From assembly GCA_017531765.1 (NCBI GenBank), contig JAFXKJ010000156.1, forward strand, positions 1 through 55,792: DNA of 55,792 nucleotides, read 5' to 3'. Of the stretch, positions 1 through 55,792 are shown in pieces. The stretch's first letter is position 1. Each line of letters opens with the position of its first letter. A model generated the notes under the pieces. The model saw only the letters and a list, made by a program, of their open reading frames with translations, was not told the DNA's origin and did not search any database. The stretch comes from Clostridia bacterium (lineage in GTDB: Bacteria; Bacillota; Clostridia; Oscillospirales; CAG-272). Position numbers and translations under genes: made by a program.

Positions 1-304
1 TAACGGATGTGAAACCGCCGTCGATGCACGCCTTGCAGATCTCGAAGTCTGCGCCGTGGTCGAGGTGAAGTGCGAGATCAACGCCGGAATCCTTAACTGC
101 GGCGTTAGCGAGAGCGAGAAGGTACTCCTGCTTTGCGTACTTTCTTGCGCCTGCGGATACCTGAAGAACTACGGGAGACTTGAGCTCGCCTGCAGCCTCA
201 GTGATAGCCTGGATGATCTCCATGTTGTTGATGTTGAAAGCACCGATAGCGTAACCGCCTTCGTAAGCCTTCTTAAACATTTCCTTTGTATTAACAAGTG
301 CCAT
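1..304 (-). CDS. fba: Class II fructose-bisphosphate aldolase, N-terminal part (truncated by window edge)
   Basis: The reverse strand reads from an ATG at 304 through about 101 residues to the left edge without a stop. The protein begins MALVNTKEMF and continues with a GAFNINN segment and an ALHLDHGAD segment. These are hallmarks of the class II, zinc-dependent aldolase; the aspartate of the LDHG motif is catalytic in the family. The enzyme splits fructose 1,6-bisphosphate into dihydroxyacetone phosphate and glyceraldehyde 3-phosphate in the cytoplasm. The site GAAAGGATCA precedes the start, and a stem-loop and a good promoter lie upstream. The C-terminal two thirds, including most metal ligands, are outside the window. 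Confidence 0.93.
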   Translation of the reverse strand, partial: MALVNTKEMFKKAYEGGYAIGAFNINNMEIIQAITEAAGELKSPVVLQVSAGARKYAKQEYLLALANAAVKDSGVDLALHLDHGADFEICKACIDGGFTSV

Positions 305-325
305 GATAGTGATCCTTTCTTGCCC

Positions 326-339
326 CCGACCTTAGTCGG
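326..339 (-). promoter_or_regulatory. Leader stem-loop upstream of fba
   Basis: A 5-bp stem (CCGAC/GTCGG, 4-nt loop) lies in the fba leader, just upstream of the GAAAGGA ribosome binding site. Similar small stem-loops precede the ribosome binding sites of the genes at 25999, 37882 and 48314. A role in mRNA stability or translation is inferred only. Confidence 0.4.
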
Positions 340-363
340 AGGAATATATATTTTATCCTCTAT

Positions 364-392
364 ATTTTACATTGTTTTGCGAAAAAAATCAA
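364..392 (-). promoter_or_regulatory. Sigma-A promoter of fba
   Basis: On the reverse strand a TTGATT -35 box (387-392) and a TAAAAT -10 box (364-369) are separated by exactly 17 bp. Transcription would begin near 357, giving a leader of about 50 nt. Confidence 0.7.
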
Positions 393-505
393 CCGTATAT
401 TGTAAATTGGGTGAAAAATTTATTAAATTTCGTTTCGCACGTTATTTATAACGATTTTTCGCGAGAAATTATGTTCAATCTGCACCTAAAAAATATAAAA
501 TTCGA

Positions 506-534
506 TTGATTTATTCATGAATTCGTGTTACAAT
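506..534 (+). promoter_or_regulatory. Sigma-A promoter of fucI
   Basis: TTGATT (506-511) and TACAAT (529-534) are 17 bp apart. The predicted leader runs about 65 nt to the fucI start and contains an AAAGGAG ribosome binding site. Confidence 0.7.
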
Positions 535-605
535 AATAAGAGAAGGCTACTATTTATGCCGCATTGATCAAAAATAATTTATACATATAAAGGAGACAAA
601 AACCA

Positions 606-2414
606 ATGGCAGAAAGCAGACTTATCGGCAGCTATCCCGTAATCGGTATCCGTCCTACCATCGACGGCCGCCGCGGTCCCCTCAAGGTAAGAGAATCCCT
701 TGAAGATCAGACAATGGCTATGGCAAATGCTGCCGCAAAGCTTATCACCGAAAATCTTTGCTACTCTAACGGAGAGGCTGTAAAGGTAGTAATCGCAGAC
801 ACCACAATCGGACGTGTTGCTGAAAGCGCGGCTTGCGCTGAGAAGTTCAGACGCGAGGGCGTTGACATTACCCTCACCGTTACACCCTGCTGGTGCTACG
901 GCTCTGAGACTATGGATATGGATCCTAACACCATCAAGGCTGTTTGGGGCTTTAACGGTACAGAGCGTCCCGGCGCTGTTTACCTTGCATCCGTTCTCGC
1001 AACACACGCGCAGAAGGGTCTCCCCGCATTCGGTATCTACGGTCACGAAGTACAGAACATCGACGAGGTTACAGACATTCCCGCGGACGTTCAGGAGAAG
1101 ATCCTCCGCTTCGCACGTGCTGCTGTTGCAGTTGCAACAATGCGCGGTAAGTCCTACCTCCAGATCGGCTCCATTTGTATGGGCATCGGCGGCTCCATCA
1201 TCGACTCTAACTTCCTTGAAGACTACCTCGGTATGAGAGTTGAGTCTGTTGACGAGGTTGAGATCATCCGCCGCATGAGTGAGGGCATCTACGATGCTGC
1301 AGAAGTTGCTAAGCTCAAGGAATGGATGAAGGATCACTGCAAGGAAGGCTGGGACAAGAATCCCGACTTCGTTAAGTCATCCGATGAGAAGAAGGCAGAG
1401 CAGTGGGATTTCCTTGCAAAGATGTACTGCATAATCAAGGACCTTATGAACGGCAACAAGAATCTTCCCGAGGGACGCGAGGAAGAGATGGTTGGTCACA
1501 ACGCTATCGCCGCCGGCTTCCAGGGTCAGAGACAGTGGACAGACTTCTATCCCAACTGTGACTTCCCCGAGGCACTTCTCAACTCCACATTCGATCACAA
1601 CGGCGCACGCGAGCCCTACATTCTCGCAACCGAGAACGACGTTCTCAACGGTATCGGTATGCTCTTTATGAAGTTGCTCACAAACCGCGCGCAGATGTTC
1701 TCCGACGTTCGTACATACTGGTCTCCCGAGGCTTGCAAGAGAGCTTCCGGCTATGACGTAACAGGTAAGGCACTTGAGAACGGCGGCTTTATCCACCTTA
1801 TCAACTCCGGTGCTACAGCACTTGACGCTTGCGGTGAGTGCCGCGACGAAAACGGCGAGGCTGTAATGAAGAAGTGGTGGGAGGTTACCGCTGAGGACAT
1901 CGAGACAATGTCTACGGCTACCACATGGCCCGCAGCTGACAACGGCTACTTCAGAGGCGGCGGATTCTCCTCCTCCTTCACAACACGTGCCGAGATGCCC
2001 GCTACCATGATCCGTCTTAACCTCGTGAAGGGTCTCGGTCCGGTTCTTCAGATCGCTGAGGGTTGGACAGTTCAGCTTCCCGACGACGTTACAAAGACTC
2101 TCATGATGAGAACTGACCCCACATGGCCCTGCACATGGTTCACTCCCCGCTGTGACGGCAAGGAGGGCTCACCCTTCAAGACCGCATACGACGTAATGAA
2201 CAACTGGGGCGCAAACCACGGCGCTATCTCCTACGGTCACATCGGTGCGGACCTTATCACTCTTTGCTCCATGCTCCGTATTCCCGTTTGTATGCACAAC
2301 GTAGACTCTGAAAAGATCTTCAGACCTGCGGCATGGAACGCATTCGGTATGGACAAGGAAGGCGCAGACTACAGAGCTTGCGCCGCGTACGGTCCTCTTT
2401 TCAAGAAGAACTGA
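606..2414 (+). CDS. fucI: L-fucose isomerase
   Basis: The 602-residue protein matches the full length of the FucI family, which interconverts L-fucose and L-fuculose (and some other aldoses) in the cytoplasm. The expected metal and catalytic residues are visible: Glu343 in ATEND, Asp367 in FSDVRTYW, and a His in SYGHIGAD near residue 540. The Glu-Asp spacing of 24 equals that of the E. coli enzyme (E337, D361). AAAGGAG precedes the ATG. The gene is monocistronic, with its own promoter and a strong terminator. Codon use is biased toward a few codons, as expected for high expression. No fuculokinase, fuculose-phosphate aldolase or fucose permease is nearby, so the rest of the pathway must lie elsewhere. 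Confidence 0.95.
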
Positions 2415-2432
2415 GTTAAGTTAATATAGAAA

Positions 2433-2463
2433 ACGGAGTCTCCGCACGGAGGCTCTGTTTTTT
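2433..2463 (+). terminator. Rho-independent terminator of fucI
   Basis: A 12-bp stem with a very short loop is followed by TTTTTT, starting 19 nt after the fucI stop. Confidence 0.85.
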
Positions 2464-2857
2464 GTGTGGGTGGGGGAAAGGTACCTTCCTTTATTGTAGG
2501 GACCGGCGTCGCTGTTTGCAAAGCAAACGATACGGTCCGTCTTGTAAAGATTAGGTTTACGCTTTATCTTAACAAGAAACCAACCTCCTTTTGGTAGGGG
2601 ACGGCGCCTTCGACGTCCCGTTTGCTACGATCAGGTTTACGCTTTATCTTAACAAGAAACCATCTCAAACGGCGAAGTTTCCTCGCTTCGCTCACCTCCT
2701 TGCCTTACCTCCTTAGAGATAACGCCTCACATTTCTCGCGTGAGTACTCACGCGAGAGGGGATGATACAAAACAAGAGGTGTACATTCGCTATATGAATC
2801 ACCTATCGGCATACAATATGTTTTTCACGCCAAATATGTGCTTTTTACGCCAAAACA
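2464..2857. repeat. Repeat-rich intergenic region without genes
   Basis: No credible gene lies here. A 30-bp segment beginning AGGTTTACGCTTTATC occurs identically at 2553-2582 and 2633-2662, exactly 80 bp apart. The first copy follows a GTTTGCaaaGCAAAC hairpin. Between the copies is an imperfect GGGACG/CGTCCC hairpin (about 2608-2629), and after the second copy a CGAAG/CTTCG hairpin. At 2734-2757 there is a perfect 24-bp palindrome centred on GTAC. The pattern resembles a short non-coding, multi-copy intergenic repeat, but copy number elsewhere cannot be judged from one window. Confidence 0.6.
2827..2854 (+). promoter_or_regulatory. Paired ACGCCAAA direct repeats upstream of the HIT gene promoter
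   Basis: ACGCCAAA occurs at 2827-2834 and 2847-2854, each preceded by a run of T. The copies are exactly 20 bp apart, two helical turns, and the second ends three bases before the -35 box. This geometry suits an activator or repressor dimer; the regulator is unknown. Confidence 0.4.
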
Positions 2858-2886
2858 TTGACTTTGTCGCATAAAGGTGGTATACT
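2858..2886 (+). promoter_or_regulatory. Sigma-A promoter of the HIT/phospholipase-like pair
   Basis: TTGACT (2858-2863) and TATACT (2881-2886) are 17 bp apart, 33 nt upstream of the HIT gene start. Confidence 0.75.
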
Positions 2887-2919
2887 GTAATCTCAAAAAA
2901 CATAACGGAGGAACAAATT

Positions 2920-3393
2920 ATGTGTCTTATCTGTAACGTGATCGATATGATCAAACGAGGCGAGAATCCTTACTTTGTAAGAGAGCTTGAAACGGGATAT
3001 GTTGTAATCGGAAATCATCAGTATTTCCCCGGTTATTCACTGTTCTTGTGTAAGGAACATACGACGGAGCTTTTCTACCTTGAAGACGATTTCAGAGACA
3101 AATTTATGCGCGAAATGTCAATGGTTGCTGAGGCTGTGATGATTGCTTTCGGTGCGGATAAGATGAATTATGAGCTTCTTGGGAACGAGGATTCCCACGT
3201 TCACTGGCACCTTTATCCGAGAAGAAAAGGTGACCTTGAAGATTACAGTTATAACGGAAAGGGTGGTCCTGTTTGGTATGTGCCGTGGAGTATTATGGGA
3301 CATGAGAAGTATGTTGTCACCGGAGACAAGCTTGAAGAAATGAAGACAGCTTTGTCCGCGGCACTTGATACAGTAATGGAAAAGAGGGGTTAA
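2920..3393 (+). CDS. HIT (histidine triad) family protein
   Basis: The 157-residue protein has the alternating-histidine motif SHVHWHLYPR near residues 92-101, which fits HxHxH of the HIT superfamily. These proteins hydrolyse or transfer nucleotidyl groups (AMP-lysine-type or ApnA-type substrates); the exact substrate cannot be told here. The N-terminal MCLIC resembles the cysteine-rich start of many HIT proteins, which can bind zinc. AACGGAGG lies before the ATG. The gene is followed after only 4 bp by a zinc phospholipase-like gene, so the two probably form an operon. Confidence 0.85.
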   Translation: MCLICNVIDMIKRGENPYFVRELETGYVVIGNHQYFPGYSLFLCKEHTTELFYLEDDFRDKFMREMSMVAEAVMIAFGADKMNYELLGNEDSHVHWHLYPRRKGDLEDYSYNGKGGPVWYVPWSIMGHEKYVVTGDKLEEMKTALSAALDTVMEKRG

Positions 3394-3397
3394 CGAT

Positions 3398-4030
3398 ATG
3401 CCGCTTCCTATGGTACATTTAGGTGTTGCAAAGCATCTTGCAGACAAGTTTTCTATTGAAGACCTCAGTAGTTTTTACCTCGGATCAATCGCTCCCGACG
3501 GTATTTATACAAGAGAAGGGTTTACAAGAGAACAAAAACTAAAAAATCATCTTATTCCTGCTGACAGACCGAGAACAGTTGAAGATATTCTTGATTTTCT
3601 CCGTGAACACAGTGATTTCTCTGATAAATCATTTGTTCTCGGATATACGGTACACATTTTGACAGATCAGCTATATAACGAATCTGTTTATAAAGTCTAT
3701 CTTGAAAGGTATAATGCTGACACTTCACCGATTCAGGATAAAACTTGGGCTTATTATAATGATACGGATATTCTCGATTTTGAGCTGTTCAAAAGAGCCG
3801 ATTGGCGAGAAGAAGTGTGGAGTTATCTTGGGAAAAGCCACGGCAGTACGGTTGACGGTTATATAACTTCCGAAGAAGCGGAAAAATGGCGCGACAGAAC
3901 CCTCCGATGGTATGACAGCGGTGAAAGTGAACACAAAAATCCCGTAAAGTATATCACATACGATGATCAGTGGAAATTTACTGTAGATGCCGCGGAGAAA
4001 ATATTTGATTTGATATCGGATGTTTTTTAA
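3398..4030 (+). CDS. Zinc-dependent phospholipase C-like family protein
   Basis: The 210-residue protein starts MPLPMVHLGVAKHL and contains FYLGSIAPDG and LGYTVHILTDQ. The scattered His and Asp residues (His7, Asp34, His67, His105, Asp109 region) match the metal-binding helices of bacterial zinc-dependent phospholipase C-like proteins. No signal peptide is seen, so it is probably cytoplasmic and need not be a true phospholipase. It is translated directly after the HIT gene. AAAGAGGGGT at the end of that gene supplies the ribosome binding site. The substrate is unknown. Confidence 0.7.
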   Translation: MPLPMVHLGVAKHLADKFSIEDLSSFYLGSIAPDGIYTREGFTREQKLKNHLIPADRPRTVEDILDFLREHSDFSDKSFVLGYTVHILTDQLYNESVYKVYLERYNADTSPIQDKTWAYYNDTDILDFELFKRADWREEVWSYLGKSHGSTVDGYITSEEAEKWRDRTLRWYDSGESEHKNPVKYITYDDQWKFTVDAAEKIFDLISDVF

Positions 4031-4075
4031 TTATGAGGTGAGTTAATAGGAGACACTACCTTGCCGCTTCATTTT

Positions 4076-4092
4076 TTTAACCATCGGTTAAA
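4076..4092. promoter_or_regulatory. Palindromic operator candidate of the XRE gene at 4194
   Basis: TTTAACC-atc-GGTTAAA is a perfect 7+3+7 inverted repeat. It ends 20 bp before the -35 box of the following XRE regulator. The same architecture (TTCAACC-N3-GGTTGAA) occurs upstream of the two other XRE genes in this window, at 20621 and 29802. Confidence 0.65.
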
Positions 4093-4112
4093 TTATGTTG
4101 CGTGTGTGTACC

Positions 4113-4141
4113 TTGTAAACTGAATTTCAACGGTATATAAT
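4113..4141 (+). promoter_or_regulatory. Sigma-A promoter of the XRE gene at 4194
   Basis: TTGTAA (4113-4118) and TATAAT (4136-4141) are 17 bp apart, 52 nt upstream of the start codon. The non-ideal -35 box would fit activation from the upstream palindrome. Confidence 0.75.
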
Positions 4142-4193
4142 ATAATCACAAACACCGGTGAATGAATTAATATTGTAAAACGAGGTATACAAA

Positions 4194-5318
4194 ATGAATC
4201 TTTATATAGGCGAAAATATAAAACGTCTCCGTAAGCTAAAAAACATAACGCAGGAGACATTGGCTGACCGTATGCACGTGTCGTGTGCCGCGGTGTCAAA
4301 ATGGGAGAGAGGTGAGACACTTCCCGATATCAGCATGGTAATTCCTCTTGCCTCTTATTTCGGCGTATCAACAGACGAGCTTCTCGGACTTGACCACGCA
4401 AAAAACGAGGAAGCTATCCTGAAATATATCAGCGAAGCGGAACGCCTTGCATCTGTCGGAAAAGCTTTTGAACGTTTTGACCTGATAAAGAAAGCTTATG
4501 CGGAATTTCCCAACGATTGGCGCATAGTTGACCTATATCTGTGGCAGCTTCAATACGATCCCAACTGCGAATGTCCTTACGGCAACGAGGTACACAAGAA
4601 TGAGCTTTATGCGCTATGTGAGCGCGTGCTTGAGGAATGTACCGTGGATAAGGTACGTTATTCGGCACTCTCTATCCTCGGCGGACTATATAATCTTGAC
4701 GGTGAACGTGATAAGGCTGTCGAAACCGCAAAACGTTTTCCTCAGTACTGGATGACCGAAGGCGAGGAGCTTGAGGGATGCTATATGGACGATAATGCAC
4801 AGTGGCTGAAGCAGGTACGCCGTAACATTTGGGATCTGACGATGCAGCTGCACGTTAAGCTTCGCAACACTGCACATCATGATAACACCATTGACTCGCA
4901 TGAGACGATCAAGTATCTAAAAAAGGATGTGGATCTGATAAAAATGATATTTGACGACGGTGATTTGGGATTTTATAATATTGAACTGAGCGAGGTATAT
5001 ATGTGGATCGCCAACAGATACGTTATGGTGGGTGATCTTGATCATGCGTTTGAATATTACGAACTCAGCTTCACTCATGCTAAAGAATACGACACATTAC
5101 CCAAGCTCATCACACACACTTCTTTCTTCGTTAAAGACGTACCGCTGGATATGTCTAAGACTAACTCAGATATTGAAGAAAATAGCGTTACGTGTCAAAT
5201 AAACAAGCTTCGTTCATGGGGTGTTTGGGAAACGGTCAAGGATACGCCTCAGATGAAGGCGATCATCGAAAAGTACGAGCCGTTTATGGGTAAGAAGAAG
5301 GATTATTCACGATCATAA
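4194..5318 (+). CDS. XRE-family transcriptional regulator with large C-terminal helical domain
   Basis: Residues about 5-65 form a Cro/CI-type helix-turn-helix: GENIKRLRKLKNITQETLADRM, then a recognition helix with VSCAAVSKWERG and PDISMVIPLASYFGVSTDELLG. The remaining 300 residues are helical and TPR-like, with paired motifs such as KVRYSALSILGGLYNLDG and YVMVGDLDHAFEYYELS. Such domains usually sense a peptide or protein partner. The gene has its own promoter and a palindromic site upstream, so it is likely autoregulated. Two further members occur in the window, at 19725 and 28880. The one at 19725 shares a similar post-HTH helical region (VKYDALRFLAYAYKAKGD). The regulated genes are unknown. 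Confidence 0.85.
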   Translation: MNLYIGENIKRLRKLKNITQETLADRMHVSCAAVSKWERGETLPDISMVIPLASYFGVSTDELLGLDHAKNEEAILKYISEAERLASVGKAFERFDLIKKAYAEFPNDWRIVDLYLWQLQYDPNCECPYGNEVHKNELYALCERVLEECTVDKVRYSALSILGGLYNLDGERDKAVETAKRFPQYWMTEGEELEGCYMDDNAQWLKQVRRNIWDLTMQLHVKLRNTAHHDNTIDSHETIKYLKKDVDLIKMIFDDGDLGFYNIELSEVYMWIANRYVMVGDLDHAFEYYELSFTHAKEYDTLPKLITHTSFFVKDVPLDMSKTNSDIEENSVTCQINKLRSWGVWETVKDTPQMKAIIEKYEPFMGKKKDYSRS

Positions 5319-5417
5319 GCTTTATATCAACAAAAGCGGCACGTCTCTCATTAGTATAATATTTATTTTTGGTTGGATTTTTCAACTAAAAAATAAGCAA
5401 TAGCCGTAATTTGAGCC

Positions 5418-5450
5418 AAAAAAAACGGACGAGGTCAAACTCGTCCGTTT
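5418..5450 (-). terminator. Bidirectional terminator between the XRE gene and ftsZ
   Basis: ACGGACGAG (5425-5433) pairs with CTCGTCCGT (5440-5448) around a 6-nt loop. It is flanked by A8 on the left, which is a T-tract for the reverse strand, and a short T run on the right. It serves ftsZ and could also stop the converging XRE transcript. Confidence 0.8.
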
Positions 5451-5464
5451 AATATTGTCTATAA

Positions 5465-6568
5465 TCAGTTCTTGCCTCTCTTGAGCATACTGATGATCTC
5501 GGAGATATCATCGTCGGAAACGTTGGACTCTGCAATCTCGGGCATCTCTTCCTTGGGAGCAGGAGCTGCCTTGGGCGCGGGAGCATTTTCCTTCTGAATA
5601 CTGCAGTTATTTGCACTGTTGTCAAATCCTGTAGCAATGATAGTGATCTTCATTCTATCCTCAAGCTCAGGATCGAATGCAACACCCCAGATAACGGTTG
5701 CCTCATCACTTGCCTGATCGGCAATGAGAGAAGAAGCGGTATCGATATCGGAAAGCTCAATATCGGGAGATGCGGTAATGGATACAAGAATACCCATAGC
5801 ACCGTGGATAGTTGTCTCGAGAAGGGGACTGGAGATAGCGTTCATAGCTGCTGTCTCTGCCTTATCCTTACCGGAGCCTTCTCCGATACCCATGTGAGCG
5901 TAACCTGCATCCTTCATGATGGTGGTAACGTCAGCAAAGTCAAGGTTGAGGTACTGAGGAACACTGATAAGCTCGGAGATGCTCTGTACACCGTGGCTGA
6001 GAACATCGTCAGCTACCTTGAATGCGTTCATGAGAGTGATCTTCTCACCGATATCCTTCAACTTTTCGTTGGGGATGATGATGAGAGAGTCAACAAACTG
6101 GCTGAGGCACGCAATACCCTTTTCAGCCTGAGCCATTCTCTTGGGTCCCTCAAACTTGAAAGGCTTTGTTACGATACCTACGGTAAGGATACCCATCTCC
6201 TGAGCGAGACGAGCTACTACGGGAGCCGCACCGGTGCCTGTACCGCCGCCCATACCTGCGGTTACAAACACCATATCAGCGCCGCTGATGGCATTCTTGA
6301 TCTCTTCAATATTTTCTTCTGCCGCACGTGCACCAACCTCAGGGTTAGCACCTGCGCCGTGACCCTTAGTGATCTTCTCACCGATCGGAACCTTTACGGT
6401 TGCGCTGGAGTGAAGAAGGGACTGACTGTCTGTGTTGATGGAAATAAAATCAACACCGCGTACGTTTGTTGTGATCATTCTGTTGATAGCGTTGTTTCCG
6501 CCGCCGCCAACACCTATGACCTTTATGTTTACTTTGCTCTGGGTGTTATCGTTGAACTCAAATGGCAT
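5465..6568 (-). CDS. ftsZ: Cell division protein FtsZ
   Basis: This tubulin-like GTPase polymerises into the Z ring. The 367-residue protein has the GTP-binding GGGG loop at 20-23, the tubulin signature GMGGGTGTG at 105-113, and a T7-loop region with NLDFADV (usual form NVDFAD) that completes the active site of the neighbouring subunit. The linker after about residue 315 is short and rich in Pro, Ala and Glu. The C-terminal tail ends [14 protein letters not shown], related to but not the same as the common DIPxFLR tail that docks FtsA, SepF and other partners. GGAGG precedes the ATG. It is the last gene of the leftward division cluster, separated from divIB by a 218-bp AT-rich gap that may carry its own promoter. 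No ftsA is present. Confidence 0.97.
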
Positions 6569-6624
6569 TGTTTTGCCTCCTTATCAAATTTTTACTTCTG
6601 ATAAAATAATTCTACACCTAATAT

Positions 6625-6651
6625 TTTATACCAAAACTTGATTTTTTGCAA
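6625..6651 (-). promoter_or_regulatory. Possible promoter for ftsZ
   Basis: On the reverse strand TTGCAA (6646-6651) and TATAAA (6625-6630) are only 15 bp apart. The spacing is poor, but the site lies in the AT-rich gap upstream of ftsZ, where a separate promoter would make sense. Confidence 0.35.
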
Positions 6652-6786
6652 GTGTTTTTTGAAAATATTTTAGGCAAATACTCAAAAATCGGCATATTTT
6701 TTTGTTTTTTTTGACCTTTTTGAGTGGCAAAAACAGTCGTATTTGTATTTTAGTCGATTGTCTAACGGTTTTTGGCGTATATCTAA

Positions 6787-7770
6787 CTATTCAAGTTCCA
6801 TCAAATTGTCAATTATGACTCCCGTTTTTCCGTCAGTGGTAAGGTCAATTTTAACCTTGTTATCGGTCTTGAACATATCATCTTCAAGCACCTTTGACGC
6901 GGTCTTTAATTTGTACAGAACGTTCTCATCGTCACCGAATACGAGCTTGAATTTGCCGTCAACTACCATTGTAATGTCAAACTGATCTCTAACATCCACA
7001 AGGGTAACTCTTTCAGCAAGGGGAGAGTTCATCATATTCTGAAGAATGTCTCTTATATCGCGATCCCGTTTTTCACCCGCAAAAGTTATGACTCTTCCCG
7101 TCACCGCATATTTGATCTGCGGCAGCTTCAGCTTGATCAGCCCCTTTGGTACTTCTTCCGTGTCATTTAATGTTTCAAGCACTCGCAAATTATCAGAAAG
7201 AATTTTGTATTCACCGAAAACATCCACGTAGAACACCGCCTTATCTTCAACGACGGTAATCTTCACGTCCCCGGGCATCGTCCTGTCCACCTCTACGCTC
7301 TTGATGTAGGGACAATTAAGGGTTATATTATTTTCAACAGAGCTTGCTCTGAAGGAGTACAGATTTACCCCCTCACCTATTCCCGAGGCTTCAAGAAGCT
7401 CTTCAACACTGTATTTACCGTTCCCCGTAATTTCAATGTTCTTGACTACGAATACCAGCTTGTACACCGCAAGCATCATCATTACGAAAAGAACAAGGAT
7501 AATTAGGAAAAGGACAAGTCCTCTTTTGCGTTTGATGAACTTTCGTCTCTCTCCCGCCTCACGTCTTGCCTCACTCAGTTTTTCTTTACCTCGCGCGGAA
7601 ATCCGCGAAGGCTTTTCTTCCTCGGGCGAAGCATCGTTTCCGTTATCTTTTTCCTCATCGAAATTATAGACCTTACCGCGGTACATCTGCGTTCTGTCCT
7701 CTTTGTTCCCGTGAAAGCTGCGTCCTACAGCACCGCTGTAGAAGTCACCGTCAACACGTTTCCCGATCAC
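6787..7770 (-). CDS. divIB: Cell division protein FtsQ/DivIB
   Basis: This is a bitopic divisome protein. The 327 residues comprise a charged cytoplasmic part of about 85 residues, a single membrane helix (GLVLFLIILVLFVMMMLAVY), and an extracellular POTRA domain starting VVKNIEITGNGKYSVEELL. The beta domain follows, with EDKAVFYVDVFGEYKILSD and a region resembling the usual FtsQ/DivIB core. The partners are FtsL and FtsB/DivIC, and the trimer controls septal wall synthesis. The GTG start at 7770 is supported by a GGGGGGGAG ribosome binding site five bases upstream. It lies 37 bp downstream of murG within the division cluster. The cytoplasmic tail is longer than in E. coli FtsQ (see findings). 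Confidence 0.9.
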   Translation of the reverse strand: MIGKRVDGDFYSGAVGRSFHGNKEDRTQMYRGKVYNFDEEKDNGNDASPEEEKPSRISARGKEKLSEARREAGERRKFIKRKRGLVLFLIILVLFVMMMLAVYKLVFVVKNIEITGNGKYSVEELLEASGIGEGVNLYSFRASSVENNITLNCPYIKSVEVDRTMPGDVKITVVEDKAVFYVDVFGEYKILSDNLRVLETLNDTEEVPKGLIKLKLPQIKYAVTGRVITFAGEKRDRDIRDILQNMMNSPLAERVTLVDVRDQFDITMVVDGKFKLVFGDDENVLYKLKTASKVLEDDMFKTDNKVKIDLTTDGKTGVIIDNLMELE

Positions 7771-7807
7771 GACACTCCCCCCCTTACGAATTTGATTTTT
7801 CTGAGTT

Positions 7808-8938
7808 TTACTTCTTTTCCTCGATCAGCTTTTTTATATCTTTGTAGATCAGATCGTTTGATCCTTCCACGGCGAATTCTCTTATTCTCTCTGACATTAT
7901 CCGTCTTTCATTCTCGCCTTCATCGGAAAGGAGACCTGCCACGGCATCAATAAGCACACCTGTGGAGTTTGCAAGCTCGCTCTCCTCGAACACAAATGCC
8001 GCACCCGCATCGGCAAGAACCTTTGCGTTCTTGTACTGATGATTCTCGGTTACGTTGGGAGACGGAATGAATATGGGACACTTCCCTGCGGAAGCAAGCT
8101 CCGATATTGTAAGCGCACCCGCACGGCAGATTATAATATCAGCCGCCGCCATTTTAACGGGCATATCGTAGATATACTCAACAAGCTGAAGGTTTTCGTA
8201 TTTCGTAAGCCCCAGCTTTTTGAACTCTGCCTTGGCAATATCTCTTTCAATGGTACCCGTTGCATGGATGTGAAGCACCTCGGGATGCTTTGAAGAGTAG
8301 CTCTTCATCAGTTTAAGGACAGCTTCGTTGACCTTTTCGGCACCAAGACTTCCACCATAGGAAAGGATTATCTTCTGATATTTAGGATCGATCTTAAGCT
8401 TTTCTCTTGCCTCTTCTCTTGTGAGACGGGCAAAATCACCCGAAAGCGGATTTCCCACTCTGAGGAGCTTATCACGGCACTTCAACGTTTTTCCCGTTGC
8501 CTCAAAGTTAAGGTATATTCTATCAACCTTATCCTGAAGCATCTTTACAGCCACGCCTGCTATTGCATTGGATTCATGGAGCACGCAGGGCACGCCCATC
8601 ATTGATGCCGCTTTAACTACGGGCCAGCATACGTATCCACCCGTTCCGATCACAATGTCTGGTTTGAATTCACGGATGAGCTTTTTAGCCTTATATGGGG
8701 ACGTTGCGGCAAGCCAAAACGCTCTGATATTTGCAGGAGAGAGAGAACGTCTGATACCGCGGATGTCCACGTGGCGAAGCTCGTAGCCCTTTGCGGGAAC
8801 CAGCTTATTTTCGATGCCCCGTGAGGTTCCGACGAAAATGATCTCGGAATCCGGCTCGTATTTTCTGATTGTTTCAGCGATGGACAGCGCGGGATTAACG
8901 TGGCCTCCCGTACCTCCGCCCGTCAAAATAACTCGCAT
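7808..8938 (-). CDS. murG: UDP-N-acetylglucosamine transferase MurG (lipid II synthase)
   Basis: MurG adds GlcNAc from UDP-GlcNAc to undecaprenyl-pyrophosphoryl-MurNAc-pentapeptide on the inner face of the membrane. The 376-residue protein begins MRVILTGGGTGGHVNPALS, containing the glycine-rich G loop. It also has GTGGYVCWPV, VGNPLS, SYGGSLGAEKVN and the donor-site segment ICRAGALTISELASAG, all typical of MurG. An in-frame GTG 12 bases further upstream exists, but it overlaps the GGAGG ribosome binding site. The ATG at 8938, five bases after GGAGG, is the likely start. About 100 bp without other features separate it from ftsW. Confidence 0.96.
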   Translation of the reverse strand: MRVILTGGGTGGHVNPALSIAETIRKYEPDSEIIFVGTSRGIENKLVPAKGYELRHVDIRGIRRSLSPANIRAFWLAATSPYKAKKLIREFKPDIVIGTGGYVCWPVVKAASMMGVPCVLHESNAIAGVAVKMLQDKVDRIYLNFEATGKTLKCRDKLLRVGNPLSGDFARLTREEAREKLKIDPKYQKIILSYGGSLGAEKVNEAVLKLMKSYSSKHPEVLHIHATGTIERDIAKAEFKKLGLTKYENLQLVEYIYDMPVKMAAADIIICRAGALTISELASAGKCPIFIPSPNVTENHQYKNAKVLADAGAAFVFEESELANSTGVLIDAVAGLLSDEGENERRIMSERIREFAVEGSNDLIYKDIKKLIEEKK

Positions 8939-9040
8939 AATAACCTCCACACAGCCTGAGGCTGCAAAATATACGTTAAGCGGACCGTCATCGGTTTGAT
9001 GTCCGTCAAGCTTTCACGCCAATTTAAGAATATTTTATAT

Positions 9041-10456
9041 TTATATAGATTTTTTTCTGTAATACTGCTTTGATATGGATAGGATTATTCCCATCTCCAG
9101 CATCAGCATGAGCAGCGACGACCCTCCGTATGAGAAGAACGGGAGGGAAATTCCCGTGTTGGGAATAATGTCGCAGACGACCATCATATTGAGAAATGCC
9201 TGCAACGCCACCTGAGTTGTGATACCGAAAACCGTAAGCATTGAAAAGGTATCAGGTGCGCGCATTGCTATTACGTAGCCTCTCCAAATGAATAGAAGGA
9301 ACAGTCCGATAAGAAGAACAGCTCCCACAAAGCCAAGCTCTTCACACCAAATTGTATAAATAAAGTCGTTGTGTGCCTCCGACACATAACCGAATTTCTG
9401 ACGGCTTTCCGAGAACCCCACACCGAAGAGACCGCCCGAGCCGATGGCAAGTACACCTTGAGTTGTCTGCCAGTCTTCAGCCAGGGCATTGGCATTTTCC
9501 GAGGTAAAGGTGGTAATGCGTTTAAGGGCGTAAGGGTTATTCATAAGATATACTACCGCCGCACTCAAACCCGCTACAAGAGCAGTTACGGAAGTATAAA
9601 TAAAGTGACAGCCGCCCACAAGCATTACCGCCACACCAATGGCGCAAACGATAAAGGTTCCCGACAAATGCTTTCCCAAAAGAACGAACCCGCCTGCAAT
9701 TCCGATAAAGCACAGCGGCAAGAGAGTATTTCTTACATATGTGCCGAGGATGCCGTTTCGCTCCTTCATTTTTTCGCGGTATTTGTCGATGTACCATGCA
9801 AGGATCAGCACAATGGCGAACTTCATGATCTCGGATGGCTGTACGTTGATTCCCGCAACATTGATCCATCTCTTGGCTCCCTTTACGGTAACACCTATGA
9901 ACGGAACAGCAATCAACAAAAGCAGGGCAAATAGGTAAGCCGCAATAGCACCCCACTTTTTATACCATGTATAGGGGACCATTGATGCGACGAACATTAA
10001 GATACCGCCTGCCAAAGCAAATCCAAGATGCTTTTTCAGATAATAAAAGCTGTCGCCGTACTCATCCATCGCAGAAGGGTAGCTTGCGCTGTATACCATA
10101 AGTGCGCCAAATGCCACAAGCAGAACGACCAAAGCAAGCATAAGCTTGTCGACGCCTCCGCGGACTCTTTCCACCTCCTGCTGCCACTCTTCTTCACGTT
10201 TTACGGCAGCCAAGGCTCTGTTTTCGCGGCGCGGTACCACAGCTCTGCCTTTTTCGGAATTTCTTCCCACGGCAAGCCTTCTGCCACCGGCTCCCATAGT
10301 AACGCGAGGACGGTTGGAAGCATTCTCCGATGTACCTTGTCTCGTATTTTTCGGAGCATTTGCGCCCCTCTTTGAATCGTAACCTGCCGCGCCTCTGTTC
10401 AAGTTCTGAGGGCGACGTACGGCACGGGGGGGTCTCTTTTTATCATTGTTATTCAT
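9041..10456 (-). CDS. ftsW: Peptidoglycan glycosyltransferase FtsW with long basic N-terminal extension
   Basis: This SEDS-family septal glycosyltransferase polymerises lipid II together with its cognate class B PBP (the SpoVD/FtsI at 14559). About 10 membrane helices start at residue 105. SEDS hallmarks are present: MVYSASYP, KGAKRWINV, QPSEIMKFA, EDWQTTQGVLAIGSGGLFGVGFSES, EAHNDFIYTIWCEELGF, and IPNTGISLPFFSYGGSSL at the end. The first 100 residues are unusual: rich in Arg, Asn, Lys and Gly, with no membrane helix, and presumably cytoplasmic and disordered. GGAGG precedes the ATG. It follows mraY directly; murD, usually found between the two, is absent. Confidence 0.95.
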   Translation of the reverse strand: MNNNDKKRPPRAVRRPQNLNRGAAGYDSKRGANAPKNTRQGTSENASNRPRVTMGAGGRRLAVGRNSEKGRAVVPRRENRALAAVKREEEWQQEVERVRGGVDKLMLALVVLLVAFGALMVYSASYPSAMDEYGDSFYYLKKHLGFALAGGILMFVASMVPYTWYKKWGAIAAYLFALLLLIAVPFIGVTVKGAKRWINVAGINVQPSEIMKFAIVLILAWYIDKYREKMKERNGILGTYVRNTLLPLCFIGIAGGFVLLGKHLSGTFIVCAIGVAVMLVGGCHFIYTSVTALVAGLSAAVVYLMNNPYALKRITTFTSENANALAEDWQTTQGVLAIGSGGLFGVGFSESRQKFGYVSEAHNDFIYTIWCEELGFVGAVLLIGLFLLFIWRGYVIAMRAPDTFSMLTVFGITTQVALQAFLNMMVVCDIIPNTGISLPFFSYGGSSLLMLMLEMGIILSISKQYYRKKSI

Positions 10457-10482
10457 GCCTTTGCCCTCCTTTTAATCTGAAA

Positions 10483-11490
10483 TTATTTTATGATACTTAA
10501 AAAAGCAACTGCACTGAGTATAATTGTAACTACTGTAAATACGGCAACTATCTTGTTTTCACTCCAACCGCATTTCTCGAAATGATGGTGGATTGGCGCC
10601 ATCTTGAAAAGACGCTTTCCGTGAGTTAGCTTAAAATATGTAACCTGAAGCATGACCGATGCGGTTTCGATAATGTATACAAGGCCGCAAATAACAATAA
10701 TTAGGGGATTGTTCATCATGAACGCACCGCCGACCACAAGTCCCCCAAGGAATATGGAGCCAGTGTCACCCATAAACACTCTTGCCGGGTTGAGATTATA
10801 AACAAGGAATCCCGCACATCCGCCCACAGTAAGAACACCGAGACCGAGAAGAGGTCCGTCAGGCTCGGCAAGTCCGCCCGCAAATCCTGCGGCAATAAAG
10901 AAGAGACCTACAACAAGGGTAACAGATGAAGCAAGACCGTCAATACCGTCGGTAAGGTTCACACTGTTGAGCATTCCGCAAATGAGTATGAGAGACACTA
11001 TGTAGTAAAAAACGCCGAGCTCAATGGGTGTGTCTGCAAAGGGTATATAAAGCTTTGTGTTTACTCCGAACACCATGCTCATACCGAAAAGGTAAAGAGC
11101 TGCCGCCAATAACTGAAGGAGGAATTTCTGTGACGCCGTAAGTCCTTCGTTTCTCTTATTTCTCAGCTTTGCCGCGTCGTCGACGCAACCGATAAGACCG
11201 CCCGCAAGTCCCAGACCCAGGGTGAATATCAGGGAAAGCGCCATTTCAGCTCCGTCAAGTACCCAGATAACAGCAGAAACGACCCCTCCGACGATGAGCA
11301 TTGCCGCGATAAATGCAATACCGCCCATTGTGGGAGTTCCTTCCTTACTCTTGTGCCATCTCGGTCCGATGTCAAGGATCTTCTGCCCCATCTTCTTGCT
11401 TTTCAAAATCGGGATCAGTTTTTTAGAAAACAAAACCGTGAGAACGAAAGTCACAATTAAGGCTGATGCCGCCATAATTTTATATGTCAT
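10483..11490 (-). CDS. mraY: Phospho-N-acetylmuramoyl-pentapeptide transferase MraY
   Basis: MraY makes lipid I by moving phospho-MurNAc-pentapeptide from UDP onto undecaprenyl phosphate. The 335-residue polytopic protein contains the family landmarks KEGTPTMGG near residue 50, GCVDDAAKLRN with the adjacent Asp pair, NSVNLTDGIDGLASS, FMGDTGSIFLGG, and the HHHFEKCGW histidine motif near the end. AAGGATATAACT precedes the ATG. The gene starts two bases after murF ends, so translation is probably coupled. Confidence 0.97.
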   Translation of the reverse strand: MTYKIMAASALIVTFVLTVLFSKKLIPILKSKKMGQKILDIGPRWHKSKEGTPTMGGIAFIAAMLIVGGVVSAVIWVLDGAEMALSLIFTLGLGLAGGLIGCVDDAAKLRNKRNEGLTASQKFLLQLLAAALYLFGMSMVFGVNTKLYIPFADTPIELGVFYYIVSLILICGMLNSVNLTDGIDGLASSVTLVVGLFFIAAGFAGGLAEPDGPLLGLGVLTVGGCAGFLVYNLNPARVFMGDTGSIFLGGLVVGGAFMMNNPLIIVICGLVYIIETASVMLQVTYFKLTHGKRLFKMAPIHHHFEKCGWSENKIVAVFTVVTIILSAVAFLSIIK

Positions 11491-11492
11491 AG

Positions 11493-12947
11493 TTATATCC
11501 TTGCCTTTGCTTTATTTATTCTTTTTTTGAGGCATTCGATTACCTTTTCAGCGTGGATGGCACGGCTCGCCTTAACAAGAAGCACATCACCCGCTTCAAG
11601 GGACTGGAATATCATATCCGCCATAGTCTGTGGATCTCTCGTGTCAAGGCAGACGAAAACGTTTTCTGCTCTGATTCCCTTCTTTATAGCCGCTTCAGCA
11701 ACAATATCGCTCATCATACCGTAGCAAAACAGCTTCGATACCTTTGATTGAGCTGCATACTGACCCAGTTGATCGTGCATAAGACGGGAGTAATCACCAA
11801 GCTCAAGCATATCACCAAGAAGTGCGAGTGGACGCTTACCCTGTCTTGAAGAGAAGGATGCGAGCACATCCAGTGCGGCGCGCATGGATTCGGGACTTGC
11901 ATTGTAGCAGTCGTCGATAACCGTCAGATCCCCGATCTCATAAATTCTCTGTCTCATTTCAGCACCGACAAAATTAAGGAGTCCCCGTCTGATCTCTTCG
12001 TCACTCATGCCGAGAAGGGTTCCCACCGCGTATGCCGTAAGGGCATTATAAACGTTATGCTTACCCAAAATCGGGATCTCGATATTGGTGATGGCCTTGT
12101 TGTCATAGATCATATCAAAGGTGATACCGTCAACACCCACTCTGATATTAAGTGCTCTGTAATCTCCGTTTCTGTTGTAGATGCTCATCATTCCGACATT
12201 CTTCGGAATCTCGTCACGCTTTTCAAAAAGAAGCGGTTCGTCTGCATTTATCAGGAGAATTCCGTCATCCTTCAGACCCGAAGCGATCTCAAGCTTCGCC
12301 TTGCAGATGTTTTCTCTCGTTCCGAGAGTTGCAAGGTGTGATGTTCCGATATTTGTAACGATGGCAATATCAGGTTTTACTATTTTTGACATATATTCGA
12401 TCTCGCCGAGATCACTCATGCCAAGCTCGATTACCGAAACCTCATCCTCCTCACTGAGCCCAAGAAGGGTAAGGGGAAGTCCAAGCTCGTTGTTGTAGTT
12501 TCCCTGAGTTTTGTGAGTCTTAAACTTTACACCCGCAACAGAGGCAACAAATTCTTTAGTTGTGGTCTTACCCACGCTTCCGGTGATAGCCACAAAGGTT
12601 GCCCTTGAGAGGTCTCTGTACCATTCGGCAAATCTTCCGAGAGCCGCAATTACGTCATCAACCACAATCACAGCAAAGTCGCCGCAACTTTTTATCGTTT
12701 CGGGAACACTAACTGACATAGCACATACTGCTCCGCGGGAGACAGCATCGGGAATGAAGTCAGCGCCGTCAACTCTCGTACCCCTGATAGCACAGAACAG
12801 TGCACCGTCAACGGCTTCACCCGAAGATGTTGTAACGGATGTTATTTTACTGTCGGTATCAATATTTCCAAAGCACTCAGTCTTGCCTCCGACGATCCCA
12901 GCAAGCTCTTTTATGCTCGGTGTTCTAAGTTTCAGTTCTACACTCAT
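11493..12947 (-). CDS. murF: UDP-N-acetylmuramoyl-tripeptide--D-alanyl-D-alanine ligase MurF
   Basis: MurF adds D-Ala-D-Ala to the UDP-MurNAc-tripeptide, the last cytoplasmic step before MraY. The 484-residue protein has the Mur ligase P-loop GSVGKTTTKEF near residue 127, the TQGNYNNELGLPLTLL substrate motif typical of MurF, the EMG-type Walker B neighbourhood VIELGMSDLGEI, the central motif HNVYNALTAYAVG, and DDCYNASPESMRAAL in the C-terminal domain. AGGAAGGATCAC precedes the ATG. The order murE-murF-mraY follows the biosynthetic pathway. Confidence 0.96.
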   Translation of the reverse strand: MSVELKLRTPSIKELAGIVGGKTECFGNIDTDSKITSVTTSSGEAVDGALFCAIRGTRVDGADFIPDAVSRGAVCAMSVSVPETIKSCGDFAVIVVDDVIAALGRFAEWYRDLSRATFVAITGSVGKTTTKEFVASVAGVKFKTHKTQGNYNNELGLPLTLLGLSEEDEVSVIELGMSDLGEIEYMSKIVKPDIAIVTNIGTSHLATLGTRENICKAKLEIASGLKDDGILLINADEPLLFEKRDEIPKNVGMMSIYNRNGDYRALNIRVGVDGITFDMIYDNKAITNIEIPILGKHNVYNALTAYAVGTLLGMSDEEIRRGLLNFVGAEMRQRIYEIGDLTVIDDCYNASPESMRAALDVLASFSSRQGKRPLALLGDMLELGDYSRLMHDQLGQYAAQSKVSKLFCYGMMSDIVAEAAIKKGIRAENVFVCLDTRDPQTMADMIFQSLEAGDVLLVKASRAIHAEKVIECLKKRINKAKARI

Positions 12948-12988
12948 TGTGATCCTTCCTTTCTGAAGTCCTGTTAAATTATTGCCGC

Positions 12989-14503
12989 TTAAAACTTATC
13001 TGCGGCGCGTCTTGCAATTTCAATCTCATCAAACGGAAGCATTCCGTTATTGGTAATTTCGTATTTTTCATGTCCCTTACCCGCAAGGACTATTATATCT
13101 CCGTCGGATGCCGTTCTCACTGCATATTCAATGGCACACCGTCTGTCAGATATGACCGCATGGGGCTTTTCTTTGTCTATGCCGAGAAGAATTTCACAGA
13201 TTATCTCATCAGCATCCTCTCCGCGGCTGTTATCCGATGTTACAATCACAAAATCGGCAAGTCTCGATGCCACCGAGCCCATTTCACGGCGTTTTCCTCT
13301 GTCCCTTTCTCCTCCGCAACCGAAAAGAAGTGTGATCTTACGGTTTTTGTTTCTGCATTCCCGTACTGTTCTCAGTAGTCCTTCAAGGGCGGCGGGAGTA
13401 TGTGCATAGTCAACTATCAGTTCAAACTGTTTACCGTCTCTGCCGATGCTTACCCGTTCAAGTCTGCCGTCAACGCCCCTAAGATTCCCGATACCGTCGC
13501 GCACCGCCTCAGCCTCAACTCCCAGCCTCATCGCCGCCGCGGCGGCAAGAAGAGAGTTATATACCGTAAAGTCCCCGATCATTGGACTTTTTATCTTAAA
13601 CACAGCGTTTTTTGAGAAATATACGTATTCAACTCCGTCAAGGCCCAATTTATTTCTGCAAAGCGCGGTAACGTCGGCATTTCCGAAGCCCTGAGATGCA
13701 GGATCCGCACTGACAGCAGTTACGTTCCCAAATTCCTCACTGTTCGCAAGGCGCCTCATGTAACTGTCATCAACATTAACTGTCAGCTTTTCCGCCAGAT
13801 CCGCAAGGTGCTTTTTTGCACCGAAGTAGCTTTCCATGTCCCCGTGATAATCAAGATGCTCTCGGCTGAGATTGGTAAACACAGCCATGTCAAGCCTTAT
13901 GGGATCAAGCTTATTTTGCGCCAGGGCATGGGACGACGCCTCGAAGATCAGAGTGTCGATCCCCTTTTGCTTCATCAGATACACACATCCGTAGAAATAC
14001 TCGGGATCAGGCGTTGTCATGGAGCATACTTTATCCGAGACAGACGACAGCTTATGGTTTCCGATCTCCTCATCATCAGCCATCGCCTTAAGTGTTGTTA
14101 TAATTCCCACGCGTTTTCCTGCGGCACGGAATATCTCGCGAAGAAAAAGCACGGTGGTTGTTTTTCCGTTGGTACCCGTGACCGCCACGGTCTTCATACC
14201 GTCACAGGGGCGCGAGTACCAGTTGTTCCATATATGAGCTTCTGCGAGTCTGGTGTTCGCCGTGATGATCGACGACGTGCCCATCGGAAGCGCCGTCTCA
14301 TCCGAAGCTACAATGACAGCGGCGCCGCGCTTAAGCGCTTCACCTACAAATCTGTGACCGTCAGTCTTGCTTCCTTTGATGCAAATAAACATTCCGCCCC
14401 GCAGAACGCATCTTGAATCCGATGTTATATGTGAAACGTCAATATCATCCCCGACATTCCACTTTACCACATCAACACCGCGAAAAAGCTCTGATAACCT
14501 CAT
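12989..14503 (-). CDS. murE: UDP-N-acetylmuramoyl-tripeptide synthetase MurE
   Basis: MurE adds the third residue of the peptidoglycan stem peptide. The 504-residue protein contains the P-loop VTGTNGKTTTVLFL, MTTPDPEYFY, EASSHALAQNKLDP, FTNLSREHLDYHGDMESYFGAKK and VDYAHTPAALEGLL. The substrate-selecting motif appears as TSDNSRGEDADEI rather than the DNPR of classical meso-DAP enzymes, so the added amino acid cannot be assigned from the motif alone. A ddh gene at 42089 makes meso-DAP plausible. GGAGGGTAT precedes the ATG. Confidence 0.94.
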   Translation of the reverse strand: MRLSELFRGVDVVKWNVGDDIDVSHITSDSRCVLRGGMFICIKGSKTDGHRFVGEALKRGAAVIVASDETALPMGTSSIITANTRLAEAHIWNNWYSRPCDGMKTVAVTGTNGKTTTVLFLREIFRAAGKRVGIITTLKAMADDEEIGNHKLSSVSDKVCSMTTPDPEYFYGCVYLMKQKGIDTLIFEASSHALAQNKLDPIRLDMAVFTNLSREHLDYHGDMESYFGAKKHLADLAEKLTVNVDDSYMRRLANSEEFGNVTAVSADPASQGFGNADVTALCRNKLGLDGVEYVYFSKNAVFKIKSPMIGDFTVYNSLLAAAAAMRLGVEAEAVRDGIGNLRGVDGRLERVSIGRDGKQFELIVDYAHTPAALEGLLRTVRECRNKNRKITLLFGCGGERDRGKRREMGSVASRLADFVIVTSDNSRGEDADEIICEILLGIDKEKPHAVISDRRCAIEYAVRTASDGDIIVLAGKGHEKYEITNNGMLPFDEIEIARRAADKF

Positions 14504-14558
14504 ATACCCTCCAAAAGTTAAATTTTTACTTTTTTAACTTCCGGGATATTTTGCGTCT

Positions 14559-16901
14559 TTAGTCTGTTACGTCCATATGTCTAAGCTCAAACTGAACGAT
14601 GGTTCCCACTTCAACCTCAGTACCCGCCTCGGGATACTGGCTGATTACAGTCGCCGACGAGCCGTTTGTAGCTCCCGTGATCTTCATATTCAGTTCCGCA
14701 CCGATAAGCACCTTATTTGCGGCATCAGCCGTCAAATTAAGAATATCGGGGACTACGGTTGTCTCTCTGGGTGAAGTTTCGCCGCAGTAAATGATAACCT
14801 TTCCGTTCTCTGCTCTCATTGTGCTTCCCGCAACGGGGAACTGAGATGTGATAATGTCGCCGTCACCGATGATCTCGCACTCAAGTCCCCTGAGGGCAAG
14901 GTCATCCTTTGCGGCACTTGGCGAGCCGCCGACGTAATCCGAAATAAGGACGTCGAGAGTGGCAAGATCCTCTTCGGTGTACTGCTGTTCAACACCGAGA
15001 TAAGGAAGAATAGTAGCAAGAAGGTTGGAAATATAAGGAGCAGCAACCACGCTTCCGTAAACTGCACCCTTCATAGGCTCATCTACGATTATGATAGCTG
15101 CGATCTGCGGGTCATCCATAGGTGCATACGCCGCGCAGGAGCCGACTCTGAAGGATTTAACACCGTTCTCGTCGTATTTATCTCGCTTCTCAGACGTTCC
15201 TGTCTTTGCCGCAACCTTGTAACCCTTAACGTAGGCATTTTTCGCACCGCCGTCGCCTGATACACCGTCTTCAAGGACGATAGTTATTTCTTCACAAACA
15301 TCACTGCTTATGACCTGACGCTTAACGTTTGTTTCATATGTTTTGACAACATTACCGTCGTCATCGACGATCTCCTTCAGAACGTGAGGAGTGAGGGCAT
15401 ATCCCCCGTTGGCGATGGTAGCTATAGCGGTAAGCTGCTGAATGGGCGTTGTCTTAAATGTCTGGCCGAAGGAATATACCGCAAGGCTTACGTTACCGAA
15501 ATTTGAACGGGATGCGGTGATACCCTTGGCTTCACCGGGAAGGTCAATTCCCGTAGTTGAAGTATATCCGAGAGCTTCAAAGTAATTGAAAAAACGTTCG
15601 GTACCGATCTTCTCCGCAACCTGCATCAAAGCGGGGTTACAGGACTGCTGAAGTCCGTATCTGTATTTCAGCCATCCGTGACCGGCTGTGTAGTGACAGT
15701 TAATAGGGTCGCTCCAGCCTTCAACGAAGTATTCTCCGCCGCAGTAAAACTCGTCGTCAAAGGTTATGAGCTTTTCTTCAAGAGCCATAGCCGTCGTCAT
15801 GATCTTGAAGGTAGAGCCGGGCTCGTAAAGCTCGGTTATGGCTTTATTCTTCCACATCGTAAAGAGAAGCTCGCCGAAGGCATCGTCATACTCGTCAGTT
15901 CCCTCTTCATACTGTGAAAGCTTAGTCTGCGAATCCTCATCAAGGGTATAGGGAGAGTTCAAATCAAAGGCGGGGTACGTTGCCATTCCGAGAATACCGC
16001 CGGTCTTAACGTCCATTACAATTCCCGTAACGCGGTTTCCCGCACCCGAATCGTAATAGGTCATCTCAAGCTGATTTTCAAGGGCACTCTGAATGTACTT
16101 ATCGATGGTAGTTACGATGTTGTAACCGTTCTCCTCGGAAATGTAGGTCTCATACTCAAAGGGCATATCGTTATTCTTTGCATCATGAGCCTGAACGTAC
16201 TTTCCGCTTTTGCCTTCCAGAATGTTATTGTAGAATGCCTCGATGCCGTCGCGTCCCACACCCTCGGAGTTTGTAAATCCTATAACGTGGGAAGCAAGAC
16301 TTCCGTAAGGGTAATATCTTTTGGAGGATTCTCTGTCGTACACCTGATCTTCAAAATTATTTTTAGAGATAAACTCGCGCACCTTCACGTCAACTGTTTC
16401 GTCAACATTGTTTTTGATCACCTCATACTGTCTGTCGGTCTTAGTCATCTTCTCACGGATCAGAGAATAGTCAACGTCCAAAGTATACGAAAGGAACTTG
16501 GCAATAAACTCATCCGCCTCGGTGCCGTAATACGAAGCCTTGCCGTCCTCGGAGGTCCACTCATATTTTATGTCGTTGTCCTTATCGCCGTCTGAGTTAT
16601 TTTTCTCTATCTCTTTATTTTTTTCAGATATATGCTTGGGAGAGATTATCACATTATAAACCGATTTATTTGTGGCAAGCACAACTCCGTTTCTGTCGGT
16701 TATATCTCCTCGCTCGGGATTGACGTTGACCTCGGTCGTTAGCTGATTAAGAACCTGAGACTGGTAGTAGGCATAATCCTTAAGCTGATACTTGGCAAGA
16801 CGTCCAATGATCAGAAGAGCCATGCCAATGAAAAAGCAGAAAGCTATCGCAAGTCTCAGATAGGTTTTTCTGTCTGTTCTGTTTCTGACTGTTTTATTCA
16901 C
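14559..16901 (-). CDS. spoVD: Class B penicillin-binding protein, SpoVD/FtsI type, with PASTA domains
   Basis: This transpeptidase crosslinks peptidoglycan at the septum or in the spore cortex, paired with FtsW. It has one membrane helix (LAIAFCFFIGMALLIIG), a dimerisation domain starting NPERGDITDRNGVVLATN, and the transpeptidase domain with active-site EPGSTFK, SCN (QQSCNPAL) and KTGT (VAAKTGTSEKR). Two C-terminal PASTA repeats end the protein. A low-complexity N/D/K/E insertion near residues 95-115 is unusual. The longest reading begins with TTG at 16916. GGGAGA placed five bases before a GTG at 16901 makes that GTG the better start, giving 780 residues. Whether it serves vegetative division, sporulation or both is not resolved, since it is the only such gene in the cluster. 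Confidence 0.93.
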   Translation of the reverse strand: MNKTVRNRTDRKTYLRLAIAFCFFIGMALLIIGRLAKYQLKDYAYYQSQVLNQLTTEVNVNPERGDITDRNGVVLATNKSVYNVIISPKHISEKNKEIEKNNSDGDKDNDIKYEWTSEDGKASYYGTEADEFIAKFLSYTLDVDYSLIREKMTKTDRQYEVIKNNVDETVDVKVREFISKNNFEDQVYDRESSKRYYPYGSLASHVIGFTNSEGVGRDGIEAFYNNILEGKSGKYVQAHDAKNNDMPFEYETYISEENGYNIVTTIDKYIQSALENQLEMTYYDSGAGNRVTGIVMDVKTGGILGMATYPAFDLNSPYTLDEDSQTKLSQYEEGTDEYDDAFGELLFTMWKNKAITELYEPGSTFKIMTTAMALEEKLITFDDEFYCGGEYFVEGWSDPINCHYTAGHGWLKYRYGLQQSCNPALMQVAEKIGTERFFNYFEALGYTSTTGIDLPGEAKGITASRSNFGNVSLAVYSFGQTFKTTPIQQLTAIATIANGGYALTPHVLKEIVDDDGNVVKTYETNVKRQVISSDVCEEITIVLEDGVSGDGGAKNAYVKGYKVAAKTGTSEKRDKYDENGVKSFRVGSCAAYAPMDDPQIAAIIIVDEPMKGAVYGSVVAAPYISNLLATILPYLGVEQQYTEEDLATLDVLISDYVGGSPSAAKDDLALRGLECEIIGDGDIITSQFPVAGSTMRAENGKVIIYCGETSPRETTVVPDILNLTADAANKVLIGAELNMKITGATNGSSATVISQYPEAGTEVEVGTIVQFELRHMDVTD

Positions 16902-16977
16902 AATTATCTCCCACAATCATCAAAACCGTATATCAATTATTACTACGGCAAATCGTAATATATTCCATAAAATCAAA

Positions 16978-16996
16978 GCGCACCCACACAGTGCGC
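16978..16996 (-). terminator. Hairpin between ftsL and spoVD, possible attenuator
   Basis: GCGCAC (16978-16983) pairs with GTGCGC (16991-16996) around a 7-nt loop. On the reverse strand it is followed by TTTGATTTT. The T tract is broken, so partial termination is more likely than full. Confidence 0.4.
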
Positions 16997-17018
16997 CGAT
17001 TTTTACGAGTGCCATGGC

Positions 17019-17094
17019 ACTGTAAGTCTTATTTAATACTGTAAGTCTTATTTAATACTGTAAGTCTTATTTAATACTGTAAGTCTTATTTAAT
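17019..17094. repeat. Four perfect 19-bp tandem repeats at the 3' end of ftsL
   Basis: The unit ACTGTAAGTCTTATTTAAT is repeated four times without a mismatch (76 bp). The last copy contains the ftsL stop codon. The array is a recent duplication of the gene end, since the copies have not diverged. The unit length is not a multiple of three, and the added copies lie after the stop. Confidence 0.95.
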
Positions 17095-17877
17095 ATAGTC
17101 AAGCAGATCGTCAAACATTGAAGCCGCTGAGGACATCATGCCGTTCATAAAGCCAACGTTTTCTTCTTCCGTTTCCGCATTGTTGTCAAGGACTACTCTG
17201 TCACCCTCGGAAAGAGAAATATACTTCTTCTGAACCGAGCCTTCCTTTACCATATTGTATTCCTCGGTTGCGATCTTCTCTATCATAGTGAGGTCGTTCT
17301 TTTCCTCAAGCTGAAGCTTAAGCTTGTCCGCCTTTTCCTCAGCTTCGCTGATCTGCGACTTGATCTCCGAAAGCTCTCTGTTGGACTCGGATACTTGCGC
17401 AAAGCTGTATACCATTGCCATAAGGAGAGTGAAAACGATCGCTACGCAAATGATGAACTGCCAAGGCATCTTCTGACGGGGAACCTTGATCTCGCGTCTC
17501 AGTGCCGCCTCAGACTCAAGACGAGCCTTTTCACGAAGCTTAGCCTTCTCGGATCTTACTGACTGCTGTTCCTTGCGCTTCATTTCCGACTCGTACGCCT
17601 TGGTACGGGAAATGTCTCGCTCAGCTTGTCTGATGCGCGCATCTCTGAGGCGTGCCGATTCAGCTTCCTCTCTTCTTCTGCGGCGCATTTCAGCCTCACG
17701 GACCCACAGCATCTCTTCTCTGCTGAGTCCCTTTGCCTTCTTTCTTTCGGGAGCCTGCGCACTTCTTGCAGGACGGTAACTGTTTCTTGATATTTCTCTG
17801 TTTATATGAGTTCTGCCGTTTGCGTAAATGTTTCTTCCGTAAGCCGACGCATTGGGTCTTGCCGCCTGGTAAGTCAT
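17086..17877 (-). CDS. ftsL: FtsL/DivIC-like septum formation protein with long charged N-terminal region
   Basis: Position between rsmH and the PBP gene identifies this as the FtsL slot. The 263-residue protein has a single membrane helix near residues 140-160 (FIICVAIVFTLLMAMVYSFA). A short extracellular coiled coil (ESNRELSEIKSQISEAEEKADKL) and a conserved-looking IATEEYNMVKEG segment follow. The cytoplasmic part is about 135 residues of alternating Arg, Glu, Lys and Ala, predicted coiled coil, against about 40 residues in typical FtsL. GGGGGAG precedes the ATG at 17877; the ATG 18 bases upstream lies before that site and is less likely. The protein should pair with DivIB and DivIC in the divisome. 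Confidence 0.85.
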   Translation of the reverse strand: MTYQAARPNASAYGRNIYANGRTHINREISRNSYRPARSAQAPERKKAKGLSREEMLWVREAEMRRRRREEAESARLRDARIRQAERDISRTKAYESEMKRKEQQSVRSEKAKLREKARLESEAALRREIKVPRQKMPWQFIICVAIVFTLLMAMVYSFAQVSESNRELSEIKSQISEAEEKADKLKLQLEEKNDLTMIEKIATEEYNMVKEGSVQKKYISLSEGDRVVLDNNAETEEENVGFMNGMMSSAASMFDDLLDYIK

Positions 17878-17911
17878 GCTAACTCCCCCTTTCATGGATT
17901 TTTCTGACTGA

Positions 17912-18850
17912 TTACAGCTTTTCGCAAATTCTGAGCTTTGCGCTTCTTGCTCTGGGATTACTTTCTATTTCCTCATGGGAGGGAATGATGGGTTTCTTTG
18001 TTAAAAGCTTCACCTTCGGTTTGTTCCCGCACACGCATATGGGAAACTCGGGCGGACACGTACAACCTTCAGCGAGGCTTGTCATCGTCTGCTTTACGAG
18101 CCTGTCTTCCAAGGAGTGGAAGGTGATGAGTGCAGCTCTGCCTCCCGCGTTCAGACGTCTTACCGCCTCCTCAACGGAAGGGCGGATCACATCCAGCTCT
18201 GAGTTAATGAACACGCGCAGAGCCTGAAAGCTGCGTTTGGCAGGATGTTGGGATTCTTTGCATCTCGCCGCCGCGGGCATTGCATCCTTGATGATATCCG
18301 CAAGCTGAAGCGTTGTTTCTATGGGCGCTGTTTCTCTTTTCTTTACGATCGCCGCGGCGATCTTTGCGGCAAACTTTTCTTCCCCGTAGGTTGAAATGAT
18401 CCTTCTCAGCTCACTCTCCGAGTAGTTATTAACTACGAACGCCGCATCAAGGGAGGACGTTCTGTCCATTCTCATGTCCAACGGCGCGTCGTTCATATAG
18501 GAAAATCCTCTTTCAGGCGTATCAAGCTGGTAGGAGGAAACTCCCAGGTCCCACATAACGCCGTCGATCTTCTCAATACCGAGGCTGTCAAGGGCAGCGC
18601 CTATGGAGGAAAATTCACATTTCACAAGGGTGACTTTATCCATGAAGTCCGCAAGCCTAATTCTGCAAGCGGCAAGAGCATCGTCATCGCGGTCAAGGCA
18701 AATAAGTCTTGAGCCCTCGGGAAGTCGGGATGCGATACCGAAGGAGTGTCCGCCGCCGCCTGCTGTACAGTCGACGTAAACTCCACCTCTCTCGGGAGCG
18801 AGAGCAGTCATACATTCGTCAAAGAGGATGGATACGTGCTTAAATTCCAT
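17912..18850 (-). CDS. rsmH: 16S rRNA (cytosine(1402)-N(4))-methyltransferase RsmH
   Basis: RsmH (MraW) methylates N4 of C1402 in the decoding site of 16S rRNA using S-adenosylmethionine. The protein contains EFKHVSILFDEC, the SAM-binding DCTAGGGGHS, LDRDDDALA, DLGVSSYQLDTPERGFSY and LITFHSLEDRLVK, all diagnostic. The first in-frame ATG (18865) overlaps the mraZ stop. The second, at 18850, follows GCGAGGTG at proper spacing and gives the usual MEFKH start (312 residues). It is translated right after mraZ. Confidence 0.96.
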   Translation of the reverse strand: MEFKHVSILFDECMTALAPERGGVYVDCTAGGGGHSFGIASRLPEGSRLICLDRDDDALAACRIRLADFMDKVTLVKCEFSSIGAALDSLGIEKIDGVMWDLGVSSYQLDTPERGFSYMNDAPLDMRMDRTSSLDAAFVVNNYSESELRRIISTYGEEKFAAKIAAAIVKKRETAPIETTLQLADIIKDAMPAAARCKESQHPAKRSFQALRVFINSELDVIRPSVEEAVRRLNAGGRAALITFHSLEDRLVKQTMTSLAEGCTCPPEFPICVCGNKPKVKLLTKKPIIPSHEEIESNPRARSAKLRICEKL

Positions 18851-18864
18851 TGTCGCACCTCGCA

Positions 18865-19284
18865 TCAGAGACCCAGACGGGCAAGAGTCTCTGCGTAATT
18901 CTCAGGCTCTTCTCCCATTTTCTGCTCGATCCATCTTTCCTCAGCCCAGATCTCAGCGTACTTACCGCATCCGACGGTAATAACATTCTTTGTGATACCT
19001 GCAAAATCGATCATTGCCTGAGGAAGAAGAACTCTTCCCTGAGAGTCGGGTTGTACTTCGATGGCGTTGGAATATATATATCTTGCAACAGCTTTTGCCT
19101 CACTCTTTGTGAGCTCGTTAAACTTTGCTGTGTAGTTCTTCCATTCCTCTTCGGAATAAACACACAGACATTTCTCCGAATCCTTGATGATGGTAATGTT
19201 GCCTCCAAGCTGTTCCTTGAGCTTAGCAGGAATGATCAGCCTGTTTTTGGCGTCTATTGAATGCTGATGTTTGCCTGTCAACAC
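18865..19284 (-). CDS. mraZ: Transcriptional regulator MraZ
   Basis: MraZ is a double-AbrB-fold DNA-binding protein that controls the division cluster. The 139-residue protein has two related halves: HSIDAKNRLIIPAKLKEQLG near residue 8 and EVQPDSQGRVLLPQAMIDFAG near residue 77. Each carries the DxxxR(L/V)xxP signature. The start is GTG at 19284, preceded by AGGGAGG. It is the first gene of the cluster. Repeats resembling known MraZ boxes lie between its -10 box and its ribosome binding site, as expected for autoregulation. Confidence 0.96.
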   Translation of the reverse strand: MLTGKHQHSIDAKNRLIIPAKLKEQLGGNITIIKDSEKCLCVYSEEEWKNYTAKFNELTKSEAKAVARYIYSNAIEVQPDSQGRVLLPQAMIDFAGITKNVITVGCGKYAEIWAEERWIEQKMGEEPENYAETLARLGL

Positions 19285-19303
19285 GGCTGTTTCCCTCCCT
19301 TTC

Positions 19304-19333
19304 GCTCATTTTCGTGACACTTTCCACCACTTC
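19304..19333 (-). promoter_or_regulatory. MraZ box candidate: 10-bp phased direct repeats
   Basis: Reading the reverse strand, GAAGTGGTGG, AAAGTGTCAC and GAAAATGAGC follow each other as consecutive 10-bp units just downstream of the mraZ -10 box. The first two match the AAAGTG(G/T)-N3 repeat described for MraZ in other Firmicutes and Mollicutes; the third is weak. Binding here would block early transcription. Confidence 0.6.
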
Positions 19334-19339
19334 TCTATA

Positions 19340-19368
19340 ATTATATACCACAACGGCGTAAATTTCAA
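19340..19368 (-). promoter_or_regulatory. Sigma-A promoter of the division cluster (PmraZ)
   Basis: TTGAAA (19363-19368) and TATAAT (19340-19345) on the reverse strand are 17 bp apart, with the predicted leader about 50 nt long. Confidence 0.8.
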
Positions 19369-19670
19369 TAGTCTCATGCAAATATTTTTAGGTTTTTTTC
19401 GCATTTTTTATCATATTTTTCCTTATTCCGCCACCGTCTACAAAATTCTCCCCCACCATCCCTTAAAATTTCCTGTTTTTTCCTTTATTTCCACAAACCG
19501 AGCCGATTACAAATTGCCTGACGGCGTACTCAATACCTCCTTATTTTCCACCTCGCGGGTGTATTTTTCTCCATTAGTTTTTCCACAACAAAGCTTTATT
19601 TTGCTTTATTTTATCTATGTCAACCGATACTGACACGTGACATCATTAACCAATGCGCAGAGAAGAAAAA
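19369..19670. other. AT-rich intergenic region, no gene seen
   Basis: Between PmraZ and the terminator of the neighbouring XRE gene no reading frame with a ribosome binding site, no tRNA-like structure and no clear promoter were seen. The sequence is T-rich on the plus strand. Confidence 0.5.
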
Positions 19671-19715
19671 AAGTACCTCGGGAAAAGCCGTCATCAGACT
19701 TTTCCCGAGGTACTT
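19671..19715 (-). terminator. Terminator of the XRE gene at 19725
   Basis: A 17-bp perfect stem (AAGTACCTCGGGAAAAG and its complement) surrounds an 11-nt loop. On the reverse strand it is followed by a T-rich run. Confidence 0.85.
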
Positions 19716-19724
19716 TTCGGTTTA

Positions 19725-20510
19725 TCACAATATTTTTTTAATTCGCTCCGTCTCTTTGCGGAAAAATTCCGCGTAGCTGTCAAAATTTTCGTTTTCCATC
19801 ACTTCGATAAGAGACATTGCACGATCTATCTCACGTATTGCGCGGGAGTTTTCCCCAACGAATTCGTAATACTCCGCAGTTTTGAAGATCATCTGAACAA
19901 GATTCTCAAAGGAGATCCACTTTTGCTTCTCTGCGGCATCAAACATAGGCTTTCCCTCGAGCAGATACGCCACTTCAGTTAGTTTTGTGAAGTAAATTTC
20001 GGGAATCTGCTCCACCGCGGCTTGGGCGCTCACCAAATCACCCTTGGCTTTATAAGCGTAAGCGAGGAATCTGAGGGCATCGTATTTCACGTCGGGCATT
20101 ACGGTTTTTGTGGCAAGCTTCGACGCCAATGCTATGGTCTCGTCGGGATTTTCGCTGTAGTTTATGACGTAGAGAAGATTGTTTAAGAGAATATCGCTTG
20201 AGGGGTATTTTGCAAGTCCCTCTTCAAGAATACGCCTCCCACGGGCAGGGTCGCTTTCCCTGTATTTATACGCTTCACTGCAGATCTTCTCGATCTCCGA
20301 ATCCGCCTCTCGCAAATTGAAGTCAAACAGCTCGTCAAGGGTTACTCCGAAATACGCCGCAAGTGACGGTGCTATGGTAATGTCGGGCAGACTTATCCCA
20401 CATTCCCATTTACTCACTGCCTGGAAGGTCACACCTATGCTGTCGGCAAGCTGTTCCTGGGTTACGCCCCGTCCATGTCTGAGTTCTTTAATTTTATTTC
20501 CGATATTCAT
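19725..20510 (-). CDS. XRE-family transcriptional regulator with helical repeat domain
   Basis: The N-terminal helix-turn-helix (IGNKIKELRHGRGVTQEQLA, then VTFQAVSKWECG and DITIAPSLAAYFGVTLDELFD) is followed by a helical, TPR-like region. That region contains VKYDALRFLAYAYKAKGD, close in pattern to the regulator at 4194. Several in-frame ATGs exist up to 20537. The one at 20510 gives the conventional MNIGNKI start, though its ribosome binding site (AAAGG) is rather far away, so the start is uncertain. It has its own TTGACC/TATAAT promoter, with a perfect palindrome 21 bp upstream of the -35 box. The gene sits alone between divergent neighbours. Targets are unknown. Confidence 0.82.
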   Translation of the reverse strand: MNIGNKIKELRHGRGVTQEQLADSIGVTFQAVSKWECGISLPDITIAPSLAAYFGVTLDELFDFNLREADSEIEKICSEAYKYRESDPARGRRILEEGLAKYPSSDILLNNLLYVINYSENPDETIALASKLATKTVMPDVKYDALRFLAYAYKAKGDLVSAQAAVEQIPEIYFTKLTEVAYLLEGKPMFDAAEKQKWISFENLVQMIFKTAEYYEFVGENSRAIREIDRAMSLIEVMENENFDSYAEFFRKETERIKKIL

Positions 20511-20570
20511 ATTTTTGATCATGCCTTTCACCATCATGTTATCGTAAGGCGGCGCCTGCCTTCCGATTTG

Positions 20571-20599
20571 ATTATAGCACAGGAGGCATAGTGGGTCAA
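20571..20599 (-). promoter_or_regulatory. Sigma-A promoter of the XRE gene at 19725
   Basis: On the reverse strand TTGACC (20594-20599) and TATAAT (20571-20576) are 17 bp apart. Confidence 0.8.
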
Positions 20600-20620
20600 T
20601 AAACGGCTGAGTTACGTTTT

Positions 20621-20637
20621 TTCAACCGCGGGTTGAA
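20621..20637. promoter_or_regulatory. Palindromic operator candidate of the XRE gene at 19725
   Basis: TTCAACC-gcg-GGTTGAA is a perfect 7+3+7 inverted repeat placed 21 bp upstream of the -35 box. It matches the sites at 4076 and 29802 in sequence and position. Confidence 0.65.
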
Positions 20638-20645
20638 TGGCGGGA

Positions 20646-22058
20646 TCACTGAAAATACCTGTCAACAGCTTCGTTCACTGCTCTAGGCTCTGCCCTTCCG
20701 CGGGAGAGCTTCATCACCTGACCCACGATCACTTTTTTCGCGGTCAGCTTACCTTTTTTGATTTCCCGCACGGCACTTTCGCATTCCTCCGCCGCCTCTT
20801 CAACAAGTCGCATGATCTCCCACTCATCGCGAAGCATGAACATACCGTGCTTTCCCGCCAGGTCACGGGGAGATTCGCCCGTTTTCCCGCAAAGCTTCAG
20901 AAGCTCCCTTGCCGAAACGATATTCACTTCCCCATCAAGGTACATATGAAGGCACTGAAGAAATGCCTCAACAGAGGGATAAACATCCCCTGACGTCATT
21001 TTAGGGATCACATCCGACACAAACAAATTGGCACCTGCGGGTATATCGGAGGCGGAAAGCTTCACCTTTTCAAAACAGTCCGCAAACATAGGCTCACTGC
21101 ATATCAGCTCAGCCTGCTCTTTTTTCACTCCCGATGCTATCAGCTCCGCTTCAATTTCACATGGCAGTGCGCGCATCTCACCTCTCACCCTCTCCACGTA
21201 TTCTCTGTCAGTCTTAAGGGGCAGGATGTCGGGTTCTCTGATGTATTTATAGTCAGCGGTGGTCTCTTTGTCGCGCATTCTTTCGGACACGCCCTTCGTC
21301 TCACTGAAACGCCGGGTCTCGGTGACTATCTTACCTCCCGAGAGGATAATGTCGGTCTGTCTTTTCAGCTCACTGTCTATAGCTTTGCCGATAAAGCTTA
21401 CCGAGTTGATATTCTTGATCTCGCACCGTCTGCCGAGAGACGTCCCGCCCACGGGACGAACGGACACGTTCACGTCGCATCTCAGCGAGCCTTCGTTCAT
21501 TTTGCAGTCGGAAACCTCGGCAAAAAGGAGAGTTCTGCGAAGCTCATTTACAAAAGCCATTGCCTCCTCCGAGCCTATCATGTCTGGGTAAGTCACGATC
21601 TCCACAAGAGGCACGCCGCATCTGTTGTGATCGATTATCAAGAGGTCTCCGTCGCGCTTCAGCTTACCCGCATCCTCTTCAATGTGAAGACGTTCGATCC
21701 TCACGGTCTTTTCGCCCATTGAGGTCTTTATCTTCACTTCACCGTTTTTGCATATGGGATCGTAAAACTGTGTGATCTGATACCCTTTTGGAAGATCGGG
21801 ATAAAAATAGTGCTTTCTGTCAAAGCGGGAAATCTCGGAGGTCTCACATCCAAGTGCAAGTCCTGCCTTCACCGCCAGCTTTACCGCCTCGGGGTTCACC
21901 ACGGGAAGAGCCCCCGGCATACCGAGACAAACGGGACAGCATTTTGAGTTCATCTCACCGCCGTACTCCGCAGAGCAGGTACAAAAGGCTTTTTCCTTAG
22001 TCTTCAGTTCCACGTGAACTTCAATTCCAACAACGGCTTCGTAGCCTTTGTATATCAT
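20646..22058 (-). CDS. gatB: Asp-tRNA(Asn)/Glu-tRNA(Gln) amidotransferase subunit B
   Basis: GatB binds the mischarged tRNA and phosphorylates its side-chain carboxylate before amidation. The 470-residue protein shows VGIEVHVELKTKEKAFC, CPVCLGMPGALPVVN, RFDRKHYFYPDLPKGYQITQ, HIEEDAGKL, DHNRCGVPLVEIVT and SLRCDVNVSVRP, all diagnostic. The C-terminal YqeY-like tail domain is present (IVGQVMKLSRGRAEPRAVNEAV). GGGAGGG precedes the ATG, which overlaps the gatA stop. It is the last gene of nfo-gatC-gatA-gatB. Confidence 0.97.
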   Translation of the reverse strand: MIYKGYEAVVGIEVHVELKTKEKAFCTCSAEYGGEMNSKCCPVCLGMPGALPVVNPEAVKLAVKAGLALGCETSEISRFDRKHYFYPDLPKGYQITQFYDPICKNGEVKIKTSMGEKTVRIERLHIEEDAGKLKRDGDLLIIDHNRCGVPLVEIVTYPDMIGSEEAMAFVNELRRTLLFAEVSDCKMNEGSLRCDVNVSVRPVGGTSLGRRCEIKNINSVSFIGKAIDSELKRQTDIILSGGKIVTETRRFSETKGVSERMRDKETTADYKYIREPDILPLKTDREYVERVRGEMRALPCEIEAELIASGVKKEQAELICSEPMFADCFEKVKLSASDIPAGANLFVSDVIPKMTSGDVYPSVEAFLQCLHMYLDGEVNIVSARELLKLCGKTGESPRDLAGKHGMFMLRDEWEIMRLVEEAAEECESAVREIKKGKLTAKKVIVGQVMKLSRGRAEPRAVNEAVDRYFQ

Positions 22059-23431
22059 GTCACGTCCCTCCCTTCCATGATCCGTCCGACTTCGTAGAGC
22101 AGCTTTTCTCCACCGCAGTTTGCCATAAGCTGAACTCCCACGGGAAGTCCGTCTCCGTCACGTCCCAAGGGAATTACAAGCGCAGGGCATCCGCACAGAT
22201 TGGCGTATACCATAAACAGGTCTCCGCTGTAGCCGAGGCTTCCCCTGTCGGGAAGGGCGGTATGGCACACCGGAGTCAGGATCACGTCGTACTCTTCGTA
22301 AAGCGATTCCATCCCAACTCTGATCTTCCGTCTCAGCTCAAGGGCGCGGCGGTAGACTTCACCTCCGTTATGCTCTAAAACGTAGACTCCCTCGGCGATC
22401 CTCTCCCTGAGAGTTTTACCAAATCCCTCCGAACGTGAGTCGATAACCGTACCTCGCTCCGACATACGCCCGTATCTCAGAGCATCAAATCTTGCAAGGT
22501 TCGAATACGTCTCCGCCGAGGAAAGAGTGTAGTATACTCTGACTGCTTCGGCACTTTCGGGAAGCGACACGTTTTCAACATTCCACATCCTGTCTGACAG
22601 CTTTTGGGCGGCACATTTCACTGCACTCCGAACGTCAAGGTCACACTCATCGGGTAAGAAAACGCCTACTCTTAAAGGCTTGTCACCATCAAACTGTTCA
22701 TAACTAATATCCTTCGAGGTCATGTCCCGCAGATCTTTTCCCGTTATCACCCGAAGAAGAAGCTCATTGTCATCAAGGCTTGCGGACATCGGACATATCT
22801 GTTCAAAGGACGGAGCCATACCAACAAGTCCGAATCTTGACACACTACCGTAGGTCGGCTTCATGCCGTACACACCGCAAAACGCCGCGGGAAGGCGCGC
22901 TGAGCCGCCGGTATCACTTCCAAGGGACAGCAAGACACTTCCCGATGCAAGTGACACGGCAGAGCCGGAGGATGAGCCTCCCGTAGCTTTTGTCCTGTCC
23001 AAAGGATTCAGAGAAGTACCGAAGTAAGAGGTATCCCCCTCTCCGCCTACCGCAAACTCGTCCATGTTCGTTTTCCCAACGGGAATCGCCCCTGAGGCGA
23101 GAAGTCTCAGATAAGCCGTCGCGCTGTACGAGGGAATGAAATTCTCGAGAAAGTGGGATGCGCAGGTGGTTTTCACCCCTTCTGTACAAATGTTATCCTT
23201 CACCGAAAAAGGTACGCCTGCCAAGGGTAGATATTCTCCACTTGCTATGCGCTTGTCCACAGCTTCAGCCGCCGAAAGTGCCTCTTTTTCCATCAGGGTT
23301 ATGTATGCCCCCCACGGGTCTTCAGATGCACGCCGAATATAATAGGTCACCGCTTCCGTGGCGGAAATCTCTCCGCTTCGCACCATCTCGGCAAGGCGTT
23401 GTGCCGATATGTTTTTCATATTATTGCTCAT
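22055..23431 (-). CDS. gatA: Asp-tRNA(Asn)/Glu-tRNA(Gln) amidotransferase subunit A
   Basis: GatA is the amidase that releases ammonia from glutamine for GatB. The amidase-signature Ser-cisSer-Lys triad is visible: Lys in FSVKDNICT, the cis-Ser in ATGGSSSGSA and the nucleophile in SDTGGSARLPAAFCG. Other landmarks are GKTNMDEFAVGGEG and YGMKPTYGSVSRFG. GGAGG six bases before the ATG at 23431 selects this start over an ATG 21 bases upstream. The coding sequence overlaps the end of gatC by a few bases and the start of gatB by four, so all three are likely co-translated. Confidence 0.96.
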   Translation of the reverse strand: MSNNMKNISAQRLAEMVRSGEISATEAVTYYIRRASEDPWGAYITLMEKEALSAAEAVDKRIASGEYLPLAGVPFSVKDNICTEGVKTTCASHFLENFIPSYSATAYLRLLASGAIPVGKTNMDEFAVGGEGDTSYFGTSLNPLDRTKATGGSSSGSAVSLASGSVLLSLGSDTGGSARLPAAFCGVYGMKPTYGSVSRFGLVGMAPSFEQICPMSASLDDNELLLRVITGKDLRDMTSKDISYEQFDGDKPLRVGVFLPDECDLDVRSAVKCAAQKLSDRMWNVENVSLPESAEAVRVYYTLSSAETYSNLARFDALRYGRMSERGTVIDSRSEGFGKTLRERIAEGVYVLEHNGGEVYRRALELRRKIRVGMESLYEEYDVILTPVCHTALPDRGSLGYSGDLFMVYANLCGCPALVIPLGRDGDGLPVGVQLMANCGGEKLLYEVGRIMEGRDVT

Positions 23432-23741
23432 CGCTTTCCTCCGTACACTCAACAGCTCTGTTCTGCACTATCACAACTCCGCCGTCACCTCTGCGCTTCA
23501 GGCACTCACTTGAAGCAGAAGTGCTTCTCGTAATATCATCGGGTGAGATGGCACAATACCCGAAAGGCTTACCGTCGGCATCTCCCGTCAGATGGAGTCC
23601 CGTCTCAGAGTTTTCCGCACCCTCAAGCACACCCCCAAGTCCAATATCCGAAAAGCCGTTATATTCATCTGCCGAAAGTGTCACGCCACCCCGACGCGCA
23701 CTCAAGGCAGCCGCAGAATATTCAATATACTCTTTAACCAT
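23421..23741 (-). CDS. gatC: GatC-like amidotransferase subunit, divergent
   Basis: The 106-residue protein sits where gatC is expected, directly before gatA. Its C-terminal part, with DDITRSTSASSECLKRRGDGGVVIVQNRAVE in two blocks, resembles the family pattern of an acidic DxxR stretch, an EAL-like helix and a final FxVPRVVE strand. The N-terminal helix SARRGGVTLSADEYNGF resembles the usual LARLxLSEEE start. Identity is clearly lower than for GatA and GatB. GatC normally stabilises the GatA-GatB complex by wrapping around it. The ATG overlaps the nfo stop (TGATG), and AAAGGAG lies upstream. Confidence 0.7.
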   Translation of the reverse strand: MVKEYIEYSAAALSARRGGVTLSADEYNGFSDIGLGGVLEGAENSETGLHLTGDADGKPFGYCAISPDDITRSTSASSECLKRRGDGGVVIVQNRAVECTEESDEQ

Positions 23742-24580
23742 CAAAGCTTCAGCTCCTTTAGCAATTTTATTTCCTCGGCATATCCGTCAAGGTCGCAGGG
23801 AGTTTCAAGATAAAAAGGTATTTCCTTCAACCACGGATGATTTATAAGATATGCCATAACTTCAAGGGGTACCTTCCCCTCTCCAAGTCTCTCGTGACGG
23901 TCCTTCGAAGAGCCCATTTCGTTTTTGCTGTCGTTCATGTGAACTGCCTTCAGATATTTCCTGCCCACAACCTTGTCGAACTCCATGAGAACAGCTTCAG
24001 GGTCACTTGCCAAAGGGTAACCTCCGTCGTGAACATGGCACGTATCAAGGCAAACTCCCACGTGCTCTCTCAGCGTGGGGGTCAGCTTATCTATCACAGC
24101 GGCAAGCTCCTCGAAGTTCCTGCCAAGCTCAGTCCCCTTACCTGACATGGTCTCAAGAAGCACCGTGGTCCCCATCCCTTCCCACATTATTTCGCAAAGC
24201 ATATCGGAGATGTGATCAATTCCCACAGCGACACCTTGTCCCACGTGACATCCGGGGTGGAAATTGTACATCGCCCCCGGAATCGACTCAAGAAAACGCA
24301 GCTCTTCGCCCATAGCTCTCTTTGTGTACTCCCTGATCTCGACATCCTTGGAGCATGGATTATAGGTGTACGGCGCATGGGCAAGGGGAGCCTTCATACC
24401 GTTTTCCTTAAGTATCATACAAAAAGAGTTAACGTCATCGGGACTTGGGAGATTTCCGCTTGAACGCCCTCTCGGATTTTTCGTGAAAAACTGAAAAGTA
24501 TTGGCACCGATAGCCAGTGCCCTGCTGCCCATTGCCGCATATCCTTCCGCAACCGACAGATGACAACCTATATAAAACAT
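23741..24580 (-). CDS. nfo: Deoxyribonuclease IV (AP endonuclease)
   Basis: Endonuclease IV cuts DNA 5' of abasic sites during base excision repair. The 279-residue protein is a TIM barrel with three zinc ions. Visible family motifs are YIGCHLSVAEG, NTFQFFTKNPRG, AHAPYTYNPC, FHPGCHVG, LLETMSGKGTELG, GVCLDTCHVHDGGY and HMNDSKNEMGSSKDRHERLGEG. The ATG at 24580 gives the normal N-terminus and is preceded by GGAGG. Earlier in-frame ATGs lie on or before that site. Its place at the head of a gatCAB operon is uncommon, but the gene itself is ordinary. Confidence 0.95.
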   Translation of the reverse strand: MFYIGCHLSVAEGYAAMGSRALAIGANTFQFFTKNPRGRSSGNLPSPDDVNSFCMILKENGMKAPLAHAPYTYNPCSKDVEIREYTKRAMGEELRFLESIPGAMYNFHPGCHVGQGVAVGIDHISDMLCEIMWEGMGTTVLLETMSGKGTELGRNFEELAAVIDKLTPTLREHVGVCLDTCHVHDGGYPLASDPEAVLMEFDKVVGRKYLKAVHMNDSKNEMGSSKDRHERLGEGKVPLEVMAYLINHPWLKEIPFYLETPCDLDGYAEEIKLLKELKL

Positions 24581-24695
24581 CTCATGAACCTCCATAGATA
24601 ATGTCTTCTTTACCCTTTTCCGAAGAAATAATAGCAAAATCTGCGATTTTTCATATCATATCGGGAATCTTTACCGTGTAGTCATACTTTTATAT

Positions 24696-24724
24696 TTGAC
24701 AAAACGAGTTATTAGTGGTAGAAT
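24696..24724 (+). promoter_or_regulatory. Sigma-A promoter of the BrkB-like gene
   Basis: A consensus TTGACA (24696-24701) and TAGAAT (24719-24724) are 17 bp apart. The -35 box also reads as a Spo0A-box-like sequence (see rejected items). Confidence 0.75.
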
Positions 24725-24844
24725 GTATGTATATACTTATTATATCAAATCTCAAACGATAAAGCAACCCATTCGGCGCGGAAGTTGCCGCAAGGTAAAT
24801 TCAGTCTTCCGTGTCAGGAAGCTACGTCTTCAAATATCAGAGAA

Positions 24845-25765
24845 ATGAAAAATAAAAAATCTCATATATTTTCTCTTAAATGGATCGTAAACAGAATCAA
24901 AGCAGGGTTTGCCGTCATAGATGAGGATCGTGTTACCGTATACGCAGCACAGGCTTCGTTCTTTATAGTTATTGCCGCAATTCCGTTCATCATGCTGCTT
25001 TTCAGTGTTTCGAGATACATTATTCCCGAAAGATTTTACGATATAATGATCGCTTTCGGAAATAATATTCCCGGCGGAATCCGAGAGCTTTATATGTCGA
25101 TTATAGACGAAATGATGGCGCGTCCCGAAATGCAGCTTATCTCGATAACTGCGGTGATCACGTTCTGGACGGTCTCAAGAGGCATGGCATCCGTAAAAGA
25201 CGGAGTTGCCACCGTTTATAAATCCCCCGCCCCGAAATCCTTTATCCGCGGCGTTCTCAGCTCCTTCGCGTACACGGCAGTGTTTATCGTTCTCATTATT
25301 GCCGCAATTGCCATACTGCTTTTCGGAGAACAGCTGAATTCAACTTTACTCGAGCACTTTGAAATTTTCAAAAGCTTCAGAAGCGTGTTCGAATACAGAA
25401 ACGTAATTTTCTACGTGATCTTAGCTCTCTTTTTCACTCTCCTCTATTACTCGGTGGGCAGACGCAGCACCCTACCCGGTAAGCATTTTTTCAGCCATGT
25501 TCCCGGAGCGCTTGTAGCATCTGCAGGTTGGCTTCTCTTCTCGTATTTCTACTCCCTCTATACAATATATTTCACTGACGTATCATATATCTACGGAAGC
25601 CTTACGGCGATCGTACTTCTTCTCTTCTGGCTGTACTGCTGTATGATAATCATGCTTTGCGGCGCGGAATTCAATAAGCTTTGGGCAATGTTCGGCAGAC
25701 ATATCACAAGAAAGATCAAAATACGCCGAGAGATCAAGAAATCAAACGCTCAAGTTAAATATTAA
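24845..25765 (+). CDS. YihY/BrkB-family inner membrane protein
   Basis: The 306-residue protein has six predicted membrane helices. It carries the YihY/BrkB pattern: early KAGFAVIDEDRVTVYAAQASFFIVIAAIPFIMLL, with the conserved A-x-Q-x-(A/S)-x-x-x-(I/L)-x-P signature, and late YGSLTAIVLLLFWLYCCMIIMLCGAEFN, both typical. The family is often annotated ribonuclease BN in older databases, wrongly; the true function is not settled. A TTG start at 24785 is possible. The ATG at 24845 fits the conserved N-terminus better, although its ribosome binding site is weak. The gene is monocistronic, with promoter and terminator, and divergent from nfo. Confidence 0.85.
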   Translation: MKNKKSHIFSLKWIVNRIKAGFAVIDEDRVTVYAAQASFFIVIAAIPFIMLLFSVSRYIIPERFYDIMIAFGNNIPGGIRELYMSIIDEMMARPEMQLISITAVITFWTVSRGMASVKDGVATVYKSPAPKSFIRGVLSSFAYTAVFIVLIIAAIAILLFGEQLNSTLLEHFEIFKSFRSVFEYRNVIFYVILALFFTLLYYSVGRRSTLPGKHFFSHVPGALVASAGWLLFSYFYSLYTIYFTDVSYIYGSLTAIVLLLFWLYCCMIIMLCGAEFNKLWAMFGRHITRKIKIRREIKKSNAQVKY

Positions 25766-25769
25766 ACTT

Positions 25770-25812
25770 AAAAAGCAGGTTTTTCCACAGTGTGGTTTAG
25801 CCTGCTTTTTGT
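25770..25812 (+). terminator. Terminator of the BrkB-like gene
   Basis: AAAAAGCAGG pairs with CCTGCTTTTT (25801-25810), with an inner CCACAgTGTGG hairpin, followed by T residues. Confidence 0.75.
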
Positions 25813-25903
25813 GTTTGGCCGGCACATTTTACGGATATTTTCGCCTTTTATGTTGTAAAAATCGAAAAATCTCGTTTTTTTTCAATTTTTTTTAGAAAAA
25901 AGC

Positions 25904-25931
25904 GGGACAAGCCTGATTTTTATGATATAAT
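25904..25931 (+). promoter_or_regulatory. Promoter of the FAD oxidoreductase gene
   Basis: A perfect TATAAT (25926-25931) with a weak GGGACA -35 box 16 bp upstream. Confidence 0.55.
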
Positions 25932-25968
25932 AGTGTGAGAGAGTATGGGAATTCCTCAATTATAACCT

Positions 25969-25983
25969 TGCCGTATCTCGGCA
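25969..25983 (+). promoter_or_regulatory. Leader stem-loop before the FAD oxidoreductase ribosome binding site
   Basis: TGCCG-tatct-CGGCA abuts the AACGGAG ribosome binding site. The leader at 48281-48308 shows the same TGCCG...CGGCAGAACGGAG arrangement. Confidence 0.5.
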
Positions 25984-25998
25984 GAACGGAGAATCATT

Positions 25999-27381
25999 AT
26001 GACTTTTATAAATGAAGCACCGAAGCAGGTGCCCGTAATTCACGAAGCTGACATTTGTGTTATCGGCGGTTCGGCAACAGGAGTTTTTGCCGCTGTAAGA
26101 GCTGCAAGACTTGGTGCTAAGGTAGTGATCGTAGAATGTCAGAACAGTTTCGGAGGCGTTGCATCCAACGGTCTTGTAGGTTTATGGCATACATTTTTAT
26201 CAACAGACTTTAAGACACAGGTTATCTCAGGTCTTACAGAAGAAACCTTAAGCCGCTTTGACGAGGTCGACCATACAATACACGGTGCGGATGATGCAAA
26301 GTCTCACGTATTCAATCCCGTTGAACTGAAGTGCGAGCTTGACTGTATGCTTCAGGAGTGCGGCGTTAAGATCTACCTTCATACTTACTATGCGGGTATT
26401 GCTACAGACGGCAGGGATATTAAGGCAATTTTCGTTGAAAACAAGGACGGAAGAGGCGCTATCAAGGCTAAGTTCTTCATTGACGCTACAGGTGACGGCG
26501 ACCTTTGTCGTGACCTTAAGATCGCAAGATTTGAAAACGATCACATACAGCCTCCCACATACGTATTCCTCCACCAGGGAGACGACCAGATCATCGTTGA
26601 CAGATGTCAGATCGTAGGAAGCGATCCCATCACTCACCTTCTCAACGAGCACTGCGAGGAGTTCGACATTGAGCGCGACTGGGGTTGGGCTGTAAAGATT
26701 CCCGGTCTCAATAAAATGAAGATGAGAGCAAATACTCACGTGTTCAACGTAAACTGCGCCAAGGCTGACGACCTTACGTACGCTGAGCTGAAGGGACGCG
26801 AGAAGATGCGCAAGATAAACAAGCTTCTCAGAAAGTACGGCGACCCGAACGAGACTTACTCCATCGTGTCCGATTGCTCTTACATCGGCATCAGAGACAC
26901 TTATCACTACAAGACAAAGTATCAAGCTAACTCCCTTGATCTTCTCATGGGTAAAAACTACGACGACTGTATCCTCCGCGGTACATACAACGTAGACGCT
27001 CACCATGACAAGGAGGGTATCAAGTTCCTCAGACTTGACGGTACATATTCCGTTGAGGATTCCTACGGCAACATCCGTGAGGGTAACTGGAGAGCCGAGC
27101 AGGGACTTCCCACAGACGGACCCATGCCCACGTTCTATCAGCTTCCCTTCAAGGCTATCGTTCAGGAGGATTACAACAATCTTATCGCCGCAGGCCGTAT
27201 GATCAATGCAGACGCATCTGCATTCGGCGCGCTCAGAGTCATGGTAAACCTCAACCAGATCGGTGAGGCTGCAGGAGTTGCGGCATACCTTGCTATTCAT
27301 CAGAACAAGGCAATTCAGGACGTATGCGGTGTTGAGGTTGCAAAGACCATGTCCGCAGGCGGTAGCGCAAACCTTGGTTGA
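25999..27381 (+). CDS. FAD-dependent oxidoreductase of the xanthan-lyase-associated type (FAD_oxidored family)
   Basis: The 460-residue protein begins with a Rossmann FAD-binding fold (ADICVIGGSATGVFAAVRAARLGAKVVIVEC, a GGxxxG variant of GxGxxG). The family's GGVASNGLVG follows shortly after. KFFIDATGDGDLCRD and the C-terminal NLIAAGRMINADASAFGALRVMVNLNQIGEAAGVAA segment, which closes the FAD site, match this family. No signal peptide is present, so it acts in the cytoplasm. Members occur next to polysaccharide-degrading genes; the substrate is unknown. Strong codon bias, its own promoter and a strong terminator suggest a well-expressed single gene. Confidence 0.85.
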   Translation: MTFINEAPKQVPVIHEADICVIGGSATGVFAAVRAARLGAKVVIVECQNSFGGVASNGLVGLWHTFLSTDFKTQVISGLTEETLSRFDEVDHTIHGADDAKSHVFNPVELKCELDCMLQECGVKIYLHTYYAGIATDGRDIKAIFVENKDGRGAIKAKFFIDATGDGDLCRDLKIARFENDHIQPPTYVFLHQGDDQIIVDRCQIVGSDPITHLLNEHCEEFDIERDWGWAVKIPGLNKMKMRANTHVFNVNCAKADDLTYAELKGREKMRKINKLLRKYGDPNETYSIVSDCSYIGIRDTYHYKTKYQANSLDLLMGKNYDDCILRGTYNVDAHHDKEGIKFLRLDGTYSVEDSYGNIREGNWRAEQGLPTDGPMPTFYQLPFKAIVQEDYNNLIAAGRMINADASAFGALRVMVNLNQIGEAAGVAAYLAIHQNKAIQDVCGVEVAKTMSAGGSANLG

Positions 27382-27414
27382 TCTTTCCCAAAAAGCAAAA
27401 AATATAAGTATAGC

Positions 27415-27451
27415 TTCCGCAAACCGATAAAGTCGGTTTGCGGAATTTTTT
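27415..27451 (+). terminator. Terminator of the FAD oxidoreductase gene
   Basis: A perfect 13-bp stem (TTCCGCAAACCGA and complement) with a 5-nt loop, followed by TTTTTT. Confidence 0.92.
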
Positions 27452-27511
27452 ATAAAACAACAAATTATGACGGAAATATTTATAAAACTGTTTTTTTTTT
27501 TGGGAATTCCA

Positions 27512-27540
27512 TTGACAACACTATAATATTTTGTTAAAAT
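27512..27540 (+). promoter_or_regulatory. Sigma-A promoter of the DUF4190 gene
   Basis: TTGACA (27512-27517) and TAAAAT (27535-27540) are 17 bp apart, 50 nt before the start codon. Confidence 0.8.
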
Positions 27541-27590
27541 ACAGAAGGAACATAATTCCAAAAAAGCAATATTACGAAAGGAGTTTTATC

Positions 27591-27896
27591 ATGGGTAAGA
27601 ACCAAGCAATCGCCGGTTTTGTCATGAGCATCGTTGGTATTGTATTTGCTATCCTCTCCGGTTGGCTCTCAATTATCGCGCTTCCCATTTCAATCGTAGG
27701 TCTTGTTCTCGCTGTTATCGGTGGCAAGAAGCTTCGTGCAGCAGGTCAGCCTTCCGGTCTCGCTACAGCAGGTCTCGTACTCGGCATCATCGCCGTAGTA
27801 TTCTCTGCTATCGCATTCTTCACTTGCGGTATCTGCATTATCTGTGCAGCAAGCAGTACAGCAGCAGCTGAATCTGCTATAAGCTCTCTGTTTTAA
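27591..27896 (+). CDS. DUF4190-type small membrane protein
   Basis: The 101-residue protein has three hydrophobic segments: MSIVGIVFAILSGWLSIIAL with PISIVGLVLAVIGGKKL, then TAGLVLGIIAVVFSAIAFF. The repeated glycine-rich AGLVLGIIA pattern is characteristic of DUF4190 proteins of unknown function. A longer frame begins at 27531, but that lies inside the promoter. AAAGGAG seven bases before the ATG at 27591 decides the start. A hairpin follows, and then lgt, which may be partly co-transcribed. Confidence 0.8.
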   Translation: MGKNQAIAGFVMSIVGIVFAILSGWLSIIALPISIVGLVLAVIGGKKLRAAGQPSGLATAGLVLGIIAVVFSAIAFFTCGICIICAASSTAAAESAISSLF

Positions 27897-27912
27897 TTAA
27901 CAGAACAACCTG

Positions 27913-27943
27913 GGGCTGTTACACAATATAAGTGTGACAGCCC
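27913..27943 (+). terminator. Hairpin between the DUF4190 gene and lgt
   Basis: GGGCTGT (27913-27919) pairs with ACAGCCC (27937-27943), with an inner CAC/GTG pair. There is no T tract after it, so it may be an attenuator or mRNA-stabilising element. Confidence 0.4.
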
Positions 27944-27967
27944 AACATGATTTATTAAGAGATATTT

Positions 27968-28723
27968 ATGCCATTTATAAACATTTTTTCAAAACAGATC
28001 CCTCTATACGGAGTGATGTTCTATATTGGAATTGCCATGGCAGCCATCGTCGCTGTTAGTATATGTAAAAAGCGCGGTTTACCCGCATTTGAAATTGTAT
28101 ATTCAGCAGTTTACGTTATGATCGGTGCTCTGTTTGGTTCAAAGCTTTTGTTTATCATCGTATCTTGGGATGAAATAATAAAGTATGATCTTTCGTTGAT
28201 ACAAGTTATCAAAGGAGGGTTTGTCTTTTACGGTGGGCTTATCGGCGGAGCATTGGGTCTGATAATTTATACACGTCAGTTCGCAATGAAGCTGATTGAT
28301 TTTGTTGACGTATACGCGACCGTTTTACCTCTCGGACACGCTTGCGGAAGAGTAGGTTGTTTCTTTGCTGGGTGCTGTTACGGAATGGAGTACGATGGAT
28401 TTCTGTCGCACACATATACCGCCTCTGCAGGTCTAACCCCTCTCGGTATTCCGCTTTTTCCCATACAACTTATAGAAGCTGTCTGCTTACTTGTACTGTT
28501 CGCCATACTATTGGCTGTATATTTCAAGTCAAAAAAGTTTGGATTCGTAAGCAAGGTCTATCTTGTATCATATTCGATATTACGTTTTGTCCTTGAATTT
28601 TTCAGGGGCGACGCCGAACGAGGTAAGCTATTTCTTCTGTCAACATCACAGTGGGTAAGTATATTACTTGTCATTTTAGTTATCACTTTAACTGCCGCAA
28701 AAAAGCTCAAAGAAAAGGAATAA
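27968..28723 (+). CDS. lgt: Prolipoprotein diacylglyceryl transferase
   Basis: Lgt attaches a diacylglyceryl group to the lipobox cysteine of preprolipoproteins in the membrane. The 251-residue protein has about seven membrane helices and the family motif PLGHACGRVGCFFAGCCYG near residue 120. GGLIGGALG and a late RFVLEFFRGDAERG segment are also present. It begins MPFINIFSKQIPLYGVMFYIG, as in many Firmicute Lgt proteins. Several lipoproteins in this window (30010, 36664, 43273, 45014, 46566) would be substrates. A strong terminator follows. Confidence 0.92.
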   Translation: MPFINIFSKQIPLYGVMFYIGIAMAAIVAVSICKKRGLPAFEIVYSAVYVMIGALFGSKLLFIIVSWDEIIKYDLSLIQVIKGGFVFYGGLIGGALGLIIYTRQFAMKLIDFVDVYATVLPLGHACGRVGCFFAGCCYGMEYDGFLSHTYTASAGLTPLGIPLFPIQLIEAVCLLVLFAILLAVYFKSKKFGFVSKVYLVSYSILRFVLEFFRGDAERGKLFLLSTSQWVSILLVILVITLTAAKKLKEKE

Positions 28724-28798
28724 GAAAGCTTTTTCACAAGCCTTGGTTAAGTTGATAAAAGAGGCAGACTCCCCAACGGAGGCTCAAACCGAAATTCA

Positions 28799-28826
28799 GC
28801 CATCACTTTTCAGTGGTGGCTTTTTT
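28799..28826 (+). terminator. Terminator of lgt
   Basis: GCCATCACT-tttc-AGTGGTGGC followed by TTTTTT. Confidence 0.9.
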
Positions 28827-28879
28827 CATACGTATAAAGCAAATCCCCCCACATGGGGGGGGGAGGAGGCAGAAAAAGT

Positions 28880-29698
28880 TCATCCTATGAGAAACTGAGA
28901 AACGGTGTAATTCTTTTTATTGAGTATATACATTGCCGACAGTACCATGTAAGGGACAATACCGCAATGACCGCAGATCAAGTATCCTCTGTCTTCAGTT
29001 CGATTGTCTGCAACAAATTCAATGATACGGTTTTCGGTAAATAAAAGTAAAAGCTCATTCAAACGGGATAATTCAATATCAGCTTTTTCGATCAGTGTTT
29101 GTTTCGGTGTGGGACTGTCACTCCCTAGAGCAAGAATCAGCTTTTGTCCGTCTTCACTGCAAAGTTCCTGCATTACTTCCGTCGTATTTGAGTCGAAGGC
29201 ATAGAGTTGCTTGATAAGTGATGATTTAATAACACAAGCCACACCCACATCATCCCAAATTTTCGTTCCATATGAACCTATAATTCTGAGATTCCCTTGA
29301 TTCTTGCTTTCCTCTTGCAATTTTCTGTTACCGACCTCAGCAAAAAATATCCCCTTCCACATTTGCCAAAGATCTTCTCCGAGCTCTTTCCTGAGATTAC
29401 TGCTATAACGGTCGCAGTTTGCCATTGACCAAACAAATTCTGTCGCAAGCTGTTCTATTTTACTTGCCACAGCATCAAGATCACCGCTTGATTCGGTTTC
29501 GAGAAGAACATCTGCGGAAATTTTGTAAACGTCGCTAATCGCCTTCAGATTAAAGCAATCGGGCAAACAATCTCCGCTTTCCCATTTTGAGATAGCCTGT
29601 GCAGAAACACCTACTTTTTCTGCAACCTCTTCCTGCGTCATACCAAGCTTCTTTCTATGATTTCGAAGCTTTTCACCAAATATCTTTTGATCTAACAT
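28880..29698 (-). CDS. XRE-family transcriptional regulator with uncharacterised C-terminal domain
   Basis: The 272-residue protein has an N-terminal helix-turn-helix (FGEKLRNHRKKLGMTQEEVAEKVGVSAQAISKWESG, then LKAISDVYKISADVLLE). The C-terminal 190 residues are not recognised. They include a central EDLWQMWKGIFFAEVGNR and a late block, ELLLLFTENRIIEFV...GHCGIVPYMVLSAMYIL, that looks like a small winged-helix or sensor fold. GGAGG precedes the ATG. The promoter is TTGTAA/TATAAT, and a palindrome matching those of the other two XRE genes lies 30 bp upstream of the -35 box. Confidence 0.82.
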   Translation of the reverse strand: MLDQKIFGEKLRNHRKKLGMTQEEVAEKVGVSAQAISKWESGDCLPDCFNLKAISDVYKISADVLLETESSGDLDAVASKIEQLATEFVWSMANCDRYSSNLRKELGEDLWQMWKGIFFAEVGNRKLQEESKNQGNLRIIGSYGTKIWDDVGVACVIKSSLIKQLYAFDSNTTEVMQELCSEDGQKLILALGSDSPTPKQTLIEKADIELSRLNELLLLFTENRIIEFVADNRTEDRGYLICGHCGIVPYMVLSAMYILNKKNYTVSQFLIG

Positions 29699-29742
29699 AT
29701 ATATCCTCCAAGATTTTTTCGAGATAGCTATCTTGTGAGTAT

Positions 29743-29771
29743 ATTATATCACGCGAGAAATCAACTTACAA
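29743..29771 (-). promoter_or_regulatory. Sigma-A promoter of the XRE gene at 28880
   Basis: On the reverse strand TTGTAA (29766-29771) and TATAAT (29743-29748) are 17 bp apart. The -35 box is identical to that of the XRE gene at 4194. Confidence 0.75.
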
Positions 29772-29801
29772 TAGTAAGAATGTTGAGTTTTATTATATGA
29801 A

Positions 29802-29818
29802 TTCAACTTCAGGTTGAA
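29802..29818. promoter_or_regulatory. Palindromic operator candidate of the XRE gene at 28880
   Basis: TTCAACT-tca-GGTTGAA matches the 7+3+7 palindrome at 20621 with a single change and lies 30 bp upstream of the -35 box, about three helical turns. The rest of the 29699-30009 gap holds no gene. Confidence 0.6.
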
Positions 29819-29971
29819 CATTTGATGCTTTGGTTTCTTTGTTACAGTACGAAGGATTTGTGCTCTGCCATTGTACGCTTCAAACCTACGCACGGACCGT
29901 CGCATTTCGCGTGGTGGGGAACGAATATGATACGCCATGTCCTACAGATCAGACTTCCCATATAAAACCAC

Positions 29972-30007
29972 AAAAAGGTATCTTCCCTTTCGGGAGGATA
30001 CCTTTTT
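29972..30007 (-). terminator. Terminator of the leucine-rich-repeat lipoprotein gene
   Basis: AAAAAGGTATC (29972-29982) pairs with GATACCTTTTT (29997-30007), with an inner CCC/GGG pair, and gives a T tract on the reverse strand. Confidence 0.85.
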
Positions 30008-30009
30008 CA

Positions 30010-31167
30010 TCATTTCACAAAATTCTCGTCGTATTTGTTGTTGTTGAACATACCACGCATTGAGAAATATCTCTCGTGTGTTCTCCAGCCGCTGGAAACC
30101 GAATCCTTATCCTCAAACACGATCTGGGCATTTGGGAACGCGGCAGTTATGCTTTCCCTCGCACTGTAGGGAACGTTATTCGTGGGAAGCCACAGACGTT
30201 CGATATTCGGCAGAGAGTAGATTGACGAAATATCATACACTCTGTTCCAGCCGAAATTCAGGTCAACGAGATTCGTACACTGCGCCAATGGAGTGAGATC
30301 CGTGATCCTGTTTACAAACAGCTCAAGATACTGAAGTTCCTTCAGATTTCCGAGAGGCGTTACGTCTGTGATCTCATTATCCGCAAGAATAAGCACTCTC
30401 AGCGTGGTTATCTCTCCGATAGGCGTAAGATCGGTTATATCCTGATGCCCAAGGTCAAGGGCATAGAGATTCGTACAATATTTCAGGACCTCGATATCCT
30501 CGCTTGTAAGAGGCACATAGGTATCAGCCGCGTAGATCATAACGGAAAAGGCTTCATCGTCGGTTCTGAGATTCCACTTGCTGAGATAAAGGCGCCATAC
30601 AAAATCCGTACCCGTGTACTTTTCCCTCAGCGCGCCCATTTCTTCATTGGTGTATCCGCAGTCGCACATAACCATCTTCATGCCCCCGGGGATCACTGAA
30701 AGGACGTCTTCAAACAAAGCTTTGTCCGCTACCGTCTTTCCGCTTATATCAACTTCAGAGGCGGAAAGGTCGAGAACTGTTCCCTCAAAGTCAAGCTTTG
30801 ATATTACGTCAACCTTTTCATTCATCTTGCAAAGCTGAACGTAATCCTCGGCACTAATGACAGTCTCCCCTGTACTCAGCACCTCAAGGTTGGGGTACGT
30901 CTCCATAATTTCGCAAAGATAATTCACATCAACGTTTTCCATACCGCTAAGGTCGAGGGTCGTGTCGGGTTTGCAATTTGGACTTGGCTCAGTTGTCTCG
31001 CTCTCCGTGGGCTTTTCCGTCTCGGTCTCTGCTTTTGTGTCCGTAACGGTCACGGTCTCGGTCTCAGCAGCTTCTCTGAGAAGACCGCAGGCAGTCAAAG
31101 ACGCCGCAATGATTCCCGAAAGAATCATTGCGGTGACTATTTTAGGCATCTTATTCACGTCAATCAC
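30010..31167 (-). CDS. Leucine-rich-repeat lipoprotein
   Basis: A lipobox LTAC near residue 27 follows a hydrophobic signal segment, so the 385-residue protein is probably anchored outside the membrane. A Thr/Glu/Ser-rich linker comes next. Leucine-rich repeats follow, clearest around residues 230-330: NLYALDLGHQDITDLTPIG, LRVLILADNEITDVTPLG, LQYLELFVNRITDLTPLA and LVDLNFGWNRVYDISSIY. Such domains bind proteins; the partner is unknown. The GTG start overlaps the stop of the cyclophilin gene. In-frame GTG (31158) and ATG (31149) alternatives exist, and no strong ribosome binding site separates them. Confidence 0.82.
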   Translation of the reverse strand: MIDVNKMPKIVTAMILSGIIAASLTACGLLREAAETETVTVTDTKAETETEKPTESETTEPSPNCKPDTTLDLSGMENVDVNYLCEIMETYPNLEVLSTGETVISAEDYVQLCKMNEKVDVISKLDFEGTVLDLSASEVDISGKTVADKALFEDVLSVIPGGMKMVMCDCGYTNEEMGALREKYTGTDFVWRLYLSKWNLRTDDEAFSVMIYAADTYVPLTSEDIEVLKYCTNLYALDLGHQDITDLTPIGEITTLRVLILADNEITDVTPLGNLKELQYLELFVNRITDLTPLAQCTNLVDLNFGWNRVYDISSIYSLPNIERLWLPTNNVPYSARESITAAFPNAQIVFEDKDSVSSGWRTHERYFSMRGMFNNNKYDENFVK

Positions 31168-31640
31168 TCTTCGATCACTTCGATGCTCTCGATTACTACG
31201 TCGCGAAGAGGCTTATCCATAAAGTTGGTCTTAACGTTTGCGATCTCGTCTACCACCTCGATACCTTCAACGACCTTGCCGAATGCCGCATACTGACCGT
31301 CAAGGAATGTGGAATCCTTGTGGCAGATGAAGAATTGGGAGGAAGCTGAATTGGGGTCCTGAGCGCGTGCCATGGAAATTACGCCGCGCACGTGAGAGAT
31401 GGGGTTGGGATGACCGTTCATTGCAAACTCGCCGACAATGTTCTTATTACTGCCGCCCATACCGCTGCCGGTGGGGTCACCGCCCTGGATCATAAATCCC
31501 GCAATTACTCTGTGGAAAATGAGTCCGTTGTAGAAGCCTGCCTTTGCAAGGCTGATGAAATTTTCAACTGTTTTGGGAGCCGCAGTACTGTCAAGCTCAA
31601 GCTTGATTACGCCGCCGTCCTGCATTGTGATCTGTACCAT
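31164..31640 (-). CDS. Cyclophilin-type peptidyl-prolyl cis-trans isomerase
   Basis: The 158-residue protein is a compact single-domain cyclophilin without a signal peptide, so cytoplasmic. Catalytic and binding motifs include LIFHRVIAGFMIQGGDPTGSG (catalytic Arg in FHR), MARAQDPNSASSQFFICH and LDGQYAAFGKVVEG. It speeds proline isomerisation during protein folding. AGGAAT precedes the ATG. It is the first gene of a two-gene operon with the leucine-rich-repeat lipoprotein. Confidence 0.95.
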   Translation of the reverse strand: MVQITMQDGGVIKLELDSTAAPKTVENFISLAKAGFYNGLIFHRVIAGFMIQGGDPTGSGMGGSNKNIVGEFAMNGHPNPISHVRGVISMARAQDPNSASSQFFICHKDSTFLDGQYAAFGKVVEGIEVVDEIANVKTNFMDKPLRDVVIESIEVIEE

Positions 31641-31677
31641 TTTTTATTCCTGACCTTTCATAATTTGGTTCGGGAAC

Positions 31678-31706
31678 ATTTTAACAGATTTTCGTGAGTT
31701 TGTCAA
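31678..31706 (-). promoter_or_regulatory. Sigma-A promoter of the cyclophilin operon
   Basis: On the reverse strand TTGACA (31701-31706) and TAAAAT (31678-31683) are 17 bp apart, 38 nt before the start. Confidence 0.8.
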
Positions 31707-31718
31707 GATATTTTAGAT

Positions 31719-32504
31719 TTACTTGATCTTATATTTCAGTCTAAGATTGTCCGCTATCATGGCAATAAATTCACTGTTGGTGGGCTTACCGCGGTTATTC
31801 TGGATGGTGTAACCGAAATATGAGTTGAGAGTGTCTATGTCCCCTCTGTCCCATGCTACTTCAATTGCGTGACGGATAGCTCGCTCAACCCTTGAAGTTG
31901 TGGTCTGGTACTGCTTTGCGACCGACGGGTACAGTACCTTTGTCACAGCGTTGATTATGTTACTGTCGTCAATAGTCATAAGTATTGCGCTTCTGAGGTA
32001 CTGATATCCCTTGATATGTGCGGGTACGCCGATCTGATGAATGATCTTAGTCACCTGAGATTCGATGTCCTGTGGCACGTTCAGCTTTACGTTACCCTTC
32101 TGTCCCGCAGAAAGTGATTTAACAAGTCCCCGATTGCGGCAGATCGTGTCAAGCTGTCCGGAAAACATGGAATAGTCAATGGGCTTGGTAAGACACAGCT
32201 CCGCGCCTGCTCTGTTAGCTTCCACAAGCACGTTCTGACTTGCTATCTGCATAACTATCACAAAGGCAGGGGGATTTTCCTTGATCGCCGCCGTACGTCT
32301 GATAAGTGTAAGTCCGTCTATGCCTCCAAGCCATGCATCTGCGATAGCCACATCATAGTTACCGCTTCTCAGCCTTTCGTAAGCTGTCTCTCCGTTGTCA
32401 GCCTCGGTTATTACACATCCGCCCCTTTTGGTAAGAAGCTCTCTGATGCTCCTTCTCGTTTCCGCATTCTCATCCGCTATAAGTACGTGAATTTCCTGAT
32501 TCAT
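31719..32504 (-). CDS. spo0A: Sporulation response regulator Spo0A
   Basis: Spo0A is the master regulator of entry into sporulation. The 261-residue protein has an N-terminal receiver domain with acidic Asp11-Glu12, the phospho-acceptor Asp56 in [11 protein letters not shown] and Lys107 in TKPID. Its C-terminal DNA-binding domain is highly conserved: [56 protein letters not shown]. Two receiver features are odd. The usual Thr/Ser switch residue is Gln86, and the Pro after the acceptor strand is Gly. A longer frame starts at 32558. GAGAGG before the ATG at 32504, together with the normal family length, favours the shorter form. The usual partner spoIVB is not adjacent. Confidence 0.95.
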
Positions 32505-32573
32505 TATTTGCCCTCTCAGTTCTTTTTTTGTAATAATTTTATTTCCTGAAATTTCCATTTCAATTCTATTGTT

Positions 32574-32602
32574 ATTTTACCATAATTTGGCTTAATTTGC
32601 AA
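32574..32602 (-). promoter_or_regulatory. Sigma-A promoter of spo0A
   Basis: On the reverse strand TTGCAA (32597-32602) and TAAAAT (32574-32579) are 17 bp apart. No clear sigma-H promoter or Spo0A box was seen here. Confidence 0.65.
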
Positions 32603-32617
32603 TAACTGACCGAAATA

Positions 32618-32657
32618 AATAATAACCAAAATTTTCCATGAAATCTTGGTTATTATT
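32618..32657. terminator. AT-rich 12-bp inverted repeat between spo0A and the phosphoesterase gene
   Basis: AATAATAACCAA (32618-32629) and TTGGTTATTATT (32646-32657) form a perfect 12-bp stem with a 16-nt loop, just upstream of the spo0A -35 box. It could end the phosphoesterase transcript or bind a regulator of spo0A. Low GC makes a plain terminator less certain. Confidence 0.4.
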
Positions 32658-32709
32658 GACAGAGTTGTTATTAATGCGCAAACTTCAGGGCTGAGAGGCG
32701 GCATTCACT

Positions 32710-33192
32710 TCAGAATGTACGGTGTGATGTCAGGATATTCCCACGTTTGTCAATCTCTATTATTCCGTATGAAGACGGGTATCCCCTACCCACCGATCCG
32801 GGATTAAACACCCTGATGCTCTTCCCGCTTTCAAGATTTATCACAGTATCCTTTGCCACGTGGGTATGACCGTACAGAAGAATATCCGCGCCGTTTTCCT
32901 CTGCGGCGTACACCGCCCTGTCGAGGGAGGATTTGACACCGTAGCTGTGACCGTGGATACACATAAATCTCACACCGCCCTCGTCAAATACTCGTTCGTC
33001 ACGGAAAAAGCTTTCGCCGTTTCCCTTCAGAGAGACTACGGGAAGCTCGGGATAAAAGGATGAAACGTATTCAATATCACGAACACCGTCACCGAGATGG
33101 ATTATCATTGCACATGAAGGAAGGTGGTCGGATATAGCCTCCTTCATACGTGACGTATTGCCGTGAGAATCGGAAAAGACAAGTATTTTCAT
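32710..33192 (-). CDS. YfcE-family metallophosphoesterase
   Basis: The 160-residue protein starts MKILVFSDSHGN (metal-binding DxH motif) and continues HLGDG, VSLKGNGES (the usual GNCD replaced by GNGE), IHGHSYG and LLYGHTHVA. It ends with the NPGSVGRGYPSSYGIIE block typical of YfcE/MJ0936 phosphodiesterases, which need two metal ions. The natural substrate is unknown. The open frame extends 102 codons upstream to 33498, but that part is antisense to the small gene at 33305. The ATG at 33192 with GGAGTG upstream is the real start. Confidence 0.9.
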   Translation of the reverse strand: MKILVFSDSHGNTSRMKEAISDHLPSCAMIIHLGDGVRDIEYVSSFYPELPVVSLKGNGESFFRDERVFDEGGVRFMCIHGHSYGVKSSLDRAVYAAEENGADILLYGHTHVAKDTVINLESGKSIRVFNPGSVGRGYPSSYGIIEIDKRGNILTSHRTF

Positions 33193-33304
33193 AACTGAAT
33201 TCACTCCAAATTTCAGAATATTTGTACCGTTTTTCAGTACCGGTACATATACTGTTCTCAGAATACCGTTTGCCGAGTGCAAACCGCGATGAGAGGTAAC
33301 CCCA

Positions 33305-33523
33305 TTGAAGATAGACAAAAAAACTTTGGACAGTCTGCTTTCTCTACCCGATGATAAGCTGATAATGATGCTTCGGGTGATCTCAGGGGGAGAATTCCCG
33401 AAGAAAGCTCCCGACGACGCAACCATTTCGGGACTGAGACAAATGCTTGGCGCGGTGACAGACGCAGACCTGCTGCGCGCCTCAGAGCTGATCGGCATTT
33501 ACAAAAAAGGCAAAAAGCGTTAA
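33305..33523 (+). CDS. Small protein of unknown function
   Basis: A 72-residue frame with a TTG start and GAGAGG ribosome binding site eight bases upstream. It is mostly helical: KKTLDSLLSLPDDKLIMML, a glycine-rich turn, then DATISGLRQMLG and a basic tail YKKGKKR. It is the first of three closely spaced rightward small genes. The family is not recognised. Helical pattern, spacing and ribosome binding site support a real gene. Confidence 0.6.
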   Translation: MKIDKKTLDSLLSLPDDKLIMMLRVISGGEFPKKAPDDATISGLRQMLGAVTDADLLRASELIGIYKKGKKR

Positions 33524-33556
33524 AGTCTGAAATCAAAGAAAGGTTGGATCACAGAC

Positions 33557-33931
33557 ATGGACAACAACGAACTCAGCGCAACCATCGCATCTCTCATGAA
33601 TGACAGCAGAGTAGCTGACACCATAAAACAGCTCAAAGCGTCGCTTTCGGACTCTCAGTCATCGGAAACGCCCAAAGCAGAGACACCTGCTTCAAACACG
33701 GCAAATAACGAAAAAGTTGAAATCTTCCCTGACATCGGTGCGCTGACCAAGCTGCTCAGCGTATCGGAGAAAAATCCCAAAGGCTCCGACAGTGAAACAG
33801 AAAAGAGAAACCGACTTCTATCGGCACTGAAGCCGTATTTAAGTGAAAACAGACAAGACGTCATAGACAAGATCATGTCCCTCTCAAATCTGACAGGACT
33901 TATAGATCTGTTTCCAAAAAGCAATTCGTAA
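33557..33931 (+). CDS. Small helical protein of unknown function
   Basis: The 124-residue soluble protein begins MDNNELSATIASLMND. It has a Ser/Thr/Pro/Asn-rich linker near residues 30-50 and ends in a helical block with LTKLLSVS, RNRLLSALKPYLSENRQDVIDKIMSLSNLTGLIDLF. The pattern LLxALKPYLSxxRQxxID recurs in small hypothetical proteins of Clostridia; this is recollection, not a search. AAAGGTTGG lies upstream. It follows the 72-residue gene by 33 bp and may act with it. Confidence 0.65.
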   Translation: MDNNELSATIASLMNDSRVADTIKQLKASLSDSQSSETPKAETPASNTANNEKVEIFPDIGALTKLLSVSEKNPKGSDSETEKRNRLLSALKPYLSENRQDVIDKIMSLSNLTGLIDLFPKSNS

Positions 33932-33993
33932 AGGGTAAGCGTAGCGTGAAAATTCAAACAGTCTTAATTAAAGAAAACTGAATGGAGATTATT

Positions 33994-34392
33994 ATGTACA
34001 GCAGAAATCAAAGTCACACATTTGCCGATGACGAATACGAAAACGAAGAATATGACGACGAGTATGAGCTCTACGGATATAATTTACCGCCGAATTATGA
34101 CGGAAGCAGATTCCAAACGAAAAAACGGCGAAACAGCTTCACCAAACCAAGATCAATGAGAGACTCTCGCGGTACAGACCCGCAGCGCAGAGAATCCGAA
34201 GAAGTCAGAGAAGACACTGGCCACGTACATACAAACGAAAACGGCACAGCCATAGGGAAACTGCTTGATGCTCTGGGAGGACGTTTCGGATATGAGGAAA
34301 TGCTGATAATATCTATAATTCTGATACTGTCATATGACACGAACTGCGGGGACACTGTCCTCTTCCTCGCTCTACTCCTGATTACCGACTGA
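33994..34392 (+). CDS. Small acidic protein with hydrophobic C-terminus, function unknown
   Basis: The 132-residue protein has an acidic, Tyr-rich N-terminus (DDEYENEEYDDEYELYGY), a basic middle and a C-terminal hydrophobic stretch, MLIISIILILSY-DTNCGD-TVLFLALLLITD. The two short hydrophobic segments split by a charged turn look like a membrane hairpin. GGAG before the ATG at 33994 is preferred over an ATG 12 bases upstream. It overlaps the end of the convergent gene at 34372 by 21 bases. A role in the spore or envelope is only a guess from context. Confidence 0.6.
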   Translation: MYSRNQSHTFADDEYENEEYDDEYELYGYNLPPNYDGSRFQTKKRRNSFTKPRSMRDSRGTDPQRRESEEVREDTGHVHTNENGTAIGKLLDALGGRFGYEEMLIISIILILSYDTNCGDTVLFLALLLITD

Positions 34393-35385
34393 CAATATCT
34401 GCGGCGTGAATACCGAGCAAAGCAAGTACGCAACACTCTCCGCAAGCTCCTGAGTATCTCTGTAATTGAAACGAAGGGAGCTGTCTGATACGAGAGGAAG
34501 CTCTGCAATGAACACGATATGGGATTCCGTGCATCTTAACAAAATTTTCATATCGGTCTCAACAGCCGCAAGCTCGGCAAGAAGCAGACAGGAAAAGCTC
34601 ACCGGTACGTGACGGGCAAGATCTGTCAGGTTTTCCGTTTCACCCCGAAGCTTGATGTCATATGGGAGCTCAGTTGATACTTTTATTCTGAGTATACCGT
34701 TATCTGCGCCGACTTTGAATATCACATCACCGTTTTTTGACAACGGTCCCAGCACACCCATCAGAGAAGCAATCACGGTTGACAATCCTCCCACATGAAC
34801 TCTGACGTCGTTTGCGGGCCACTCCCCGATTTGGCAAAAGCTCAGGCGGTACGGAAACAAATCACATCTCCGCGTAAGCTTAGCGGAAAGATCGTAAAGG
34901 TATGCCATACTTTCACGTACAAATATATGACTGTAAGGACTCATAAGCATTCTGAATGCCCCGAAAAAGTCACAGTCGTTCTTGTAATTTTTCCTGCAAT
35001 AAGACGCAAAAGCTTCAGCAGACATCAAACCCGCAAGATAAGCCTTAAGTACCATCGCATCTTTAACGGTTTCCAATATAAACAATATCGTGAAATCTTT
35101 GTTTGTACCTGCGACCCTTAGCAGAAGAGCGTATCTGTATTTCAGATAATGCATTTTGCAAATAAGCGTATCACTCCGGCTTTCCATGCAAAACACCTTC
35201 AGTTTCCTATAATCGACCTCTCTGAACACTTCCGCCAAAAAGGTCCTGCTTGCGTTATCAGCGCAACAGGACCTGAAGCTTTCAGATACATTAATTATCT
35301 CGCAGGTCTCCGACAGGAACAACGACGGATACTCCGCAACAGCGGTTCGATAAAGCTCCGTTTTCAATATCACATCCGAAAACAT
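34372..35385 (-). CDS. Uncharacterised protein with degenerate histidine-kinase-like C-terminal region
   Basis: The 337-residue protein has no membrane helix. Residues from about 200 on read like a GHKL ATPase fold that has lost its ATP-binding boxes: GGLSTVIASLMGVLGPLSKNGD resembles an N-box helix, VIFKVGADNGILRIKVST a central strand pair, and LLLAELAAVETDMKILLR...HIVFIAELPL the closing helix and strand. The first 120 residues could be a PAS-like sensor. This is inference from pattern only. GAAGGATCAC before the ATG at 35385 favours that start over one at 35433 that would overlap the upstream gene. Confidence 0.6.
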   Translation of the reverse strand: MFSDVILKTELYRTAVAEYPSLFLSETCEIINVSESFRSCCADNASRTFLAEVFREVDYRKLKVFCMESRSDTLICKMHYLKYRYALLLRVAGTNKDFTILFILETVKDAMVLKAYLAGLMSAEAFASYCRKNYKNDCDFFGAFRMLMSPYSHIFVRESMAYLYDLSAKLTRRCDLFPYRLSFCQIGEWPANDVRVHVGGLSTVIASLMGVLGPLSKNGDVIFKVGADNGILRIKVSTELPYDIKLRGETENLTDLARHVPVSFSCLLLAELAAVETDMKILLRCTESHIVFIAELPLVSDSSLRFNYRDTQELAESVAYLLCSVFTPQILSVGNQE

Positions 35386-35410
35386 TTGTGATCCTTCGTC
35401 TCTCAAAGAA

Positions 35411-36598
35411 TCATGGCTGAGTTTCGTTTCCATTGTTCAAATAATCTTCCTTGTTTACTGCATTTTCGTTTTCTTTCCCTAAGTCTTCGGTATCATCGGG
35501 AGTGGTCACGGGAATTTGCGGGGCATAGGAAGGTTCGGCAACGTAAGTCGAAAACTGTACGCTGCTGACCGACAGATCCTTCAGTGCCGCATATACAGCC
35601 TGTGCAATCTCAACGTCCTCGGTTTCGATCATACCCCTTATATTATAAACACTGAAATTACCTTTCAAAGAGTGGCAGTTGTCGTAAGCCGAAGAATATG
35701 CCTCATCGGCAGTTTCGGCATCGGTACCGACGGAGATCGCCAGAAAATCCGCATATTCGGACAGTGTCTTAATAAATCCACCGCTTTGAGGAACCAGATA
35801 CACCGATGCGGGAAGCAGCACTCCTATATCGATCTTCGCTGATCGTTTTCTCAGAGAGGCAAGGTATGACACGAGCTTCTTCAGAAGCTCGGTGGAGATC
35901 TCTTCTTCCTCTCCGACAAGAGAGGTAAGGATTACCTCGTCAAAGCCCATATTATACATTTCACCAATGACGATACCGTCCGCAACTCTTTCATGATCTG
36001 CGGCAGTGCTGTCTTCAAGGACGTGAGGCGACACGGAATACACCGCACTTTTCCTCATTCCGAGCTCGCCCGCAACCGAAAGTGCGGTCTTTATCTCCTC
36101 AAGGGCATCTCCCAGAGACTCGGCGTCTTCTTCAGCCTCCTCCGCGGGTCTTATGACCAAACCTCCGTCAAGCCTTACGTAATCCATAAGTGCTTCAGAC
36201 AGATAGATAAGGCTTCCCGAGGGTGACACAACGTTTACGGATATGGCATTATATACATCTCCGAGAGCCCTGATGCTCTCTTCCACCGCGTCTTCCCTAA
36301 CACCAACCACGTCAATATGTGCCGCACAAACATTTTTTTTCTTTATGTCAGACTCAGAATAGACCCCGTCGGGGAACAATTCCCCTTTCTCGGTCACAGC
36401 TTCATTTTTTTGATCGGTTTCCAAAAGCGACTCGGCAACACTCGCCTTACTGTCAAGATATGACCCAAGCAGCAGTGCCACTCCCGCGGTAACAGCCGCC
36501 AAAACAAGGACGAACGCCACTCTAATGAGAATAGGCTTTATTGATTTTTTCTTTGCTCCCGAGCGATATGCACTGCGAATAAGTCTGCGTCTTCTCAT
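35411..36598 (-). CDS. Membrane-anchored extracellular protein, possibly TIM-barrel-like
   Basis: The 395-residue protein has a basic N-terminus (MRRRRLIRSAYR), one membrane helix (PILIRVAFVLVLAAVTAGVALLLG) and a large outside domain. Blocks such as ALGDVYNAISVNVVSPSG, GMRKSAVYSVSPHVLE, MGFDEVILTSLVGE, IDIGVLLPASVY and ADFLAISVG resemble successive beta-strands of a barrel, like putative glycoside hydrolases of the DUF4015 kind. No catalytic pair was identified. The C-terminus is acidic and Asn-rich. It lies 65 bp downstream of the PrsA-like gene. Confidence 0.6.
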   Translation of the reverse strand: MRRRRLIRSAYRSGAKKKSIKPILIRVAFVLVLAAVTAGVALLLGSYLDSKASVAESLLETDQKNEAVTEKGELFPDGVYSESDIKKKNVCAAHIDVVGVREDAVEESIRALGDVYNAISVNVVSPSGSLIYLSEALMDYVRLDGGLVIRPAEEAEEDAESLGDALEEIKTALSVAGELGMRKSAVYSVSPHVLEDSTAADHERVADGIVIGEMYNMGFDEVILTSLVGEEEEISTELLKKLVSYLASLRKRSAKIDIGVLLPASVYLVPQSGGFIKTLSEYADFLAISVGTDAETADEAYSSAYDNCHSLKGNFSVYNIRGMIETEDVEIAQAVYAALKDLSVSSVQFSTYVAEPSYAPQIPVTTPDDTEDLGKENENAVNKEDYLNNGNETQP

Positions 36599-36663
36599 CT
36601 TAGCTCAAGCCTTTCCCCTTGGATTCTCGGTGTTGAAAACCGTCTTTTTGTCGCTACCCGACT

Positions 36664-37638
36664 TTACTGAAGTGTTAAAATATTGTACTTCTTCGGCAAC
36701 TCACCGATCTTACCGTATATTTCTTCAAACTTGGTTTCATACTTCACAGTATAAAGGGATTCAAGATATTCTTCCACAAGATCAGCGAAGTGTTCCTCAA
36801 TATAGGAATCTTCCTTCTCGTATCTCTTTATGATAGAGTAGCCTGCGGAGGTTTTTACTACATCACTTACTTCTCCGACCTTAAGTGAGAATGCCGCAGT
36901 CTCAAATTCAAAGTCCCGTGTTCCCTTCATAATGTAGTATCCGTCATCATTATTGAACATTAAGAGGTCGTTGTTATATTCCTTGGATACGGCATCAAAA
37001 TCCGCACCTGCCTCAAGCTTCGCTTTGAGCTCATTTGCCTTTTTGAGATTCTGCTCATCCGTGCCCGCATTTTCTCCGCCAACAAGGATCTGCTTTACTC
37101 TGATGAAATCGTCGGATTTGAATTTATTCATCATATAATCTTCATTTGAGAAGTTCTTGTCGGAATCAACCATAGCGGAATAAGCTTCGTTGTTAAGAAT
37201 GTCATTGGAAATAAGGAACATGAAAGTAGTTTCGGTCATTGCGTTTTCCTTGAGAGAGGCCAAAAATTCCTTTTCGTCCTCATACTCAAGCATTATCTCA
37301 TCACGTGTCATTTTCGCTTCGGCGCTGACCGCACCGCTGTCCCACGTGAGGTCGTACTCCGCACCGATTGCAATTACGGTGTAGAGATTGGCAATAGCGT
37401 TCTTGATGTTTTCCTTAAGCTCTTTTTCAGCCTTATCTGCATTTTTAGAGTCCCATACATCTTCACCGTACTGTTTTTCAATCTCACGGCGAGAGTTGAT
37501 GACAACGTATCTGTATACATGATAGGGTACTTCAAAGTCCCCTATAGTCATTACTGTTTTATTCTCTCCGCATGAGACAAGCAGGGGTAAAAACACCGCG
37601 AGTACCAGAAGAATCGCCGCAATTCTCTTTATTTTCAT
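36664..37638 (-). CDS. PrsA-like foldase lipoprotein (parvulin-type peptidyl-prolyl isomerase)
   Basis: The 324-residue lipoprotein has a signal peptide and the lipobox LLVSC near residue 23. Its N-terminal helical chaperone region is followed by a parvulin rotamase domain: IRVKQILV near residue 190, ADFDAVSKEYNND, DDGYYIMKG and FETAAFSLKVGEVSDVVKTSAGYSIIKR. It should help fold exported proteins outside the membrane. AGGTG precedes the ATG, and a good promoter lies upstream. Some rotamase catalytic positions are not the classical ones (VKQIL in place of VRHIL), so enzyme activity is uncertain. Confidence 0.85.
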   Translation of the reverse strand: MKIKRIAAILLVLAVFLPLLVSCGENKTVMTIGDFEVPYHVYRYVVINSRREIEKQYGEDVWDSKNADKAEKELKENIKNAIANLYTVIAIGAEYDLTWDSGAVSAEAKMTRDEIMLEYEDEKEFLASLKENAMTETTFMFLISNDILNNEAYSAMVDSDKNFSNEDYMMNKFKSDDFIRVKQILVGGENAGTDEQNLKKANELKAKLEAGADFDAVSKEYNNDLLMFNNDDGYYIMKGTRDFEFETAAFSLKVGEVSDVVKTSAGYSIIKRYEKEDSYIEEHFADLVEEYLESLYTVKYETKFEEIYGKIGELPKKYNILTLQ

Positions 37639-37671
37639 TTCGATTCACCTACCGTTGAATATATTATAAAT

Positions 37672-37700
37672 AGTATAAACAATATAGCATGAAAAGTCAA
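37672..37700 (-). promoter_or_regulatory. Sigma-A promoter of the PrsA-like gene
   Basis: On the reverse strand TTGACT (37695-37700) and TATACT (37672-37677) are 17 bp apart, 34 nt before the start. Confidence 0.75.
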
Positions 37701-37802
37701 TACGGAAACTGTGAATTTTCCATCTGCATAAACCTTACATTCATTTTTGCGGCAAATTTTTACTTTTGACACGGACTCAAAGCACAAATAAGGCAATATC
37801 TA

Positions 37803-37831
37803 TTGATAATTCTTGTCTGACGTGTTATAAT
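37803..37831 (+). promoter_or_regulatory. Sigma-A promoter of the TIM-barrel gene
   Basis: TTGATA (37803-37808) and TATAAT (37826-37831) are 17 bp apart. A small stem-loop GCCG-tcatt-CGGC (37853-37865) lies directly before the AAAGGAG ribosome binding site. Confidence 0.75.
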
Positions 37832-37881
37832 TGTCATGAATATAAATTTTCCGCCGTCATTCGGCAAAAAGGAGTTTAATT

Positions 37882-39120
37882 ATGGCAAATCAGGTTCAGA
37901 TGACATTCTGGAACTATAACAGTTTCAAAGATTACAAGCCTCATATGCTCAGAGACTGGATCGAGCTTGGAATCACACTTCCCATCCTTCCCATGTTCGT
38001 TATGGGACGTGACTCCAACGAAGATCTTATTGCTATCCTCGACGACGCTCAAAGTCTCGGTGTACAGGTACTTCTTCAGATCAACACCATGTTCGTTGAC
38101 TGTATAAAGGATTTTGATGCTTACAGAGTTGAAGTCGAAAAAGTACATTCCACATTCGGTAAGCATCCCGCAGTTTACGGATACTACGTAGGCGAGGAAC
38201 CCAATATCAATTCACAGACAGCTTATTTTGAGTGTACCAAGATCATCAAGGAGATCGCGCCGAGTGCCGCAATCTACACAAACTTCGGCTCTATTGAGCG
38301 TACCGAAAGAATGATGCTTCAGGGAAAGCAGTCTCTCGACGAGTGGGTTGGCAAGTTCAAGGATTACTCAGGAAACGATATTATAGGCTACGGTTGCTAC
38401 TCGGGACTGTTCCGTGACAACACCGGTTCATTCGAGCATTTTTATAACCTCAACACATTTGTAGAGGCAGCAAAAAAGCATGGCGTTGACGTTTGGGCAA
38501 CGATGCTCTCAAGCGCACACGACTACTACCGCGTTCCCACAGAGGATGACTACCGTTGGCAGATCAACACCTGTGTAGCCTGCGGATGCAAGGGCATTGT
38601 TTGGTTCAGACTTTACGATAAGCTTGTTGCGGGAGACTACCGTGCAAGCCCCATTGACGAGTTTGGTGTAAAGACTCAGCATTTCTACGACATGGCGCGT
38701 GCACAGAAGAAGTTCAACATCCATTACGGCAAGCTTTTCGGAAGACTTACTCACATAAGCACACACGGTGTTGGAGTGAGCTACGGCGGATATCCCTATT
38801 TTGTACCTGCGGGACCTGATGAAGCAGGCGCTGTGACCGAGCTTATCAGCCATGCTGACTGCCGCGCAGGTCTCATCAGCTTCTTCAAGGATGAGGACGG
38901 AACAGATTACATTGCTGTCTTGAACACAGATACAGTCAACTCCTACCACATGACTCTTACATACAGTGCAAAGGTAGAGAGAGCCGACATGGTCTACTAC
39001 GACGAAAAGCAGCTTAACTGCCATGTTGACAGAAAGGGGCAGGTGGGAGATCTCAGAGGTCAGTCATTCTGTCTCGCTCCCGGTCAGATGGAAGTTATAA
39101 AGGTCACACGTACCAAGTAA
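37882..39120 (+). CDS. Cytoplasmic glycoside-hydrolase-like TIM-barrel protein
   Basis: The 412-residue protein has no signal peptide. Its first 270 residues look like a TIM barrel: ELGITLPILPMFVMG, GVQVLLQIN, AVYGYYVGEEPNIN with an Glu pair at the end of a strand as in glycosidase acid/base sites, AAIYTNFGS, GYGCYSG, VDVWATMLSSA and CKGIVWFRLYDK. A beta-sandwich-like C-terminus (TDYIAVLNTDTVNSYHMTL) follows. This layout is seen in GH42-like beta-galactosidase relatives, but the family was not identified with certainty. High codon bias and a promoter of its own suggest good expression. Confidence 0.65.
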   Translation: MANQVQMTFWNYNSFKDYKPHMLRDWIELGITLPILPMFVMGRDSNEDLIAILDDAQSLGVQVLLQINTMFVDCIKDFDAYRVEVEKVHSTFGKHPAVYGYYVGEEPNINSQTAYFECTKIIKEIAPSAAIYTNFGSIERTERMMLQGKQSLDEWVGKFKDYSGNDIIGYGCYSGLFRDNTGSFEHFYNLNTFVEAAKKHGVDVWATMLSSAHDYYRVPTEDDYRWQINTCVACGCKGIVWFRLYDKLVAGDYRASPIDEFGVKTQHFYDMARAQKKFNIHYGKLFGRLTHISTHGVGVSYGGYPYFVPAGPDEAGAVTELISHADCRAGLISFFKDEDGTDYIAVLNTDTVNSYHMTLTYSAKVERADMVYYDEKQLNCHVDRKGQVGDLRGQSFCLAPGQMEVIKVTRTK

Positions 39121-39143
39121 ATATCAGCTAAAGAGGTGCCTAT

Positions 39144-40523
39144 ATGGATAATAGTCTGCTAAGTAAGCTCGCGGCATATGCCAAGGAAGATCACCTTCCA
39201 ATGCATATGCCGGGGCATAAAAGGTGCGGCGAATTTCCGTATTCGGCACCTTTACCCTTTCAGCTTGACATTACCGAAATCTACGGCTTTGACGATCTAA
39301 ATCATCCGTCTGAATTATTTTCGGAAAGTCAGAGTCTTGCCGCCTCCCTTTGGGGCAGTGATGAGTGCATCTACTCAGTAAACGGAAGCTCAGGTGCTGT
39401 GCTTGCGGCAATTCGGGGTACGCTGGTGGGCAAAAAAGGCGGGAAGGTGCTCATGTCGCGGGGATGCCACAAATCCGTGTACAACGGAGTGGAGCTGTGC
39501 GGCGCTGTACCCGTTTATCTGTCGCATAGGGTCAATTCATACGGCTTTTTCGGTGAAGTCTCCCCTGACGAAGTTGGGGAAAAGATTCGAGAAAATCCCG
39601 ACACTTCCCTTGTTATCATAACAAGCCCCACATATGAGGGCGTAATGTCGGACGTGAGGAAAATAGCGCAGATCTGCCACAGTGCGGGGGTTCCGCTTAT
39701 GGTTGACGAGGCTCACGGGGCACATCTCTCCCTTCACGGAGTTTTCCCCGAAGGTGCCGTCGCCTCAGGGGCAGACATTGCAGTTCAAAGTATTCACAAG
39801 ACCCTTCCCAGTCTCACCCAAACAGCGCTCCTTCATCTCAGCGGAAGCATTGTGCGTAAATCAGAAGTAAGACGTCAGATGGGTGTCTTCCAGACCACAA
39901 GCCCGTCGTATATTCTCTCTGCATCCATAGATGCCGCGGTGAGGTATTTAGCATCGGACAAGGGCAAGCTCAGGCTTCGGAAATGGTATGAAGCCGTAAG
40001 ATGCGCGAGGGAGCGACTCTCTCATATGACAAATTTGACTCTCTTCCAAAGCGAATGCTGCGACGTGTCAAAGCTTGTTATTTGCGGCGCGGGAGTTGAG
40101 CTTTCGGACCATTTAAGGCGAAAATACAAAATAGAGCTTGAAATGGCATCTCTGTCCTACGTTATCGCCATGACGGGAATGGGCGACAATAGTGAAACGC
40201 TTGACAGGTTTACCCGAAGTCTCCTTGCGGTCGACGGAATTTTGAATGAAAAGGCAAGCTGTCCTCAATTGACACTGAAAGTCCCACGTCAGGTAATGAT
40301 ACCCACATCGGCAATGGAGCTTGATAGTGAGTACATTCCGCTTTGCGATGCTTCGGGCAGGATCGCGGCTGACTATGTTTATGCTTATCCTCCGGGGGTC
40401 CCCATGATAATTCCGGGGGAGCTGTGCGATAGCGACTTAATATCAAGCATTGAAGCGCTGAAAAGCGGAAACGTCTCAATAAAAGGAATAAAAAGCGGAA
40501 AAATAAAAGTAATAAAAGAATAA
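39144..40523 (+). CDS. Orn/Lys/Arg decarboxylase-family PLP enzyme
   Basis: The 459-residue protein belongs to the fold-type I PLP group of bacterial basic amino acid decarboxylases. Motifs are HMPGHKRCGEFP near the start, LDITEIYGFDDLNHP, VNGSSGAVLAAIRG, MSRGCHKSVYNG, ITSPTYEGVMSD, VDEAHGAHL and the PLP-lysine region AVQSIHKTLPSLTQTALL. The C-terminus has YVYAYPPGVPMIIPGE. It is shorter than classical speA/cadA enzymes, as in many Firmicutes. The preferred substrate among arginine, lysine and ornithine cannot be read out. AGAGGTG precedes the ATG, 23 bp after the TIM-barrel gene. Confidence 0.88.
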   Translation: MDNSLLSKLAAYAKEDHLPMHMPGHKRCGEFPYSAPLPFQLDITEIYGFDDLNHPSELFSESQSLAASLWGSDECIYSVNGSSGAVLAAIRGTLVGKKGGKVLMSRGCHKSVYNGVELCGAVPVYLSHRVNSYGFFGEVSPDEVGEKIRENPDTSLVIITSPTYEGVMSDVRKIAQICHSAGVPLMVDEAHGAHLSLHGVFPEGAVASGADIAVQSIHKTLPSLTQTALLHLSGSIVRKSEVRRQMGVFQTTSPSYILSASIDAAVRYLASDKGKLRLRKWYEAVRCARERLSHMTNLTLFQSECCDVSKLVICGAGVELSDHLRRKYKIELEMASLSYVIAMTGMGDNSETLDRFTRSLLAVDGILNEKASCPQLTLKVPRQVMIPTSAMELDSEYIPLCDASGRIAADYVYAYPPGVPMIIPGELCDSDLISSIEALKSGNVSIKGIKSGKIKVIKE

Positions 40524-40545
40524 TTTTGTCATTGGTGTAATATAT

Positions 40546-40752
40546 ATGAACAGTAAAAACAAATATCACGGAATTTGCGAGGAATGTGAATATTACGACA
40601 TATCGGACGATCCCGACGACCTTGGCGAGAAGTACTGTCACGCAGACCTGGACGAAGACGATTACAGAATGTACCTCTCGGGGGATTTCAGCAGAGGCTG
40701 TCCCTACTTCAAGCCCTACGACGAATACAAGGTAGTAGCAAAACAAAATTAG
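40546..40752 (+). CDS. Small Cys-rich acidic protein, DUF6472-like
   Basis: The 68-residue protein carries CEECEYY near residue 10, YCHADLDEDDYRMYLSG and RGCPYFKPYDEYKVVAKQ. The four cysteines (two CxxC-like, two single) suggest a small zinc- or iron-binding fold. The pattern matches the small DUF6472 family of Clostridia from memory. It lies 22 bp after the decarboxylase gene and may share its transcript. Function unknown. Confidence 0.7.
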   Translation: MNSKNKYHGICEECEYYDISDDPDDLGEKYCHADLDEDDYRMYLSGDFSRGCPYFKPYDEYKVVAKQN

Positions 40753-40781
40753 CGAAATTCACCCTACTATATAAAACCATC

Positions 40782-40810
40782 TTGACAAAAACGGGATTTT
40801 GGTATAAAAT
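40782..40810 (+). promoter_or_regulatory. Sigma-A promoter of the DUF1292 gene
   Basis: TTGACA (40782-40787) and TAAAAT (40805-40810) are 17 bp apart. Transcription would start near 40817, which argues against the ATG at 40826. Confidence 0.8.
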
Positions 40811-40861
40811 ATAGTCAGTATAGGAATGCTAAATTTGAAAGAAAGGCATGGACCACTAAAA

Positions 40862-41158
40862 ATGGATAACAACGAAATCTACGATCCTGAAATTTATACA
40901 CTGACAGACGAGGACGGAAACGAGCTTAATTTTGCTCTTCTCGCATCTCTTGAGCACGAGGGCGCTGAGTACAAGGCTCTCATTCCCGTTGACGAAAACG
41001 GCGAGGAGACCAGCGACGAGTACGTAATTCTCAAGGTTGGTACAGATGAGGACGGCGAGGCTGTTCTTGAGACCATCGAAGATGACGACGAGTTCGACAG
41101 AATCGCTGACATTTTCGACGATGAGTTCGCTGACGTTTTCTACGACGATCAGGACTGA
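40862..41158 (+). CDS. DUF1292-family acidic protein
   Basis: The 98-residue, strongly acidic protein has the DUF1292 pattern: YTLTDEDGNELNFALLASLEHEGAEYKALIPVD near the start, then DEYVILKVGTDEDGEAVLETIEDDDEFDRIADIF at the end. These small proteins are widespread in Clostridia and Bacilli, often near Holliday junction resolvase genes, without a known role. The ATG at 40826 is only about 9 nt from the predicted transcript start, so 40862 is preferred even though its ribosome binding site (GAAAGG) is distant. A candidate structured RNA follows within 10 bp. Confidence 0.8.
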   Translation: MDNNEIYDPEIYTLTDEDGNELNFALLASLEHEGAEYKALIPVDENGEETSDEYVILKVGTDEDGEAVLETIEDDDEFDRIADIFDDEFADVFYDDQD

Positions 41159-41163
41159 TTTTC

Positions 41164-41360
41164 AAAAAAGAACCCTGCGGTGTTCGACCGAAAGCGATAA
41201 AAACCCACAAAGAGTAAAAAGGAGCCCGGGCTTCGCACGTGAGGATGCAGACCTCCCTTTATCTCCATCGCGCATTCTGCGCCTCTGAGGTAAAAGGAAG
41301 CTGGGAGCACGAACCGTACGAGAGGGCACCGCCCTTGCAGAAGAGCAGGGTTTCTTCTTC
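41164..41360 (+). ncRNA. ssrS: Candidate 6S RNA (structured RNA of about 197 nt)
   Basis: The 5' segment AACCCTGC (41171-41178) pairs with GCAGGGTT (41345-41352), closing a rod of about 180 nt. Inside, GGTGTTCG and AAAAACCCACA on the 5' side recall the conserved 5' arm of Firmicute 6S RNA. A CCTTTA.../...TAAAAGG stem leads to a terminal GCGCA-ttc-TGCGC hairpin. The length fits 6S RNA, which mimics an open promoter and traps sigma-A RNA polymerase. No clear promoter is seen, so it may be processed from the DUF1292 transcript. Identification is by memory of motif and fold, not by covariance search. Confidence 0.45.
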
Positions 41361-41390
41361 GCTTTCATCGGCACACGCGGGGATTTTATT

Positions 41391-41552
41391 TTTCAACATG
41401 ATTAGCAAAATCATGTTGAAAGTGAAATATCATGATTCGTTGAATCATGATATGAAATTTTCGGCTTCGCCGAAAGTGAAATTGATATTCGCAAAATGCA
41501 AATATCAGTGAAATATTTTCTTTTGTCGATATGACAAAAGAAAATGTGAGGT
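41391..41552. repeat. Array of five different hairpins joined by a conserved GTGAAAT linker
   Basis: Five inverted repeats with unrelated sequences follow each other: 41391-41421 (13-bp stem), 41429-41451 (10 bp), 41459-41475 (7 bp), 41483-41507 (7+3 bp with one mismatch) and 41515-41545 (13 bp). Between them the 7-bp linkers are GTGAAAT (41422), ATGAAAT (41452), GTGAAAT (41476) and GTGAAAT (41508). After the last hairpin GTGAGGT (41546) provides the ribosome binding site of the next gene. Stems differ in sequence but linkers are kept, the reverse of what random terminator clusters show. The function is unknown. Confidence 0.9.
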
Positions 41553-41559
41553 AATTATT

Positions 41560-41988
41560 ATGGAGAATTTTAATGAGTATTTTTTGAAAGATCGTAGGGT
41601 CTTTCTCGAAAACATAAACTACGAAACAGTCAAGGCTGAGACCATGGAGCCTCAGCGGCGTCTCGGGTGTCGCGATACTGTGGTAGCTCAGCTCATCGGG
41701 GATCGCGGTGTTAAGATAATCTTCAACAGAAGGCTTAATTTTGAACCTGAGGCTCTCTTCACCCTCTCAGTTTCATTCGGAGTGTTCCTCCGTTTTGATC
41801 CTACACGTTACGGTGAAGTGAATTGGAAAGAGGTAAACATAGTCAAGCAGTTTACAAGTGACTGCCCTGCTCTCATGAGTGAGCTTAACGCGAGAACGAC
41901 CATGATGGTGGCTCAGATTACAGCGGCATCAGGCGGTGTGCCTATCGTTACGGGTAATCCTCACGATGCCAAAGGAAATACACAGTAA
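41560..41988 (+). CDS. Small protein with possible SecB-like fold
   Basis: The 142-residue protein begins RRVFLENINYETVKAE-type strands, has a central GVKIIFNRRLNFEPEALFTLSVSFGVFLRF, and ends in a helix plus loop, CPALMSELNARTTMMVAQITAASGGVPIVTGNP. A beta-rich body, a long helix and a final Gly-Pro-rich segment are the layout of SecB-type export chaperones and their solitary or toxin-antitoxin relatives. This is fold-level inference only. Its ribosome binding site (GTGAGGT) is formed by the last linker of the hairpin array, so the array lies in its leader or is its immediate neighbour. A bidirectional terminator follows. Confidence 0.6.
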   Translation: MENFNEYFLKDRRVFLENINYETVKAETMEPQRRLGCRDTVVAQLIGDRGVKIIFNRRLNFEPEALFTLSVSFGVFLRFDPTRYGEVNWKEVNIVKQFTSDCPALMSELNARTTMMVAQITAASGGVPIVTGNPHDAKGNTQ

Positions 41989-42021
41989 AAAATCGTACTT
42001 CGCATTGAAGTACGATTTTTT
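41987..42021. terminator. Bidirectional terminator after the SecB-like gene
   Basis: A 15-bp perfect stem (AAAAAATCGTACTTC and complement) around GCATT, with A and T tracts on both sides. It can also serve the converging ddh gene. Confidence 0.88.
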
Positions 42022-42088
42022 ACTGCAATGATGGGATTGTCACATTTAGATTGAGAAGACGTATACCTCGTCAGAGATATATCTTTTA

Positions 42089-43072
42089 TCAAAGCATACT
42101 TGCTCTCAGCTCATCTGCGCTCTTCATGCTGAGATATGCGGGAGCGATGTCGAACACTGTCTTACAACCGCTGACGCCCTCTGTGTGAAGTCTGAACGCC
42201 GCACGTGCATATGCTACGATGACGGAAGCTGTAAACTCGGGATTGGAGTCAAGCTTTAAGCTATATTCGATGATGTGATTATGCTCAAGATCAAAGCCTG
42301 TTTTACCGGAACGGATAACGAAGCCTCCGTGGGGGATACCGCTATGCTCACGGAGAAGCTCTTCCTCCGTAATAAAATGGACTGTTGTGTCGTAATCCGC
42401 GAAGTAGTTTGGCATTGTCTTGATCTCGCGCTCAATACGTTCAAGGTCAGCGCCCTCCTCGGCTACCACAAAACACTCGCGTATGTGCTTCTCACGTGTG
42501 GTAAGTTCGGGAGCAGTACCGCTTCTTACTGCATCCAGTGCACTTTCCACAGGAATGGTATACTGTTTTCCGTTTTTAACTCCGTCAATTCTGCGGATAG
42601 CATCGGAGTGACCCTGGCTTACGCCCTTACCCCAGAAGGTATAATCCTTACCGTCGGGAAGGATAGCGGATGCGTAAAGTCTGTTGAGCGAGAACATTCC
42701 CGGGTCCCAGCCGACAGATATAATGCCAACCTTACCCGATGCCCCTGCTGCCTTGTCAACAGCGGCAAAATGCTGTGGGATCTTCGCGTGAGTGTCAAAG
42801 CTGTCAACTACGCAAAAATGTTCAGCAAGAGCCGGGGTCTGCACAGGCAGATCGGTAGCACTACCTCCGCAGAGGATCATAACATCGATCTTATCTTTCA
42901 TACTGAGAACGTCATCCGCGGAGATCACGGGAACGCCTTCTGTCATAATTTTCAAAGTATTCGGAGCACGGCGAGTAAATACTGCCACAAGTGTCATATC
43001 AGGGTTCTGCCTGATGGCAGCTTCCACACCTCTGCCGAGATTTCCGTAACCGAATATACCAATACGAATCAT
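42089..43072 (-). CDS. ddh: Meso-diaminopimelate D-dehydrogenase
   Basis: Ddh makes meso-diaminopimelate in one NADPH-dependent step from tetrahydrodipicolinate, serving lysine and peptidoglycan synthesis. The 327-residue protein begins MIRIGIFGYGNLGRGVE (Rossmann GxGxxG). It has AVFTRR, LCGGSATDLPVQTP, DSFDTHAKIP, SVGWDPGMFSLNR, FWGKGVSQGHSDAIRRIDGV and HGGFVIRSGKTG, all diagnostic. The ATG at 43072 is better placed after GAAAGG than the in-frame TTG nine bases upstream. Confidence 0.96.
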   Translation of the reverse strand: MIRIGIFGYGNLGRGVEAAIRQNPDMTLVAVFTRRAPNTLKIMTEGVPVISADDVLSMKDKIDVMILCGGSATDLPVQTPALAEHFCVVDSFDTHAKIPQHFAAVDKAAGASGKVGIISVGWDPGMFSLNRLYASAILPDGKDYTFWGKGVSQGHSDAIRRIDGVKNGKQYTIPVESALDAVRSGTAPELTTREKHIRECFVVAEEGADLERIEREIKTMPNYFADYDTTVHFITEEELLREHSGIPHGGFVIRSGKTGFDLEHNHIIEYSLKLDSNPEFTASVIVAYARAAFRLHTEGVSGCKTVFDIAPAYLSMKSADELRASML

Positions 43073-43167
43073 TTGAATCAATACCTTTCTTTAGGGTGTC
43101 AAAAGACACGAAAAAACTATGCTATATTCTATCACAAATTTTATGAAAATTCAATCGTTACGGTAAA

Positions 43168-43196
43168 ATATTATAAAAATTATGTCTTCGAGTCAA
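43168..43196 (-). promoter_or_regulatory. Promoter of ddh
   Basis: On the reverse strand TTGACT (43191-43196) and TAATAT (43168-43173) are 17 bp apart, about 90 nt before the start. Confidence 0.6.
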
Positions 43197-43228
43197 GCCT
43201 GACACTTCACCCGTATATTCTTGAGCCC

Positions 43229-43262
43229 AAAAAAATCGGAACCCGATCAAACGGGTTCCGAT
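43229..43262 (-). terminator. Terminator of the solute-binding lipoprotein at 43273
   Basis: ATCGGAACCCG (43235-43245) pairs with CGGGTTCCGAT (43252-43262), with a T tract on the reverse strand. Confidence 0.88.
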
Positions 43263-43272
43263 CATTTTCAGC

Positions 43273-44817
43273 TTACTTATCGTTTTCAATATTCTTTAGA
43301 ATATCAGCGATATTATTATTTACGGTTCTCGCCTGCATCTTGTACCTGGATGAGATACCCTGGTTTGTTTCCTGGATAGCACACTTGATCGTTCTTACGT
43401 ATGCACCGTCGCCGTTGTTACTTCCGTCTTTAACGAGGAAGTCGATGATATCGTATACCTTTGTTTCAAAGATAATATCGATCATATCTTTGGAAGCCTT
43501 GTCATATGTGGAACGACCCTGGAGAAGGTTATCGTAATATGCAGGCTTGATATAACGGAGACCGAGAGCTGCCATAGCCTCAAGGATTACACCTGTTACA
43601 GTGGGATCCTTTGTTGTCTTGGGAACGAATACGTTGAACGCAGACCAAGGCTCAGCGAAGGAAATATAATTTTCCTGAGCTGTGCTTCCCTTGGGAAGCG
43701 GAAGGATACCGAACTCTACGTCTTCTTCACGGAGATCCGCAGCAGCACCGGTTGTGGCGAAGTAGAAGAGAATATTGTTCTTTACGAACATTTCCTGAGT
43801 ACCCTCAAATCCGTCGTACTTTTCCTCAAAGCTTTCGGCTGTTGAATGATCAAGAACGCCCTTGGTGTGAACTGTCTGAGCATCGTCACCGAAAACCGCA
43901 GAGAACTTGTCAGAAAGGTCAGAAAGCTCCTTGGGATATGCCTCGGGAACATAAGGAGTGGAGTCCGTATTGAATCTGGTAATAGAGTAGTCATTTGCAT
44001 AAAGAATTGCAAGACCGTTAGGAGCTGAATATCTGTATGCACCTGCGCCGCTTTCGTTTTTGGGGATTTCGGAGGCAACCTCGAACATCTTATCAAACGT
44101 CCATGAGCCGTCCTTTACGTAGCTGTACAGATCTCCCACGTTATAGTCTGTAGCAACCTGCTTATTAAAGAGAACTGCGTGGGTATCGGTGTAGTTTGAA
44201 GATACAATAGCACCGTTAAGGAAGTATGTAGCACCGTTGATGTGGTATGTGTCAAGAAGGGATGCAGTCCACCACTTGTTGGAGAAGTCTATTCCGTCAA
44301 GTGTGCCGGCATCGGTAAGTGTATTGTTTGAAAAGAGAGGCTGACATACGGCAACGGGCGTTCCGTAACCCGCATCATATGCATTTGAGCCTGCCATAAC
44401 ATCTTTTTTTACAACTTCAACTACGGGGTGAGTTCCGGAGTCTCCGCCTTCAATAGCTTCAGGCTGATAGTTTTCCCATGAGATCTTGAATTTTTCTTCG
44501 ATGTCTCTCTGACGGTAATAAAGCGCGTCCTGAGCAACGTCACCCGTTTCCTCAGAATCAGTAGGAGCCTGAGAACCGCCGCCGATCCATACGAATGACT
44601 TACCGCTGAAATCGTTGTCTTCCGCAAGCTCATCCACGTAAGCCATGATCTCAGCACGCTCTTTTTTCTCTTCTTCAGTGAGCTTGTCATCTCCGGAAGA
44701 TGCGTTTCCTAAAATAGGAGCCGTAGTGGATACAGCTTCTCCTTCGCTACCGCAAGAAACCACCATCGGAAGAATCATCAGAATCACAAGAGTGAGCGCT
44801 ATGATTTTCTTTAACAT
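43273..44817 (-). CDS. Extracellular solute-binding lipoprotein, tandem paralogue 1
   Basis: The 514-residue lipoprotein has a signal peptide and lipobox MVVSC near residue 22. The mature part carries motifs shared with the next two genes: TGDVAQDALYYRQRDIEEKF, AYDAGYGTPVAVCQPLF, SWTFDKMFEVASEIPKNE-GAGAYRY, VEFGILPLPKG and YIKPAYYDNLLQGRSTYD. It belongs to the large class of ABC-importer solute-binding proteins (family 1-like). No permease or ATPase gene is nearby. The ligand is unknown; carbohydrate is the usual guess for such proteins. A promoter and terminator bracket it as a single gene. Confidence 0.85.
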   Translation of the reverse strand: MLKKIIALTLVILMILPMVVSCGSEGEAVSTTAPILGNASSGDDKLTEEEKKERAEIMAYVDELAEDNDFSGKSFVWIGGGSQAPTDSEETGDVAQDALYYRQRDIEEKFKISWENYQPEAIEGGDSGTHPVVEVVKKDVMAGSNAYDAGYGTPVAVCQPLFSNNTLTDAGTLDGIDFSNKWWTASLLDTYHINGATYFLNGAIVSSNYTDTHAVLFNKQVATDYNVGDLYSYVKDGSWTFDKMFEVASEIPKNESGAGAYRYSAPNGLAILYANDYSITRFNTDSTPYVPEAYPKELSDLSDKFSAVFGDDAQTVHTKGVLDHSTAESFEEKYDGFEGTQEMFVKNNILFYFATTGAAADLREEDVEFGILPLPKGSTAQENYISFAEPWSAFNVFVPKTTKDPTVTGVILEAMAALGLRYIKPAYYDNLLQGRSTYDKASKDMIDIIFETKVYDIIDFLVKDGSNNGDGAYVRTIKCAIQETNQGISSRYKMQARTVNNNIADILKNIENDK

Positions 44818-44872
44818 GATTTATCTCCTTATAAATTTATTTCGAAGTCATTTCTGACAACTTCGCAAAATA

Positions 44873-44901
44873 ATTATATCACAAACTGCGTTCCATTTCA
44901 A
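44873..44901 (-). promoter_or_regulatory. Sigma-A promoter of the lipoprotein gene at 43273
   Basis: On the reverse strand TTGAAA (44896-44901) and TATAAT (44873-44878) are 17 bp apart, about 55 nt before the start. Confidence 0.75.
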
Positions 44902-45013
44902 CCAAAAAAAACTGTCAACTTGTTTTTTCCCGTTTTGCACATATTCTTCAGATGTTTTTCGTTGAAATTCACAATGAAAGCACTTAACATCCAAGTCGCG
45001 GGGTCACTGTACT

Positions 45014-46543
45014 TTACGATGTCCCCAACTGATCTTTTTCAATATTTTCAAGCAGGCTTTTGATACTTCGGTTTACATTTTTGGCTTGAAGCATATACCG
45101 CGACGTAAAGCTGTCATTGTTTTCCTGGAGCCCCGCGATCACAACCTTTACGAAATCGGTTTCCTGGTTAATACCGCCCTCTACCGCAAGGAAATCCACA
45201 AGATCATATATTTTCGATTCAAAAATGATATCTATCATATCTCTTGAATCGTGGTCGTACATGGAACGGTATTTCAGCAGCTTATCATAATACGCGGGTT
45301 TTATGTATTTTCTGCCCAGCGCCGCAAGCACTTCTATCATGAGGTCGGTAAATTCGTGATCCTTATTGGACTTCGGAACAAACACATTTACCGTTCCCCA
45401 GTTATCTGTTGAAGAAATATAGTTCTCTTGATTTTTGTCCCCCTTTGGCATGGGAAGAATTCCGAACTCGACTTTATATTTTCTCAGCTCGGCAGCATCC
45501 CCCGTGGTAAGATTATAAAACAGGAAATCTCCTCTTTCAAACATTTCGTTGAAATTTTCAAATCCGTACTTCTTCTCCACGCTCTCGCGTTTTGTTCCCC
45601 AACGGTACTTGATATTGGCAGAAACAGAGTCATCCGCATAAATACTGCAGAGCTTCTCCGACAGATCGTACAACTCCTTCGGTATCGCGGTTTCAATGTA
45701 CGGAGAGCCCGTTTCATCATATGACGTCAAAGTAATCCCATGGGCATACATTGCCGCAAGTCCGCTGGGATTTCCGAAACGGTATGCACCGGCTCCGTTT
45801 TCGTTTTGGGGAATTACCGAGGCAACCTCAAACATCTTATCAAAAGTCCACTCATCGTTATAGACGAGATCGTATAGGTTTTCGATACCGTAGTCAAGAA
45901 CGATCTGCTTGTTGAAGGCAAAGCAATACGTATCCTCGTAGTACGTCGTGACGATCGGACCGTTGAGAAAGTACATCGAACCGTTTATTGAATAGTTGTC
46001 CTCAATATGCTTCGGCCACCATTCGCGATCAAAATCAATGATGTCGTAATTGGATACGTCGTACAGTGTATTTTTTACAAGCAACGGCTGTACAACCTGG
46101 ATCGTGGTTCCGTAACAGGCATTATACGCACCGTTACCCGACATTACATCCGCCATAACATAATCGTACACTGAATAATTCTCGGTTATTCCGTCATGGA
46201 CTGTAACCACATTATTCCAGGTAATGCCGAACTTTTCTTCGATCTCACGCTGTCTGAAGTAAAGTGCATCGTTGCGGATATCTCCCGTTTCCTCTTCTTT
46301 TTCGGGATATTGCCATTGGTTTCCGCACCAGGTAAAGGTCTTTCCCGCGCAGTCGTCAAACCAATCCTCAGAAAGCTTATTTATGTATTTATCAACGTCC
46401 GTTATGAGTTCGGAATCTATCTCATATGTGACCGCCTCCTGAGACAGTGTTGCACCCTCGTTTCCGTTTCCGCCTCCGCAAGACGTAAGATACGGAACGG
46501 TACACAGCACTGCAAGGAGTAAAGCCGTAATTTTTTTAATCAT
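45014..46543 (-). CDS. Extracellular solute-binding lipoprotein, tandem paralogue 2
   Basis: The 509-residue lipoprotein has lipobox YLTSC near residue 21. It is closely related to its neighbours: TGDIRNDALYFRQREIEEKF, AYNACYGTTIQVVQPLL, EWTFDKMFEVASVIPQNENGAGAYRFGNPSGLAAMYAHG, VEFGILPMPKG and YIKPAYYDKLLKYRSMYD. GGAGG precedes the ATG at 46543; the open frame upstream to 46588 overlaps the previous gene and is not likely used. The end of the upstream paralogue lies 22 bp away, so the two may be co-transcribed. Confidence 0.85.
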   Translation of the reverse strand: MIKKITALLLAVLCTVPYLTSCGGGNGNEGATLSQEAVTYEIDSELITDVDKYINKLSEDWFDDCAGKTFTWCGNQWQYPEKEEETGDIRNDALYFRQREIEEKFGITWNNVVTVHDGITENYSVYDYVMADVMSGNGAYNACYGTTIQVVQPLLVKNTLYDVSNYDIIDFDREWWPKHIEDNYSINGSMYFLNGPIVTTYYEDTYCFAFNKQIVLDYGIENLYDLVYNDEWTFDKMFEVASVIPQNENGAGAYRFGNPSGLAAMYAHGITLTSYDETGSPYIETAIPKELYDLSEKLCSIYADDSVSANIKYRWGTKRESVEKKYGFENFNEMFERGDFLFYNLTTGDAAELRKYKVEFGILPMPKGDKNQENYISSTDNWGTVNVFVPKSNKDHEFTDLMIEVLAALGRKYIKPAYYDKLLKYRSMYDHDSRDMIDIIFESKIYDLVDFLAVEGGINQETDFVKVVIAGLQENNDSFTSRYMLQAKNVNRSIKSLLENIEKDQLGTS

Positions 46544-46565
46544 CTTAGGTATCCTCCGTGAAAGC

Positions 46566-48101
46566 TCAGTACGACTGATCCCTTTCAACCATTTTCCTTA
46601 TCCTATTTATATTTTTGTTCACTGTTTTTGCCTGCATTTTGTAACGCGAAACAAAGCTTGACGCATTTTCGTCAATCGCCCCGCGTACGATGCGGACAAA
46701 GTCGCTGTCCATATTGATACTTCCGCCGATTGCGACAAAATCAATTATATCGTAACGCTTGGTTTCGAAAATTATGTCAATCATTCCCTTGGAGTCGTAA
46801 TCGTAGGTGGATCTGCTTTTCAGAATCATATCGTAATATGCGGGTTTTATGTATTTGTACCCGAGGGATGCAAGAGCTTCAAGCATCACGTCAGTCATTT
46901 CAATGTCCTTCGCGGATTTGGGAACAAATACATTGGAGGCTCCCCACGTACCCGTACCTGATATGTAGTTTGGCTGTGAGGCGTCACCCTTGGGAATTGG
47001 GAGAATACCGAATTCCACGTCGTACACTCGGAGCCATGCAGCCTCACCGGTAGTCAGGAAATAGAAAAGGAAATTTCCTTTGGCGAACATCTCGCTGTAA
47101 TCCTCATACCCGTACTTGTTGATGCACCACTCTCTCTCCGTAAAGCCGCCATAGTCACCTTTACTTGATGCGCATATGGCCTCATCTCCGTATATCTGTG
47201 AGAATTTCTCAGCTAAATCATAGACACCTCTCGAAACGCTTTCATCAACGTAAGGATATCCGTACTCATCATACTCTGTCAACGAATATCCGTGTGCATA
47301 AAGCGTTGCGATTCCGTCGGGGTTCCCGAAGCGATATACACCCGATCCGTTTTCGTTGGTGGGAATTACAGAGGCAATCTCAAGCATCTTGTCAAAGGTC
47401 CACAGGTTATCGTACACCAGAGCATAGAGATCCTCCAGATCATACTCATGGGCAATCTCTTTATTAAAGGCGATACAGCACGTGTCCTCGTAATTCGACG
47501 TTACAATAGCTCCGTTGAGGAAATAAAGGGATCCGCCTATGGAGTAAAAATCCATCAGTCCGGGTGTCCACCACTCACGATTCAGGTCAAGATACTGAAA
47601 ATCGCTGACATCCATGAGCACGTTCTGAATAAAAAGCGGCTGTGCGATGGCTATTGTAGTACCGTAGCACAGGTCGTAAGCGCCGACACCCGAAAGAACG
47701 TCCTGAAGCACGTGATCGTACACGCCCTGATTACCCGTGCCGAGATCCGGTGGCCAGAAATTGACCCAGTCAACGCCAAAATGCTCTTCTATCTCTCGCT
47801 GTCTGTAGTAAAGGGAATCGTTGCGTATATCCCCCGTTTCCTCTTCCCTTTCGGGAGCCTGACCTTCGTTGCCGCACCAGGTAAAGGTTCTTCCGTTAAA
47901 GTCACATTCGCTTGACAGATCGTCAATATAACTGTCAACCTCGGGATTATCGAAGGACACAAACTGTTTTTCGTCACTGTCACTCTGAATCTTCACGGTC
48001 TGTACCGGTTCAGGACTGTCATTGCCGCCATCGGAGCAGGATGCCAAAAGCATCAGGAGTGCAATGACAATAGCTGTAATGGATAAAAATCTGCTTTTCA
48101 C
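46566..48101 (-). CDS. Extracellular solute-binding lipoprotein, tandem paralogue 3
   Basis: The 511-residue lipoprotein has lipobox MLLASC near residue 22 and the same core motifs: TGDIRNDSLYYRQREIEEHF, AYDLCYGTTIAIAQPLF, LWTFDKMLEIASVIPTNENGSGVYRFGNPDGIATLYAHG, VEFGILPIPKG and YIKPAYYDMILKSRSTYD. It is closer to paralogue 2 than to paralogue 1, judging by the GNPxG and AHG segments. It leads the group and is divergent from the nucleoside hydrolase gene. Confidence 0.85.
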   Translation of the reverse strand: MKSRFLSITAIVIALLMLLASCSDGGNDSPEPVQTVKIQSDSDEKQFVSFDNPEVDSYIDDLSSECDFNGRTFTWCGNEGQAPEREEETGDIRNDSLYYRQREIEEHFGVDWVNFWPPDLGTGNQGVYDHVLQDVLSGVGAYDLCYGTTIAIAQPLFIQNVLMDVSDFQYLDLNREWWTPGLMDFYSIGGSLYFLNGAIVTSNYEDTCCIAFNKEIAHEYDLEDLYALVYDNLWTFDKMLEIASVIPTNENGSGVYRFGNPDGIATLYAHGYSLTEYDEYGYPYVDESVSRGVYDLAEKFSQIYGDEAICASSKGDYGGFTEREWCINKYGYEDYSEMFAKGNFLFYFLTTGEAAWLRVYDVEFGILPIPKGDASQPNYISGTGTWGASNVFVPKSAKDIEMTDVMLEALASLGYKYIKPAYYDMILKSRSTYDYDSKGMIDIIFETKRYDIIDFVAIGGSINMDSDFVRIVRGAIDENASSFVSRYKMQAKTVNKNINRIRKMVERDQSY

Positions 48102-48232
48102 AACATACCCCCGAATTAATGTTTACTCATTATATTTTATCATATTATTATCATTTTTTCATCAGTTTTAATGAAATTTTAATATTTTATTTCTTCATCG
48201 CATTTCATTTATACCGGCGTCCGTCGTTTCTC

Positions 48233-48261
48233 TTGACATATACGTCTTTTTTTGGTATCAT
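48233..48261 (+). promoter_or_regulatory. Sigma-A promoter of the nucleoside hydrolase gene
   Basis: TTGACA (48233-48238) and TATCAT (48256-48261) are 17 bp apart. Confidence 0.75.
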
Positions 48262-48280
48262 ATAAGTAAGGAAATATAAT

Positions 48281-48299
48281 TGCCGACACCACGTCGGCA
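48281..48299 (+). promoter_or_regulatory. Leader stem-loop before the nucleoside hydrolase ribosome binding site
   Basis: TGCCGAC-accac-GTCGGCA, followed directly by GAACGGAG, repeats the arrangement found before the FAD oxidoreductase gene at 25969. Confidence 0.55.
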
Positions 48300-48313
48300 G
48301 AACGGAGTAATTT

Positions 48314-49234
48314 ATGACAATGGAACAGATCCTCGAGGATATCAAATCCCCGAGAATTAAAAAAGTTATTCACGATGCAGACATGGGCATGGAGATGGAC
48401 GATCAGTATGCGCTGGCTTTCTGTATCGGAGCCAAGGACAGGATAGAGCTTATTTCCGCACAGGCAGCCACATTCGGCAAGGGACCTGAGTGTGATTATT
48501 TCCGAGGAATGGAAGCAAGCTACAATGAGATCATAAAGGTGTTGAACGTTTGCGGCGTATCCGACAAGTATCCCGCCTACAAGGGTCCCACCCGTCCTAT
48601 GAGTTTCGGCGAGCCGGTTGACTGCGACGCGGCGAGAAACATCATCAATATGTCAAAGAAGTACAAGGGCGAGATCATATACGTGCTGGCAACGGGATGC
48701 TGTACAAACGTTTCCTCCGCATTTCTCATGGATCCCTCAATTAAAGAAAACGTAGTTGTGGTTTGGCTTGGCGGAACCTGCCTTGAAAACGACAGCGAGC
48801 TTGCGGGTGAATGTAACCTTTCCTGGGACAGAGTTGCGGGACAGTACCTCATGTCACTTGACATTCCCCTCATTTACCTCCCCGCATACGACCACGGTAC
48901 CTGCGTTCTTGAGATCACCCGCGCAACTCTGAACGAGGCGTTTAAGGGTGACACATCTGTTGACCGTTTCTTCCGTGATGAGCTTCCCGACAGATATTCC
49001 AAGGAAGCGTATTACGTAAACGGATTCTGGAAGAGGGTACTCTTTGACGTTGCGGCTCCTGCGGTGCTTACAAATCCGGAAGCATACGATTTCAGAATCG
49101 TTCCCGCACCCTCTATCACAGACGAGGGAAGGTACGCATTTGACTGCACCCGTCACAAGATCATCTATATGGAAAAGATGGAAGCCGAGCCTGTGCTTGA
49201 AGCTACATGGAAGTACATGAACAATATCCTGTAA
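48314..49234 (+). CDS. Nucleoside hydrolase (inosine-uridine preferring type)
   Basis: The 306-residue protein has the calcium-binding N-terminal signature as IHDADMGMEMDDQYAL (usual form DTDPGxDDxxA), and QAATFGKGPE. The mid-part ATGCCTNVSSAFLMDP and the C-terminal domain around VLFDVAAPAVLTNPEAYDF are also present. It would split ribonucleosides into base and ribose in the cytoplasm for salvage. The catalytic-site Asp cluster is present, but the variant DADMGMEMDD suggests a divergent subgroup whose substrate may differ. AACGGAG precedes the ATG. Confidence 0.85.
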   Translation: MTMEQILEDIKSPRIKKVIHDADMGMEMDDQYALAFCIGAKDRIELISAQAATFGKGPECDYFRGMEASYNEIIKVLNVCGVSDKYPAYKGPTRPMSFGEPVDCDAARNIINMSKKYKGEIIYVLATGCCTNVSSAFLMDPSIKENVVVVWLGGTCLENDSELAGECNLSWDRVAGQYLMSLDIPLIYLPAYDHGTCVLEITRATLNEAFKGDTSVDRFFRDELPDRYSKEAYYVNGFWKRVLFDVAAPAVLTNPEAYDFRIVPAPSITDEGRYAFDCTRHKIIYMEKMEAEPVLEATWKYMNNIL

Positions 49235-49255
49235 GTCAGCGAACCGATATACCGT

Positions 49256-49291
49256 AAAAAACTTCTCTCCTACACGGAGGGAAGTTTTTTT
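49256..49291 (+). terminator. Terminator of the nucleoside hydrolase gene
   Basis: AACTTCTCTCC pairs with GGAGGGAAGTT (one mismatch) and is followed by TTTTTTT. Confidence 0.85.
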
Positions 49292-49322
49292 GTAAAATCG
49301 AAGTAAAATATGAAATATTCAG

Positions 49323-49351
49323 TTGTATTTCGTCAAATAATATGTTAGAAT
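49323..49351 (+). promoter_or_regulatory. Sigma-A promoter of the oadB-like gene
   Basis: TTGTAT (49323-49328) and TAGAAT (49346-49351) are 17 bp apart. Confidence 0.65.
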
Positions 49352-49387
49352 TGCTAAGATAGCTATACTTCAGAACGGAGAAATCAC

Positions 49388-50494
49388 ATGGAAATATTAT
49401 ATCAAAATATTCTTGAGATCGAATGGAGACAGGTCGTAATGTGGGTGATCGGCGCTGTCCTCATTTTCCTTGCCATCAAAAAGGATATGGAGCCCACACT
49501 CCTTCTCCCCATGGGATTCGGAGCAATCCTCGTAAACCTTCCCTTCTCGGGAGCCGCACACGTGGTTGACCGACTTTTCGATGTTGGTATCGACAACGGC
49601 GAGCTGATGCCGCTGCTCCTATTTATCGGCATCGGTGCCATGATCGACTTCTCGCCCCTTCTGACAAACCCCAAGCTGATGCTGTTCGGAGCTGCCGCCC
49701 AGTTCGGGATATTCTTTACTCTGTGTCTGGCTTCCTTCTTGGGATACGACCTCAACGATGCGGCATCCATCGCCATCATCGGCGCGGCAGACGGTCCTAC
49801 GTCCATCTTCGTGGCGCAGATGCTGAAATCAAATTATCTCCCCGCTATTATGGTTGCGGCATATTCATACATGGCACTTGTTCCCGTGGTACAGCCGCCC
49901 ATCATCAAGCTTTGCACCACAAAGAAAGAGCGTCTCATCCGTATGGATCAAAAGACGTATAACGTATCGAAAACCACGAAGATAATCTTCCCCATCGCGG
50001 TAACCATCATCGTCGGTCTCGTTGCCCCCGATGCGGTAGCTCTTATAGGGTTCCTCATGTTCGGTAATCTTATCCGCGAGTGCGGAGTGCTTAATTCACT
50101 TTCCGAGACAGCGCAGAAGGTACTTGCCAACCTTATAACCATACTGCTCGGTCTTACCATCGCCTCAAGAATGGTTGCAGATCAGTTTATACAGCTTGAC
50201 ACTCTCATTATCATCGGTCTCGGACTTTTTGCCTTCATCTTCGACACATTCGGCGGCATCATGCTTGCCAAGTTCATGAATCTGTTTATGAAAAACAAGA
50301 TCAACCCCATGATCGGCGCTGCGGGAATATCCGCTTTCCCCATGTCCTCCCGAGTAGTACACAAAATGGGACTTGCCGAGGACAATCAGAACTTTCTTCT
50401 CATGCACGCAGTTGGCGTGAACGTATCGGGACAGATCGCATCCGTTATCGCAGGCGGTCTGCTTCTCACCATAGTCAAAGGCTTGATTGCCTGA
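49388..50494 (+). CDS. oadB: Sodium ion-translocating decarboxylase subunit beta
   Basis: The 368-residue polytopic protein matches the beta subunit of oxaloacetate, methylmalonyl-CoA or glutaconyl-CoA decarboxylase, which pumps Na+ out as carboxybiotin is decarboxylated. Visible motifs are LLPMGFGAILVNLP, MPLLLFIGIGAMIDFSPLL, IIGAADGPTSIF with its membrane Asp, YSYMALVPVVQPPI, GNLIRECGVLNSLS and GAAGISAFPMSSRVVHKMG. The final HAVGVNVSGQIASVIAGG is also typical. AACGGAG precedes the ATG. The carboxyltransferase (alpha) and biotin carrier genes are not nearby, so the substrate acid cannot be assigned. Confidence 0.92.
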   Translation: MEILYQNILEIEWRQVVMWVIGAVLIFLAIKKDMEPTLLLPMGFGAILVNLPFSGAAHVVDRLFDVGIDNGELMPLLLFIGIGAMIDFSPLLTNPKLMLFGAAAQFGIFFTLCLASFLGYDLNDAASIAIIGAADGPTSIFVAQMLKSNYLPAIMVAAYSYMALVPVVQPPIIKLCTTKKERLIRMDQKTYNVSKTTKIIFPIAVTIIVGLVAPDAVALIGFLMFGNLIRECGVLNSLSETAQKVLANLITILLGLTIASRMVADQFIQLDTLIIIGLGLFAFIFDTFGGIMLAKFMNLFMKNKINPMIGAAGISAFPMSSRVVHKMGLAEDNQNFLLMHAVGVNVSGQIASVIAGGLLLTIVKGLIA

Positions 50495-50507
50495 AAGGAT
50501 ATATGTT

Positions 50508-50651
50508 ATGAATATCAGTGTTGAAAAGCTTATGGAAGCGCTTCCCATTATGGGAAAGGGAATGCTTGGAATCTTCGTGGTTACCTGCGTTATCATCGCC
50601 ATGGTTATGGTTCTTAACACGGTGACAAACACAAAGAAAAACGATCAGTAA
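50508..50651 (+). CDS. OadG-related small membrane subunit
   Basis: This 47-residue frame starts 13 bp after oadB, with AAAGGA upstream of its ATG. It begins MNISVEKLMEALPIMGKGML, carries one membrane helix (GIFVVTCVIIAMVMVLNTV) and ends in a charged tail, TNTKKNDQ. It has the layout of the gamma subunit of Na+-pumping decarboxylases, which anchors the complex, but lacks the long hydrophilic tail with the zinc site. It probably forms a pair with the beta subunit. Confidence 0.8.
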   Translation: MNISVEKLMEALPIMGKGMLGIFVVTCVIIAMVMVLNTVTNTKKNDQ

Positions 50652-50659
50652 ATTATCTT

Positions 50660-50685
50660 GGTAAAAGGTGTTCTCTCCTTTTACC
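50660..50685 (+). terminator. Hairpin after the oadB operon
   Basis: GGTAAAAGG (50660-50668) pairs with CCTTTTACC (50677-50685). No T tract follows, so it may be an mRNA-stabilising stem rather than a terminator. Confidence 0.4.
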
Positions 50686-50739
50686 ATTGTGGATTTATCG
50701 GTGTGATGCGGTAGTCTAACCGAGTGGTGGCACTTTTTC

Positions 50740-50789
50740 GGGGGTACAGGGTTTAGCGTCTATCAAAAGACACTAACCCCTGTACCCCC
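50740..50789. terminator. Long near-perfect palindrome, bidirectional terminator
   Basis: A 50-bp inverted repeat runs from GGGGGTACAGGG to its complement, with inner TTAG/CTAA and GTCT/AGAC pairs around a short loop. A T run flanks it on one side and a short T run on the other. It lies between the converging oadB operon and the nuclease gene. Confidence 0.75.
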
Positions 50790-50799
50790 TTTATCATTA

Positions 50800-52473
50800 C
50801 TATTTTCTTTTGTTTTTCTTATTTTTCGGCTTGTTCTTATTATTCTTCTTTTTCCCCTTGCCCGATTCGATTTTAGACATCAAGGAATTTATCAGCCCCG
50901 TAAGATTTGAAATATCGCTGACCGATGCTTGGCGGTAACGGGTAACAACATCGGCGAGGCGTGCAAATGCTTCAAGCAGCTTATTATATGCTCCGCTGTT
51001 TTTGGTCTGAGCCTTTTCCTGTTTCTTCTTTGATACTCTGACTATCTCTCCGCGCTCTATACATTCTCCCGTTTCAAGGTCAAACACGTCTCCGCTGTAT
51101 GGCGCTTCCGCAAAGATACCTCGGCTTTCCGTGATTAGAGTGGCAAAGCTCTCACACACCTTATCATCCCCGTGATTTACGAAAACCTTCCTTGCGGGAG
51201 TCTTCATACTACTGAGCCATGAAAGAAGCATATCGCGGTCAGCGTGTCCACTGATCCCCGCAAGCGTCTCAACATGACACTTCACGGCGATCTCCTCGTT
51301 AAACAGCCGAACACACTTCTCACGGTTTATAATGCGTCTGCCCACCGTACCCTCGGACTGATAACCGACAAACAGAACCGTGGATTCCTCTCTCCACAGA
51401 TTGTGCTTCAGGTGATGTCTGATTCGTCCCGCCTCGCACATTCCCGACGCGGATATTATTACCTTCGGGGTTATGTCTGTGTTTATTAGCTTTGATTCGT
51501 CCGATGTAACGGATAGTCTGAGTCCGGGGAAAAGTATTGGATTCTTACCTGCTGAAAGAAGCTCCGTCGTTTCCTTATCGTAATACGGCGCAAGCAGGCT
51601 TGAAGCTGAATACACATTCGTAGCCTCAACGGCAAGAGGACTGTCAACATAAACAGGGAAACCGTCGTGGCCCTTGATTCTGCCCTCCTCCTTGATCCGA
51701 CGTATGAGATAAAGAAGCTCCTGAGTCCTACCAACTGCGAAGGATGGGATCACCACGTTTCCCCCGCGGTCAAGGGTACTTTGAATTATCCTTGTCATTT
51801 GGGACTCGTAATCGGGACGCTCGCCGTGGAGTCTGTCACCGTAGGTAGACTCGATCACGACGAAATCCGCGTCCATCGGTCCTTCGGGGTCCCTGATGAG
51901 AGGACGGGTCACGTTTCCAAGGTCGCCCGAAAAGAGAACACTTCGCTCCGTGCCACCTTCTCTCAGCTTCAGAAGTATACTTGATGAGCCGAGCAAATGT
52001 CCCGCATCGCTGAATGTGGCAGATACCCCGTCAAAAACTTCAAAGCTTTCTCCGTAGTGGTAAGTTTTGAAAAGCTTTAAGGTTGCTTCAACATCTGCCA
52101 GATTGTAAAGGGGCTCTACCTGCTCGCCGTCACGCCGCGCCGCCTTTCTGTTTTGCCACTCTGCTTCCGACTCCTGAATGTGAGCACTGTCACGGAGCAT
52201 GATCTCGCAAAGACGGTACGTTGCAAAAGTAGCATAGATATTTCCTCTGAATCCGTTCTTCACGAGGGCTGGAATCTTTCCCGAGTGGTCGATATGTGCG
52301 TGTGTCAAGAAAACCGCATCAATGTTCCCGGGAATCACGGGAATGTCATAATTCTCGTAGGTGTCAATTCCCTGCTCCATTCCGAAATCAACCAAAATGT
52401 TTTTACCCGCCGCTTCGATCAGCGTACATGAGCCTGTCACTTCATGTGCCGCACCAAGAAAAGTAATCTTCAT
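50800..52473 (-). CDS. MBL-fold beta-CASP RNA-processing nuclease
   Basis: The 557-residue protein has the metallo-beta-lactamase motifs LTHAHIDHSGK (HxHxDH), SDAGHLLGS and SGDLGNV. The beta-CASP part has PSFAVGRTQELL, FVGYQSEGTVGRRI and the final metal-binding GISGHADRDML. Such enzymes (CPSF73/YSH1-like) cut or trim RNA. An extra C-terminal part of about 80 residues is helical and ends in a highly basic Lys/Asn tail, suitable for nucleic acid binding. The promoter at 52516-52544 serves it. The target RNA is unknown. Confidence 0.88.
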   Translation of the reverse strand: MKITFLGAAHEVTGSCTLIEAAGKNILVDFGMEQGIDTYENYDIPVIPGNIDAVFLTHAHIDHSGKIPALVKNGFRGNIYATFATYRLCEIMLRDSAHIQESEAEWQNRKAARRDGEQVEPLYNLADVEATLKLFKTYHYGESFEVFDGVSATFSDAGHLLGSSSILLKLREGGTERSVLFSGDLGNVTRPLIRDPEGPMDADFVVIESTYGDRLHGERPDYESQMTRIIQSTLDRGGNVVIPSFAVGRTQELLYLIRRIKEEGRIKGHDGFPVYVDSPLAVEATNVYSASSLLAPYYDKETTELLSAGKNPILFPGLRLSVTSDESKLINTDITPKVIISASGMCEAGRIRHHLKHNLWREESTVLFVGYQSEGTVGRRIINREKCVRLFNEEIAVKCHVETLAGISGHADRDMLLSWLSSMKTPARKVFVNHGDDKVCESFATLITESRGIFAEAPYSGDVFDLETGECIERGEIVRVSKKKQEKAQTKNSGAYNKLLEAFARLADVVTRYRQASVSDISNLTGLINSLMSKIESGKGKKKNNKNKPKNKKNKRK

Positions 52474-52515
52474 GTTTTACGCCACCCTTTCGTTAAGTTT
52501 CATCTATACAATTCA

Positions 52516-52544
52516 ATTATAATATTATGTGCCGCTTTTTTCAA
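52516..52544 (-). promoter_or_regulatory. Sigma-A promoter of the beta-CASP nuclease gene
   Basis: On the reverse strand TTGAAA (52539-52544) and TATAAT (52516-52521) are 17 bp apart, about 43 nt before the start. Confidence 0.8.
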
Positions 52545-52586
52545 GTATATTTGATGAACGCATGATATATTTTTGTACCGTTCGTC

Positions 52587-52615
52587 TTGAATATCGTACT
52601 AAAATATGGTATACT
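52587..52615 (+). promoter_or_regulatory. Sigma-A promoter of the SGNH hydrolase gene
   Basis: TTGAAT (52587-52592) and TATACT (52610-52615) are 17 bp apart, 32 nt before the start codon. Confidence 0.8.
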
Positions 52616-52646
52616 ACTTTCATCAATCATCGTTTGGGAGAAAAAT

Positions 52647-53714
52647 ATGCTTAATAATACCGTATACAAACTGAAAAATGACAAAGCTCTACGCGTGGCG
52701 TACTTCGGCGGTTCGATCACCGAGGGTGCGGGCTCCTCTAACCCCGAAAAGACCTGCTACAGAGCGAAGATGACAAAATACCTGAAGGACAAATTCCCCG
52801 ATTCCGATGTAACGGAGATCAATGCTGCCATCGGCGGCACAGGTACTTCTCTCGGTATGTTCAGAGTCAATCACGACGTACTTGACTACAAGCCCGACCT
52901 CATTTTCGTTGAATTTGCAACCAATGATTTCGGTGACTCCGAGGGGAACGTAATTCCTCAGACAGAGTCCATTATCCGCCGTATCAGAAGCACACTCCCC
53001 TGCTGTGATATAGTTTTTCTTTTCTCCACTGCGCTTATGGTAAAGGAGGAGCTTGACGCAGGCGGTAAGTTTGAGTCAAAGCTCGCGCAAAAGAAAGTTT
53101 GCGACCATTACGGCATTCTTACCGTGGATTTCGGGGAATATCTCCTTGATTACGTGTACAACAAGATGGGGAAGGTATACGAGGATTACGCTCCCGATAC
53201 TCTCCATCCCGGTGATAACGGATACGCGGTTATTACCGACTACATAATCAGCATCATTGGGCCTCTTCTTGACTCTGAGGCCGACACGTCTCTCACCCCT
53301 CACAGTCTCCAAGAAAAGCTTGATCCCATCTCCTCGGACAAGGGCGACATTATATATCCCGCAGAGCTTAACATTCTTTCCCTTGACGGTTTTGATGTGA
53401 AAAACGAAAAATACGACCGTTTCCCCTCATACCTTGCCTCGGAGAAGGGTGGCTCGGAATTTACCTTCTCGTTCTCTGGTTCAGGATTTGGCTTCTACAG
53501 AGCTCCCGGAGACGCGGGCGCGGATTTTATCCTTAACATCGACGGCGGAAACGACATTCTGAATCTCAGTTGGGACCGTGAGGTAAGATCCTTCCGCAGA
53601 ATGGCAAATGCTGTTGTAACAAAGACTCTTGAAGACACAGTCCACACGGTAAAGCTCAGAGTTTTGGGCGACGGCGAATTCCCCACAAGGATCGGCGGAA
53701 TCTTTGTCTGCTGA
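52647..53714 (+). CDS. SGNH/GDSL hydrolase family protein
   Basis: The 355-residue protein contains block I AYFGGSITEGAGSS with the nucleophile Ser, block III-like FVEFATNDFGDSEG, and block V LHPGDNGYAVI with the Asp-His pair. The esterase fold spans residues 15-220. A C-terminal domain of about 130 residues looks like a beta-sandwich (ESGSEFTFSFSGSGFGFYRAP-like strands). No signal peptide is seen. Such enzymes often deacetylate sugars, but the substrate is unknown. The frame is open from 52587, within the promoter. GGGAGAAA before the ATG at 52647 decides the start. Confidence 0.88.
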   Translation: MLNNTVYKLKNDKALRVAYFGGSITEGAGSSNPEKTCYRAKMTKYLKDKFPDSDVTEINAAIGGTGTSLGMFRVNHDVLDYKPDLIFVEFATNDFGDSEGNVIPQTESIIRRIRSTLPCCDIVFLFSTALMVKEELDAGGKFESKLAQKKVCDHYGILTVDFGEYLLDYVYNKMGKVYEDYAPDTLHPGDNGYAVITDYIISIIGPLLDSEADTSLTPHSLQEKLDPISSDKGDIIYPAELNILSLDGFDVKNEKYDRFPSYLASEKGGSEFTFSFSGSGFGFYRAPGDAGADFILNIDGGNDILNLSWDREVRSFRRMANAVVTKTLEDTVHTVKLRVLGDGEFPTRIGGIFVC

Positions 53715-53733
53715 ATCAGCATAACCCCGAAAA

Positions 53734-53774
53734 AAATGCTCTCGAATCTGCTTATAACTGATTCGGGAGCATTT
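53734..53774. terminator. Bidirectional terminator after the SGNH hydrolase gene
   Basis: AAATGCTC and CGAATC (53734-53748) pair with GATTCG and GAGCATTT (53760-53774). Flanking A residues serve as T tract for the converging gene at 53792. Confidence 0.75.
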
Positions 53775-53791
53775 ATGTTATGCTTTATTTT

Positions 53792-55582
53792 TTACTTTGT
53801 GCCGACACTGCTGTCTTTTCGCTTTTCCTCTTCGGTAAGTTCATTAAAGGGCACGAGATCATGGTGCATCTTGCCAAGGTCGTTTCTGGATGCCTTGTCT
53901 CTTGAGCCGCTGTGAACGTAACCCTCGGCACGCATATAAGCGTTCCATCTGCGGTGTTCAAGTATCTCGATATTCCGTCTTTCCCCGTCAGTCAACTCAG
54001 ACTCGCACTTGTCAGCACCAAGAATTCCGCATTTGATTCTCGCTTTCATATGTATCGCCGATGCCATTGACGAACGGTAGCAATATTCGTAGGTCCAGAA
54101 TTCGTCCTCCTTGCCCCACTTGAGATGTCGCCTCAGTGCATCCTCCTCAAGCTCGGAATCGATTATAACTTCTTCCGTGTAGGAAGATTCTATATCGCCG
54201 ATAAAGTCAATTCGGTAATCCTGACCTCTGAAATTCTTTAGTCCTGTAAGAGCTCTCTTTTGCTGTGAATTATACACGATCGCCTGAATTACAGGGGCGA
54301 TGCCCATTCTCTCGAAATTCATGCGGAGATTGATAGCTGTTTTTATGTTTACGTCATCGTTACCAAGGGCAACAAGAACGTAGCTTGCATCCTTTATTTC
54401 ACGTATCTTCCCAACAAAGGTTGCGGTATCAACGTCAATATCGGAATGGATATCTATTCTGTAACGGGCATCTCCACTCAGATCCGCACCGTTATGCTCA
54501 TCCGACATCAGCTCGGGAGCCAACGCTGTGAATTTTTCCTCAGCAAGGGGATCCTTTTCAAAGACATTGATCTTAAGAGAATACCCGTCCATCTGACCGA
54601 ACCACGAAAGAGCTTTCAGCATTTCTGTTCCGTGGTGTCCGAGCCCTATGATAATTGCCGAAATCACCTTGTTTTCTTCACCGCACTCCACTGCGCTGTC
54701 GAAAATGATCTCACCATTGTCGTAAAGCACCCGGTTGATCAGTGATTTTGCCTCATTGATCCTCCGAACCTTAATATTTCCTCTGTCTATACTTGCAAGC
54801 AGACCCTCGCTTTCTATCTTTTTTGAAAACACAAAGAGGTCCACATTTTCTCTGTCTCTGTAGTTTTCAATAAGCTTAAGTGCGTGGTTGAGGTTTTCGG
54901 TCTCGTCTTCACCTATAGCAAAGAAGGATACCGACTTTTTAGGCGAATGTCTATCAAATTTCACTACAAGAATATCCTTCTTGAAGCAAATCGCCCCCAT
55001 ATCCTTTGCCATCTCCAAAAGCTCATAACTGTTTTCTTCGTTTTCTTCAAACACGTCCGTAAAAACGATGACGGCATTAGCGTGTTTCTTCTTTATGTCG
55101 CTTGCAAGTGTAAGGGATTTTTCGTTAAGCTCGGAAAAAATGTATGCGTCTCTGAAATACGATGTAATATATTTTGTATACGCGGAAATATTTTTGAACA
55201 GCGACAGCACAAATCCGAATGTAAACACAGGTGCAATAACAAGGAGGATTGACACCCACATCTGGTATATTCTATCAAGGAAATCGGGGCAAAAGCCCAT
55301 GCTGTCCGAGACGACACCGAACTCGCATCCCATGGCAAACACCTGCATCGAATTAAACAGGGAAAGCAGAACGGTCCTCACAGCTCCAAAAGCATCCGCA
55401 ACCGACGTTACACGATGCACGGGAAGAAAAATTATAAATACAGACAAAAACACACCCGCAAAAAGTGAGTTGAACAGATTCAACTTCCCCTTTGAAGTAA
55501 ATTTTCCTTTATTTACGACAAATGAAACCAATCCTGCAAGAAATATAATTCCGATTGACAGCAAAAAGCATAAAAGCCACAC
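53792..55582 (-). CDS. Membrane protein with TrkA/RCK-like core and C-terminal RyR domain
   Basis: The 596-residue protein has three or four membrane helices in the first 135 residues (LLCFLLSIGIIFLAGLVSFV, FAGVFLSVFIIFLPV, MWVSILLVIAPVFTFGF). A cytoplasmic region of two Rossmann-like units follows; the second starts SAIIIGLGHHGTEMLKAL, a GxGxxG-type NAD-binding loop, and includes YVLVALGNDDVNIKTAINLR as in TrkA/RCK domains. The last 90 residues, EHRRWNAYMRAEGYVHSGSRDK and HHDLVPFNELTEEEKRKD, fit the RyR domain named after ryanodine receptors. A ligand-gated ion channel or membrane sensor is the natural guess. The GTG start is preceded by GAGG. The promoter is near-perfect. Confidence 0.75.
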   Translation of the reverse strand: MWLLCFLLSIGIIFLAGLVSFVVNKGKFTSKGKLNLFNSLFAGVFLSVFIIFLPVHRVTSVADAFGAVRTVLLSLFNSMQVFAMGCEFGVVSDSMGFCPDFLDRIYQMWVSILLVIAPVFTFGFVLSLFKNISAYTKYITSYFRDAYIFSELNEKSLTLASDIKKKHANAVIVFTDVFEENEENSYELLEMAKDMGAICFKKDILVVKFDRHSPKKSVSFFAIGEDETENLNHALKLIENYRDRENVDLFVFSKKIESEGLLASIDRGNIKVRRINEAKSLINRVLYDNGEIIFDSAVECGEENKVISAIIIGLGHHGTEMLKALSWFGQMDGYSLKINVFEKDPLAEEKFTALAPELMSDEHNGADLSGDARYRIDIHSDIDVDTATFVGKIREIKDASYVLVALGNDDVNIKTAINLRMNFERMGIAPVIQAIVYNSQQKRALTGLKNFRGQDYRIDFIGDIESSYTEEVIIDSELEEDALRRHLKWGKEDEFWTYEYCYRSSMASAIHMKARIKCGILGADKCESELTDGERRNIEILEHRRWNAYMRAEGYVHSGSRDKASRNDLGKMHHDLVPFNELTEEEKRKDSSVGTK

Positions 55583-55616
55583 GGCAAAGACCTCGCAAAA
55601 ATAATATCTTTCCTAC

Positions 55617-55645
55617 ATTATACTTCCAATAGCAAAAATTGTCAA
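55617..55645 (-). promoter_or_regulatory. Consensus sigma-A promoter of the RyR-domain gene
   Basis: On the reverse strand TTGACA (55640-55645) and TATAAT (55617-55622), both perfect, are 17 bp apart. Confidence 0.88.
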
Positions 55646-55769
55646 GCAAAAAAAGGTTCTATAATAAAAGTTGGGGTAGCTCCTGACAGATATCAAAAAA
55701 AGATAGGCATATCTGCAAAAATCTGATAAAATAAAGTTGACTAGACAAAACTTTATCGGAGGAGCAGGT

Positions 55770-55792
55770 ATGCCTACAGTCAATTATATCGA
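55770..55792 (+). CDS. Start of a truncated reading frame at the window edge
   Basis: An ATG at 55770 opens a frame MPTVNYI that runs off the window, preceded by GGAGGAGCAG. Only seven full codons are visible, so no family can be assigned. The strong ribosome binding site supports a real start. The upstream sequence from about 55672 (GGGGTAGCTCCTGACAG) could be the end of an insertion element, but that cannot be tested here. Confidence 0.4.

Follow-up and report, generated by a model that had tools for sequence, protein, structure and literature searches.

A chain of five hairpins joined by a short shared linker in a Clostridia genome is a genuine structure under selection and an extended variant of the catalogued Gut-1 motif (RF01706), not a novel kind of element. 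It occupies positions 41391-41545 of the window, the whole 55,792-nucleotide stretch of DNA analysed here, and comparison of orthologous chains between species indicates that joint letters and stem pairing are kept while stem letters and loops drift. The preliminary description of variable palindromes alternating with a conserved linker is confirmed, at a level beyond chance, with joints reading GTGAAAT or ATGAAAT. The features of the region are as follows.

41169..41387, + strand: 6S RNA gene, directly upstream of the chain (Rfam RF00013, 47.2 bits, cut-off 46.4)
41391..41421, + strand: hairpin 1, 13 bp stem
41420..41519, + strand: Gut-1 (RF01706) match, model positions 1-77 of 77, 44 bits, E 7.3e-7, cut-off 50
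41422..41428, + strand: joint 1, GTGAAAT
41429..41451, + strand: hairpin 2
41452..41458, + strand: joint 2, ATGAAAT
41459..41475, + strand: hairpin 3
41476..41482, + strand: joint 3, GTGAAAT
41483..41507, + strand: hairpin 4
41508..41514, + strand: joint 4, GTGAAAT
41515..41545, + strand: hairpin 5, stem of 13 bp or more
41546..41552, + strand: GTGAGGT, probable ribosome binding site of the next gene, not a joint
41560..41988, + strand: ORF of 142 aa without a Pfam match, with relatives in 12/146 family genomes (own included)

Because the stems extend into the linker (AT...GT/AT), the unpaired joint comprises GAA only. RNA folding of 41380-41570 yielded z = -8.4 on the + strand and -10.7 on the - strand, with 0/200 shuffles as good on either. 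The word RTGAAAT is not enriched in the window (24 observed, 25.6 expected); the unusual feature is the placement of four copies exactly at the hairpin joints, not word frequency. Rarity was assessed over 417,417 bases, comprising the window and 40 contigs of its own genome (five trimmed at 20 kb, contigs bearing other Gut-1 matches excluded), against three shuffles of single letters within 200-base blocks. Two chains had four or more hairpins, that of the window and another whose joints are not shared, compared with one in each shuffle, so that the window's is the sole chain of this length with a shared joint. Under a looser filter, nine joint-sharing chains were obtained against 3-4 in each of the three shuffles, the eight outside the window consisting of three hairpins and two joints each. 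A chance row of palindromes is rejected on these scans together with the identity of joints at 188/196 sites between orthologous chains. Three of the window's five hairpins are terminator-like on the - strand and none on the + strand; a stem followed by a T run, as in an intrinsic terminator, was found for none of the five on the sense strand.

The sequence GTGAGGT had been proposed to serve both as the last joint and as a ribosome binding site. The former role falls away, no hairpin following it, and the latter probably holds because in G008 and G011, sister species that lack the array, the same 142-aa ORF is preceded by GGAGG or TTAGGTGG. This ORF adjoins the 6S RNA gene in both species, with the array absent from the intervening spacer, and in G006 it lies in a different setting, also without an array; G008, at 95% completeness, has no Gut-1 match at E 1e-3. 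On these comparisons, the window's chain was gained or lost within the genus, and it is dispensable in G008 and G011. Elsewhere in the window (43273-48101, - strand), three adjacent similar ORFs of 511-524 aa look by eye like lipoprotein solute-binding paralogues.

The preliminary description knew of no named element of this form, which the Rfam entry contradicts. Three consecutive hairpins joined by UGAAAU, the defining arrangement of Gut-1 RNA, are present in the window, and all 77 model positions align over 41420-41519. However, the array has five hairpins and longer stems, and related arrays have other linkers or a bipartite build. Its score lies 6 bits below the gathering cut-off of 50 bits, and it is therefore Gut-1-like, not a member by Rfam's rule. 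In the same genome, estimated to be 75% complete, a limit of E 10 gives 19 Gut-1 matches; 7 of these, all in arrays other than the window's, exceed the cut-off, and relatives also have matches over it; at that permissive threshold 9/14 control genomes match as well, none over the cut-off. Stricter thresholds place the motif in 11/12 genomes of the genus (E 1e-3; controls 1/14), 81/146 of the family (E 1e-8), 33/291 of the class (E 1e-8) and 2/199 across the phylum (E 1e-9), the last three counts including the own genome and having 0/14 controls.

Gut-1 was listed in 2010 from metagenomes, and the table of the source paper records it as an RNA, as not cis-regulatory and as 'Human gut only' (PMC2864571). 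Gut-1-type chains also occur in named ruminant-gut contigs, so the motif is not limited to the human gut. In the open-licence literature, no paper on Gut-1 function was found, and searches on the linker string, palindromic repeats in Clostridiales and REP terms returned nothing on this element. The constraint evidence, neighbourhood, linker classes and two builds described here are new relative to that literature.

Similar chains do exist elsewhere, above all in Clostridia, as the preliminary description had anticipated. It had set the lack of any other array with this linker as one test that would refute its account, and other arrays were found. A scan of named genomes for three spaced GTGAAAT words returned at least 119 stretches; taking the first match per strand in 80 listed stretches gave 88 matches. 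Among the matches listed, both gaps were palindromic in 29/52 with a Clostridial label and in 2/36 others, both of the latter in Akkermansia-labelled contigs, and the 23 Clostridial misses were a mixture of near misses with short stems and simple tandem repeats. The Akkermansia-labelled stretches (L170:1800-3480 and L173:6985-7120) carry hairpin chains with joints GTGAAAT and ACGAGAT, those of L170 inside larger tandem repeats. Near the chain in L173 there is a Y1 transposase, but the surrounding repeats are by eye of other kinds.

Evidence of constraint comes from chains at the same gene ends in different species. After purH, chains occur in G000, G002 and G004, and none was seen in G001, G006, G007, G008, G009 and G011 (nine genomes compared; G003, G005 and G010 lay outside the comparison). 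After pfkB they occur in the same three genomes and not in G001, G003, G006, G010 and G011, eight being displayed. After ylbF, five hairpins with joints of the GTGAAAT type are present in G000 and G004, and eleven with joints mostly GTGATAT in G002; G005, G008, G009 and G011 have no chain. A RumA-like gene is followed by chains in G000 and G010 and not in five other displayed genomes (paralogues possible), and only G000 has a chain after addB among 7 displayed genomes and after trpB among 5.

In two or three species, such chains keep five hairpins in the same order. Across seven species pairs of five-hairpin chains at purH, pfkB and ylbF, leaving out the G002 array at ylbF, the joints are identical at 188/196 sites, compared with 59-64% identity at 4-fold sites of purH. 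Free variation of the linkers between strains, which the preliminary description had named as a second refuting outcome, is thus not what the species comparison gave. The hairpins themselves are about 67% identical in gapped alignment, a figure with no baseline for unrelated hairpins, and each of the 40 compared hairpins folds, forming 3 to 16 pairs (just three in two of them). At pfkB, the first hairpin includes the stop codon, and its right arm tracks the change GGTTAA to GGCTGATAA. At L014 (about 1460-1515) and L016 (about 1460-1490), the left arm of the first hairpin belongs to the 3' end of the upstream coding sequence, with the mirroring right arm on the other side of the stop codon.

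A second body of evidence is provided by G004, in which ten copies of one five-hairpin element stand at unrelated sites and can be aligned over about 130 bases, accompanied by two further dispersed families. Changed sites amount to 27/170 in loops, 5/120 in GAA joints and 23/960 in stems. Eight two-sided pair changes stay paired, as do four one-sided changes, and three break a pair. The covariation score and the percentage paired lie above all 500 shuffles, the number of double-change pairs was reached by 1/500 and that of further pair types by 24/500; slid controls came nowhere near these values, although the structure was drawn from the same copies, which favours it over such controls. Five of the element's sites were compared with relatives, and no element was seen at any of the 15 displayed junctions (5, 5, 3, 1 and 1 per site). 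A same-strand ORF lies just upstream of only 5/10 copies. Downstream of hairpin elements, L066:1100-2083 and L068:1100-1700 of this genome are mosaics of further dispersed repeats.

By eye, the matches in the own genome and in relatives fall into two builds. Linear chains, many with five hairpins, have all their joints pointing the same way; in bipartite chains, hairpins with the linker in one orientation are enclosed by an outer stem, after which come hairpins with the linker reversed. The linkers differ between arrays (GTGAAAT, GTGATAT, GCGATAT, GTTATAT, GTGAAG and ATGAATTG). Among 21 arrays of the genus (62 joints, 65 within-array pairs), the last six linker letters are common to 82% of within-array pairs compared with 37% under random dealing (0/5000 as high), in a sample restricted to arrays with joints of one loose pattern and no 16-mer in common, a restriction that narrows the range of linkers. 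When 48 chains were compared more crudely and unfiltered, with chance chains among them, identity was 0.60 within chains and 0.49 between them. One fixed linker for all arrays is accordingly rejected, linkers agreeing within a chain and differing between chains. Over 302 distinct hairpins, the joint that follows starts with G in 251 cases, with A in 49, with T in 2 and with C in none.

Regarding growth, the suggestion that units are added singly by a transposase or reverse transcriptase is unsupported, orthologous chains keeping five ordered hairpins. One-at-a-time growth also finds no parallel in the two expanded arrays examined, which consist of tandem blocks: the G002 ylbF chain repeats a 38-base, two-hairpin block 4.7 times, and a G005 chain repeats a 62-base, three-hairpin block 3.4 times. 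Descent by such duplication would also explain the uniformity of linkers within arrays. Overall, the comparisons show chains that may be present in one sister species and missing from another, that recur at dispersed sites and that can grow longer when a block is duplicated in tandem.

The unit upstream of a chain is a gene, a tRNA or, in the window, 6S RNA, and the chain mostly shares its strand. Of 46 genus loci (L001-L046), 33 were retained after 13 were dropped as contig ends, repeats of one array or weak; some are orthologues or family copies and not all are independent. An upstream feature was present within 600 bases at 32/33 and lay on the array's strand in 28/32, nine of the 28 being tRNA genes. 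Two of the four exceptions, by eye a GroEL-like end and a T-box-like leader, are presumably errors of the crude caller. Chains also separate neighbouring same-strand genes, namely purH/purD and addB/addA. By eye, several chains follow a terminator-like hairpin, so that little RNA would be expected to extend into them, and some bipartite chains, lying between units, have a terminator on either side. RNA is favoured by the orientation and the strand-specific joints, but not by the wobble test: among the 302 distinct hairpins, the RTGA strand has 8 G.T against 25 A.C (p 0.005), or 8 against 16 without foot pairs. As proof of RNA the wobble strand failed, leaning toward the opposite strand.

The array is one lineage-specific case within a large set of Gut-1-type chains. 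We tentatively favour, at somewhat less than even chances, a selected hairpin chain with sequence-specific joints that would serve, most likely as RNA, as a nucleic-acid scaffold at a transcript's 3' boundary. Rigid hairpins would offer one partner, which may be a protein or a processing enzyme, a series of GAA joints closed by A-U and U.G or U-A pairs; the chain would thereby protect or trim the upstream RNA at its 3' end and separate it from the next gene, in the window setting 6S RNA apart from the 142-aa ORF. This reading is consistent with joints more conserved than purH 4-fold sites (188/196 vs 59-64%), with covariation in the ten G004 copies (8 two-sided pair changes, 3 broken), with the pfkB hairpin whose right arm follows a codon change, with the same-strand upstream feature in 28/32, with placement at purH/purD and addB/addA, and with the Gut-1 match itself. 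Against it stand wobble pairs that do not favour the joint-bearing strand as RNA, the good folding of both strands, the G004 copies with a same-strand ORF in 5/10, the chains behind terminator-like hairpins, the two sister species without the window's chain and the lack of a Gut-1 match at E 1e-3 in G008. A broader version, in which chains would mark transcript ends across Clostridia and the joint would be a recognition word with a per-chain dialect (GTGAAAT, GTGATAT, GCGATAT, GTTATAT, ATGAATTG) for a putative dedicated binding or processing protein, stems being free while paired, is unlikely.

Several other accounts would place the origin of the constraint elsewhere. A non-autonomous mobile repeat of MITE- or REP/BIME-like type, settling in spacers after genes and keeping pairing and joints for its mobilising enzyme instead of the host, is possible but somewhat improbable. 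The ten similar copies and two further families in G004, the empty orthologous junctions (15/15 displayed, five sites) and the patchy presence all fit it, whereas the persistence of chains with conserved joints at identical gene ends in two or three species does not. Y1_Tnp (RAYT type) occurs in 3/12 genus genomes, G008 has it without arrays, it was not found in the own genome (75% complete), and the flanks of the four Y1_Tnp genes read contain no linker-hairpin chains. Neither distribution nor flanks thus support a RAYT-mobilised REP as the main account. The claim that the array is the opposite of REP elements was nevertheless too strong. REPs too are short intergenic palindromes in many copies, possibly at 3' ends, with unpaired tags (GTAG, CGTC) beside the palindrome; they differ in that REPs keep their stem sequence, whereas here stems vary and the joint is kept (PMC3733652). 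In the window, the hairpin feet carry GTGAAAT or ATGAAAT instead of a GTAG or CGTC tag, no Y1 transposase flanked by such chains was found in the 75% complete own genome or in the 3/12 genus genomes with the enzyme, and no RAYT link emerged. CRISPR arrays share the regular alternation of constant and variable parts; here, however, constant joints of 7 bases alternate with palindromes, in place of long identical repeats and unique non-palindromic spacers.

A DNA-level element, with extruded cruciforms or a binding site handling supercoiling at gene ends, is distinctly unlikely. Enterobacterial REP arrays, which bind gyrase, provide its model; the good folding of both strands, the wobble pairs without sense-strand preference and the bipartite chains between units, some terminator-flanked on both sides by eye, agree with it, but the strand bias toward the upstream unit and the one-directional joints of linear chains do not. 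Preservation of palindromes by mutation, with template switching copying one arm onto the other instead of selection, is very unlikely: it would account for double transversions from G:C to T:A in ten close copies, where none of the pairs concerned shows an unpaired cell, and for first hairpins that mirror coding sequence at gene ends, while leaving unexplained why non-palindromic joints are kept better than 4-fold sites and why hairpin number and order are kept. Least probable of all are weak tandem terminators for antisense transcription, an idea that draws on the ATTTCAC after each hairpin on the other strand, the three of five hairpins that are terminator-like there against none on the + strand, and the wobble excess on that strand; the T run, however, is three only, and other linker classes (ATATCAC, CAATTCA and ATATCGC on that strand) lack one.

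Altogether, an orphan motif gains gene neighbours, orthologous copies, linker classes and a split between conserved joint letters and conserved stem pairing. Gut-1 can thereby be tested by deleting a chain or mutating its joints in a carrier that can be cultured, and a gene-end element that resembles REPs but is built differently is brought into view in a major gut class.
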